Origin: Akkermansiaceae bacterium
GTDB lineage: Bacteria; Verrucomicrobiota; Verrucomicrobiia; Verrucomicrobiales; Akkermansiaceae
Direction: 5' to 3'
Length of the DNA: 44,765 nt
Assembly (NCBI GenBank): GCA_903837825.1
Contig: CAILVZ010000196.1
Span: forward strand, 1 to 44,765
This document shows, piece by piece, positions 1-44,765 of this stretch (its first letter is position 1; each line of letters starts with the position of its first letter). The position numbers and the translations under genes are program-made. The notes under the pieces are model-generated. The model was not told the DNA's origin. It ran no database searches and saw only the letters and a list, made by a program, of their open reading frames with translations.

Positions 1-39
1 GGCCTCGGTGACCAAACTTAGTGGCCTTGATCTCTCAGA

Positions 40-3000
40 TCATGGAGCGGTGGCTTGGAGGCGACCGAAGAGCTTGCCGCCTGAGGCTTTGGATGCGGGA
101 ACCGTGATGGTGATCGTATCGGTTGCGGCATCTGGGCTGTCCTCTGCCACGGTGACGGTGACTCCATTGGTGGTCGCGCTTGTTGCACCTACGGTCACTG
201 CGTCGTTCGCATTGAACGTGAGGCCTGTGGACCATTGGAAGCCGAGGGTCGTGATATCCTCGGAGACGTCGGTGCGGTGGAAGGTGAAAACCATGCCACC
301 TGCGAGGTTCTGCGTCACCACGGGCAACAAGGCAGCAGAATTTGAGTTTGCAATGGCAGGATTTGGCTGGCCACCGAGGATACACTCCAGGGCGTTGGAA
401 ATACCGTCTCCGTCGGGGTCCGCAGTTGCGTCCGCCGCCGTGCCTTGGAGTCCTTGGGTGGTGATCCAATCCGCAAGCGTATTGTCCACTGCCGTGGAAC
501 CGGTGATCACCAAAATGGTCCCCGTTCCAGAGAAGTGGGTGTTATCAATGTGGGTCGCACCTGATCCCGAGGCGCCCCAGGTTCCGGCAGCTTTCTGCAC
601 CGATCCGAAGTAGAGTTGATCCACGGTTTCCACTCCAGTGGCTTGGACCTTGCCACCGTTGATGATGAGGTATCCGTAGTCATCAATTGCAGAGCCATTC
701 ACCGCAAGAATGCCGCTGTTGACAGTGGTGTCTCCACCATAACTGTTAGGATCGGTTGGATTGCCAACGATGCTGAGAATTCCGGTTCCAGATTGCGTGA
801 CGCTACCATAGCCATCGATCAAGCCTGATAAGGTTTGATTGGCGGAGCTGCTATAGACCAGGTTTGCTCCTACTCCAAACTGGATGGCACCCGAGTAACT
901 GCCGTTTCCAAGGCTGCCGGAGCCGCTGATACTCAGGGTTCCTTTGCTGATTTTGGTGGTGCCGTTGTAGGTGTTCGCGCCGGTGAGGTCGAGGGTTCCA
1001 TTACCGTCCTTCATGATGCCAAGTACGCCACCGGTTGTGCCGGACGAGTTGCTGATGACGGAGCTGATGGTTACCGCACTCGCTGCATTTTCCGTATTGA
1101 TTCCAAACGACGCATAGGCTTTCAGCCCGTTGCCGTTGCTCGAGGAGAGGTTGGTCAGTAGGGTGCCCAGCTGGGTGCCGCTGAATTCATCACTACCCCC
1201 CGTGCTGACAGCGAGCGTCGCGTTGCCAGAAACCGTGATTTTTGCCGCCGTCCAGTTCGCTTCCGTGGCACTGTAAAGCGAGGAGGGTTTGGTGATGAGC
1301 AGTGTCCCAGCGGTGACTGAGGTGTTGCCCGTGTAGGTATTTGCACCAGAGAGCGTCCAAAGGACACTGCCGGATTTGACAAGGGAGGTGATACCAGACG
1401 CGCTATCCACAATGCGACCGCTAATCTCTCCCTTGCCCAATCCGGAGCCCTGCAGCGTGAGACTCTTGTTTCCTGAGCCGCTCGCTGTAAAATCGCTGGT
1501 GAACTTGAGGAGGCCGCTGCCAACTTGGTCAAGGGTCGCACCTCCGGTGGTACCGGCAAGATTGATGACTCGATCCGTGGTCTCCCCGTAACCTTGGTAG
1601 GAAAGGTTTCCAGTGGTGGTGCCCGCGCCAATGGAGATAGTTCCATCGGCAGTCGTCAAGGGGGCACCAAGGGCACTCGCCTCTAGTCCGCCGCTGACGC
1701 TGTTGATGGAGTAGGCGTAGATTCGCCCTGCCTGGATGCTGACAGGACCCGTGAATGTGTTGAGTTCGTTGGCAAGATACAGCGGGCCACTGCCTGTCTT
1801 GGTCATGCCACCCGAACCACTGGTGATGCCATTGATCGACATGCTGTAGTTCGTCTGGATGGTGGAGGTCGCATTGAGGGTGATGCTTCCACTGAGGGCA
1901 CAACCAAATCCATTGTTTGAAATCATCGTGCCACCGCTGAGGGTGATGTTGTTGCTTCGGGTGCCGCGCTCGAAGGAAAGATTACCTCCTGTATTCACGG
2001 TGATACGGCCAGTGCCGAGCGTGGCAGGTGTCGTATCCGTGACGCCTGCTGACAAGGTGCCTGCATTCACGATGGTTCCTCCACTGTAGCTATTGGTCAA
2101 TGCAGTTCCAGTGATCGACACTTTGCCTGGGCCATTCTTGATCAATGCGTTCGAGCCGGAGATTAAGCCAGACAGAGTGAGTGTGCCGTTGCCGACTCCT
2201 CCAAAGGTCAGGTCGGAGTCGAGGCTGATGGGAGTGGTCATGTTCGCGGTGGTGGATGCACCCAGATTGATTTGTGGAGTGGTGGATCCGTTGCTGGCCA
2301 GCGTGATGGTGTTGTTACCAGCGATGATGACGGTGGCGGTGCTATTGCCGGTGCTTGCGAAATTGATTTGATTCATTTGCATGCCAGCGGTTAGATCGTG
2401 GGTTGCGGTGTAGCTTCCTGGCTGGGTGAAGTTGAGCGTGTAGTCGGATCTTCCTGTGGTGAGCGGAGCTGCTGCGACGCCTAAGTCAGCCGTCCATTTG
2501 GTATCATCGCTCCAGTTGCCAGCGCTTGCAGCTGCCCAGGTGAAGGTCGAGGGATTGATCACGTTCACTCCAGACTGAGTGGCGCTAATGGAGGAAACGG
2601 TGTCGGATACTGTGACGGATTGGGTGCCTAGGGTATTCAGCGTGAGCCCAGTAAAGGTGTGCACTCCAGCGTCTCCACTCGAGAAGCTGTAGTTGGACGG
2701 CAAGCTTGCGCTGGAGTCGCTACTGGTGAAGCTGACGGTACCGGTGTATCCGGTGGCGGTGTTGCCATATGCATCTAGGACAGTGACCGTGATCCTAGCA
2801 GGGGAATTGATTCTGCTAGAATTGGATAAGCCTGAAAGCACAAAGCCGGTCGCGCTGCCCCCGGTCACGGTGATTCCAGATTGGCTTCCGGTCACGAAGC
2901 TCTTTGAGGTATCGGTGGCAGTGATGGAGTGACTGCCGGTGCTTTTCAGCGTGACTCCACTGAAGGTGTGTACTCCGTTGTCTCCGGGAACAAAGGTGTA

Positions 3001-4497
3001 GTCAGAAGGCAAGCCAGCTAGGGCGCTGCTAGTGGTGAAATGGACGGTGCCCGAGTAGCTGGTCGAGGTCGTTCCACCCGAGGTCTTTGCGGTGACGGTA
3101 AAGCTTCCCTCAGCCCCTGCAGTTTGAGGGCTTGGGAAACCTGAAACCGTGAGACTCACGGCTGCATCATTGAGGGGGATCACAATACCAGATTGGCTGC
3201 CGGTGATTGAACTGGTCACCGTGTCTGTTGTGGTGATCGAGTGAGTCCCTGCCGTGTTGAAGGTGACTCCATTTGTGAACGTGTGAACGCCATTGTCTCC
3301 AGCAACAAATGTATAGTTTGATGGCAAGTTGGCAGTGCTGTCACTGCTGCTAAACTGGACGGTGCCGGTATATCCAGTGGCGATGTTACCATAGGTGTCC
3401 TTTGCGGTGATCGTAATGCTACCTGCGGTTCCCAGTGGTTGGGGGGAGGGGATGCCGGTGACGGTGAGGCTTGTGGCGGCGGCGGCCTGAACATTAAAGG
3501 TGGCTGTGCCCGTTTTGTTGCCTGGCCCAGTCACGACGAATGTTTGGTTGTTCCCCACCAATGATGGCGTAAATGTCACACCGGTGAGTACCCCTGCCGT
3601 AAAGCTGCCAGACGTTCCGGTGATCCCCGCCGTGCCGCTATAGGTCACTGGGCCATTGTAAGCCACCGTGTTTTCGGCCGAATCCTTCGCGGTAATGGTG
3701 ATGTTAGGGGTAGCCCATCCTGCCGTCTGTGGCGAGGAAATCGTTGAGATCGTGAAGTGGTCGAGATTTCCTGGAATATAGGTCACGTCGACATTGCTCA
3801 TTTGAATCTGGTCAGCTCCCAATTCCTTAGTGCCTTGGAATCCGACGCGGTTAAAAGTGAAAGTTAGGGGTGTTGCGTCTGGAAAGTCTGTGACACCCAC
3901 AAATTCCGCCGAGTCGGAAGTCCTCTTGAGTGATGAACTGATCAGCACGCCATTGGTGGAATCCCGCGCAATCGTGAATGAGAAACTATAGGTCGTGCTG
4001 GTTAGATTAGTACTGGTTAACGGGATGCTCGTCAAAGAGCTTGCGCCAGTTGTACTGGTGAAGGCACCCGTATTTACAGCGCTTCTCTCGTAGATCGATC
4101 CAGTTCCAGCACTACATGCATTCTGGGCGAAGTAACCCAACCAACCATTGGTGTCGGTTTTGCTGTTCACATTGAAAATCCCAAAGCGGAAGGTACTCCC
4201 TACGGTGATTGTTGTCGCAATCCCCCTCATCGTAAGATTTCCGCTGAGGACAATTTTATCGCTGGGATTGGTTAGGGTGATGTTGCTGGTCAAAGGTGAA
4301 TAAATCGACGAGCCATAGGTGCCGTTTTGGGCGTTGTCTGTGGAGTTATTGCCCCAAGTGGGAGAGGCGGTGGCATTGTTTGTCAGGACCATCGCCGTGC
4401 TCGCAGCTGGAGCCCACACTCCCGTCACTGGGGCCGCCTTGGCTAAGGATGCGGCGAGGATGAATGCGAGGAGCTTCAAGTGGATTGGAATTTTCAT
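40..4497 (-). CDS. Giant secreted autotransporter-associated beta-strand repeat protein
   Basis: A 1485-residue exported protein, probably on the cell surface or in the matrix. Residues 1-22 are a signal peptide ending AKA. Residues ~25-240 are a domain shared with the next two upstream genes (SPTWG...DNA near its start, FNRVGFQ and SNVDVTY near its end). Residues ~243-648 hold four Ig-like repeats of ~95 residues (SPQ...ITVTAKD...GVHTF). Residues ~650-1330 hold Gly/Thr/Ser-rich strands typical of autotransporter-associated repeats (GANTYTGNTSVTAGTL type). A DPDGDGISN calcium-binding-like segment lies near residue 1361, followed by a ~100-residue tail. I see no beta-barrel and no PEP-CTERM motif, so the anchoring route is unknown. 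The start at 4497 fits the signal peptide and has no Shine-Dalgarno. Adhesion or polysaccharide binding is inference. Confidence 0.88.
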   Translation of the reverse strand: MKIPIHLKLLAFILAASLAKAAPVTGVWAPAASTAMVLTNNATASPTWGNNSTDNAQNGTYGSSIYSPLTSNITLTNPSDKIVLSGNLTMRGIATTITVGSTFRFGIFNVNSKTDTNGWLGYFAQNACSAGTGSIYERSAVNTGAFTSTTGASSLTSIPLTSTNLTSTTYSFSFTIARDSTNGVLISSSLKRTSDSAEFVGVTDFPDATPLTFTFNRVGFQGTKELGADQIQMSNVDVTYIPGNLDHFTISTISSPQTAGWATPNITITAKDSAENTVAYNGPVTYSGTAGITGTSGSFTAGVLTGVTFTPSLVGNNQTFVVTGPGNKTGTATFNVQAAAATSLTVTGIPSPQPLGTAGSITITAKDTYGNIATGYTGTVQFSSSDSTANLPSNYTFVAGDNGVHTFTNGVTFNTAGTHSITTTDTVTSSITGSQSGIVIPLNDAAVSLTVSGFPSPQTAGAEGSFTVTAKTSGGTTSTSYSGTVHFTTSSALAGLPSDYTFVPGDNGVHTFSGVTLKSTGSHSITATDTSKSFVTGSQSGITVTGGSATGFVLSGLSNSSRINSPARITVTVLDAYGNTATGYTGTVSFTSSDSSASLPSNYSFSSGDAGVHTFTGLTLNTLGTQSVTVSDTVSSISATQSGVNVINPSTFTWAAASAGNWSDDTKWTADLGVAAAPLTTGRSDYTLNFTQPGSYTATHDLTAGMQMNQINFASTGNSTATVIIAGNNTITLASNGSTTPQINLGASTTANMTTPISLDSDLTFGGVGNGTLTLSGLISGSNALIKNGPGKVSITGTALTNSYSGGTIVNAGTLSAGVTDTTPATLGTGRITVNTGGNLSFERGTRSNNITLSGGTMISNNGFGCALSGSITLNATSTIQTNYSMSINGITSGSGGMTKTGSGPLYLANELNTFTGPVSIQAGRIYAYSINSVSGGLEASALGAPLTTADGTISIGAGTTTGNLSYQGYGETTDRVINLAGTTGGATLDQVGSGLLKFTSDFTASGSGNKSLTLQGSGLGKGEISGRIVDSASGITSLVKSGSVLWTLSGANTYTGNTSVTAGTLLITKPSSLYSATEANWTAAKITVSGNATLAVSTGGSDEFSGTQLGTLLTNLSSSNGNGLKAYASFGINTENAASAVTISSVISNSSGTTGGVLGIMKDGNGTLDLTGANTYNGTTKISKGTLSISGSGSLGNGSYSGAIQFGVGANLVYSSSANQTLSGLIDGYGSVTQSGTGILSIVGNPTDPNSYGGDTTVNSGILAVNGSAIDDYGYLIINGGKVQATGVETVDQLYFGSVQKAAGTWGASGSGATHIDNTHFSGTGTILVITGSTAVDNTLADWITTQGLQGTAADATADPDGDGISNALECILGGQPNPAIANSNSAALLPVVTQNLAGGMVFTFHRTDVSEDITTLGFQWSTGLTFNANDAVTVGATSATTNGVTVTVAEDSPDAATDTITITVPASKASGGKLFGRLQATAP
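2560..3770 (-). repeat. Tandem Ig-like repeats within the giant surface protein
   Basis: Four successive ~290-bp units encode Ig-like domains. The best three share codings of TGYTGTV or TSYSGTV, LPS(N/D)Y(T/S)F and GVHTF at the same spacing, and their DNA is visibly similar. The first unit, nearest the N-terminus, is the most diverged. These are coding repeats and could vary in number between strains by recombination. Confidence 0.75.
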
Positions 4498-4651
4498 GAT
4501 CGGATGGGGTAAGTGTTTGAGGGCGAGGCGGTGTGATTGGCGCGAGGTGAGGTGATTCGATGGATGGGTTTTTAAGAACGGTTCAGAATCGTGAACGATT
4601 GGAGTGTGATTATCAAAATTTAGGGTGGTACTACAAGCGCGCTGTCAAAAT

Positions 4652-4678
4652 AAACTAGGCTAAAAAGTGAACAGGTTT
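4652..4678 (-). promoter_or_regulatory. Shared upstream element, copy 1
   Basis: On the minus strand this reads AAACCTGTTCACTTTTTAG, then CCTAGTTT. The same block, 23 of 27 bases by eye, occurs at 8758-8784 upstream of the PEP-CTERM gene. Here it lies ~155 bp upstream of the giant surface gene. A TTGACA sits just downstream on the minus strand (4643-4648), but no well-spaced -10 follows. The rest of 4498-4756 shows no gene. I read it as an activator or repressor site for the surface-protein family; this is inference. Confidence 0.5.
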
Positions 4679-4756
4679 TTATCGGACGGGGCCGAAAGCG
4701 AGGGGGCTGATGTTGTTTTGATGGGCGAGTGGCGAGACCGCGTGCGAGGGTGTGCC

Positions 4757-7700
4757 TCAGGGAGGGAGTAGCTTCAGCATGGCGCTGGCCACATCTGGTT
4801 GCTCGGATGTTACGCTCCGCGATCCTGTCGGATCTTGTTGGTAATCGAATAGATCCACTTGAACTGGAGCCGTGGGAACATTCCCCCAACGCACGAGGCG
4901 GTAGCGGTCCGTGCGCAGCGAGTAGCCGCTGGTGCTGTTGCGGTTCCAGTAGCTGAGTGTGGTGACCTTGGCGGGAAGTGTGGGGTTCAAGAGCGCCGGG
5001 GCGAAACTGCGGCCCTCGACGGCGGGGATCGGCACGTTGCAAAGATCTGCAAGAGTCGGGTAAATATCGACCGTTTCGACAAATGCTTGTGATGGGACGC
5101 CCGGTTGGGACATTCCCGGGACACGGATCACCAGCGGGCTCTTGAGCGATTCTTCTAGCGTCGTGTGTTTGCCCCAGATCCCGAGTTCACCGAGAGCCCA
5201 TCCGTGATCCCCCCAAAGGACGACGATGGTATTTTGGTCGAGGCCGAGTGAGGTGAGGGCGCTGAGGACCTTACCGATTTGGGTGTCGGTGTAACTCACG
5301 CAGGCGCGGTAGCCGTGGATGGAAAGTCTCGCCTCCGCATCGTCGATGGTGTTGGTGCCCCCGTAATTGCCGAGGAATTCGCCATTGTCGGAGAACGTCA
5401 GGGCAAGGTTGACGTTCGTCGGCAACTGCATCGGTGGGACGGTGATGGCGTTGCGGTCGTAGAGGTCCCAGTATTTTTTGGGAGCGTTGAATGGCAGGTG
5501 GGGCTTGAAGAATCCGACGGCGAAAAAGAATGGCTTGCCAGCGGTCTTCAGGCTCTGGAGGCGGGCGATCGCGTCATTGGCGATCCAGCCATCAGCATAG
5601 TCCGTGTCGTCGAGTGAAGTGCCATCGGATTTCACCCCGATTTCGGTGCGAGGAGAGACTCCGATCGTGCGGGTGATGCCACCAGCGTAGGAGAAAAATG
5701 CTTCACGGGCCGTGCGCCAGGTACCTGCGGGGCTGCTTTGGCTGTCCCAGGCCCCTGGCATTTCCAGGACGCCGCTGTCGCTAGTTCCCCCTGGGTAGTG
5801 GGAGACTTTTCCGAGCGACTCGGTCGTGTAGCCGGCATTGCGGAAGGCCTCGGGCATCGAGTTAGGGGCTTGCGCGGTTATGGTACGTGGGTAGAGCGAG
5901 ACGAATGCGTCATTGCTCGCGGCGGTCCCGTTGGTGGGGCGGCGTGAGGTCAACATCGCAAAGCGCGAGGCCCCGCAGGTGGGGCACTGCACGTAATGCC
6001 GCTTGAATGCGCGTCCGCTTTGCACGAGCGCATCCATGTTGGGCGTGCGCATGTAAGTGGCGCCAAATGCGGCGATTTCGGGTCGCAGGTCATCCACTGC
6101 GATGAACAGCACGTTGGGTCGGTTGGTGAGAGTGAGTGCTGGGTCGGGTGATGCCACGCGGTCGCGCACCCGGATGAAATTTGGCATGGCGCCGATGGGT
6201 CCGATGCGTGAAGTGCCGTTACCACTTGATGAGAGAACTGGCGCGCCGATCCGCTGCCAGGAGACGAGATCGGTCGATCCTTCAACCGCGTAGGAGCGTC
6301 CACTGGTTGCGTTCCAGCGCAAGGTGGGCCCGACGCCCACGGGCTCAAACGCTGGCCCAAGCTGGAAGTCGGTGATCGCGAAAGTTGAGGATGAGGTTGA
6401 AACGGCTGCGCCAGTGGTGAAGGTAGATGCCGTGCCGTAGGAGGTGCTGACGCTGTTGGTCGCGTAAGCGCGCATCGTGTAGCTGGTGGAGGTGGCAAGA
6501 CCGGTAATGGATGCGGTGAATGTGCCAGTTCCGCCTGAGCTGTTGGCCACGGTTGCGACGCCGGTTCCTCCCATCGTCGGGTTCGAGTTGTTCGAGGTGA
6601 TGGAATACACGAACCCGCGAGCGGTTACGGTGGCGCCGCCATCGCTACTGACAGTGCCATTGAAGGTTGCGGTTCCGGCGGTGCTGCCGACGGTTGCCGA
6701 GTTGGAGACGGATGGTGCGGATGCCGAAGTGGTTGATCCCGCAGTGAAGGTGGTCGCGGTGCCGTAGGAGGTGCCGACGCTGTTGGTGGCGTAGGCTCGC
6801 ATGGTGTAGCCGGTGGATGCGGTTAGGCCACTGATTGCTGCAGTGAAAGTACCGGTGCCGCCAGAGGCGTCGGCCACTTGCGTTACACCGGTTCCTCCGA
6901 TGGTCGGTGCCGAGTTGGTTGAGGTGATCGAATACACGAACCCGCGAGCGGTCACGGTGGCGCCACCATCGCTACTGACGGTGCCATTGAAGGTTGCGGT
7001 TCCGGCGGTGCTGCCGACGATGACCGAGTTGGAGAGGGATGGTGCGGACAAGGTCCCGGAACCGGTGAATGTGACATCCACATTGGAGAGTTGAATTTTA
7101 TCGGCCCCAATGCCAGTGGCGGCTTGAAAACCAACGCGGTCGAAGGTCAGCACATTGGCATTCGCGTTGCTATCCGTGATTTCGGTTAGACTGGCGAAAT
7201 CCGTGCCATCGCTTCGTCGCAGCGACGTGGAAATGCGCAAGTTGGTGTTGCTGCTAGAGACTCGCTGGATGCTCAATGAGTAACTGTAAGTTGCATCTGT
7301 TAGATAAGTGCCTGTTGCGAGAGCGCTAACGGTTCCTAGGGTTGAAGTGCCAGTCGAACTTGAGAAGGCTGCGGTGTTTCCGCTGGTTCGTTCATACAGG
7401 AGCCCAGTTCCGGTTGCCGCTGCGGAGGTCATGAAATAACCCAGCCAGCCGGTGGTTCCTGACTGCGAGTTGGAATTGAATAGCCCGAAGCGAAAAACGC
7501 TGCCGCCGGGGGTTGCGGCCACTCCGGACATCGTTAGATTCCCGCTGAGTACCACGATGTCACCGGCATTGGTTAAGGCGGTCGTTGCAGCCAGTACCGA
7601 GTAGATCGATGAGGCATTGGCATTGTCAGAACTGCCGCTTCCCCAAGTGGGCGATGCGGTGCTGGTGTTTGAGAGGGTGGCGCTACCCGACGCGCTCAGC

Positions 7701-7792
7701 CACGTCCCCGTCACTGGAGTCGCGGCGGCACCGAGGGATAACGCGAGTGATGCGATCGCTGCGCGAGTATGGGTCCGAATTTTTGGAGTCAT
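4757..7792 (-). CDS. Secreted modular sulfatase (iduronate-2-sulfatase-like)
   Basis: A 1011-residue exported sulfatase. A signal peptide (~1-24) leads into the N-terminal domain shared with its neighbours (~25-240), two near-identical Fn3-like repeats (~249-459), a linker module, then a sulfatase domain from ~545 starting RPNVLFIAVDDLRPE. The active-site motif CGASR at about residue 606, followed by LTSR, matches C-x-(P/A)-x-R, whose Cys becomes formylglycine. Downstream GDHGWALGELGIWGKHT is also typical. The likely substrate is a sulfated polysaccharide. The ATG at 7792 is chosen because AGGA stands 8 bases upstream and a signal peptide follows; an in-frame start at 7837 would add 15 residues that spoil it. 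The gene lies 108 bp after the PEP-CTERM gene and may be co-transcribed with it. No sulfatase-maturing enzyme is in the window. Confidence 0.9.
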   Translation of the reverse strand: MTPKIRTHTRAAIASLALSLGAAATPVTGTWLSASGSATLSNTSTASPTWGSGSSDNANASSIYSVLAATTALTNAGDIVVLSGNLTMSGVAATPGGSVFRFGLFNSNSQSGTTGWLGYFMTSAAATGTGLLYERTSGNTAAFSSSTGTSTLGTVSALATGTYLTDATYSYSLSIQRVSSSNTNLRISTSLRRSDGTDFASLTEITDSNANANVLTFDRVGFQAATGIGADKIQLSNVDVTFTGSGTLSAPSLSNSVIVGSTAGTATFNGTVSSDGGATVTARGFVYSITSTNSAPTIGGTGVTQVADASGGTGTFTAAISGLTASTGYTMRAYATNSVGTSYGTATTFTAGSTTSASAPSVSNSATVGSTAGTATFNGTVSSDGGATVTARGFVYSITSNNSNPTMGGTGVATVANSSGGTGTFTASITGLATSTSYTMRAYATNSVSTSYGTASTFTTGAAVSTSSSTFAITDFQLGPAFEPVGVGPTLRWNATSGRSYAVEGSTDLVSWQRIGAPVLSSSGNGTSRIGPIGAMPNFIRVRDRVASPDPALTLTNRPNVLFIAVDDLRPEIAAFGATYMRTPNMDALVQSGRAFKRHYVQCPTCGASRFAMLTSRRPTNGTAASNDAFVSLYPRTITAQAPNSMPEAFRNAGYTTESLGKVSHYPGGTSDSGVLEMPGAWDSQSSPAGTWRTAREAFFSYAGGITRTIGVSPRTEIGVKSDGTSLDDTDYADGWIANDAIARLQSLKTAGKPFFFAVGFFKPHLPFNAPKKYWDLYDRNAITVPPMQLPTNVNLALTFSDNGEFLGNYGGTNTIDDAEARLSIHGYRACVSYTDTQIGKVLSALTSLGLDQNTIVVLWGDHGWALGELGIWGKHTTLEESLKSPLVIRVPGMSQPGVPSQAFVETVDIYPTLADLCNVPIPAVEGRSFAPALLNPTLPAKVTTLSYWNRNSTSGYSLRTDRYRLVRWGNVPTAPVQVDLFDYQQDPTGSRSVTSEQPDVASAMLKLLPP
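6417..7047 (-). repeat. Two 327-bp-period direct repeats encoding Fn3-like modules
   Basis: 6417-6720 and 6744-7047 are nearly identical over ~304 bp. Each encodes a ~100-residue module with GTATFNGTVSSDGGATV, ARGFVYSIT and YTMRAYATNS. The high DNA identity points to recent duplication or gene conversion. Confidence 0.85.
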
Positions 7793-7899
7793 GCAAATTC
7801 CTAATTGCCTCCCCCTCATCGGGGACGGGAGGTCCACAGCGAAGTGAAATGGGGAGACGGAAAACTTCGCTCAATCGATCGTAAATCAGAATCTTTCGA

Positions 7900-8667
7900 T
7901 CAGCGGCGACGGCGGAGCAGGGCAAGAACACCAAGGCCACCGAGCAGGCAGGCTGAGGATTCTGGGACCACGGCGACATTGGACATTTGGATCTGGTCCG
8001 CATTCGTATCGGTCGTATTTTGGAAGCCGACCCGGTTGAAGGTGTAGGTCTGTGGGGTCGTGTCGGTGAATGTCAAATTGCCAAAGTCGAGATTATCGGA
8101 ATGGCGCTTGAGCGAGGACGTGATCGTCACTGCCGTTGATGCAGTGCGTGCGATGTTGAACGTGAAATCATACTGGGTATTTGTGAGAACAACCCCAGTT
8201 CCCATTGCTGAGGCGGTCGACACCAAGGTGGTAGTGCCTGTGGAGCTTGTAAAACCGGCAGTGTTACCACTGGTCCTCTCGTAAAGCGTGCCACTGCTGG
8301 CGGAACCCGTGTTGTAAGCTAAATATCCGAGCCAACCATTCGTATCTGATTTGCCGTTCACATCAAACAGGCCGAAGCGGAAGAATCCACCACCCGTCCC
8401 TGACACACTTGCCCCGACCAAGGTGGCGGATCCCGTTAGCGTCACAGCATCTCCTACGGCGGCGAGCGTGATGGTGGGGAAACTGGCATAAAGGTTTGAT
8501 GCCTTTGCGTTGTCGGTGGCTCCACTACCCCAGGTAGGTGACGCCGTGCTGGTGTTGCTCAATGTTGCAGTAGTTGATATTGTCGCCCATCCCGTGACGG
8601 CAGCGGCGTCGGCATTTGATGCGATGAGGGACAGCGTGAACCCGAGAGCTAAAGTGGATGGTTTCAT
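7900..8667 (-). CDS. PEP-CTERM-like exported protein
   Basis: A 255-residue protein with a signal peptide (~1-22, ending ADA), one copy of the domain shared with the two downstream genes (~25-230), and a sorting tail: VPESSACLLGGLGVLALLRRRR. The tail has the PEP-CTERM order of a VPE motif, a hydrophobic helix and an Arg cluster, but the usual second Pro is Ser. Exosortase would be expected to process it at the membrane; none is in this window. It is essentially the shared domain plus an anchor, the simplest member of the trio. The start at 8667 lacks a Shine-Dalgarno but fits the signal peptide. Confidence 0.88.
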   Translation of the reverse strand: MKPSTLALGFTLSLIASNADAAAVTGWATISTTATLSNTSTASPTWGSGATDNAKASNLYASFPTITLAAVGDAVTLTGSATLVGASVSGTGGGFFRFGLFDVNGKSDTNGWLGYLAYNTGSASSGTLYERTSGNTAGFTSSTGTTTLVSTASAMGTGVVLTNTQYDFTFNIARTASTAVTITSSLKRHSDNLDFGNLTFTDTTPQTYTFNRVGFQNTTDTNADQIQMSNVAVVPESSACLLGGLGVLALLRRRR

Positions 8668-8757
8668 GGTGGGGTCTTTTGAGAAAAGCTTTAAAAGTGG
8701 CTAACAAGCACAGGACTGAAAGATTTCGGGGGCATCCCGCAATGAAAAATTATTTTT

Positions 8758-8784
8758 TAACTACTCTAAAAAATGAACAGGTTT
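8758..8784 (-). promoter_or_regulatory. Shared upstream element, copy 2
   Basis: On the minus strand this reads AAACCTGTTCATTTTTTAG, then AGTAGTTA, matching the element at 4652-4678. It lies ~91 bp upstream of the PEP-CTERM gene and probably serves that gene and the sulfatase gene behind it. A/T-rich sequence follows, so the promoter may overlap it. I cannot place -10/-35 boxes with confidence. Confidence 0.5.
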
Positions 8785-8831
8785 AACTGGCTTTTTGTTG
8801 GAGATGCGGTGCGGGGGGGTATCAACGACGC

Positions 8832-8864
8832 AAAAACGCCCGACTCCACTGACGGAGACGGGCG
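8832..8864 (-). terminator. Rho-independent terminator after tsf
   Basis: On the minus strand CGCCCG-t-CTCC pairs with GGAG-t-CGGGCG around a 6-base loop and is followed by TTTTT. It lies ~40 bp past the tsf stop and separates the translation genes from the surface-protein genes. Confidence 0.85.
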
Positions 8865-8902
8865 CTTTAAAGTACTCTTAATGAATGCGTTAGATCAGTG
8901 CA

Positions 8903-9769
8903 TCATTCGCCGAGACCGAAGCGGACGAAGCGGGTCACTGTGAGGGTGTCGCCAAGTTCCTTGCCTTTGGTTTCGAGCAGTTTCGCGACCGTGATGTCCG
9001 GATCCTTCACGAATCCTTGCTCGAGGAAGCAGCTTTCTGCGAAGAATTTGCCAATCTGACCGATGAGGATGTTCTCGATGATGTTGGCAGGCTTGCCACT
9101 TTCGACGAGGCGGGCGCGGAAAATTTCGCGCTCGGCGTCCACGAGATCGGCAGGGATGTCGTCGCGGGAGAGTCCCTTCGGAGCGGATGCCGCGATGTGG
9201 AGGGTGAGATCCTTGATGAGGTCGCGGAAGGTTTCGGTCGATTTGGTCTCAGGCTTGGTGGTACCCACTTCGATGAGCACGCCAACTTTACCGCCGAGGT
9301 GGATGTAGGATGCGACCACGCCGCCCGGGGCAGCGTTGAAGCGCACGTACTTGCGGAACTGGAGGTTTTCGCCGACCTCGACGACCTTGGCTTTCACCGT
9401 GTCTTCGATGGTGTATTCGCCGAATTGTTGGGCGAGTGCGGCGCTATGGTCGGAGGCGTCCGATGCAGCGAGGGCGTCTGCGATGCCAGCGACGAATGCT
9501 TGGAAGTTTTCGTTTTTCGAGACGAAGTCGGTCTCGCAATTGACTTCAAGCAAGAGGCCAGAGGTGGTGTCGGCGTTGACGCGTGCGGTGATGACGCCTT
9601 CGTTGGCGGCACGGTCGGCTTTGGCGCCAGCCTTGGCGATTCCGCGCTCGCGGAGGAGTTTGATGGAGGCTTCGAGGTCGCCATTGGTCTCGGTGAGGAC
9701 GCGTTTGCAGTCCATCATACCGGCATTGGTTTTATCGCGAAGTTCTTTGACGATTGCTGCGGTGATCAT
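8903..9769 (-). CDS. tsf: Elongation factor Ts
   Basis: EF-Ts, the guanine-nucleotide exchange factor that recharges EF-Tu. At 288 residues it has the usual length. The N-terminal UBA-like segment ITAAIVKELRDKTNAGMMDC is diagnostic, as is VNCETDFVSKNENF in the core. The ATG at 9769 gives the canonical N-terminus; an upstream in-frame start at 9841 would run through the terminator hairpin. It is the second gene of the rpsB-tsf pair, with a 77-bp gap that contains a strong hairpin, so its expression is probably partly uncoupled from rpsB. Confidence 0.97.
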   Translation of the reverse strand: MITAAIVKELRDKTNAGMMDCKRVLTETNGDLEASIKLLRERGIAKAGAKADRAANEGVITARVNADTTSGLLLEVNCETDFVSKNENFQAFVAGIADALAASDASDHSAALAQQFGEYTIEDTVKAKVVEVGENLQFRKYVRFNAAPGGVVASYIHLGGKVGVLIEVGTTKPETKSTETFRDLIKDLTLHIAASAPKGLSRDDIPADLVDAEREIFRARLVESGKPANIIENILIGQIGKFFAESCFLEQGFVKDPDITVAKLLETKGKELGDTLTVTRFVRFGLGE

Positions 9770-9797
9770 GATTTTAAAATGAGGAAGAGGTAAGAGA

Positions 9798-9834
9798 TGA
9801 AAACGGGCGCCCTGCCAAGTGACAGGACGCCCGT
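9798..9834 (-). terminator. rpsB-tsf intergenic hairpin (attenuator/terminator)
   Basis: As RNA, a 12-bp stem (ACGGGCG, one U-G wobble, CCUG) closes an 8-base loop and is followed by UUUUC. It begins 13 bases after the rpsB stop and precedes the tsf start. Readthrough would set the tsf:rpsB ratio. Confidence 0.8.
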
Positions 9835-9846
9835 GTGACAAAGTTG

Positions 9847-10530
9847 TTAGTTTTTGCGGCCCGCGACCATGGCATCGACCAGATTCTGGAGGATGAGGCG
9901 GATCGAGCGGATGGCGTCGTCGTTGCCTGGGATTGGGAACTGGACGAGCGCTGGGTCGGCATTGGTGTCGACCAGGGCGATGATTGGGATGTTCAAGCGG
10001 CGGGCTTCGGCCACGGCGATGGTTTCGCGAGCGGAGTCCACGATCACCACGGCATCGGGCTTCTTGTCCATGTCGCGCACCCCGCGGAGGTTGCGGAGGA
10101 GTTTTTCGCGCTCGCGGCCGAGGGCAGCGAGTTCCTTTTTCGACATGGCTTTGAACTCAGGCTGTTTCTCGATGTTTTCGAGATACTTGAGGCGCTCGAC
10201 CGACTTGCGGACGGTGAGGCTGTTGGTGAGCATCCCGCCCAACCAGCGGTGATTGACGTAGTGCTGGCCCGTGGCTTCGGCGGCTTCGCGGATGGCGTCT
10301 TGCGCCTGGCGCTTGCATCCGACGAAGAGGACTTTTTTGCCTTTGCCGACGAGATCGGCGAGGAAGTCAGAGGCTTTGTCCAGTTGTTGGACGGTCTTCT
10401 CGAGGTTGATGATGTAAATCCCACCGCGGTCCTTCATGAGGAAGGGCTTCATGCGTGGATTCCATTTTTTCGTTTGGTGGCCGTAGTGGACGCCGGCGTC
10501 CACCATTTCGTTGATGAGGTCGTTGATCAT
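9847..10530 (-). CDS. rpsB: 30S ribosomal protein S2
   Basis: Ribosomal protein S2 of the small subunit, 227 residues. Family hallmarks include [19 protein letters not shown] near the N-terminus, [17 protein letters not shown] and PDAVVIVD. Its N-terminus is conventional for S2 and supports the start at 10530. The gene precedes tsf as in most bacteria. A 183-bp leader separates it from the SH3 gene, enough for its own promoter. No Shine-Dalgarno is visible. Confidence 0.97.
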
Positions 10531-10642
10531 TGGATATTCAGGTTTCCCGCCTTGATTCAGGTCGGGCGATTCGTGAAGACTTGCCGCGTGAGTGGTCCCT
10601 CGGGTCTTCGTTGGTGTAAAGGCGGCTCAGAGAGGGACGCGG

Positions 10643-10671
10643 GAGATAGAGAAACTCGCTGGACTTGGCAA
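10643..10671 (-). promoter_or_regulatory. rpsB: Possible sigma-70 promoter of rpsB
   Basis: The minus strand shows TTGCCA, 17 bases, then TATCTC, ~113 bp upstream of rpsB. The spacing is right but the -10 match is mediocre. The intergenic region 10531-10713 holds nothing else I can name. Confidence 0.3.
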
Positions 10672-10713
10672 GGCAAATCCTCCGCTCATTTCAGGAATTC
10701 TTCGGTCTGGGGG

Positions 10714-11055
10714 TCAAATCGGTCTGAGTAAATACCCGGCGACCCAGCCTTGGGAGCCGGTTTCGCTCTGACACCAATGCCAGCCATGGATCTGACGGAG
10801 TGATTCGAGGCGGTCGCCCCGTTTGATGGTGAGCACTGTGGGATCGTAGGGTTCGGTGGCCGCAAATCGCCCGCCGCCCAGCGGTTCGAGGAATTCCTCG
10901 GGGATGTAGCCATCGTTGCCCTCGTTGTCTGATGCCCAGACCCAGCCAGGCCATGCGCGATCGGCGATCCCGACCGTCACCTCGTCCCCAGCCTTCAGAT
11001 GGAGCGGGTGACTGTCTTTGTCTTCGTAGTCAGCGTTGGCGGTGAAGGATGGCAT
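10714..11055 (-). CDS. Tandem SH3-domain protein
   Basis: A 113-residue cytoplasmic protein made of two SH3-like folds. The first, residues ~1-58, has ADYEDKD...LHLKAGDEVTV, WPGWVWA, and GYIPEEFLEPL. The second, ~63-113, has EPYDPTVLTIKRGDRLESL and GWHWC...GWVAGYLL. This is the eukaryotic-like variant (ALYDY/GYVPxxYL pattern), which usually binds proline-rich peptides. It lies 45 bp after sua5 on the same strand, so it is probably co-transcribed. The partner is unknown. Confidence 0.8.
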   Translation of the reverse strand: MPSFTANADYEDKDSHPLHLKAGDEVTVGIADRAWPGWVWASDNEGNDGYIPEEFLEPLGGGRFAATEPYDPTVLTIKRGDRLESLRQIHGWHWCQSETGSQGWVAGYLLRPI

Positions 11056-11100
11056 GGGTGGTGGATGGGAGATGGACTGGGAAAATGGAATGGATCGGGT

Positions 11101-12153
11101 TCAGGGACGGACCGCGGCGCGACGGAGGCGATCCATGATGGCGACGCCAAGGCCAGTTTCACTGACGGGTTCGGCGATGATCGCGTCCAGTCCAGCCTCA
11201 TCAAGCTCACGCATCACGAAAAACAAGCGGATGGCAGCCTCCGCGAGTTTCCCGCTTCCTGGGCTGAGGGACTCGATCGCGTCCCATTCGTGGAGTGTGA
11301 CATAGGGGCTATCGTCGTCGCCCGTGTAACTGAGTAGCCCGTATTTTTTACCTTCCTCGGGGGTGAAATCCGCGATATTTTCGAGTAAAATCAATGGCGT
11401 GAGGGGCGCGTAGTGGCTGGCGAGTTGGCCTGGGGCCATGGGAGCATCGAGCTGAACCTCGCGGACTTTTTCGACTTTTCCGAACTCTTGGAGTTGTTCC
11501 TTGGTGACTGGGCCTGCGCGGTGCAGGCGGAAAATCGGCTTTTTCCCATCGCGGGGTTCGATGGAAATGATCGTGCTTTCGACCCCTTCCGAGCAGGCAC
11601 CGCCGTCGACGATGAGGGGAATTCGATCGCCAAGTTCCTTCATTACGGCTGAGGCGGAGGTCGGCGAGATTCGGCCGAACCGGTTGGCGCTTGGCGCGGC
11701 GATCGGGCGGCCAAGCTCCTTGTTCACCGCACGGAAAACCGGGTGGGCGCTTTGTCGCACCGCGACCGTGGCAAGTCCGCTGGTGACAAGGTCCGGCACG
11801 TCGGGGTGCTTTGGCAGAATTAGGGTGAGGGGGCCTGGCCAGAAGGCGTTGGTGAGTTTGTTGACGGCATCCGCGATGTCATCGGGCACGATCGCAACGG
11901 ATTTCAAATCACCGCGGGAGGCGATGTGGACGATGAGCGGGTCGAATGATGGGCGCTCCTTGGCAGCAAAAATCTTGGCGACGGCCGTTGGGTTCAGGGC
12001 GTCTGCGGCGAGACCGTAAACGGTCTCAGTGGGCAATGCGACAACCTCACCAGCCCGCAACAACGCGCAGGCATCAGTGACGGCATCTTTCAATTCATCA
12101 TCAGCAACTTGGACAATTCGGGTCTCTGGCACGCGGGATTTGTGCCAGACCAT
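11101..12153 (-). CDS. L-threonylcarbamoyladenylate synthase (Sua5/TsaC, long form)
   Basis: Makes threonylcarbamoyl-AMP from threonine, bicarbonate and ATP, the first step of tRNA t6A37 synthesis. The YrdC domain (~15-215) shows ALPTETVYGLAADA, KERPSFDPLIVHI, WPGPLT and SANRFGRISPT. The C-terminal Sua5 domain (~245-350) makes this the long, Sua5-like form; HYAPLTPL is in the linker. The ATG at 12153 (350 residues) is preferred over an in-frame TTG at 12192. The partner gene tsaE is 21 kb away in this window; tsaB and tsaD are not here. Confidence 0.93.
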   Translation of the reverse strand: MVWHKSRVPETRIVQVADDELKDAVTDACALLRAGEVVALPTETVYGLAADALNPTAVAKIFAAKERPSFDPLIVHIASRGDLKSVAIVPDDIADAVNKLTNAFWPGPLTLILPKHPDVPDLVTSGLATVAVRQSAHPVFRAVNKELGRPIAAPSANRFGRISPTSASAVMKELGDRIPLIVDGGACSEGVESTIISIEPRDGKKPIFRLHRAGPVTKEQLQEFGKVEKVREVQLDAPMAPGQLASHYAPLTPLILLENIADFTPEEGKKYGLLSYTGDDDSPYVTLHEWDAIESLSPGSGKLAEAAIRLFFVMRELDEAGLDAIIAEPVSETGLGVAIMDRLRRAAVRP

Positions 12154-12325
12154 CGGGCGTCTGGCGATCCTCGAATTTTCAAATTTTGACAATCTCAGGA
12201 GCGCGACGCTTCATCGAGCCAAGCGCGCGATCCCACGAGGTGGGTCATTTCCACTGTACCCACGATCGTCCGCGGAATCTTTCCACGGAACCTTGGTCCG
12301 CATGCAACGCCAAGCATGCGGAAAC

Positions 12326-12358
12326 GAAAAAGCCGTCTCCCCGAGAAGGGAGACGGCT
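12326..12358 (-). terminator. Rho-independent terminator after glutamine synthetase
   Basis: A perfect 11-bp inverted repeat (AGCCGTCTCCC / GGGAGACGGCT) around a 6-base loop is followed on the minus strand by TTTTTC. It lies ~20 bp beyond the glutamine synthetase stop. Confidence 0.9.
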
Positions 12359-12378
12359 CTTGGATGAACGTTTTAGAT

Positions 12379-13395
12379 TCAGGGAGTCGGGACGAGTGCG
12401 ATCGTCTTGAGAATCCGTGAGGCGATCTGATAAGGATCTCCTTGGGAATTTGGACGGCGATCTTCGAGGTAACCCTTGTAGTCGTTCTGCACGAAGCTGT
12501 GAGGAACGCGAACCGAAGCACCACGGTCGGCAACACCGTACGAGAACTTGTCGATCGACTGAGTTTCGTGGAGGCCGGTGAGGCGCAGGTGGTTGTCTGG
12601 GCCGTACACGGCGATGTGCTCTTCGCAATGCTCACCGAAGGCAGCCATGAGCGCCTCGAAGTAAGCCTTGCCGCCTTTGGTACGCAGGTACTCGGTGGAG
12701 AAGTTGGCGTGCATGCCGGAACCGTTCCAGTCGCCCTTGATTGGCTTGCAATGGTATTCCACATCGATGCCGTATTTTTCGCAAAGGCGGTTCAAGATAT
12801 AGCGGGCAACCCAGATTTCATCGGCGCAACGCTTGGAGCCTTTGCCGAAGATTTGGAATTCCCACTGGCCCTTCGCCACCTCGGCATTGATGCCTTCGTG
12901 GTTGATGCCAGCGTCGAGGCAGAGGTCGAGGTGCTCCTCGACGATTTGGCGAGCGATGTCACCGACATTCTTGTAGCCAACACCGGTGTAGTAAGGACCT
13001 TGTGGAGCTGGGTACCCATCGGCAGGGAAGCCAAGTGGACGGCCATCTTGATAGAGGAAATATTCTTGCTCGAAGCCGAACCATGCGCCGGGATCGTCGA
13101 GGATGGTGGCGCGGCCGTTGGAAGGGTGAGGAGTGACACCATCGGGCATCATGACTTCGCACATGACCAAGGCGCCATTTTTACGGGTGGCGTCTGGGAA
13201 GATTGCGACAGGCTTGAGCATGCAGTCGGAGCTGCGGCCTTCGGCTTGTTGGGTGGAGCTACCATCGAAGCCCCACAGTGGGAGCTGCTCGAGTGTAGGG
13301 AAGCTGGCAAATTCCTTGATTTGGGTTTTGCTGCGGAGATTTGGCACGGGTGTGTATCCGTCGAGCCAGATGTATTCCAATTTGTATTTGGCCAT
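12379..13395 (-). CDS. glnII: Type II (eukaryote-like) glutamine synthetase
   Basis: ATP-dependent ligation of ammonia to glutamate, in the cytoplasm. At 338 residues it is the short GSII form, not the ~470-residue GSI. Signatures: LPLWGFDGSST (substrate-binding loop), FGFEQEYFL (metal Glu residues), AEVAKGQWEFQIF, and GDWNGSGMHANFST. GSII is typical of eukaryotes and scattered bacteria, often for scavenging under nitrogen limitation, and lacks the GSI adenylylation tyrosine region. A sigma-54-type promoter lies ~90-120 bp upstream, fitting nitrogen control. The start at 13395 has no Shine-Dalgarno but gives the usual N-terminus. Confidence 0.96.
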   Translation of the reverse strand: MAKYKLEYIWLDGYTPVPNLRSKTQIKEFASFPTLEQLPLWGFDGSSTQQAEGRSSDCMLKPVAIFPDATRKNGALVMCEVMMPDGVTPHPSNGRATILDDPGAWFGFEQEYFLYQDGRPLGFPADGYPAPQGPYYTGVGYKNVGDIARQIVEEHLDLCLDAGINHEGINAEVAKGQWEFQIFGKGSKRCADEIWVARYILNRLCEKYGIDVEYHCKPIKGDWNGSGMHANFSTEYLRTKGGKAYFEALMAAFGEHCEEHIAVYGPDNHLRLTGLHETQSIDKFSYGVADRGASVRVPHSFVQNDYKGYLEDRRPNSQGDPYQIASRILKTIALVPTP

Positions 13396-13494
13396 AATGA
13401 TGGTGAGTTTCGGTAATTAACGATGGTGGATTCCAATGAGTCCTAGCGGGTGAATCGATGATTTCACCTGCCAAGACTCACTGACGGGCGAAAT

Positions 13495-13513
13495 AAAGCA
13501 CCCCGCGTGCCAA
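13495..13513 (-). promoter_or_regulatory. glnII: Sigma-54 promoter of glutamine synthetase
   Basis: The minus strand reads TTGGCACGCGGGGTGCTTT. GG (-24) and GC (-12) are separated by exactly 10 bases, and only one core base differs from the TTGGCACG-N4-TTGC consensus. The transcript would start near 13486, leaving a ~90-base leader. The rest of 13396-13636 has no gene; a 15-bp palindrome (AATTCGTCACGAATT) at 13631-13645 overlaps the end of the phosphatase gene. Confidence 0.8.
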
Positions 13514-13636
13514 GCTCCAAGCCATTTTTATGCGGGATTTGGGAGGAGCCGAACGGCAGAGCTGAAAAGCACCACGTGACCTAAGCCAGTCATTCTGGCC
13601 CAATGCGCTTGTCCCGCTGACTAAGCGTGGAATTCG

Positions 13637-14482
13637 TCACGAATTTGTGTTAGAAATCGTGATAATCATCAGGCTGGTGTCGTCGGCACCAGCGTTGGTG
13701 ATGGCGCGGGTGAGAAGGGATGCTGCCGTGTTGCTTGGGTCGTTGGAGCATTGCGCAAGGCCATCCGAGAGGTGTCGTTCCCAGAGCCCGTCGATGAGGC
13801 CATCGGAGCAAATGAGGAACCGGTCGCCTGTTTCGTAGGGGATTGCAGCGAAGTGAGGGTTGACCTTGGGGTGTCCGCCGCCGACCACCTCGTAGAGAGC
13901 GGCGCGCCGCGGGTGAGCTCGGTATTCGATTTCGCTGATTTCTCCGCGCTTCCATTGGCCCCAGGCCGAGGTGTGGTCGCGGCTGATTTGTTCGAGGGAT
14001 TCCCCGCGTGAACGGTAGACTCGGGAGTCGCCGACGTTGGCGATGTAGAGGTTCTCCGGGGTGAACCATGCCAGGGCGAGGGTGGCGGCCATGCCGGATT
14101 TTTCCGGAGATTCCTGCGACAGCGCGTTGATTTGTTCATGAACGCTGCGGAGGGCGTCGGCCAGATGGCTCAATGAGTCTGGGAAGATCCCGCTGGCGGC
14201 GGCTTTGAAGGTTTCGGGGATGATCTCGGTCATTTGTTGGAGGATGATCGAGGAGGCGATGTCGCCGGCGTTTGCACCGCCCATGCCGTCCGAAATGGCG
14301 AAGACAAGGTCGTGATGGGCAAGCGAGTGGCGGCCCGTGTGTGGGAGGATTTCTGCGCCATGAGGCCCCGAAGCGAAGGCGATGAGCGAGTCTTCATTGA
14401 GAGGTTTTCGCGAGCCGTTGTGGCTGAGCGCGGCCCAGTGGAGGGTCGTCTCTTGAGGCACGGATGGGATCGATCGGTTCAC
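13637..14482 (-). CDS. PP2C-family serine/threonine phosphatase
   Basis: A metal-dependent protein phosphatase of ~281 residues. PP2C motifs appear in order: NEDS, FAISDGMGG, GMAATLALAW, NVGDSRVYR, ISRDHT, ICSDGL, and ADDTSLMII. All metal-binding aspartates are present. No membrane segment or signal peptide is seen, so it is cytosolic. The start is uncertain: GTG at 14482 lies 22 bases after the kinase stop and puts the domain at residue ~12, whereas an ATG/TTG near 14611-14614 would overlap the kinase gene by ~110 bases. It probably reverses the action of the upstream kinase. Confidence 0.9.
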   Translation of the reverse strand: MNRSIPSVPQETTLHWAALSHNGSRKPLNEDSLIAFASGPHGAEILPHTGRHSLAHHDLVFAISDGMGGANAGDIASSIILQQMTEIIPETFKAAASGIFPDSLSHLADALRSVHEQINALSQESPEKSGMAATLALAWFTPENLYIANVGDSRVYRSRGESLEQISRDHTSAWGQWKRGEISEIEYRAHPRRAALYEVVGGGHPKVNPHFAAIPYETGDRFLICSDGLIDGLWERHLSDGLAQCSNDPSNTAASLLTRAITNAGADDTSLMIITISNTNS

Positions 14483-14504
14483 GTGAGTCTGAGGGCTTCG
14501 GATT

Positions 14505-14909
14505 TCACGGTGCCGGGCTTGGTGGGACGGGTAGTACTTCTGCGAGCTCAAAGTCGATGATGCAGAAGGTGCCGAGTTTATCCGAGTAGGTGATGTTGCG
14601 GGGTTCCGCATCAAGATGGCGGACTCCGTAGTCGCGCTCGAGCTTTGCGAAGAGTTGGTCCGATTTTTCTTTGGAAATTTGGGTTGCGGGTTTCCCGCAG
14701 TTGGTCGAGACGAAATAGAGTTCCTCGGGGTGTTCTTCTAACAGACGCGGGACGTAGGGGCAGCCGCGCGCTTCGAGCACCTTGAGCACTGCGACTTCCG
14801 TGGCGTAGCGTTGTTCGGCATCGGTGCCACGCAATCGCTTGTGGACGTTGCCGTAAAAATCGATCCGCACGGTCGAGCGGATGCCGTCTTTGAGGGGTTC
14901 AAAAGCCAT
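14505..14909 (-). CDS. Minimal protein-kinase-like protein
   Basis: A 134-residue protein with the essentials of a protein kinase fold. VHKRL offers the beta-3 lysine, TEVAVLKVL the alpha-C glutamate, and FVSTNCGKP a hinge. HLDAEPRNI fits the catalytic loop H-x-D-x4-N, and IIDFELAEV replaces DFG with DFE. No glycine-rich loop is clear and the chain stops soon after DFE, so almost the whole C-lobe is absent. It resembles the compact RIO/lipopolysaccharide-kinase-like class. The ATG at 14909 is preferred to 14951, which adds an unrelated leader. It is directly upstream of the PP2C gene. Activity is not certain. Confidence 0.7.
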   Translation of the reverse strand: MAFEPLKDGIRSTVRIDFYGNVHKRLRGTDAEQRYATEVAVLKVLEARGCPYVPRLLEEHPEELYFVSTNCGKPATQISKEKSDQLFAKLERDYGVRHLDAEPRNITYSDKLGTFCIIDFELAEVLPVPPSPAP

Positions 14910-15038
14910 TTTTCGTCGGTTCAACAAACCCTCGGAGGGGCATTCTGTCACGCAATTGTTGCGATTTTACGGGGGATGGGGTGTAAAAATCGCGCAAATG
15001 CCGTTGCCAGTTGGGCCTTGTGGGTTTATGGACCATTC

Positions 15039-15452
15039 ATGTCCATTGTTGCCGAAGACTCCACCCTCATTGTAAAGACCAAGGAACTGTGCGCTGAAAT
15101 CGCCAGCAACTCCTCATTTTTGAAGCTCCAAGCCGATGTCGAGCGCTTTTTGAGCGACGACGCTGCGCGCCTCCAATACCAGAGTGTCCACGAGCGCGGT
15201 GAGGAGCTGCATCACAAGCAGCATGCCGGTATCGAATTGGGTGCGGCGGAGATCCGCGAGTTCGAGAACGCTCGCAACGCGCTTTTTGAGAATCAGATCG
15301 CTAATGATTTCCTGTCCGCCCAGCGCGAACTGGAGACGCTCCAGAAGGAAATCAGCAAGTACGTGGGTGCCACGATCGAGTTGGGCCGCGTGCCAACCGC
15401 GGAAGACCTCGCTGAAAAGAGCGGCGGTTGCTGCGGTGGTGGTGGCTGCTGA
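15039..15452 (+). CDS. YlbF/YmcA-family protein with cysteine-rich tail
   Basis: A 137-residue helical protein. Residues ~5-115 match the Com_YlbF pattern: short N-terminal helix, then FLKLQADVERFLSDDAARLQYQ and a long QRELETLQKEISKYV helix. In Bacillus, YlbF, YmcA and YaaT form a complex that influences RNA processing and carries iron-sulfur clusters. Here the extreme C-terminus is SGGCCGGGGC, three cysteines in a glycine tail, a plausible metal or Fe-S ligand. The ATG at 15039 gives the family-like N-terminus; the reading frame is open far upstream. It is divergent from the kinase gene and followed by a terminator. The RNA role is inference. Confidence 0.75.
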   Translation: MSIVAEDSTLIVKTKELCAEIASNSSFLKLQADVERFLSDDAARLQYQSVHERGEELHHKQHAGIELGAAEIREFENARNALFENQIANDFLSAQRELETLQKEISKYVGATIELGRVPTAEDLAEKSGGCCGGGGC

Positions 15453-15483
15453 TGCCTCAGGCTTGAATTTTCACTGATTTTTG

Positions 15484-15517
15484 GTGGCTGGCGGATGAGA
15501 TCTGCCAGCCACTTTTT
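15484..15517 (+). terminator. Rho-independent terminator after the YlbF-like gene
   Basis: A 9-bp perfect stem (GTGGCTGGC / GCCAGCCAC) around 11 bases is followed by TTTTT. It stands 31 bases after the stop codon. Confidence 0.88.
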
Positions 15518-15609
15518 GCATACGGCCGCACGATTTCTGGTGCGTGGAATTCGAGGATTGCGCCTCTGTCCTTGCACGATGGCGGTTTGATCGTTAAACG
15601 TCCGCGCGC

Positions 15610-16842
15610 ATGGCAACGATCAATTCCAATTTCCTCAAGCTCAAGGCGGGTTATCTCTTTCCTGAAATCGCCCGACGGGTTCGTGTTTACACCGAGCAAA
15701 ATCCGGACAAGGCGGCTCGCATCATTCGTTGTGGCATCGGTGATGTCACCGAACCATTGCCATCGGCAGTGGTCAAGGCGATGCACGAAGGGGTGGATGA
15801 AATGGCAAGCCGCGAGACGTTCAAGGGCTATGGGCCTGAGCAAGGGTACGAGTTTCTTCGCCAAGCGATCGTCGACCATCAGTTCGCGAATCTCGGCATT
15901 TCCGCCGATGAGGTTTTCATTTCAGATGGATCCAAGTGTGACACGGGGAACATCCTCGATATTTTTGGCAAAGGAAATGTCATCGCCATCACCGATCCCG
16001 TGTATCCAGTTTATGTCGATACCAATGTCATGGCTGGCAACACGGGCGATGCGGACGAGAACGGAGCGTATGCTGGATTGCTCTATCTTCGCTGCGATGC
16101 CGCGAATGGATTTGTGGCCGACGTGCCCGCCGAGAAGGCCGACTTGATTTACCTTTGCTTCCCTAACAACCCGACTGGGGCCGTGGCGACACGTGAGCAG
16201 TTAGAGGCTTGGGTGAAGTATGCCAAGGCCAACGATGCGATCATCTTGTTTGATGCTGCTTATGAGGCCTTCATCCAAGATCCTGCGATTCCGCGTTCCA
16301 TCTTTGAGATCGAAGGCGCGAGGGATGTGGCGATTGAATTCCGTTCGTTCTCGAAAAATGGAGGTTTCACCGGAGTGCGTTGTGCCTATGTCGTGATCCC
16401 AAAAACGGTCAGTGGCAAATCGGATGCGGGTGAGCGTATTCCGCTTCATCAACTCTGGTCACGCCGTCACAGCACCAAGTTCAATGGTGCGAGTTATCCT
16501 GTTCAAAAAGCCGCGGCTGCGGTTTTCTCAGAAGAGGGGAAAGCCCAAGTCCAGGCTTTGATCACCCACTACATGGGGAATGCGAAATTGTTGCGTGAGG
16601 CGGCAGCGGCAGCAGGGCTAGCCGTGTTCGGAGGGGTGAATGCTCCTTACGTTTGGGTCGCATGTCCTGCGGGATTGAGCTCGTGGGACATGTTTGACAA
16701 GATGCTCGGTGAGGCCCAGGTGGTGATCACGCCAGGTTCTGGCTTTGGCTCGGCAGGTGAGGGGTATTTCAGGATTTCCGCATTCAATTCCCGCGCCAAT
16801 GTCGAGGAAGTCTGCCGCAGGTTGCGCGCACTGGTCGGTTAG
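15610..16842 (+). CDS. dapL: LL-diaminopimelate aminotransferase
   Basis: A PLP-dependent enzyme converting tetrahydrodipicolinate directly to LL-diaminopimelate for lysine and peptidoglycan synthesis. At 410 residues it has full length. Family markers: the N-terminus [41 protein letters not shown], and the PLP lysine in [17 protein letters not shown]. The DapL variant is known from plants, Chlamydiae, Verrucomicrobia and some others, in line with the taxonomic impression. It converges on the next gene with only 4 bp between stops. No Shine-Dalgarno. Confidence 0.96.
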
Positions 16843-16846
16843 GATT

Positions 16847-18289
16847 TCACCTCGACAAGGGTGGTAAATCGGTTGGTTCGTTCGATTCGACCGGAGGAAC
16901 ATTGCTTGGCGGTTTTGTTCGATCTTGGACACGGTTGAAGATCGCATCCATGCGGTCGAGGTATTTCGAAATATCGTCGTTGCGGCGGTGCGGATTGTCC
17001 TTGAGGCGCTCCTTTAGACGGATGTAGTCGTCGAATGCGCCGCTGGTTTTTCGGGCGCGGGTAATTTCAAACCAATCGAGGTAATCGCGTGCACGGCTGG
17101 CTTTGGCGAGCATCACGCTGCGGCGTTCACTGAGGGCCGTGATTCGGGCGGGGAGATTTTTGGTTTTGTTGGCTGCCATGGCCCTGAGGATCAGTTGGTA
17201 TTCGGCGAGGATCGGGCGGTAGGACGGGAAGCAGCGGTAGCTGAGGCGAGCGATGGCATCTTGGGCCGTTTGCACGGACTTGGTGCGCTCGGTGACTGGC
17301 AGGGCGGCGAGTTCTGACCACGCGCTGAAGTCTTTTTGTTCGATGATTCCCTCAGCAGTGCGAAAGTTGAGGCGGAGTGCCTCAGCGAGTGCTGAGTCGG
17401 TGTTAGAAATGGTTAGAACCTCCGTCGCGAGGTTTTTGCCGCCGATGCTTGCGAGTTTCAGTGCCCACCATTTGGAGAGGCTGGTTTCGGAAAGGTTGAG
17501 TTCAGGAAAATGTTTACGAAGCAGGGAAGGCATTTCTCCGCCGTAAGATCCAACATCGGTTAGAAATTTTTTGAATCCTTGCTTGCCTTGGGGCTGCTCG
17601 AGCAATGCCATGACAAGAGCGCCAGCAGACACGTGGAAGGCGGCGCGGCTCGCGCCGTCCATCTCCCAGAATTCCTGGTCATTGAGTGCGAAAAGTTCAT
17701 CGAGTTTGAAAAGATTCCCGCTTTTGAAGAGTGCGCCGTAGAGCTTTCGGTCGCTCTGGTTGAGTCGCCAGTCACTCGCTTCACGGAGGCCGTCGATCAA
17801 CCATGGTGGCACCAGCAGCGGGGTGTCGGATTCCTGGGTCGGCATGGCGCGAAGAGTGCGCTCGAGGGTGAGTGCCGAAGTGATCTCGTATTTGATTTTT
17901 TCAGGCGCGATGCCCTCGGCGAGGTGTAAATCCAGGCGGATTTGGTAACCGACTTCGCTGACGAGGATTTCCATTGCCGTCGATCGTTTCGGGACCAGGT
18001 CTCCTAGTTTGCCGTGAAGCCGAATGGAAATGGGGGCCTTCCAAGTGTCTTGTTCTTCGGTGAGGCACAGCAGTTCCTCTTTTGCCTCTTCGGCCACGGT
18101 GGCAATGGTGCCGCGCTGCTGAGGTTCGCCGCCGTAGACTTGGAATTGCTGGGTGTGGCTGATGACGCGTTCTTGATCGATCCGTCCAGCAGGAGCGGGT
18201 GGCTCAGGGACGGGAATGGGCGGCGAAGCTTCCTGCCCGAAGAGGGCTGAAGCGAGAATCCATCCCAAAACCAGAGTTCGAGCCGTCAT
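16847..18289 (-). CDS. Exported protein, possible degenerate peptidase-MA-like
   Basis: A 480-residue protein with a signal peptide (~1-18, ending LFG) and a proline-rich start to the mature chain. I do not recognise it with certainty. Residues ~140-185 resemble the gluzincin (peptidase MA) core: YEITSALTLERTL where HExxH would stand, then VPPWLIDGLREA where P-x-WL-x-EGLA-E is usual. The histidines are missing, so it would be catalytically dead. The C-terminal third is helical and charged, ending in a proline-rich tail. It follows the next gene by 5 bp and is surely co-transcribed. A scaffold role at the envelope is only a guess. Confidence 0.75.
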   Translation of the reverse strand: MTARTLVLGWILASALFGQEASPPIPVPEPPAPAGRIDQERVISHTQQFQVYGGEPQQRGTIATVAEEAKEELLCLTEEQDTWKAPISIRLHGKLGDLVPKRSTAMEILVSEVGYQIRLDLHLAEGIAPEKIKYEITSALTLERTLRAMPTQESDTPLLVPPWLIDGLREASDWRLNQSDRKLYGALFKSGNLFKLDELFALNDQEFWEMDGASRAAFHVSAGALVMALLEQPQGKQGFKKFLTDVGSYGGEMPSLLRKHFPELNLSETSLSKWWALKLASIGGKNLATEVLTISNTDSALAEALRLNFRTAEGIIEQKDFSAWSELAALPVTERTKSVQTAQDAIARLSYRCFPSYRPILAEYQLILRAMAANKTKNLPARITALSERRSVMLAKASRARDYLDWFEITRARKTSGAFDDYIRLKERLKDNPHRRNDDISKYLDRMDAIFNRVQDRTKPPSNVPPVESNEPTDLPPLSR

Positions 18290-18294
18290 CGATG

Positions 18295-18993
18295 TTAGAA
18301 TGTTTGCGGGATCATCCCGCTGTCGGTAGGATCGCGCGGGTCGAGCACCAGTTGGTTTTCCTCAATTTTGATGCGGGACATTTCGCGGAACGCTAGGTCA
18401 ATTTCTTCCGAGAAAAGGGCGGCCAACTTTTCGTAGGCAGGCATCACCAAGATGAGAAATCCTTGAGGCACGACGAGGGTTCCGAAGCGCCCACCTTTTG
18501 GCGGCTTGGGAAAGTCGGGGTGATACGGGCCGCCATGCAGTTGGATTTCGGTGGTGACTCCCTGCAGTCCCTCCATTCGTTCGATTTGAAGGAACATCGA
18601 AACCGTGAAGGGCTTGCCGAGGAAATGGCGCTCCATGATCACTTCTGCCACTCCGGCTTCAAGTCGCACGCACACGGCATCAAGAGTGATTTTCTCTTCC
18701 AAGAAGCCGCCTTGGCGCAGCGCGAGGGTGTGGGCGAGCCATCGATTGATCTCGGTTTCTGAGAGAGTGAGCGGGTATTTGCGGTCGATGGCACTTCTCA
18801 AGGTCGCTTTCAGGTCGCGCGGTGCTTGGGTGGACTTGTTCGATGGGCCATGGCCGCCGATGTCGGATAGGTCTTGAGGCTGCAAGGCCGCAGTGATTGC
18901 CCATCCGAGACCGATGCATGCGGTGAGCAAGACGAGGAAAAGCAGGCGAGATGCGCATCCTGCGCTGAGTCGCTGCGGTTTAGATTCTGCCAT
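18295..18993 (-). CDS. Membrane-anchored unknown protein
   Basis: A 232-residue protein with one N-terminal transmembrane helix (~18-36) and an extracytoplasmic remainder. The segment LTLSETEINRWLA recalls lipid-binding or assembly proteins whose soluble domain follows a single anchor, but I cannot name a family. No catalytic motif is visible. It is directly upstream (5 bp) of the degenerate peptidase-like gene and 53 bp after the FmdB-type gene, suggesting one operon. Confidence 0.7.
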   Translation of the reverse strand: MAESKPQRLSAGCASRLLFLVLLTACIGLGWAITAALQPQDLSDIGGHGPSNKSTQAPRDLKATLRSAIDRKYPLTLSETEINRWLAHTLALRQGGFLEEKITLDAVCVRLEAGVAEVIMERHFLGKPFTVSMFLQIERMEGLQGVTTEIQLHGGPYHPDFPKPPKGGRFGTLVVPQGFLILVMPAYEKLAALFSEEIDLAFREMSRIKIEENQLVLDPRDPTDSGMIPQTF

Positions 18994-19046
18994 GGGGTGA
19001 TTTACCTATCACGTCCTAGCCCACTTGCAAAGCCTGCATCGGAGGC

Positions 19047-19310
19047 TCAATCGGCGGACTTGGGTGGGGCGGCCGGAGTCGGAGTGGATGCGCCATCGGC
19101 CTTGGCGCCGGCCTGGTATGAACTTGAGCGGTAGTCGGTTTGGTAAAACCCCGCGCCCTTGAAGATGATCCCGCCGCCGGTTCCAAGGAGGCGTTTGACC
19201 TCGCCCCCACATCCTGGTTCAGGGCAGTCTTTGAGTTTTGCATCGTTCATGCTCTGAAAAACCTCGAATCGTTTCCCGCATTTTTGGCATTCGTAATCGT
19301 AGTTTGGCAT
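19047..19310 (-). CDS. FmdB-type zinc-ribbon protein
   Basis: An 87-residue small regulator-like protein. The N-terminus MPNYDYECQKCGKRFEVFQ followed by CPEPGC is the FmdB zinc ribbon, with four Cys as CxxC and C-x4-C. Residues 45-60 carry the usual RLLGTGGGIIFKGAGFYQTDY continuation, and the tail is Ala/Pro/Lys-rich and disordered. The ATG at 19310 gives the exact family start; 19352 is an unneeded extension. The function of the family is largely unknown despite its name. Confidence 0.92.
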   Translation of the reverse strand: MPNYDYECQKCGKRFEVFQSMNDAKLKDCPEPGCGGEVKRLLGTGGGIIFKGAGFYQTDYRSSSYQAGAKADGASTPTPAAPPKSAD

Positions 19311-19441
19311 AGTTCTTGGAAAGGCTTGTAGCATGTTCCCACCACCGTGCAACCTTCGTGTGCGCGGAGTTCACTGGCCGAAGTATCCCTCGTCGAGGAT
19401 TTCGCGTGCTCTTACGCGCTGGATCTGTTTGAGTCATCTTC

Positions 19442-20395
19442 ATGCCACCGCGTGTGAAAACCGTCGCCTCGATTTCCGTCGAGAAATTTTTGGATGCTCA
19501 TGGGGATGCGCTTGGACTGACGTTGCAGGGCGATCGGGTCGGCTTGGATCGCCCGATCAGCGAGCCGGCGATGAATCGTCCTGGCCTGGCTCTTGCAGGA
19601 TTTTTTTCCTACTTCGCCAAAAAGCGCGTCCAAGTGCTGGGAAATTCCGAGATTTCGTACCTGAAAAAACTTCCCGAAACCATGCGGGTCGATCGCTTCA
19701 GCCGGATGTGTGACCGCGACATCCCATGCATCGCCGTGGCGCGTGGGCTGACGCTTGATGCAAATCTAACCGATGTCGCCAGACAGCACGGGATTCCAGT
19801 TTTGGGGACCTCGCAAGTCACCATGAATTTCCTCAATGCCGCGACCATCCGGCTGGAGCATGAATTCGCGCCAAGCGTGACCATGCATGGCTGCATGGTC
19901 GACATGCGGGGGGTGGGAGTTCTGATTATTGGCAAGAGTGGTTCGGGGAAATCGGAGACCGCCATTGGTCTGCTTGAGCGTGGTGCGTCTCTGGTGGCGG
20001 ATGACATGGTGAGGATCAAATATGTGGGAGGTGAGTTGGTTGCAACATCCCCTGATCTCTCGAGGGGATACATGGAAATCCGTGGCATTGGCATCATCAA
20101 CGTGGCGAACCTTTACGGGCTTGCCTCCATCCGACCCGAGAAGCGGTTGGATCTCGTCGTGACCCTCAAGCCACAGGCCGACCTCAACGAGGTGGATCGC
20201 CTAGGCTTGCAGCAAAAGACTTATGAAATTCTCGGTCAGCAGGTGGTACATGTCGAAGTTCCCGTCGGCCCCGGCCGCGACACTGCGCGCATGGTGACCA
20301 TCGCCGCACTTGACCAGCAGCTCCGTCGTCTCGGCTACAACATGGCGGATGAGTTCAATCAGAAATTGCTCAGCCACATGTCTCCACCGAAGTGA
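19442..20395 (+). CDS. hprK: HPr kinase/phosphorylase
   Basis: A bifunctional enzyme that phosphorylates and dephosphorylates HPr at serine. At 317 residues it has the normal length. The N-terminal domain covers ~1-135; the catalytic domain has MHGCMVDMRGVGVLIIGKSGSGKSE (first part the strand, last part the Walker A P-loop), VADDMV, and the signature RGIGIINVANLYG. The C-terminal DLVVTLK...E-x-VDRLG and VPVGPGRDTA also fit. No ptsH, ptsI or PTS permease is adjacent, as in several lineages where the system is purely regulatory. No Shine-Dalgarno. Confidence 0.95.
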   Translation: MPPRVKTVASISVEKFLDAHGDALGLTLQGDRVGLDRPISEPAMNRPGLALAGFFSYFAKKRVQVLGNSEISYLKKLPETMRVDRFSRMCDRDIPCIAVARGLTLDANLTDVARQHGIPVLGTSQVTMNFLNAATIRLEHEFAPSVTMHGCMVDMRGVGVLIIGKSGSGKSETAIGLLERGASLVADDMVRIKYVGGELVATSPDLSRGYMEIRGIGIINVANLYGLASIRPEKRLDLVVTLKPQADLNEVDRLGLQQKTYEILGQQVVHVEVPVGPGRDTARMVTIAALDQQLRRLGYNMADEFNQKLLSHMSPPK

Positions 20396-20456
20396 CGGGG
20401 GTGGTCTGCGGGCTGGTATTTCCCTAGCCGCAGGGGATCATCAGTTTCCAGCTGTT

Positions 20457-22664
20457 TCAGCGCGTCTTGAAGTGGACGCTTGAGCGTAGCATGCCATCTT
20501 CGCGGCGTGAATGAATGGTCAGCGAGTCGAGGTCTCCGAGCGTCATGATCGAGCTTTTGATCAACTTCCTTTGCGTTTCGGAAAGTTGGGATCCCATGAG
20601 TGCCTCGGCATTTTCATCGACCACTTTGAAGGTGTCCCGCGCGTAGTTTTCGATTGCCTTAAAGTTCAAGCGGAAGAAAACCCCGTCTCGGGCGGCTCCT
20701 CCAGCCGATGCCTTTGCCATGAGATCAAGTGCTTGGTTCTTGGATGATGATGCGACAAGCCACTGGTTGTTCAGGCTGATGGATGGGATGAAGTCGTCAT
20801 TTAAAAATGGCATGGGGAAGAACCAGGTGGTGATGTCATTTTTCTCTGAGCTCAGCGGCTTCTGCATGGGGATCTTGGATCCGGTTAGGTCACTGATTTT
20901 TCCCAGAGTGCTCGTGAGGGTGGTATTCATCTTGTCCCATGAGGTTGCGAGTTTGGCACGATCTTTGACCGGTTTGATCAGAGAAATGCGAGGGACTTTG
21001 GCATGGTCCACCACCGCTTGGGGTAGGCCAGGGACGGCTGGGGTGGAGCCGTTAAGATCGACGATGCATGCAGTCTCATGTCCGAGGCTCGGACCCATGT
21101 CATGGCTGAAGGTATCCCACAAGTCGGTCACATCGGAGCGAAGTTTGAGGTCAAACCACTTGGCTAGCCCTTTGAATTGTAGGAGTTCGTCGCTTTCGGC
21201 GGGTGACTCCACGAATTTCATGGTCATGGCGTATCCAGTTTCTAACAGAGACTCCGCGTAGGCACGAGCTTTCTCATCGTAGATCGCGTCGGTGGTCATG
21301 TTTGCGAAGAGCACCACCTGCTCTGAATCGCCGAGATAGGCGAGTTGGTTGGGTGATTTCCAATCGATACTGCCAGCGTCGACCCCGCCGAAGGACTCGA
21401 TCTTGAGACCATCCTCGAGGAATGCGATCATGCCACTTGCGTCATATCCTCCGAGTTTGCGGAGGGCGGATTCCCGTTCGGAAACAATTTCAAGCATCGC
21501 ATCAAGGTCTCGGGTGTCGCCGAGTCCGCTGCTTGCGGCAATGCCATCGCGCAAGCCGCTGGTGATTGCGTCCATGCCGCCGAGGGAGGACATGCACGAG
21601 GTCAGCATTTCTTTCTGCACATAGACCATGGCGGCGAGATCTTTGGATGCGTATGCGTCGCTGAATGCAAGAGCGGTCGATGCGGTTAGAGAATGATCCA
21701 CGTCCGTAGCCAGTTTGAGATCGGACTCATCGCCACCAATGAACAAGACCACGTAATCGCCAACCGTGCCGCTGAGTACGACAATGTTTTTTTGGTTTAT
21801 GACCGCTAGGATTTGATCGACCATAGATGCACCGAGTTCTTGCTCCATGCTTTTTCGGTCCGCGGCCATGAGCTTGGAGACTTCAGAGCCGAGGATTTTC
21901 ATTCCCTCGAATTTGCAGCCTGCGCTTTCGGTGGCGATGGGTTTGACCATTTGACCGAGCATGCTGAGATTGGCGATGGTTGAGGCGAGTTCTTGGGCGG
22001 CGGCAGGTCGATTCGCTTCGGTGGTTTTGAATGCCAGATAAAGCGGCGGCATTTGCATCTTTTCCGAGAGCGTGATTCCAGATTTCGGGTCGTTGAGGAG
22101 GTCCTTCGCCAATTCGGCGTTAAATCTGGAGTCGCGAAGCGATTTGCTGAATGCATCGGGATCGTTGGACTTCATCGCAGCGGCAAATGCCTTGGGGAGT
22201 GCCCGCATTTGCAAGTAGTTCATGCGCTTGCTGAACGTCAGGAGATTTGCCGTTTGTTCGCCAGTGGGTTTCCCAAGCGCCATAGTGAACTCCGTGGCAA
22301 AAAGTGCGGCGGGACCGGTGGGCTCATCTGCTGCACTTGGATCATTTTGATCCGAGGCTCCCATCTCGCTCTCGACGAGTTTCCAGAGTTTGCTCGATTG
22401 AATCCTGTCGGCGATTTTCTTGCCGTTGTGGTAGGATACGACGACTTCGGTGTCTTGGGCGAGGTGCTTGACGAATCCCAGTTGATTGGCGCGTTCGGCT
22501 GCGTTTCGCTGTGGGATGCTGGGCTTTGATGCTGCCGGTTTTTCCGAGGAAAGCGGCTGATCCAGCTTCGGCAGGTCGGAATTTTTCGGAGCTTCCTTTT
22601 GCTTACAAGCAGCGAGGCTGACCGCCAAAGTGGCAATCGATAGGAGTGGGACACGGAGTTTCAT
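20457..22664 (-). CDS. Large lipoprotein of unknown function
   Basis: A 735-residue lipoprotein. The signal SIATLAVSLAAC has a clear lipobox with Cys at residue 19, so it should be lipid-anchored. The mature chain starts with a Lys/Pro/Ser linker and then an alpha/beta region rich in methionine and leucine. Repeated phrases such as VVLSGTVGDYVVLFIGG and ALAFSDAYASKDLAAMVYVQ suggest evolved internal repeats or a large beta-rich domain. No catalytic motif is evident. It converges on hprK; the DUF1080 gene is 74 bp upstream on the same strand and might be co-transcribed. Confidence 0.8.
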   Translation of the reverse strand: MKLRVPLLSIATLAVSLAACKQKEAPKNSDLPKLDQPLSSEKPAASKPSIPQRNAAERANQLGFVKHLAQDTEVVVSYHNGKKIADRIQSSKLWKLVESEMGASDQNDPSAADEPTGPAALFATEFTMALGKPTGEQTANLLTFSKRMNYLQMRALPKAFAAAMKSNDPDAFSKSLRDSRFNAELAKDLLNDPKSGITLSEKMQMPPLYLAFKTTEANRPAAAQELASTIANLSMLGQMVKPIATESAGCKFEGMKILGSEVSKLMAADRKSMEQELGASMVDQILAVINQKNIVVLSGTVGDYVVLFIGGDESDLKLATDVDHSLTASTALAFSDAYASKDLAAMVYVQKEMLTSCMSSLGGMDAITSGLRDGIAASSGLGDTRDLDAMLEIVSERESALRKLGGYDASGMIAFLEDGLKIESFGGVDAGSIDWKSPNQLAYLGDSEQVVLFANMTTDAIYDEKARAYAESLLETGYAMTMKFVESPAESDELLQFKGLAKWFDLKLRSDVTDLWDTFSHDMGPSLGHETACIVDLNGSTPAVPGLPQAVVDHAKVPRISLIKPVKDRAKLATSWDKMNTTLTSTLGKISDLTGSKIPMQKPLSSEKNDITTWFFPMPFLNDDFIPSISLNNQWLVASSSKNQALDLMAKASAGGAARDGVFFRLNFKAIENYARDTFKVVDENAEALMGSQLSETQRKLIKSSIMTLGDLDSLTIHSRREDGMLRSSVHFKTR

Positions 22665-22738
22665 GCGAGGGTTTGGTTAGAGTGTGCCCAGTTCCATGCG
22701 AAGATTCCAAAGGCTTTGGATCTTCGGCGAACCTTGGC

Positions 22739-23509
22739 TTAGTTTGGAAGGTCGCGCTTGCCGAGGGGGCGGACCCAAATGTTGCGATACTCCATGGGAT
22801 CGCCATGGAACTGGAGGGTGATGGGCGCGGTCTCCGGGTGAGTTGCCGGATAGGAAGCCAGCTTGCGATGCTGGGTAGGCCCCAAGTAAGTTTCGCCGTG
22901 CTGCAATACCACGCCGTTGTGAATGACGGTTACCTTGGCCGGTTGAGTCACTTTGCCCTTCTTGTAGATGGGAGGCTCGAATGCGATGTCATAGCTTTGC
23001 CATTCGCCTTGGGGCGATGTTGCATTCACGAGGGGCGGGAGTTGGCCGTAGAGTGCTCCGGCTTGGCCATCGGGGTAGGTCTTGTTGTTGTTGCTTTGCA
23101 ACACTTGCACTTCATAAAGCCCCATGATGAACACACCGCTGTTGCCGCCGCCTTGGCCATCCACCTCGCGGCCTGCGGGCAAGCGCCATTCGAGGTGCAA
23201 TTGGATCGCGCCGAATGATTCCTTCGATTTGATGTCACGGTTCGCGGCGACCATGGCACCGTCTTTCAGGATCCAGCCAGGTGTCCACGCGTCGAGCGAA
23301 GTGCCATCGAAAAGCACGACGGCATCCGAGGGCGCCTTCACGACCACGGTTCCTCCGGTGGTGATGATCCGAGGTTGTGGACGTGCGGGATCGTGGACGC
23401 AGTAGGGAACGCCGGGCAATTTGGGTCCATCGGCGTAGCCATGAATTTCTGCTTGAGCCGCACCACATGCCATCAAGGCAGCCAGAATCACCAATTGTTG
23501 GACTTTCAT
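22739..23509 (-). CDS. DUF1080 (3-keto-disaccharide hydrolase-like) exported protein
   Basis: A 256-residue protein with a signal peptide (~1-20, ending AQA). It belongs to the DUF1080 concanavalin-like family abundant in Planctomycetes and Verrucomicrobia; some members hydrolyse 3-keto-glycosides. Family features seen: VLFDGTSLDAWT, WILKDGAMVA, HLEWRLP, GQGGGNSGVFIMGLYEVQVL, and the C-terminal ITLQFHGDPMEYRNIWVRPL. The ATG at 23509 is chosen because the signal peptide starts there; the open frame runs to 23698 without meaning. Substrate unknown. Confidence 0.9.
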   Translation of the reverse strand: MKVQQLVILAALMACGAAQAEIHGYADGPKLPGVPYCVHDPARPQPRIITTGGTVVVKAPSDAVVLFDGTSLDAWTPGWILKDGAMVAANRDIKSKESFGAIQLHLEWRLPAGREVDGQGGGNSGVFIMGLYEVQVLQSNNNKTYPDGQAGALYGQLPPLVNATSPQGEWQSYDIAFEPPIYKKGKVTQPAKVTVIHNGVVLQHGETYLGPTQHRKLASYPATHPETAPITLQFHGDPMEYRNIWVRPLGKRDLPN

Positions 23510-23609
23510 TGGGAAAAGAACGCCATTTCTATAGAATTCTTTCAAGTTCTTATCACATCCATGTTGCGGGAGTGGCTGGGATGTGTGACTTAAGTGCAGC
23601 CCGACGACC

Positions 23610-24617
23610 ATGGCAATTCCTACCCTTCCATCTTCCAGCAGCGCCCTTTTTCCATTTGAGCTGGTCCGCCCAGAGCTTGAAAAAATCGAAATTGCCATTC
23701 GCGAGCAGGTTCGCAGTTTTGATCCTGCGGTTGAGCCCTACGTGGCCTACATTTGCAACACCTCGGGTAAGCGCATTCGTCCGGCACTTGCCATTCTCGT
23801 TGGTGGGGCGGCCGGTGGCGTGAATGACGATCATCTCAAGATGGGCGTGATCCTTGAGCTCATTCACATGGCGACCTTGGTGCATGACGACATCATGGAT
23901 GGAGCCAACACCCGCCGGATGGTTCCTACCGCCAATGCGAAATGGGGAAATGCTCTGTCGGTGTTGCTTGGAGACGTTTTGTTTTCGCACGCGCTCACCC
24001 TCGCGACGGACTTTAACAGCATCGACATCTGTCGGAAGGTCGGAAATGCCGCCCGCGAAGTTTGTCAGGGAGAAATCATCCAGACCCAGCGGCGCTTCGA
24101 TCTGAACTTCACCAAGGACGAGTATTTTCGGGTCATCGAAATGAAGACGGGGGCGCTTTTCGCTGCCGCCACTGGGCTTGCGGCGAATCTCTCCGGTCTT
24201 GATGCGGAGGCGGAGGCTCGGCTTTATGGCTACGGAATGAAGTTGGGGACCGCCTATCAGATTTACGACGACTGCCTTGATCTCGTGGGTTCTGAGGAGG
24301 TGGTGGGTAAAACCCTCCGCACCGACCTCATCAAGGGCAAGCTGACCTTGCCCATTCTCAACTTACTTGAAACCGCCTCGGATGCTCAGCGGATGAAGCT
24401 CAATAAGCGGATTTTGGATCAAGAGCCGCTGGATTTGCCGATTTTGCTGGGGATCGCCGAGTACGAGGGGGCCATCGAAAGGGCGGTGGATACGGCCATG
24501 AGTCTTCTAGTGGAATGCCGCGAATATCTCGCGCCTCTTGGTAAATCGGTCCACTCGGACGCCCTCGCCCAGATCACCCATTTCCTTGGAGGACTGCTGG
24601 AAAAATGCCGGGGGTGA
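23610..24617 (+). CDS. Polyprenyl diphosphate synthase
   Basis: A trans-isoprenyl chain-elongating enzyme that makes the side chain of a respiratory quinone. At 335 residues it has the expected length. It shows GKRIRPALAIL, the first aspartate-rich motif in LVHDDIMDGA, GDVLFSHAL, and the second in YQIYDDCLDLVG. Product length (C35-C45) cannot be read from sequence by eye. It is divergent from the DUF1080 gene with ~100 bp between starts. Confidence 0.94.
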   Translation: MAIPTLPSSSSALFPFELVRPELEKIEIAIREQVRSFDPAVEPYVAYICNTSGKRIRPALAILVGGAAGGVNDDHLKMGVILELIHMATLVHDDIMDGANTRRMVPTANAKWGNALSVLLGDVLFSHALTLATDFNSIDICRKVGNAAREVCQGEIIQTQRRFDLNFTKDEYFRVIEMKTGALFAAATGLAANLSGLDAEAEARLYGYGMKLGTAYQIYDDCLDLVGSEEVVGKTLRTDLIKGKLTLPILNLLETASDAQRMKLNKRILDQEPLDLPILLGIAEYEGAIERAVDTAMSLLVECREYLAPLGKSVHSDALAQITHFLGGLLEKCRG

Positions 24618-24701
24618 TTTGAGGGAAACGAGCTCGGACTGCAGATTCTAGAAATTTGTCCGTTGCCAGATCCGTATGGCTGTTTAAGATTCTTTTTGCC
24701 G

Positions 24702-25565
24702 ATGGCTGCACCCACTCCTGCTGTTGAAATCAAAGGCCTCGTGAAGGATTTTAAGACCTCCTTCCGGAGGCAGATGCTCCGTGCGGTGGACGATGTTTCG
24801 ATCCGCATCATGCCTGGCGAGGTTTACGGTTTGATCGGGCCGAATGGCTCCGGGAAATCGACGACTATGAAGGCGTTGCTTGGCCTCGTGGCGCCGACGT
24901 CTGGGAGTTGCGCGATTTTTGGCAAGGATTCCTTGAAGGTTGATTCCAGAAACGATGTGGGATTTTTGCCTGAGAATCCCTATTTTTACAAGCACCTGAG
25001 CGGTGCGGAGACCTTGCGGTTTTATGGCAAACTTTGTGGGTTGAAGGGGAAACGCCTCGACGACCGGGTCTCGGAATTGCTCGCCTTGGTCGATCTCGAA
25101 AATGCGCGGGATCGTCGGCTTGGTGGATACTCCAAAGGGATGTTGCAGCGGATCGGCCTAGCACAGGCGATGATCCAAGAACCCCGCTTGGTCATCCTCG
25201 ATGAGCCAACCGCTGGGGTCGACCCCGTGGGATCACGGCAGATCCGAGATCTCATTCTCAAGCTCAGAGAGCGCGGCATCACCGTGTTTCTTTGCTCGCA
25301 CTTGTTAGAACAGGTTCAGGAAGTCTGTGACCATGTTGGGATTATTTTCAGAGGAAAAATGGTGAAAGAGGGGCGCTTGGACGACCTGATCGCAATTGAG
25401 GATCAGACCGAAATCATCATCAAAGATGCAAGCCCCGAACTGATTTCCCAGATCACGGCGTTGGTCGGGAATTCGACCACGGCCTCGCTGGTGCGGACGG
25501 GTAAACCTCGCACGACATTGGAGCGGCTTTTCCTCCGTGAAACCACTCAAGGAAAGGACTCATGA
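24702..25565 (+). CDS. ABC transporter ATP-binding protein
   Basis: The cytoplasmic ATPase of an ABC-2-type exporter, 287 residues. Walker A is GPNGSGKSTT, the signature YSKGMLQRIGLAQAM, Walker B LVILDEPTAGVDP, and the switch His lies in LCSHLLEQ. A ~70-residue C-terminal extension follows the NBD. The ATG at 24702 gives the typical start; 24663 would add 13 residues. Its stop overlaps the permease start (ATGA), so they form a tightly coupled operon. Substrate unknown. Confidence 0.93.
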   Translation: MAAPTPAVEIKGLVKDFKTSFRRQMLRAVDDVSIRIMPGEVYGLIGPNGSGKSTTMKALLGLVAPTSGSCAIFGKDSLKVDSRNDVGFLPENPYFYKHLSGAETLRFYGKLCGLKGKRLDDRVSELLALVDLENARDRRLGGYSKGMLQRIGLAQAMIQEPRLVILDEPTAGVDPVGSRQIRDLILKLRERGITVFLCSHLLEQVQEVCDHVGIIFRGKMVKEGRLDDLIAIEDQTEIIIKDASPELISQITALVGNSTTASLVRTGKPRTTLERLFLRETTQGKDS

Positions 25566-26488
25566 GCAGCACGACCCAACCCATCGCGCGGGGATCCCAT
25601 TTCAACCGTATCCTTGTGATCGCCGGTCACGCGTTCACGCAACTGGTGCGCATGAAGGTCTTTTATTTTCTCGCCGTATTTGCGGTGATCGCCATCGCCA
25701 GTAACTTTTTCGATCTGCCGCAGCATGAGGGGCCTGAGTCGATCGGGATGAACGTGTTGCGCTCGATCAAAAGTTGGTCACTCGGAACGATGACCTTGTT
25801 TTCGGTGGTGTTGTCGATTGTGGCGACGGCGCTGCTTCTGCCAAAAGATGTGGAGGATCGCACGTTGTACACGATTTTGGCGAAGCCGGTGCCGCGCATC
25901 GATTACTTGGCTGGGAAACTGCTCGGCGTGTTGATCTTGGTTTTTGTTTCGTTGGCGATGATGGATGTGCTGATGACGGTGGTGTTGCAAATCCGCTCGT
26001 CGATGATTCTTACACAGCAAATTGCCATGGCGCAGTCGCAGGGTTGGCCGCAGGATGCGATTGAATCGTTGCGGGCGGAGACGGCACTGCATGGCCCGAA
26101 CTGGGCGCTGCAAGGTGCGGTTTTCGCGGTCTTTTTGCGAGCCTCGATCATGGCTTCCTTGGCGTTGCTGATTTCGACTTTTTCGACCAGCACCTTATTC
26201 ACGACGATCATCAGCTCTCTCATTTATTTCATTGGGCATTTTCAAGCGGACGCACGTGAGGCATACCTACAAGCCGGCCAAGCGGGTGAGGGGGTGTTTG
26301 CCAGGATGGCGGCTTTGGTTTTCTCGCTGGTGCTGCCAGACTTTCAGAACTTCAACGTGATCGACGCGGTGATTGAGGGGCAAGCGATGCCATTGGTGGC
26401 TCTCGTCAAGTTGAGCCTGATCGGGCTTTATTACGCAGTGTTCTTCACGATCGCATCATGGTTTGTCTTTGCGGAAAAGGAGTTTTAA
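25562..26488 (+). CDS. ABC-2 type transporter permease
   Basis: A 308-residue membrane protein with about six hydrophobic segments: near 22-44, 65-88, 110-132, 178-200, 207-225 and 280-305. A long soluble loop lies between the third and fourth. The start overlaps the ATPase stop by 4 bases and has AAGGA just upstream, one of the few good Shine-Dalgarno sites here. The segment LPKDVEDRTLYTILAKPVPR is a typical coupling region of this permease class. Confidence 0.9.
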   Translation: MSSTTQPIARGSHFNRILVIAGHAFTQLVRMKVFYFLAVFAVIAIASNFFDLPQHEGPESIGMNVLRSIKSWSLGTMTLFSVVLSIVATALLLPKDVEDRTLYTILAKPVPRIDYLAGKLLGVLILVFVSLAMMDVLMTVVLQIRSSMILTQQIAMAQSQGWPQDAIESLRAETALHGPNWALQGAVFAVFLRASIMASLALLISTFSTSTLFTTIISSLIYFIGHFQADAREAYLQAGQAGEGVFARMAALVFSLVLPDFQNFNVIDAVIEGQAMPLVALVKLSLIGLYYAVFFTIASWFVFAEKEF

Positions 26489-26492
26489 GCAC

Positions 26493-27470
26493 GTGAAAGC
26501 CTGGCAACGAAATGGGATTTTGTTGGTGGCGTTGCTGGCCTTTGGGGCGACCCGTATTCCGTTAGAAAAATCCTTGGGAGATGAACTACGCAAGGATGGG
26601 CTTGCTCCGCAGCCGTTAGAGCTTGGCACGCGGGATAAGATCGGGCAGACCAGTTCAGCAGTGGCCCTGGGCGGCTTGCGAACCTTGGTGGCGACCTTCC
26701 TGAATTTGCGGGCATTTTCGTTTTTCCAAGAGCAACGCTGGGACGACGTTTCAGACACCTTCGAGATGATCGTGGACCTAGCTCCGCGGACGCGTTACTA
26801 CTGGGAAACGGGATCTTGGCACTCCGCCTACAACGCGGCGTCGTATTACATCAACAATTCGAACATGCCATCGCTCCGCCGGAAGGAGGCGTGGCGTGTT
26901 GCGATTTATCGTGGGCGTGCCTTCTTGGAACGGGGTATCCGCAACAATCCTGGAGACTGGAGCTTGCTGTCTACCTTGGGATTCATGCTGACCGACGCGA
27001 ACAAATTCCCTGCGTTTCGCGATGCCGATGCCACCTTCATTGCCGCGGCGGATGCCTATCAGAAGGCGGTCGATACCGGTAACGCGCCGGCCTATGTGAA
27101 TCGGGCGCAGTTTTATGCGTTGGCTCGTGCCAAGGGGCGCGAGAGGGAGGCACTCGCTCTTGCGCGAGCACTTTACGCGGATCCTAAAAACCGCCTCCCG
27201 ACGTTGCAGGTGCTACTTCTGGTTCTCGAGGCTCATGAGAATCCCGCGCTGGATACGGCGAAGCTCGCATTGGAGTTGTTTGGAACTCCCGAGCGTGCGC
27301 TTGAAGCGTTGTCCGGTCACTGGCAGCGGACCCGCGAACGGTTCCCCGTGGATGGGGTCGCGGGTGCCTTGGGATCGTTGGAAAAAATGCTGGCAGTGCC
27401 GCCGGAAAAGAGCGTTTTGAACAAACCCCTGCAACTCCCCAACGGACCTGATCAATGGTTCGCCAAATAA
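26493..27470 (+). CDS. Membrane-anchored TPR-like protein of the ABC operon
   Basis: A 325-residue protein with an N-terminal membrane helix (~6-20) and a helical body with tetratricopeptide-like pairs: WDDVSDTFEMIVDLAPRTRYY, ADAYQKAVDTGNAPAYVN, and REALALARALYADPKN. The GTG at 26493 is chosen because AAGGAG stands ~10 bases upstream; an in-frame TTG at 26463 is possible. It starts 4 bp after the permease stop, so it is the third gene of the operon and may be an accessory of the transporter. No named family recognised. Confidence 0.78.
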   Translation: MKAWQRNGILLVALLAFGATRIPLEKSLGDELRKDGLAPQPLELGTRDKIGQTSSAVALGGLRTLVATFLNLRAFSFFQEQRWDDVSDTFEMIVDLAPRTRYYWETGSWHSAYNAASYYINNSNMPSLRRKEAWRVAIYRGRAFLERGIRNNPGDWSLLSTLGFMLTDANKFPAFRDADATFIAAADAYQKAVDTGNAPAYVNRAQFYALARAKGREREALALARALYADPKNRLPTLQVLLLVLEAHENPALDTAKLALELFGTPERALEALSGHWQRTRERFPVDGVAGALGSLEKMLAVPPEKSVLNKPLQLPNGPDQWFAK

Positions 27471-27542
27471 TCATTGGGGTTTCTTCTGGACAGCGCCGCC
27501 AACAACGGCAATCACTCCCCTCCCAAATTTTGAATTTTTTCC

Positions 27543-28265
27543 ATGCGGATCGCGCTCTTCGGTGACATTCATGCCAATCTCGAGGCTCTTGAGGCGGTCC
27601 TTCAAGACGCCTCTCAACAGGGCGTTACGGATTATGTCTGCCTTGGCGACATCGTGGGATACAATGCGGATCCGGCAGCGTGTCTTGAAATCGTGCGTCA
27701 GATGAATTGCCCGACGATCAAGGGCAACCATGATGAAGATGCTGCGGGCAGCCATTCGTTGGAGGCGATGAACCCGGTGGCGGCTCAAGCGCTGGAGTGG
27801 ACGCGCAAACAGCTTTCCGCCGAGCAGCGGCAGTGGTTGTCCCAGCTCCGCATGGTCCGTCAGGTGGCGGACTTTACCGTGGTGCACAGCACGCTCGACC
27901 AGCCAACCCATTGGAACTATGTGACCAATCGCTTCGATGCGATGTCGAATTTTTCATACCAATTCACCCAAGTTTGTTTCCACGGTCACACCCACGTTCC
28001 CCGGGTGTATTTGAAATCCGACAAAGTGCTGGAGGTGCCTGCTGAGTCAGTGGCGATCGAGCCAGGCATGAAGTATTTCATCAATGCGGGATCGGTGGGT
28101 CAGCCGCGCGACGGAGATTGGCGTGCCTGCTATGTGATTTACGATCTGGATGAACAATTGGTGGTTTTCAGACGCGTGGAGTATGATATTGTGACGACAC
28201 AGAAGAAGATTCTTGCTGCGGGCTTGCCTGAGATGCTTGCCAAGCGCATCCAAGAAGGCTGCTGA
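27543..28265 (+). CDS. Calcineurin-like metallophosphoesterase (first of two)
   Basis: A 240-residue cytosolic phosphoesterase. Metal-binding motifs in order: GDIHANLEAL, CLGDIVGYNADP, KGNHDEDA, VVHSTL, CFHGHTHVP. This small Metallophos_2 type includes phosphodiesterases and predicted protein phosphatases. The start at 27543 gives MRIALFGDIH, the normal N-terminus. The second metallophosphoesterase gene follows 13 bp later, but the two proteins belong to different subfamilies and so did not arise by a recent tandem duplication. Confidence 0.9.
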   Translation: MRIALFGDIHANLEALEAVLQDASQQGVTDYVCLGDIVGYNADPAACLEIVRQMNCPTIKGNHDEDAAGSHSLEAMNPVAAQALEWTRKQLSAEQRQWLSQLRMVRQVADFTVVHSTLDQPTHWNYVTNRFDAMSNFSYQFTQVCFHGHTHVPRVYLKSDKVLEVPAESVAIEPGMKYFINAGSVGQPRDGDWRACYVIYDLDEQLVVFRRVEYDIVTTQKKILAAGLPEMLAKRIQEGC

Positions 28266-28278
28266 ACTTCGTGCGTTG

Positions 28279-29157
28279 ATGAAATTTCCAATGGAGACAG
28301 GGGGCAGTGGATTACCTGCCGCGATGAATCGGCGCAATGCGTTGCGATTGTTGGCGGCAAGCACGACTGGCGTGGTTTTTGACGGGGCTTGGATCGAACC
28401 GGCAAGGTTGTCGGTTACCCAGCAGGATGTCATTTGCAAACGACTTCCATCTGGCATGGAAGGGTTGAGAATTGGGCTTCTTGCGGACTTCCATTTCCGG
28501 CCGAAGGAGGATGATGCGTTGTTAGAGCGGGTCATTCAGCGCGTCGGTCAGGAAAATCTAGATCTCATCGCCCTCACGGGGGATTTCATGAACAAGGATC
28601 CTGAGGTGCTAGTCCCATTGCTTGATCGGCTGAAAACCATGACTGCCAATCACGGGGTATTTGCTGTGATGGGGAACCACGATGGATGGAACGGCAACCC
28701 CGCAAAAATCCGCCGGCAATTTGAGCAATCTGGAATTTCATTTTTGATCAACGAGCATAGCCAGTTGTCGATCCGTGGCGATACGCTCGCGGTGGCAGGC
28801 ACCGACTTTGTTTGGTTAGGAAAGCCGGATCCTGCTCGTGCGCTGCGCGGGATCTCTGCCGATGTCCCTGTTTTGGCGCTGGTGCATGAGCCAGATTATT
28901 TCGATGTGATGATCCGTCATCGCGACATATTGCTGCAGCTCTCGGGGCACACTCATGGTGGGCAATGCCGAATCCCGCTGATTGGATACTCGCCGATCAC
29001 GGTGAAGTATGGGACCAAATACATCGATGGCGGCTTTTCCCATGGGGATTCCAATCTATTTGTCACTCGAGGGGTTGGCACGACTGGCCCACGGGTTCGG
29101 TTCGCCTGTCCACCCGAGTTGGCCATCTTGACATTACGCCAAGCGGCCTTGGTCTAA
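28279..29157 (+). CDS. Metallophosphoesterase (YkuE/YaeI-like), possible Tat export
   Basis: A 292-residue phosphoesterase. It has GLLADFHF (D and H ligands), TGDFMN, VMGNHDGWNG, HEPDYF, and LSGHTHGGQCRIPL, the last typical of the YkuE/YaeI subfamily, which acts near the membrane. The N-terminus has NRRNALRLLAAS, a twin-arginine plus hydrophobic stretch, hinting at Tat export. Starts at 28279, 28291 and 28324 are all possible; 28324 would place MNRRN first. It probably shares a transcript with the upstream phosphoesterase. Confidence 0.88.
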   Translation: MKFPMETGGSGLPAAMNRRNALRLLAASTTGVVFDGAWIEPARLSVTQQDVICKRLPSGMEGLRIGLLADFHFRPKEDDALLERVIQRVGQENLDLIALTGDFMNKDPEVLVPLLDRLKTMTANHGVFAVMGNHDGWNGNPAKIRRQFEQSGISFLINEHSQLSIRGDTLAVAGTDFVWLGKPDPARALRGISADVPVLALVHEPDYFDVMIRHRDILLQLSGHTHGGQCRIPLIGYSPITVKYGTKYIDGGFSHGDSNLFVTRGVGTTGPRVRFACPPELAILTLRQAALV

Positions 29158-29242
29158 CGGTTTTTTCGGATGCTACGCGTGGTTTTGAAGCGGTGGTGTG
29201 GAGGCTTGTTTTTCATACAGAATTGGCTTCAATACGCCCCAC

Positions 29243-29965
29243 ATGAATCTTGATCCGATCGGTGTGGTGCGTTCCTGCTTTGGCGGGAAATTTGCTGCGC
29301 CGCGGCAGCCTGGACTCTGCCCGAGCGCATGGGGGAGGCTTGTGTTTGATCCTCCATACCGGAGTTTGGAAGCGGTGCGGGGCATCGAAGGGTTCTCTCA
29401 TTTGTGGCTAATCTTTGGCTTTCACGAGACCGCGCCACAGGGTTGGAGGCCGACCGTTCGCCCGCCGCGTCTCGGGGGGAACCAGCGGGTTGGGGTCTTC
29501 GCCAGCCGGTCGACCTTTCGTCCAAATTCGCTAGGTCTTTCGTTGGTGAAACTGGAGGGCATTGATCTAACCGATCCGGAATCGCCGGTTCTTTTGTTAG
29601 GGGGTGTTGACTTGATCGATGGGACTCCGGTGTTTGATGTGAAACCGTATTTGGCCTATGCCGAAGCGCTGCCTGATGCGACGGGCGGCTTCGCAGGCGA
29701 GGGGATTTCTCGGTTGCCAGTGGAAGTTGAGACGGGCGCGAGACCGGATTTCGAGCGGTTGTCGGTGCGAACGCGTGCATTGGTGTTGGAAGCGCTTTCG
29801 CTGGATCCGCGGCCCGCTACGCAGACGGCTGATCCAGAGAGAGTGTTCGGCGCTCTCTTGGGTGGCTTCAATGTTCGGTTCACGATTCGCGATGGGGTTT
29901 GTCGGATTGGTCAAATTCAAAAGGTTTGCGATGCCGGATTGGATGATCGTGGCGTGGGTTGTTGA
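29243..29965 (+). CDS. trmO: tRNA (t6A37) N6-methyltransferase TrmO
   Basis: SAM-dependent methylation of t6A37 to m6t6A37 in tRNA. At 240 residues it matches E. coli TrmO (TsaA). Family features: IGVVRS at the N-terminus, KFAAPRQPGL, GIEGFSHLWLIFGFH, RPPRLGGNQRVGVFASRS (shown only as hallmark), FRPNSLGLS, and LDLIDGTP-type GVDLIDGTPVFDVKPY. The ATG at 29243 gives the family start. It is the second t6A-related enzyme in the window. Confidence 0.93.
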   Translation: MNLDPIGVVRSCFGGKFAAPRQPGLCPSAWGRLVFDPPYRSLEAVRGIEGFSHLWLIFGFHETAPQGWRPTVRPPRLGGNQRVGVFASRSTFRPNSLGLSLVKLEGIDLTDPESPVLLLGGVDLIDGTPVFDVKPYLAYAEALPDATGGFAGEGISRLPVEVETGARPDFERLSVRTRALVLEALSLDPRPATQTADPERVFGALLGGFNVRFTIRDGVCRIGQIQKVCDAGLDDRGVGC

Positions 29966-30040
29966 GGTCAGTGGGTCTGCCGAGTGCGCGTGGAGATGAT
30001 CGTCTTGCGCGAATGGCTCGGGTAAGGTAGTTTGGCCGGC

Positions 30041-30499
30041 ATGGATTCCGAAATGATTGTCGATCACAGCGAACCGGTTCGCCAGTTTTCCGTGTTGTTG
30101 CCCAACCGCGTCGGCGCATTGGCCGCGATGGTCAAGCTGCTGCGCTCGCTTGGCATCGAGGTAATCGGTCTGAGTGTGCAGGATTCACGCGATGCGACGG
30201 TCGCTCGGTTGGTGGTTTCAGACCCCGATGGGACGGAGCAGCTTTTCATGGAAAAAGGGATTCCATACACCACTTGCGAGTTGGTGGTCATTGCCATGCG
30301 TGAGTCGGGCCCTGGTCTCCTCCAATGTCTCGACACCTTGATGATCGCGGAGACCAACATCGATTTCGCCTACGCCTTGATGCCGAGCCCAGAAGGCCAG
30401 TCGATGCTCGCCATGCACGTCGAGGACTACGAGTTTGCGGTGGGCATCCTCCATCAGAGCGGCTTTAAGTTGATGTACCAAGATGACCTGAGTCGTTAG
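30041..30499 (+). CDS. ACT-domain protein
   Basis: A 152-residue protein with a recognisable ACT-like regulatory fold: FSVLLPNRVGALAAMVKLLRSLGIEVIGLSVQ is strand-helix-strand with the Gly at the helix start. A second similar unit follows (VVIAMRESGPGLLQCLDTLMIAETNIDFAYAL). Tandem ACT proteins usually bind amino acids and regulate a partner. No catalytic domain is fused. The ATG at 30041 is preferred to TTG at 30032. It is the last ordinary gene before the cassette island. Confidence 0.82.
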   Translation: MDSEMIVDHSEPVRQFSVLLPNRVGALAAMVKLLRSLGIEVIGLSVQDSRDATVARLVVSDPDGTEQLFMEKGIPYTTCELVVIAMRESGPGLLQCLDTLMIAETNIDFAYALMPSPEGQSMLAMHVEDYEFAVGILHQSGFKLMYQDDLSR

Positions 30500-30596
30500 G
30501 TGGCCGATTGGCTCGCCTCGACTCCAACTGACCACTTCTTTCGTATTCACAGATGCAGCGATCATGACTGGAATTCCCAGAATTGCACCTTTCGGG

Positions 30597-30648
30597 GCGG
30601 CATTTGTCCTGGAACAACCGCGCGCGGTTGTTCCAGGACAAAGGCCGC
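30597..30648. repeat. 52-bp palindrome (40-bp perfect core)
   Basis: 30603-30642 is a perfect 40-bp palindrome (arm TTTGTCCTGGAACAACCGCG). Beyond a single A/G mismatch it extends 5 bp further on each side (GCGGC / GCCGC), 26-bp arms in total. No T-run follows, so it is a poor intrinsic terminator. It lies ~100 bp after the ACT gene and 19 bp before the first cassette boundary. The flanks 30500-30596 hold nothing else I can name. Confidence 0.95.
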
Positions 30649-30666
30649 ACGCTACTTATTAACACT

Positions 30667-30673
30667 GTTCGGC
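30667..30673 (+). other. Integron recombination core (R'-like, left end of island)
   Basis: GTTCGGC fits the integron R' core (GTTRRRY with one deviation) and equals the R' box at 31948-31954. It sits 44 bp before the first cassette ORF, where an attI or a preceding attC would end. No matching R'' with a paired stem is evident upstream. Confidence 0.45.
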
Positions 30674-30710
30674 AAGATAATCTTATTACCAACAACATCC
30701 AATTTCCAAT

Positions 30711-31358
30711 ATGAACATCATTCTATTCGTCACAACAGTTCTGTTTATGACCAGTTCCATCTGCCTGCAAGCCCAGCAGAAAGACGATAGCCAAAAGGAA
30801 CCTTTTACCACAATCAGACATGGCCAGAGTGAATATTCAGTCGCTAAGTTCACACTGAATAAGCCGTGGATAATCCCTCAGAAAGTAGCATTTTTAGATG
30901 AATCTATGGAGCAATGGAAGATCCTAGTGTTGATCGGTAAGAGCGATGCTTCACAGCTCCTAACAACAACGCAATTTAGGTATTTTCATGAATCTACTAA
31001 AGAGATTTCAGATGATCTTATCGAGGCACAAAAGAAACGAATGAGCCAGCTATATTCGAAACCCACAAACCCAGTGAGGGTCGAGGACTTGTATCTAGTC
31101 ATCGACAAGAAGACTTCAAAAGCTCGTTTAGTGATACCATTTGTGTCAGATCTTGGAGTCTCCTATACATCTTATGCACGATCTAATACGAAATGGAAAA
31201 TCGTGATAGAGGATACTGCTGATCCTATTTTACTATCTTCTCTCGATATCCTTCCGGCATACAACGAGCACATTGGGGCAGACTCCATAAAGTTTAGCGA
31301 AGAGAAGCTGGAAGAGATCACAAAAATTTACGTAGATCGACCACTGCAGCCGAAATAG
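30711..31358 (+). CDS. Cassette 1: exported orphan protein
   Basis: A 215-residue unrecognised protein with a signal peptide (~1-22, ending LQAQQ) and a mature chain rich in Lys, Ser and Asp. Codon use is clearly AT-richer than in its neighbours (ATA, AGA, CTA, TTA codons are frequent), a sign of foreign origin. It lies between an R'-like core at 30667 and an attC-like site at 31391, with 32 bp from its stop to the latter, the usual layout of an integron gene cassette. No catalytic motif seen. Confidence 0.8.
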   Translation: MNIILFVTTVLFMTSSICLQAQQKDDSQKEPFTTIRHGQSEYSVAKFTLNKPWIIPQKVAFLDESMEQWKILVLIGKSDASQLLTTTQFRYFHESTKEISDDLIEAQKKRMSQLYSKPTNPVRVEDLYLVIDKKTSKARLVIPFVSDLGVSYTSYARSNTKWKIVIEDTADPILLSSLDILPAYNEHIGADSIKFSEEKLEEITKIYVDRPLQPK

Positions 31359-31390
31359 AGTCGACCTCTGTGATCAACAATAAACTAACG

Positions 31391-31479
31391 GCCGAACAAG
31401 CCGGCTCATCCAACGGCGGGTAACGTCCTTCTTTGAATTCGGGCTTTCCTTCCCGCCGTGGATGGCCTAGACGTTCGCT
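31391..31479 (+). repeat. attC-like recombination site 1
   Basis: 89 bp. R'' GCCGAAC (31391-31397) and R' GTTCGCT (31473-31479) frame a 15-bp stem: 31404-31420 pairs with 31452-31466. Two extra bases, T31406 and A31412 or A31413, are both on the left arm, as the extrahelical bases of real attC sites are. Unpaired 6-base spacers stand on both sides (AAGCCG, CTAGAC), and a 31-base variable loop closes it. This is classic folded attC structure, not just matching boxes. Confidence 0.8.
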
Positions 31480-31485
31480 ACAAAT

Positions 31486-31869
31486 ATGAAGATCAATATT
31501 CCGATGCTCTTTCTACTAGCCATGCCGACTTCAGGTTTCGCTGCTGAAGAGGCGCAGCCACGATTTCATCATGTAGCCGAATTCCTCACCTGGGCTGACA
31601 AGAAGCTTACCGCCGATGACTACGAAGCACTGATCAAGGCGCAAGCCGCTGTTAAGGACACACAGGCGACGAGGCTAGCTTATATCAAGAAGCTCGATTC
31701 GGATTTAGGCGAGGCTAAGCTTGCCGAGGTTTTCGAGGGACGGGATTTTCCCAAAGACGCGACCACATTCAAGCTCGGTGGGTGTTGTATGGAATTGAAG
31801 CATTGTCACATTGATTTCGAGAAGGAAGGCACGTCGTGGACGATCGCGCGAATCTGGCAATGTCGATAA
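31486..31869 (+). CDS. Cassette 2: small exported cysteine-containing protein
   Basis: A 127-residue protein with a signal peptide (~1-19, ending GFA-AEE) and a short, charged mature domain with Cys residues near the end (GGCCMELKHC, WQC). I do not recognise it. The start lies 12 bp after the R' cleavage region of the preceding attC-like site, the tight spacing typical of cassettes. It probably uses an outside or cassette-borne promoter; none is visible within it. Confidence 0.78.
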   Translation: MKINIPMLFLLAMPTSGFAAEEAQPRFHHVAEFLTWADKKLTADDYEALIKAQAAVKDTQATRLAYIKKLDSDLGEAKLAEVFEGRDFPKDATTFKLGGCCMELKHCHIDFEKEGTSWTIARIWQCR

Positions 31870-31876
31870 TCTCCAA

Positions 31877-31954
31877 GCCTAACGGTCCATAAGCTTTTCA
31901 ATTTCATTTCAGAATCACTTCAACGGCGCCCGCAGGAGTACTCAAACGTTCGGC
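31877..31954 (+). repeat. attC-like site 2 (weak stem)
   Basis: 78 bp from a perfect R'' GCCTAAC to R' GTTCGGC (31948-31954), 7 bp after the cassette 2 stop and 21 bp before the cassette 3 start. The boxes are good and correctly placed, but I cannot pair the internal arms beyond a few bases. It may be a hybrid of two attC halves left by a deletion, or degraded. Confidence 0.55.
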
Positions 31955-31975
31955 ATCAATTCATCAGGCACCTTC

Positions 31976-32335
31976 ATGAAAAACATCAAATATTCGGACA
32001 TCGAATCAGTCACACGACATGGAGTGCACCCATCGTATGCGATTACAAAAATTGATTCAGAAATCGGGCATCAGATATTGCGTTGCTTCACAAGCGACAT
32101 GACTCAAGTTGAGCGCGTATTACCTTTTTGGCCATTTCAAAAGAAACGTAGACATGGCAATGGGCGTTATATTCTCATGTATCACCTACGCAATAATCAT
32201 AGCGTTTCTATTGCCGTTGCTGATCCCGGATACATCATACTCGACGGTTGCTACTATGAGGTCCCAGTAGCGGCGTGGAACGAGGGCCAACAACTCGTTG
32301 ACCAGCACCACACACCCCTTAATGAAAAGAAGTAA
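31976..32335 (+). CDS. Cassette 3: small soluble orphan protein
   Basis: A 119-residue protein without signal peptide, rich in His, Tyr and Ile. The middle (KKRRHGNGRYILMYHLRNNH) is basic; I recognise no family. The start follows attC-like site 2 by 21 bp, and its stop is immediately followed by another R'' box. AT-rich codon use as in cassettes 1 and 2. Confidence 0.75.
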   Translation: MKNIKYSDIESVTRHGVHPSYAITKIDSEIGHQILRCFTSDMTQVERVLPFWPFQKKRRHGNGRYILMYHLRNNHSVSIAVADPGYIILDGCYYEVPVAAWNEGQQLVDQHHTPLNEKK

Positions 32336-32342
32336 GCCGAAC
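32336..32342 (+). other. Truncated attC-like site 3 (R'' only)
   Basis: GCCGAAC directly after the cassette 3 stop (then AAAGCG) is identical to the R'' box at 31391. No matching R' with a stem follows within the next ~250 bp. This suggests the right end of the array was lost or rearranged. Confidence 0.45.
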
Positions 32343-32623
32343 AAAGCGAATTCAATTTCCCACACAAATAGAAGAAAACATCATGCCTATAAGAAAATTC
32401 CGATTCGAGGGGGGATTCGGGTAGAATCTCAGTATCCCAAACAAGAGCCGAGCTGAGTCAGTGAGGTGCGGCCTGAAGCCAGCCCTTGCAAGGTCCCGAA
32501 TCATCAGTACCAACGGTGAGGCCTCATGCCAGCTTGACGCAATGTGTTCATTTGCGTGTCCGCGTGATCGGGGTTGCACGGTGGCGGTGTGGATAATACC
32601 GTGCGTTCTCAACTCCAACGATT
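32343..32623 (+). other. Non-coding region with several hairpins upstream of rlmM
   Basis: About 280 bp without a convincing gene; an ATG at 32382 gives only 13 codons. The second half has several inverted repeats: CCTTGCAAGG (32484-32493), TGAGGCCTCA (~32516-32525), ACGCAA/TTGCGT, and GCACGGT/ACCGTGC (32576-32604). GATAAT at ~32592 could be a -10 box for rlmM. Possible leader RNA or old island remnant. Confidence 0.4.
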
Positions 32624-33718
32624 TTGACTGTTGTTTCACCTGATCACCCCCCTGCGACTTGGCTGATCCGTATTTCGGAGGTGTTTGCGGATTTTTCGGG
32701 TGAGATTGTCGAGGGTTTAGGGGGGCATTCGCTTAGGAAGTTAGGCAGTGAGTATCAGTTGATTCAGGTGCCGAGTGTCGAGGGGCTGCAGGGTTCGGAG
32801 GCGTCCAAGTATCTCAGGTGGAACTTGCCGGTTGAGCATGCTTGGCCCTGCAATCCTGAGAAAATGGAGGGATTTGTTGAGAAGGCGGCCCAAGCGATGT
32901 TTCGTAAATTTGGCGAGCGCCATCCTCAGGCGGTTTTCATTGGCCAGCTCGATCCAAGCGCATCAAGTCGCTACTACAAGACGCTGGCATCGAACCTCCG
33001 TGGGAGAACGCTCCAGCTCTTTTCAAAGGAGATCGCCGCATTCAAGGAGGTTGAAGCGCAGCAGCCCAGTCGAGAAACTTTGTTCTGCCTCGTGGGCAAG
33101 GAGGGTTTGTTTTGCGGGATGCAGAGCCCGCGGGATTCTAACGGATTTTATCCGGGTGGTACCAAGTATATTAGCCAAAGCTCGCCAGACACCATCAGCC
33201 GAGCAGGAGCGAAAGCGGCAGAGGCGCTTCATGGTTTGCTGCTGCATCATCCAGCACCGCCGAAGGGCAATCATTGGCTTGAGCTTGGCGCGAGCCCTGG
33301 GGGCATGACAGCGGAATTGCTGGCAAGGGGCTACAAGGTCACAGCGATCGACCGTGCGCCGCTCGACAAGCGGCTCGATCGCCGCAGCGACCTAACCTTC
33401 GCTCAGATGGATGTGGCGGCATTTGTGCCGAATGGGAGCATGAAGTATCATGCGATTCTATCGGACATGAATGGCGATGCCCGTGAGGCGATCCGGCAGG
33501 TGGTGCGATTGGGGAAAAATCTCAATCCAGGTGGGCTGGTGATTTTCACGCTCAAGACTCCGGGTGTGACGTCCTACATGGAAACCAACCTGCTCTATCG
33601 CGATGTGGTGAGCGAGGCCGTGGCCGGTGGACTCGAGTTCCTTGCGAGCACGCACCTCACCTACAATCGCCATGAATTCACGTTGTTTTTCAAAAGTGCC
33701 ACTACGAGGCGGACCTAA
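32624..33718 (+). CDS. rlmM: RlmM-like 23S rRNA 2'-O-methyltransferase
   Basis: A 364-residue protein, similar in length to E. coli RlmM (366). The C-terminal FtsJ-type domain has the SAM loop ELGASPGGMTAELLARG, and the KDKE tetrad can be read as K in ISRAGAKAAEA, D in LSDM, K in FTLK, and E in HEFTL. The N-terminal half is the THUMP-like region. The start is a TTG at 32624 right at the island edge; no nearer ATG exists until far inside, so the native start may have been replaced when the island formed. The stop overlaps tsaE by 4 bp on the other strand. Confidence 0.85.
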   Translation: MTVVSPDHPPATWLIRISEVFADFSGEIVEGLGGHSLRKLGSEYQLIQVPSVEGLQGSEASKYLRWNLPVEHAWPCNPEKMEGFVEKAAQAMFRKFGERHPQAVFIGQLDPSASSRYYKTLASNLRGRTLQLFSKEIAAFKEVEAQQPSRETLFCLVGKEGLFCGMQSPRDSNGFYPGGTKYISQSSPDTISRAGAKAAEALHGLLLHHPAPPKGNHWLELGASPGGMTAELLARGYKVTAIDRAPLDKRLDRRSDLTFAQMDVAAFVPNGSMKYHAILSDMNGDAREAIRQVVRLGKNLNPGGLVIFTLKTPGVTSYMETNLLYRDVVSEAVAGGLEFLASTHLTYNRHEFTLFFKSATTRRT

Positions 33719-34131
33719 GGTGGTCCTTCGCGTAGCGTTCGGCTGCCATCGGGCTCCACGGTGAAATGCAGCCACTGCGTGTTGGGTGGGAGCAATTCTG
33801 GGAATTTGTCTCCCCACTCCGCGATGATCACGCCCTCTTGGTCTAACAGCTCATCCCAGCCGAGCGCGACCAGTTCTGAGGCTGAGTCCAAGCGGTAGAA
33901 ATCGAGATGGAACACATGGAGCCTGCCGCCTGGGTACTCATGGAGCAGGCCGAAGGTCGGGCTGGTGACATCCGCCACTGAGCCCATTCCCGCGACGAAT
34001 CCCTTCGTCCAGTGGGTTTTGCCGGCGCCAAGTCCACCGACTAGGGCGATCACCGAGCCTGGCAAGGCATGGGCTGCTGCTTGGCGGCCCAGCAGTTCCA
34101 TCGCTTCGGGCGATTCCACGTGTCGTTGCAT
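33715..34131 (-). CDS. tsaE: tRNA t6A ATPase TsaE
   Basis: A 138-residue ATPase that supports the TsaBD complex in tRNA t6A37 synthesis. It has the Walker A GGLGAGKTH, then TSPTFGLLHEY, the FHLDFYRLDS motif and IIAEWGDKF. The ATG at 34131 is chosen because AAAGGA stands 6 bases upstream; the open frame back to 34197 is not needed. Divergent from serS. Confidence 0.93.
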   Translation of the reverse strand: MQRHVESPEAMELLGRQAAAHALPGSVIALVGGLGAGKTHWTKGFVAGMGSVADVTSPTFGLLHEYPGGRLHVFHLDFYRLDSASELVALGWDELLDQEGVIIAEWGDKFPELLPPNTQWLHFTVEPDGSRTLREGPP

Positions 34132-34298
34132 CGGGTCCTTTGGAAAACCAATTGGCCAACGAAGTCGATGCAAAAACGTTTTTGGCATGGTCGCCATCAG
34201 GTGTTGGGGGCGTCACTAGGTAGAATTCGCAGATTATCGCCGATTCCCTAAAATTCGCGTTGATTCTCTACCCCATCGGCCATGAAAGTCTTGTCGCC

Positions 34299-35576
34299 AT
34301 GCTCGATATCCGCGTCATCCGCGAAAACCCCACCGCCGTTCAAGATCGCCTCAAAGCCCGGGGCGGCGATCACTGGAAACTTGTCGACGACGTGCTCGCA
34401 TGTGACGAGTCCCGCCGCGCTGCCGAAACTTCCAAGCAGCAGTTGCAAAATTCCCGCAAGACGATTTCCAAACAGATCGGCATGTTGAAAGGCCAAGGGC
34501 AGGACACGTCGGCGATCGAGGCCGAGGTCCGTGGCATCAATGATCAGATTCTCGCTCTCGATACGGAGTCCGAGGACGCTGCAGCTCGCCAAAACGAGTT
34601 GTTGCTGAATATTCCCAATCTCACCCACGAGGCGTGCCCGGTCGGTAGCGACGAGGCGGCCAACCCAGTCGTCCGCGAGTGGGGGACGAAGCCCGCGCTG
34701 GTGGATCCCAAGGATCATGTCGATCTCGCGCAGCAGCACGGGCTGATCAGTTGGGATGATGGCATTCGCACGGCGGGTTCGGGGTTTGTCGTCTATCGCG
34801 GAAAAGGTGCTCGCCTCGAAAGGGCGTTGATCAATTTTCTGCTAGATACGCAAACAGCGAACGGGTACGAAGAAGTCAATGTTCCACATCTCGTCAAACG
34901 CGAGTGCATGGAAGGCACCGGTCAGTTGCCGAAGTTTGAGGACGACATGTATGGGACCGACGCGGATGAAAATGGCGTTAACAGCCTATTTCTTGCGCCA
35001 ACGGCAGAAGTTCCGGTGACCAATCTCTATCGTGACACCTTGTTAGGCGAAGCCGATCTTCCGGTAAAAATGGTTGCCTACACCCCGTGCTTTCGCCGTG
35101 AGGCAGGTTCGGCGGGGCGCGACAACAAGGGGATCATTCGCATGCATCAATTTGACAAGGTGGAACTCGTTCAAATCGTCCATCCCGACAAGGGATTCGA
35201 GGTGCTTGAGGAACTCACGGCACACGCTGAGTCCATCCTGCAAAAGCTGGGACTCCATTACCGGACGATCGAGCTTTGCACGGGTGACATCGGGTTTTCC
35301 TCGGCGAAGACTTACGACATCGAGGTTTGGGCACCAGGTCATGGCAAGTACCTTGAGGTCTCCAGTTGTTCGTGTTTCGGCGACTACCAAGCGCGTCGGA
35401 TGAAACTCCGGTTCAAAGACGCCGAGGGTAAAAACCGCTTTCCCCACACGCTGAATGGCTCGGGTACGGCATTGCCTCGGTTGTACGTGGCCTTGTTAGA
35501 ACAATGCCAGCAACCCGATGGATCGATCCGGATTCCTGAGGCGCTGGTGCCGTATTTTGGCGCGGAAGTCCTTTGA
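34299..35576 (+). CDS. serS: Seryl-tRNA synthetase
   Basis: Class II aminoacyl-tRNA synthetase for serine, 425 residues. The N-terminal coiled-coil arm covers ~30-100 (it contacts the long variable arm of tRNA-Ser). Catalytic motifs: TAEVPVTNLYRD, CFRREAGSAGRDNKGIIRMHQF (motif 2), and NGSGTALPRLYVALLE (motif 3). The ATG at 34299 begins MLDIRVIRENP, the canonical N-terminus. Confidence 0.97.
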   Translation: MLDIRVIRENPTAVQDRLKARGGDHWKLVDDVLACDESRRAAETSKQQLQNSRKTISKQIGMLKGQGQDTSAIEAEVRGINDQILALDTESEDAAARQNELLLNIPNLTHEACPVGSDEAANPVVREWGTKPALVDPKDHVDLAQQHGLISWDDGIRTAGSGFVVYRGKGARLERALINFLLDTQTANGYEEVNVPHLVKRECMEGTGQLPKFEDDMYGTDADENGVNSLFLAPTAEVPVTNLYRDTLLGEADLPVKMVAYTPCFRREAGSAGRDNKGIIRMHQFDKVELVQIVHPDKGFEVLEELTAHAESILQKLGLHYRTIELCTGDIGFSSAKTYDIEVWAPGHGKYLEVSSCSCFGDYQARRMKLRFKDAEGKNRFPHTLNGSGTALPRLYVALLEQCQQPDGSIRIPEALVPYFGAEVL

Positions 35577-35589
35577 TCCCGGTGAAACT

Positions 35590-35611
35590 AATTTCCCTAA
35601 CGGAAATTTTT
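35590..35611 (+). terminator. Short terminator between serS and miaB
   Basis: A 7-bp AT-rich stem (AATTTCC / GGAAATT, loop CTAAC) is followed by TTT. It fits the 37-bp gap between the convergent serS and miaB genes. Stem stability is modest. Confidence 0.5.
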
Positions 35612-35613
35612 GC

Positions 35614-36993
35614 TCAGCCCTCAAGGCAAGCCGTGCCGAAGACCGTAAAGCCGGTTGATTCCTCGATATCGATTTCGAGGAATTGTCCTGTGAGGCGTGC
35701 GGGGTCGCCATCGAAAATCACAATCTTGTTCTGAGGCGTGCGACCGGTGAGGCGCGCGGCGTTGTTTTTCGATGGGCCTTCGCAGAGCACTCGTTGGCGA
35801 GTTCCGACGATTGCTGCGTTGCTTGCGATCGCAAGGCGATCAACCACGGCGAGCAGGCGTTGGTTGCGCTCTTCCTTGACGGACTCGTCGAGTTGGCCAT
35901 CCATTTCGGCAGCCGGTGTGTTGCGACGCTTCGAATAACGAAACACAAAGGCGTTGTCGAATTTCAGTCGCTCGACGGTATCGATCGTGGCTTGGAAGTC
36001 CTCCTCGGTCTCACCGGGAAAGCCGACGATGATGTCGGTGGTGATCGCGATGCCAGGGCGGGCGGCCTTCATTTTTTCACAGATCTCGATGAACTTGGCA
36101 TTTTTGTAGGGCCGGCGCATTTCTCGGAGGATGCGGTCGGAGCCGCTTTGCATCGGGAAATGGATGTGTGAGCAAAGCTTGGGCAGGTAGGTGAAGGCGG
36201 CGATGAGATCATCGCGATAGCCGATCGGGTGGGGCGAGGTGAAGCGGATGCGCTCGATACCATCGACCTCATGCACGGCTTCTAACAACTGCACGAAGGG
36301 CGACTTGCCATCGACCTTCGCGAATTCCGTCCGTCCATAGAGGTTGACGATTTGGCCGAGCAAGGTGACTTCTTTCACCCCGTGAGAGGCAAGTTGGCGG
36401 ACCTCGGCAACGATCTCATCGATCGGGCGGCCACGCTCCTTGCCGCGGGTGTCGGGGACGATGCAGAACGAGCAACGCATGTTGCATCCTTGCATGATTG
36501 AGACGAACGCAGATGCCTCATGAGCCTTTGGCACGTGGTCGCGGATGGTATTTTGCGAGCCTTCTTCCTCCGCAGTGTCGCAAACGCTGGTCCCTCGGAG
36601 CGAGAAGGATGGATCATCCATCCGTGCCTCGAGTCGGCGTTTGAGGATGCCATCCACGTATTCAAATACCTTATGATATTTTTGCGTGCCGACCACCACG
36701 TCGAGGTTGGGCACGGTCTTGAAGAGTTCCTCGCCCCGGGATTGTGCCATGCAGCCCATGAAGCCATAAACCACGTGTTTGCGGTCGCGGCCTTTGTGGA
36801 TCAGGTTGCCCATTTTTCCGAGGGCCTTTTGCTCCGCTTGGTCACGCACGGAGCAGGTATTGATGAGCACCGCGTCGGCCTCATTTTCATCGTTGGTGAC
36901 CGTGTAGCCGCCCTCACTGAACATCTTGGCGACTTGCTCGGAGTCGCGCTCGTTCATTTGGCAGCCGTAGGTTTTGACGTAGACCTTGGGCAT
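35614..36993 (-). CDS. miaB: tRNA-2-methylthio-N6-dimethylallyladenosine synthase MiaB
   Basis: A radical SAM methylthiotransferase that converts i6A37 to ms2i6A37 in tRNA. At 459 residues it is full length. It shows the N-terminal MTTase domain with YGCQMNERDSE, VLINTCSVRDQAEQKAL and the third cluster Cys in GFMGCMAQ; the radical SAM cluster MQGCNMRCSFCIVP; and a C-terminal TRAM domain. The ATG at 36993 starts MPKVYVKTYGCQM. Confidence 0.96.
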   Translation of the reverse strand: MPKVYVKTYGCQMNERDSEQVAKMFSEGGYTVTNDENEADAVLINTCSVRDQAEQKALGKMGNLIHKGRDRKHVVYGFMGCMAQSRGEELFKTVPNLDVVVGTQKYHKVFEYVDGILKRRLEARMDDPSFSLRGTSVCDTAEEEGSQNTIRDHVPKAHEASAFVSIMQGCNMRCSFCIVPDTRGKERGRPIDEIVAEVRQLASHGVKEVTLLGQIVNLYGRTEFAKVDGKSPFVQLLEAVHEVDGIERIRFTSPHPIGYRDDLIAAFTYLPKLCSHIHFPMQSGSDRILREMRRPYKNAKFIEICEKMKAARPGIAITTDIIVGFPGETEEDFQATIDTVERLKFDNAFVFRYSKRRNTPAAEMDGQLDESVKEERNQRLLAVVDRLAIASNAAIVGTRQRVLCEGPSKNNAARLTGRTPQNKIVIFDGDPARLTGQFLEIDIEESTGFTVFGTACLEG

Positions 36994-37070
36994 TCGTGGT
37001 GATGGTTGGCGAAAGGTCGGGCGTTGGCATTGCTCCACGGGGGAGAACGCCATCGAGCCGTTCGAGATTT

Positions 37071-37571
37071 TTACGCGAGCGCGAGGCGCGCGTCGGATTC
37101 GAGTTTTTCGCTGAGTTCGGGCCAGCCTCCTGCGACCTGCATGTTAAAGCAGTGGAGGTAAACGGCGAAGAGTTTTGGTTCGAAGACGTCGACTAAGCGA
37201 TCGATCGTGCTTGCGAGGCGTTCGGGATCGAGCTTCTTCGGCAGGTCACCCACGACCGAGCCTTTGCCGTCGTGCGGGATTCCCATGCCGTCGCAGAACA
37301 TCGCGAGGAGCGATTGTTGGCCGGACATCAGGTAGGCTTGTAGGAGGTGCTCGCCGATGGTGTCGCAGGCCTTGAGCCTGAGGGTTTTATGAATCCATGC
37401 GTATTGCTCGGCCATGGATTTTTTCTGCACGAAGACTGGGCGGAGCTTGCGGTTGTCAGCAAGGGTGGCGACGGCGGACTTGTAGACATTCCGGTCGTTG
37501 GCGCGGAACCAATCGAGGATTTGAGTGACAATGGCAGGATCGACAGCGGAGTAAAGTTCGTGGGCTTTCAC
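37071..37571 (-). CDS. Conserved-looking hypothetical protein
   Basis: A 166-residue helical cytosolic protein I do not recognise. Visible features: KAHELYSAVDPAIVTQILDWFRAND, and KACDTIGEHLLQAYLMSGQQSLLAMFCDGMGIPHDGKGSVVGDLP. No metal or nucleotide motif. It starts with GTG at 37571 and lies 77 bp upstream of miaB on the same strand, possibly co-transcribed. Confidence 0.75.
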   Translation of the reverse strand: MKAHELYSAVDPAIVTQILDWFRANDRNVYKSAVATLADNRKLRPVFVQKKSMAEQYAWIHKTLRLKACDTIGEHLLQAYLMSGQQSLLAMFCDGMGIPHDGKGSVVGDLPKKLDPERLASTIDRLVDVFEPKLFAVYLHCFNMQVAGGWPELSEKLESDARLALA

Positions 37572-37645
37572 AGTGGAAATGGGATGGGTGGAAAGTCAAT
37601 GCGGTCGCGAGGGGGATGGCAAGGGCGGAGAAGCGAAAAAGCACG

Positions 37646-38263
37646 CTAGTCAGCGAATGTCAGCTTCTGCATCGATCGATCATGTGCGCGTGAAAGCAGG
37701 CTCAGGGCGCCGATCGACCCGATGCCAGCCATGAACATGTCCCATTGGGAATCCCATGGGTCTCCTTGAGTCCCGAGAAACGCCTGCGAACCGTCGGCCG
37801 AGATTGATGCGGCGGCCCATTCCACCAGTTCGTAGGATGCGCTCAGAGCGAGGCAGAATGAGATCACGCAGAATGCAAGCCATTGGCGTTGCGCAAGCAC
37901 GCGGGACCTCACGAAAATTTCGCGGCAAATGATGGCGGGCACCCATCCCTGGGTGAGATGACCTAACCGATCGAAGTGGTTTCGAGTGAATCCGCAAAGA
38001 TCACCCACCCACTTTCCGAAGGGCACCAATGCGTAGGTGTAGTGGCCGCCGACCAGCAGGAGGATCATGTGAAACCCGATCCACCCGAGGGCGAGATTGG
38101 AGAAACGCCAGTCTTTGCGTTGGGAAATGAATAGCGCGATGAAGCCTAAAATTACCGGGGTCACCTCCATCCACCAAGTGGCGCGATCGGAGGGATGCCA
38201 AGCCGACCAGGTCATGACCGGAGTCATTGCTGCTAGAAGGAGCGCGTTCGGGTGGATTTTCAA
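37646..38263 (-). CDS. YjdF-like (DUF2238) inner-membrane protein
   Basis: About 205 residues with ~6 membrane segments. It matches the YjdF family: GGHYTYALVPFG, FDRLGHLTQGWVPAI, ASYELVEWAAA and GDPWDSQWDMFMAGIGS. Function of the family is unknown. The start may be TTG at 38263 or ATG at 38227; the longer frame to 38440 overlaps the upstream gene. It follows the GH10-like gene on the same strand. Confidence 0.85.
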   Translation of the reverse strand: MKIHPNALLLAAMTPVMTWSAWHPSDRATWWMEVTPVILGFIALFISQRKDWRFSNLALGWIGFHMILLLVGGHYTYALVPFGKWVGDLCGFTRNHFDRLGHLTQGWVPAIICREIFVRSRVLAQRQWLAFCVISFCLALSASYELVEWAAASISADGSQAFLGTQGDPWDSQWDMFMAGIGSIGALSLLSRAHDRSMQKLTFAD

Positions 38264-38282
38264 TGAGGTGTTCTGCGTGGGG

Positions 38283-39704
38283 CTACTGGAGTGCGAGAAC
38301 CTTCGGCGTGCTGGCGTTGCCAAAGCGGTCGAGCGCGGTGACGGCGATGGCCGTTGCACGTGGAATGGTCGTCGCTTTTTGACTGCTAGCGACCACCTTG
38401 ATCGTGCGCCATGTGCCGTTGATTTTCGCCTGGATGGCAATTTTTGAGGTGTTAGAACCAGGGATCCAGCGGATGGATGTGTTAGAACCTGCAGGTGAAA
38501 TGCTGACCCCAGGTGCCGGAGGGGCGGCGTTGCTGATCCAAGGCATCGGCGGGATCACCGCAGGTTGTGTGTAGGTCGCAGCGAGTTTGGTGGCGATGCC
38601 GCCTTGGTTGCGCATGAGACTTTTGGCGCTCCAGTGGATGTGGCCATTCCAATTTTTGATGAGCTTGCGGCTGACATCAATTTGATGGGTGATTTCCGAT
38701 GCGGGTCGGCCTGGGTCTTCAGACGAATTGATGCGGGCGGTCGCGATGCCGGGCCAGACTGGGCGCGACCCTTGCTGACGCCACCAGTTGAGCAGGGTGG
38801 AGAAGCTTTGCTTCTGGGGTGAATCGCGCCAGTAAAGTTGGGGCGCAAGATAGTCGAGCCAGCCATTTTTGAGCCATTTGCGTGAGTCTCCGGCGAGTTG
38901 TTCGTAGCTGTCGATTCCGGCCTCGATGCCCGCGGGGATGCCTGGCCGCCAAATTCCGAACGGGCTGATCCCGACGCGCACCCATGGCTTTTGGTTTTTC
39001 ACCGAAGTGTAGAGACTGCTGACGAAGCCGTCGACGTAGCTTCGGCGTTCCGCTGGGGTTTTCCCATCTGCGAAGCGAAGGTTTCCCGATGGGTATGGAT
39101 AGAAATAATCGTCCAGATGGACGCCATCGACATCGTAGCGCCGGACCACGTCGAGAATCACTTGGAGCGTGTGTGCACGGGTAGTCTGGCTGGCCGGATC
39201 GCACCACGTCATCGTGCCGAATTTGCGGGTAATTTGTGGGGCGACTCGACAGATGTGCGAGGAGGCTACGGATTCAGAGTTGTTAGAAAGTGCGCGGAAG
39301 GGATTGAACCACGCGTGCACTTCAATGCCGCGGGCATGGGCTTGTTGGATGCAGTATGCGAGGGGATCATAACCAGGAGAGCGTCCCATGCTACCGGTGA
39401 GCCACGAGCTCCAAGGCTCCATGGATGACGCATAAACTGCATCGCATTCGGGGCGGACTTGGAAGATCACCGCGTTGATTTTGAGGGCGGCGAGTTTATC
39501 GAGCATCGCTCGCATTTCCGCTTGTTGGGCGCTTGCGCTCAGGCCGGTGCTGCTGGGCCAGTCCAAGTTATAAATGCACGCGATCCATGCTCCGCGGAAT
39601 TCCCGGGCAAGGGCGGGTGGGTGGTCATTGCTTGGTGCAAACGACTGGGCGGAAGAACTGACACAGAGAAGGCAGGAGAAAAGGAAAAGAGTCAGTCGAT
39701 TCAT
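38283..39704 (-). CDS. GHL10/DUF187 glycoside-hydrolase-like exported protein
   Basis: A 473-residue secreted protein with a signal peptide (~1-18, ending SSA). The TIM-barrel part has EFRGAWIACIYNLDWPS, INAVIFQVRPECDAVY, GIEVHAWFNPFRA, and VDGVHLDDYFYPYP, all typical of DUF187 (GH10-like) hydrolases that cleave cell-wall glycans. The C-terminal ~85 residues are Fn3-like. The ATG at 39704 gives the signal peptide; the frame upstream overlaps the amidase gene. Glycan substrate unknown. Confidence 0.9.
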   Translation of the reverse strand: MNRLTLFLFSCLLCVSSSAQSFAPSNDHPPALAREFRGAWIACIYNLDWPSSTGLSASAQQAEMRAMLDKLAALKINAVIFQVRPECDAVYASSMEPWSSWLTGSMGRSPGYDPLAYCIQQAHARGIEVHAWFNPFRALSNNSESVASSHICRVAPQITRKFGTMTWCDPASQTTRAHTLQVILDVVRRYDVDGVHLDDYFYPYPSGNLRFADGKTPAERRSYVDGFVSSLYTSVKNQKPWVRVGISPFGIWRPGIPAGIEAGIDSYEQLAGDSRKWLKNGWLDYLAPQLYWRDSPQKQSFSTLLNWWRQQGSRPVWPGIATARINSSEDPGRPASEITHQIDVSRKLIKNWNGHIHWSAKSLMRNQGGIATKLAATYTQPAVIPPMPWISNAAPPAPGVSISPAGSNTSIRWIPGSNTSKIAIQAKINGTWRTIKVVASSQKATTIPRATAIAVTALDRFGNASTPKVLALQ

Positions 39705-39766
39705 GGGCTGAAGTTGTCTATGGAACTGGGGCGACGCAAGGTTGCTCGATGCCAACGATGGGCGGA

Positions 39767-40624
39767 TCACGATCGCCAGCGCTGGGTGAGATCGCCATAG
39801 GCATCGATGCGGCGGTCGCGGAAGAATGGCCAGATGCGCCGGAAATCTTCGACGGCTTGTAGGTCGATGTCGTGGTAGAGGATTTCCTCGTTTTCGGTAG
39901 ATGCTTTGGCTACGAGTTCGCCATATGGGTTTGCGATGAACGAACGGCCCCAGAACTCGGTGTCGTCTTGATGGCCGGTGCGATTGATCGCCGCGAGGTA
40001 GCAGCCGTTTGCAACCGCGTGACCCCGCTGGACGGTTTCCCATGCGCAATGCTGGGCATCACCTAGGCTCGGTTTTTCTGCGGAAAGCCAACCGATGGCG
40101 GTCGGGTAAACGAGGAGTTGCGCACCGCCGAGCGCCATGAGCCGAGCGGCTTCGGGGTACCATTGATCCCAGCAGATCAAGACGCCGATTTTTCCGAATT
40201 TCGTGTCCCAAACCGGCCAACCGCTGTCACCGGGCGTGAAGTAAAATTTTTCCTCAAAGCCAGGGTCCTGCGGGATGTGAGACTTACGGTAGAGGCCCAT
40301 CAGCGAGCCATCGGCATCATGAATGGTGGCGGTGTTGTGGTATAAGCCCGGGCCGCGGTGCTCGAAGAGCGAGGAAATCAAGACGATGCCAAGTTCGCCT
40401 GCGAGCTTGCCGAGACGATCGGTGATTGGGCCGGGAAGGAGATCGGCTAGATCGAAAAGGCCTGGGTCCTCAAGCGTGCAAAAGTAGGGCGTCAGAAAAA
40501 GCTCTTGAGTGACGACGATGTTGGCTCCGCTGGCGGCCGCATCGCGGATCAATTGTTCGTGGTGTTCAAGCGATTCCGTCTTCGTCGCGAAGGTTTTGGA
40601 CTGGAGCAAAGCAAGGCGTGGCAT
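39767..40624 (-). CDS. N-carbamoylputrescine amidase-type nitrilase
   Basis: A 285-residue nitrilase-superfamily hydrolase of the AguB class: N-carbamoylputrescine to putrescine. The catalytic triad is visible: E in TQELFLTPYF, K in YRKSHIPQDPG, C in ICWDQWYPEAAR. The motif CWDQWYPE is typical of AguB. Agmatine deiminase (aguA), often its neighbour, is not within the window. The ATG at 40624 gives the usual N-terminus MPRLALLQ. Divergent from hisG. Confidence 0.92.
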   Translation of the reverse strand: MPRLALLQSKTFATKTESLEHHEQLIRDAAASGANIVVTQELFLTPYFCTLEDPGLFDLADLLPGPITDRLGKLAGELGIVLISSLFEHRGPGLYHNTATIHDADGSLMGLYRKSHIPQDPGFEEKFYFTPGDSGWPVWDTKFGKIGVLICWDQWYPEAARLMALGGAQLLVYPTAIGWLSAEKPSLGDAQHCAWETVQRGHAVANGCYLAAINRTGHQDDTEFWGRSFIANPYGELVAKASTENEEILYHDIDLQAVEDFRRIWPFFRDRRIDAYGDLTQRWRS

Positions 40625-40764
40625 GGCCGAAGCATCGGGGTTGGAGCGGTGAGGTTCAAGGATCAAGAATGAAGTGGTGCAAGGGTGCGGAGGTTTATTT
40701 TTGTGAGAATTGTGCAAACTTGGCTTGATTCCATGGTTTTCCGCGCTAAAACCGCCGCCCCTGC

Positions 40765-41649
40765 ATGTCGGACTCTTCCAGAACTCTCAAAGTCGCGATC
40801 CCGAAAGGCAGCCTTCAAGAGCCAACCATTGAGCTCTTGGCCAAGGCTGGCTACGAGATTTACGTTTCGTCGCGTGGCTTGCGTCCGAGCTCGAATGACC
40901 CCGAACTGGACCTCTACATGATCCGCGCTCAAGAGATCGGGCGTTATCTCGGGCAGGGATTCATCGATTGCGGGATCACAGGATACGACTGGGCATACGA
41001 AAATGGGGTGGATCTCGTGGATCTCGCCGAGCTTCCGTATTCGCGCGCAACCACGCGGCCGACGCGCTGGGTGCTGGTGGTACCAGAAGACTCACCCATT
41101 CGTAAGCCCGAAGACCTTGAAGGAAAACGCATCGCGACCGAAGGAGTGGGTATCACTCAGCGCTACCTCGCTGAACGGGGGATCAAGGCTGAGGTCGAAT
41201 TTTCTTGGGGTGCGACCGAGGTCAAGGTCCCTGATTTGGTGGATGCGATTGTCGATGTGACCGAGACCGGTTCCTCGATCAAGGCCAACCATCTCCGGAT
41301 TGTTGACACCCTGCTGACTTCATTTCCTCACTTTTATGCGAGTCCTGCCGCTGCAGCCGATCCATGGAAAATGGAAAAGATGGAGCGGATCGCCTTGCTC
41401 TTGAAGGCGGCTCTCAGCGCGCGTGGCAAGGTTGGGATCAAGATGAATTTCCCCAGCTCCAATCTTCCTCAGCTTCTCGAAAAACTTCCTTCTCTCCGCC
41501 GCCCAACGATTTCCCAACTCTCGGAAGAAGGTTGGGTCGCTGTTGAGACAGTGATTGACGAAATCGTCGTCAGAGACATGATCCCCGAACTGAAACGCCT
41601 TGGGGCTGAGGGCATCATCGAATATTCTCTCAATAAAATCGTCCCTTAA
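40765..41649 (+). CDS. hisG: ATP phosphoribosyltransferase (long form)
   Basis: First step of histidine synthesis. At 294 residues it is the long form (HisG_L) with a C-terminal ACT-like domain for histidine feedback. It has VAIPKGSLQEPTIELL, DCGITGYDW, EGKRIATEG, and DVTETGSSIKANHL (PRPP loop). The regulatory domain starts near residue 215. No HisZ is needed for this form. No other his genes are nearby. Confidence 0.95.
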   Translation: MSDSSRTLKVAIPKGSLQEPTIELLAKAGYEIYVSSRGLRPSSNDPELDLYMIRAQEIGRYLGQGFIDCGITGYDWAYENGVDLVDLAELPYSRATTRPTRWVLVVPEDSPIRKPEDLEGKRIATEGVGITQRYLAERGIKAEVEFSWGATEVKVPDLVDAIVDVTETGSSIKANHLRIVDTLLTSFPHFYASPAAAADPWKMEKMERIALLLKAALSARGKVGIKMNFPSSNLPQLLEKLPSLRRPTISQLSEEGWVAVETVIDEIVVRDMIPELKRLGAEGIIEYSLNKIVP

Positions 41650-41685
41650 TTCGTTCACCATTAACTAACCCCGACTGCAACTGCC

Positions 41686-41790
41686 ATGGGCTCCATCAAG
41701 AAACGCCGTAAAACGAAGATCAATAAGCACAAGCGCAAAAAGCGCATGAAGCAGAACCGCCACAAAAAGCGTCTCCGCTACAAGTCCTAG
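41686..41790 (+). CDS. 34-residue basic AURKAIP1/COX24-like protein
   Basis: MGSIKKRRKTKINKHKRKK, then RMKQNRHKKRLRYKS. More than half Lys/Arg, with the MGS(I/V)-K-KRRK start and NRHKKR core of the small bacterial AURKAIP1/COX24 family, whose mitochondrial relatives belong to the small ribosomal subunit. It is too short for standard ORF cut-offs. It is followed by a terminator and lies 36 bp after hisG. Confidence 0.85.
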   Translation: MGSIKKRRKTKINKHKRKKRMKQNRHKKRLRYKS

Positions 41791-41817
41791 TCACTGGGAT
41801 TGATCTTATGTAAAATC

Positions 41818-41851
41818 GCCAGAGGCTCTTCGTGGGTTCTCTGGCTTTTTT
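41818..41851 (+). terminator. Rho-independent terminator after the AURKAIP1/COX24-like gene
   Basis: GCCAGAG pairs with CTCTGGC around 14 bases and is followed by TTTTTT, ~27 bp after the stop. Confidence 0.8.
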
Positions 41852-41876
41852 CGTGTTTTGAGGTCATCGTCGGATC

Positions 41877-42674
41877 ATGAGCCTGCAAGTGGTCGTCAAT
41901 TTCCGCGTGATCGACGAGTCGGATGACTGGATTGTGGTGGATAAACCCGCGCCTCTGATCGTCCATCCGGCGAACCGCAAGCCGGAGCCGACGCTTCTCG
42001 GTGGATTGGAAAAGCTCCTTTCCTACGAGATCCAAAATGGGGCAAACCTTGGGATTGTGACCCGGTTGGATCGCGAGACCAGCGGGATTGTTTTGGTTGC
42101 CAAGACGACCGCCGCGGCGAGGGAACTCGGATGGATTTTTGAGAGGCGCCAAGCCCACAAAGAGTACCACGCGATTGTGATCGGCTGGCCTGAGGCCGAT
42201 GCTTGGGAGTGCGCGGAGCCGATTATCCGAGCCGGTGAGCTCGGGCCATCGGAGATTTGGGTGAGGCAAGTGGTCAGTCCGCTAGGAAGGGATTGCAAGA
42301 CGCGGTTTCAGGTTGAGCGGCGTTTTGAGCGAGATGGGCGCCCATTTGCGCTGGTTCGCTGCATTCCGGAATCGGGTAGAATGCACCAGATTCGGGTGCA
42401 TTTGGTGAGTGGCGGGTTCCCGATTCTCGGAGACAAGCTCTACTCGGGTGACGGCTCGGATTACTTGGACTGGATGGCCCACGGCTGGTCGGAAGCATTG
42501 GCTAAGCGCCTTATTTTACCGCGCCATGCACTTCATGCGTCTGTTTTGGAAATTCCTTGGCAGGGTGGCACGGTCGGGTGGCGTGCAGATTTGGCGCAGG
42601 AACTTGAGCAATTCTGTGATGGCGGTGACATCCGTGAAATGCCAGATGTTGTCATTTGGAGTCGGCATGACTAA
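41877..42674 (+). CDS. RluA-family pseudouridine synthase
   Basis: A 265-residue enzyme that isomerises uridine in rRNA or tRNA. The catalytic motif is VTRLDRETSGIVLVAK, Asp in RLDR; HKEYHAIVIG and SGRMHQIRVHL are also RluA-family signatures. No S4 domain. The target site cannot be told from sequence. It is followed 8 bp later by the Nif3-like gene. Confidence 0.92.
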   Translation: MSLQVVVNFRVIDESDDWIVVDKPAPLIVHPANRKPEPTLLGGLEKLLSYEIQNGANLGIVTRLDRETSGIVLVAKTTAAARELGWIFERRQAHKEYHAIVIGWPEADAWECAEPIIRAGELGPSEIWVRQVVSPLGRDCKTRFQVERRFERDGRPFALVRCIPESGRMHQIRVHLVSGGFPILGDKLYSGDGSDYLDWMAHGWSEALAKRLILPRHALHASVLEIPWQGGTVGWRADLAQELEQFCDGGDIREMPDVVIWSRHD

Positions 42675-42682
42675 GCTCGCGC

Positions 42683-43438
42683 ATGGTTTCACTTGATGAA
42701 TTGGTGGCATTTCTGGACGAGGAGCTAAAAACATCTTCAATCTCAGATTATTCCGGCGCCATGAATGGCTTGCAACTGGCCAATGGAGGGCAGGTCGAGC
42801 GCATCGTGGCGGCGGTGGATGCTTCATTGCCCGTGATTCAGGCCGTAGCAGCCGGAGGGCCGGGGCTTTTGATCGTCCATCATGGGATGTTCTGGCAGGG
42901 TGCTCAGGCAGTTACGGGGGCATTTTACCGAAAATTGAAAATCGCAATGGATGCGGGGTTGGCAGTTTACTCATCGCACCTCCCGCTTGATGTTCACCCC
43001 ATTTTTGGCAATAACATTCTCCTCGCCGACGCAATCGGGCTTCAAAACCCTCAGCCATTTCTCGATCAAAAGGGGATCCCCATGGGCATCCGAGGTGCTT
43101 GGGCGGGAACTCGCCAAGGACTCTCCGATGCTCTCGCCAAGGCGGTCGGAGGGCCGGTGCATCTTTGTCCTGGTGGCGCCGAAGTCGTTGAGCAGGTGGG
43201 GGTGATCACCGGTGGGGCGGGTAGCGAAGTGGCGAAAGTCGCGGCAGCCGGCGTGGATTGCTTCGTCACGGGCGAGGGCCCGCATTGGAGCTACCCTCTT
43301 GCCGAAGAACTTGGCGTGAATCTATTTTATGCCGGACACTACGCGACTGAGACATTCGGAGTGAAGGCGATCGCGCGACACTTGGCCACCATATATGGGC
43401 TTCCGTGTGCCTTTTTCGACCACCCATCGGGCCTCTGA
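42683..43438 (+). CDS. Nif3-like dinuclear metal-center protein
   Basis: A 251-residue cytosolic protein that likely forms a toroidal hexamer with two metals per subunit. Family motifs: MNGLQLANG, VHHGMFW, VYSSHLPLDVHP, VITGGAGS, TGEGPHWSYPLAEE, and the C-terminal AGHYATETFGVKAIARHL (GH-x3-E metal site). Biochemical role debated. Probably an operon with the rluA-type gene. Confidence 0.93.
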   Translation: MVSLDELVAFLDEELKTSSISDYSGAMNGLQLANGGQVERIVAAVDASLPVIQAVAAGGPGLLIVHHGMFWQGAQAVTGAFYRKLKIAMDAGLAVYSSHLPLDVHPIFGNNILLADAIGLQNPQPFLDQKGIPMGIRGAWAGTRQGLSDALAKAVGGPVHLCPGGAEVVEQVGVITGGAGSEVAKVAAAGVDCFVTGEGPHWSYPLAEELGVNLFYAGHYATETFGVKAIARHLATIYGLPCAFFDHPSGL

Positions 43439-43573
43439 CGGCTACATTTGCTGCCAGCGCTTTGACCGTGGCGACGCGCTGGGTGTTAAAGTGCTTGGCG
43501 TTTAATTTCTCTCAGAAATCCGAAAAATGTCTTGCTTGATCCAAGGATTCCAGCAAGGCTGTCTCCCAACAAA

Positions 43574-43647
43574 GCGGGCATAGCTTAGTGGTAAAGCGCT
43601 ATCCTTCCAAGTTAGACATGCGGGTTCGATTCCCGCTGCCCGCTCCA
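43574..43647 (+). tRNA. tRNA-Gly (anticodon TCC)
   Basis: Acceptor GCGGGCA pairs with TGCCCGC, discriminator T, CCA encoded. The T arm is GCGGG-TTCGATT-CCCGC. The anticodon loop CTTCCAA has TCC, reading GGA and other Gly codons. One U-U mismatch is in the anticodon stem. The 135-bp gap before it (43439-43573) shows no gene. Confidence 0.96.
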
Positions 43648-43703
43648 TTTTCAATTTCAGCAAGCCCCCCTCGATCAAATCAGAGGTCCAAACACCAAAC
43701 AAA

Positions 43704-44765
43704 ATGAAAAAAAACGTATCACTCATCCTGCTGAGCGCCGTGATGGGTTTGGCCACGGCCAGTGGTCAAACTGCAACAGCTCCTGCCACTGCGAGCTCGG
43801 TCAGCACGGCGATTAAGGCGGCCAAGACCCCGGCAGAAAAGACAGCTGCGATGGCGCTTCTAGCCGCTGCAGTGAAGGCGAATCCAAGCGCCGCTGCAGA
43901 AATCGTCACCGCAGCAATTGCGGCATCTGGCGGCGGAGTTGAATCGGTATCAGCCATCGTTACGGCTGCGGTGAGTGGTGGGGGGAATTTGCCGGCAGTT
44001 TCCGCCGCGGTGGTCACAGCCGCGGTGGCCGCACAGCCCTCGATGATGTCGAGTATTGTCAAAGCTGCAGTCGGAGACGGAAAGAGCTCCGCTCAGGTGG
44101 TCGCGGTGGTGACCGCGGCGGTTTCTGCGCAACCCGAAGCTGCAGCGGCAATTGTCACAGCGGCGATCGGTGAAGGAAAAAGTTCTGATGTTGCGGTAGC
44201 GGTGGCAGTGGCCGCGGTGGCGGCGGCGCCTTCTCAAGCCACCGTGATTCAAGCCGCGGCCGTCGAAGCGGCTCCGGCTGCGATGACCGCGATTCAAACG
44301 GCCGTCGTTTCGCAGGCGGCCACCATGGTCGTATCTCCAAACGCATCGGCTGAAGGCGGTGAGGCCCTCGGACGTAGTGGTTCTGCGGTGGTGACGCCGC
44401 AGGTTCAACTTACCAACAATACTGTCACTCCTGAGGCATTGGTCGAATTGGTGCGGCAGGCAGTAAAAGCGGATCCAGAGAGTGCCGGCAAGTACACTTC
44501 AGCAGCGGTCAATAACTCCTCTGACGGGCAAGCTGCGTCGATCACGGCAGCAGCCACGGAAGCGGCCCCCGAGCAGGCTGCAAATATCGCATCTGCCGCG
44601 ACGGAAGCGGCCCCCGCGCAGGCTGCAGCGATCACCACAGCGGCCATCGACAATTCATCGGACGCTCAAGCCGGTGCGATTACGGCAGCAGCCACAAAAG
44701 CGGCCCCCGAACAGGCTGCAAATATCGCATCTTCAGCGACGGAAGCGGCCCCCGCGCAGGCTGCA
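43704..44765 (+). CDS. Secreted alanine-rich repeat protein (partial, runs off the end)
   Basis: 354 codons with no stop before the window ends. Signal peptide MKKNVSLILLSAVMGLATASG, then a chain dominated by Ala, Val, Ile, Thr and Ser. Residues ~60-190 show a loose 15-17-residue pattern (xIVTAAVxAxPxxAAA). Near the 3' end it becomes regular: ITAAATEAAPEQAAN and IASAATEAAPAQAA alternate. Such spacing suggests amphipathic helices or a solenoid, possibly fibre or adhesin-like. No known family recognised. Codons are GC-rich like the genome. Confidence 0.85.
   Translation, partial: MKKNVSLILLSAVMGLATASGQTATAPATASSVSTAIKAAKTPAEKTAAMALLAAAVKANPSAAAEIVTAAIAASGGGVESVSAIVTAAVSGGGNLPAVSAAVVTAAVAAQPSMMSSIVKAAVGDGKSSAQVVAVVTAAVSAQPEAAAAIVTAAIGEGKSSDVAVAVAVAAVAAAPSQATVIQAAAVEAAPAAMTAIQTAVVSQAATMVVSPNASAEGGEALGRSGSAVVTPQVQLTNNTVTPEALVELVRQAVKADPESAGKYTSAAVNNSSDGQAASITAAATEAAPEQAANIASAATEAAPAQAAAITTAAIDNSSDAQAGAITAAATKAAPEQAANIASSATEAAPAQAA
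44541..44765 (+). repeat. 138-bp-period direct repeat in the Ala-rich gene
   Basis: 44541-44627 and 44679-44765 are 87-bp near-identical blocks 138 bp (46 codons) apart, and the second may continue beyond the window. Each contains two 15-residue sub-repeats; a slightly different 16-residue unit fills the gap. Confidence 0.85.

Follow-up and report, generated by a model that had tools for sequence, protein, structure and literature searches.

The stretch of DNA analysed here, referred to as the window, spans 44,765 nucleotides and is contig C196 of genome G000, an Akkermansiaceae MAG of 3.26 Mb in 399 contigs with 94% completeness and 5.2% contamination. An array of three small genes is placed in it between an ACT-domain gene and an rlmM-like methyltransferase gene. 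An earlier note, made by a model from the sequence alone, had described this array as integron cassettes that have no integrase beside them, in a Verrucomicrobia-type chromosome, and the lineage and the analysis below bear this out; the records that carry a near-identical ACT gene are likewise Akkermansiaceae MAGs. The features of the locus are as follows (positions in the window):

30041..30499, +, ACT-domain gene, conserved left neighbour (PF19571, E=1.8e-8); adjoins rlmM in distant relatives
30520..30673, +, attI element without intI; its left edge is the end of G139 homology
30603..30642, no strand assigned, perfect 40-bp palindrome inside the attI element
30668..31473, +, cassette 1, a complete unit that starts with GTTCGGC and has its own R'' GCCGAAC
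30711..31358, +, cassette 1 ORF, 215 aa, no family match
31391..31479, +, attC1, the sole complete attC
31474..31876, +, body of cassette 2, its own attC lost here
31486..31869, +, cassette 2 ORF, 127 aa
31877..31954, +, attC2, a 5'-truncated site of another attC type, with R' GTTCGGC at 31948
31949..32342, +, cassette 3, starting with GTTCGGC, own R'' GCCGAAC at 32336; ORF 31976-32335
32347..32440, +, dispersed repeat at the distal edge of the array, replacing the rest of cassette 3's attC; edge conserved in G069
32624..33718, +, rlmM-like methyltransferase gene, conserved right neighbour (FtsJ-like, PF01728, E=1.9e-5); found in most relatives

The three small plus-strand open reading frames (30711-31358, 31486-31869 and 31976-32335) are present as described earlier, and their characterization as orphans agrees with our searches, in which none of the three products had a significant match in Pfam, NCBIfam or PADLOC. 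Two of the three had been credited with signal peptides, and the N-termini of products 1 and 2 are indeed signal-peptide-like when judged by eye. The array is also AT-richer than its neighbours, as had been stated: its G+C content is 0.454 (0.41 for cassette 1), compared with a mean of 0.566 (sd 0.023, minimum 0.497) in segments of 700 nt elsewhere in the contig. An Rfam scan of the window returned tRNA only and nothing integron-related. A tblastn search with the IntI encoded on contig C372 of the same genome as query found no integrase in the window, in agreement with the earlier reading.

In order to identify attC sites, a covariance model of our own was trained on 16 attC sites taken from elsewhere, with no window sequence included. 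It matched the window strongly and at a single place, 31391-31479 (attC1; 107 bits, E=1.6e-28), and the top and bottom strands of this site both fold better than shuffles. At E<0.01 the same model detected 9 sites in G000, 32 in G069 and 8 in G139. A DNA search with the cassette region gave matches in 53 of the 73 genomes of the genus, nearly all of them at attC1 or attC2, which marks these two as genus-typical attC types. attC2 was delimited by alignment with complete type-2 sites; it has no covariance-model match and folds no better than shuffles (z=+0.5). Of attC3 only the R'' at 32336 is left, the remainder having been replaced by the dispersed repeat. We had considered this right-edge sequence as an unusual attC half, and rejected that assignment on finding it 19 times in G139, for the most part away from cassettes, as expected of a dispersed intergenic repeat; G000 has 2 copies and G069 has 4. 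The window therefore contains one attI, one attC that is complete by the covariance model and two that are truncated, against the two attC sites that the IntegronFinder default demands of a CALIN (PMC12444791).

The recombination boxes listed in the earlier note fared variously. Its R' boxes at 31473 and 31948 were confirmed, as were its R'' boxes at 31391 and 32336; what it lists as an R'' at 31877 turns out to be the L'' region of the 5'-truncated attC2. The box at 30667 exists, and homology to intI-linked copies identifies it as the crossover core of an attI. The lone R'' at 32336 does match the start of cassette 3, although what follows it is the repeat and not the rest of an attC.

If a cassette was once circular, its terminal R'' and its initial R' are complementary. 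The boxes of the cassettes were picked out of the sequence manually and then checked by script. Across ten arrays, the R'' was complementary at the four variable positions to the cassette's own start in 19 of 22 cassettes, against a mean of 2.6 and a maximum of 9 with shuffled partners (20,000 trials). Where another cassette follows, the R'' fits its own start in 11 of 12 cases and the start of the next cassette in 1 of 12. Window cassettes 1 and 3 display this signature. For cassette 2 the comparison comes from contig C12 of G139 (G139:C12), whose first cassette is 92% identical over 31473 to 31877, starts with GTTCGCT and ends with AGCGAAC. This copy retains a native attC at the point where the window has attC2. 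Since the G139 unit keeps its own matching end, attC2 is a 5'-truncated site of another attC type. The genes of the array are thus of cassette origin. The distal end of the array is decaying, and cassette 1 alone looks mobilisable as a unit today.

At the left end of the array lies an attI. An element of ~130 bp that includes the core box GTTCGGC at 30667-30673, with crossover expected between 30667 and 30668, occurs just 3' of intI in five related genomes. A family search with 30545-30676 matched 10 genomes, several of them with three or four copies. With the C372 integrase as tblastn query, a whole-length intI was found just 5' of the element in G186:C3, G105:C1, G176:C14 and G168:C180, and in G076:C5 with a likely frameshift. 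Truncated intI lies beside the element at six loci (G186:C6, G186:C12, G170:C104, G139:C12, and C8 and C393 of G000). tblastn detected no intI with the copies in the window, G000 C42, G139:C173, C128 and C176, G069:C13, C73 and C19, and G074:C207, some of which are near contig ends (G139 C128 and C176 begin 126 bp before the element). The genus thereby presents a graded series in which attI stands beside intI, beside a truncated intI, or on its own, and G000 by itself has at least four attI copies, the window's included, with intI missing or truncated. The intI-linked copies are co-directional, in the order integrase, attI, cassettes. Flank alignments show how intI was lost: C393 matches the upstream context of the intI-bearing G076:C5, and G074:C207 matches the sequence upstream of intI in G186:C3 and then passes directly into attI. 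By this homology, the left box region is an attI, so the locus is, on present reading, an integron whose attI has outlasted its intI. The term CALIN-like accordingly fits insofar as the cassettes lack an adjacent intI; the retained attI, however, makes the locus an integron minus its intI rather than a set of stray attC sites.

The attI of the window combines two subtypes as a mosaic, with the join in the palindrome. To the left of the palindrome it is 80-88% like the intI-less copies of G069 and G139, and to the right it is 93-96% like copies of the C8, G139:C12, G105 and C393 type. The attI next to the C372 integrase is of a subtype that differs from the window's and lacks the palindrome. 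We considered the palindrome as a selected hairpin and set this aside, because all 20 of 20 pairs form in the window copy only and other copies are imperfect (10-19 of 20). Its perfection could equally well have a secondary origin, by template switching or recombination, as reflect function. No T tract follows it, and a consensus scan found neither a plus-strand promoter nor a terminator.

The locus was also compared with its counterparts in relatives, all of the genomes in the key comparisons being MAGs. In more distant relatives the ACT-rlmM junction is short and cassette-free (132 bp in G076, 192 bp in G170; 34-171 bp in the records of some other relatives), and the three genes are not common core genes. 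At this locus G139 has a different intergenic leader and no attI, its homology to the window ending at 30520. G069:C73 matches the window in its ACT-attI junction and its distal edge, has flanks 88-90% identical and lacks intI. The recurrence of both borders in an independent MAG (G069, D14.bin.19) rules out a chimeric contig, and hence an assembly artefact. Homology between the two runs up to the crossover core, ending at 30680, and is picked up again at 32346; between these points they have no cassette in common, only an attC-like stretch.

Two further orthologous pairs behave alike. C8 of G000 and G139:C12 share lysS, attI and a truncated intI remnant whose 5' junction is identical in both, yet their first cassettes differ, that of G139:C12 being the window's cassette 2; the G139 contig ends soon after this, so this comparison covers first cassettes only. 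G069:C19 and G139:C128 have attI elements 90.7% identical over 248 bp and distal flanks 96.7% identical over 3081 bp, with different arrays in between; their shared stretch begins at the start of the C128 contig, upstream of which G069 has an intI-less leader. In all three pairs the first cassettes diverge from the exact attI crossover point on, and in two of the three, the window locus among them, the whole array is seen to differ. Because intI-less junctions are shared between the window and G069:C73 and between C8 and G139:C12, intI was gone before each of these species split. The junctions and the turnover are read directly from the alignments; the agent of the turnover is what we infer from them.

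A candidate agent exists in the same genome, where the earlier note had advised looking. C372 of G000 holds a complete integron with an intact, co-directional IntI that scores 387 bits against a cut-off of 265, aligns over 314 residues with the structure 2A3V of a Vibrio integrase (E=1.4e-73) and is of full length, with catalytic motifs present on inspection by eye. Against a simple account, G069 has integrases of another clade only, about 40% identical, and the clade-I copy of G139 carries a frameshift and is cut off where its contig ends. The action of IntI in trans on CALIN cassettes is accepted (PMC12444791, PMC9668308). We consider it likely that the window holds an intI-less platform with attI and three cassettes, one of several in the genome and genus, whose arrays are served in trans, with some homologous recombination between attI copies. 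The locus is an integron platform that shed intI and kept its attI docking site and three cassettes; insertion and excision of cassettes would be the work of an IntI from another locus of the genome, at present the one on C372; and arrays would also be swapped between attI copies through homologous recombination, which the mosaic of two subtypes in the window attI suggests. What the sequences record are products of recombination rather than the event, and IntI would be the probable agent acting in trans.

An unlikely alternative that nonetheless deserves weight is that the attI is the same orphan but that homologous recombination, whether among the dispersed attI copies or with the DNA of other strains, replaced the array here, and not an integrase in trans. 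The two unlike halves of the window attI (80-88% and 93-96%) speak for it, as does the presence of cassette 2 both here and at the C8-type locus of G139. At the window locus alone the two processes are not separable, and given the mosaic attI the array may have come by either. In the other two pairs, however, both halves of attI belong to one subtype and divergence sets in exactly at the crossover core, and the cassettes themselves carry the signature of integrase action. It is improbable that the locus is a relic whose cassettes were all captured while intI was in cis, the species differing by deletions from one long ancestral array. The truncated attC2 and attC3 would suit such a decaying distal end, but three orthologous pairs combine a common intI-less junction with different first cassettes, precise removal of a first cassette at attI would itself require an integrase, and cassette 2 has a sister copy at another locus, G139:C12. 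Off-target insertion of cassettes at a chance site, an accepted route to a CALIN (PMC8618304) and compatible with a window that lacks intI, is very improbable and is refuted by the left end, a full attI element common to intI-linked loci. That three ordinary, unrelated chromosomal genes are flanked by boxes by chance, as small ORFs without family matches might suggest, and likewise the non-cassette settings in which G061, G072 and G120 have homologues of the cassette-2 gene, is refuted beyond reasonable doubt by the attC model match (E=1.6e-28), the agreement of R'' with a cassette's own start and the exact copy of a cassette unit at another locus.

Integrons have previously been reported in Verrucomicrobiota (PMC8618304), and CALINs are more numerous in bacteria than intI-bearing integrons (PMC9668308), their origin, and whether they remain active, being mostly a matter of proposals that include off-target insertion, intI loss and rearrangement (PMC8618304). 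The window resembles CALINs in having attC-bearing cassettes without a nearby intI, for which trans mobilisation by IntI is expected (PMC8618304, PMC12444791). It differs in its complete attI at the proximal end, in having one complete attC only, and in a platform type that recurs at several loci per genome, with intI-truncated intermediates. Compared with a complete integron, it has attI and attC-delimited cassettes and is missing intI in cis. The intI-linked copies of the genus are co-directional like the integrase of the Treponema chromosomal integron (PMC3607928), from which the window differs in lacking intI and its genus in having several attI loci per genome. In T. phagedenis attC sites likewise remain on the chromosome after intI loss (PMC3607928); that remnant was read as loss of the system, whereas here the cassettes have changed since intI was lost, and the genome still has an intact integrase. 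Xanthomonas CALINs are also intI-less clusters at species-conserved positions with intI elsewhere (PMC12444791), but the proximal end here is an attI common to intI-bearing loci, and replacement starts from its crossover core. The unusual feature is a set of orthologous sites, with attI only or with a truncated intI, at which cassettes changed once the integrase had been lost; a literature search of incomplete coverage found no description of cassette change at orthologous attI-only sites.

With the steps of intI loss displayed side by side in one genus, such orthologous loci provide a dated test, in which intI was lost before two species split and the cassettes differ afterwards, and their turnover gives evidence from nature that cassettes move at attI sites without intI. 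We put forward tentatively, at a little under an even chance, that the genus runs a distributed integron, in which one or a few integrases serve many dispersed intI-less attI platforms that exchange cassettes in trans and through recombination of attI repeats. If so, loss of intI at a site would be a stable state and not the death of the integron. The body of cassette 2, found with two different attC ends in G000 and G139, bears on how genes become cassettes, and so does the occurrence, in other lineages, of homologues that are ordinary chromosomal genes.

Contig C67 starts within the attI that C372 also has, and the two are identical for 120 nt up to ACTGTT, after which different first cassettes follow. 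Such a fork is what the assembly of a population with an active integron would give, or that of two copies.

The body of cassette 2 (window 31474-31876) is joined to different attC types in two species, at 31870-31885 in the window and near position 4360 of L077 in the relative G139 (G139:C12, where its copy is the first cassette at attI). The attC on this body is native in G139 and is truncated and foreign in the window. Homologues of the cassette-2 gene were found in three further relatives, with amino acid identities of 61% (G061:C1; L148/L227), 50% (G072:C52; L228) and 35% (G120:C8; L229), in ordinary surroundings without attC. Because these homologues occupy attC-free contexts, the gene family exists both as a plain gene and as a cassette.

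Two contigs of the window's own genome, G000:C67 (L021) and the intact-integrase contig G000:C372 (L017), are identical over exactly 120 nt ending at ACTGTT, at the attI core, beyond which their first cassettes differ. The assembly forks here at the crossover point, the pattern that an active integron in a mixed population should produce.

The genus carries two clades of integron integrases that are ~40% identical to each other (G069:C86, L101/L127; G069:C84, L128; and others). Members of one are co-directional with their own attI downstream; that attI core is not downstream of the other, which possibly has the classical divergent arrangement. A clade-I intI in G139 (G139:C182; L129), 94% identical to that of C372 across the first 217 residues, has a one-base frameshift and is cut by the contig end, reflecting either real decay or an assembly error. 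The truncated intI of G000:C393 sits just after an apparent tRNA gene 3' end (L018, about 3580-3640; tRNA read by eye).

A leader of ~190 bp, running from TTGACA to CTACCTCCAT, is present in ten copies in G139 and two in G069, including:

L158 (G139 at the window locus), 5500-5690: ~190-bp leader
G139 contigs C149, C173, C103, C93 and C159: ~190-bp leader
G069 contigs C13 and C19: ~190-bp leader

The leader often directly follows the ~95-bp right-edge repeat. It lies upstream of attI in G139:C173, G069:C13 and G069:C19, and elsewhere directly upstream of other genes.

In the orphan arrays (cassettes at an intI-less attI) of G139:C128 (L075) and G069:C19 (L080), cassette products read by eye include a trypsin-like protein and a TIR-domain-like protein, which may be defence cargo. 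At the window locus in G069 (G069:C73), a series of imperfect CCCCTTACGCCATGGGATTTT-type repeats comes after the first cassette ORF, at about 4300-4700 on the reverse strand of L079.
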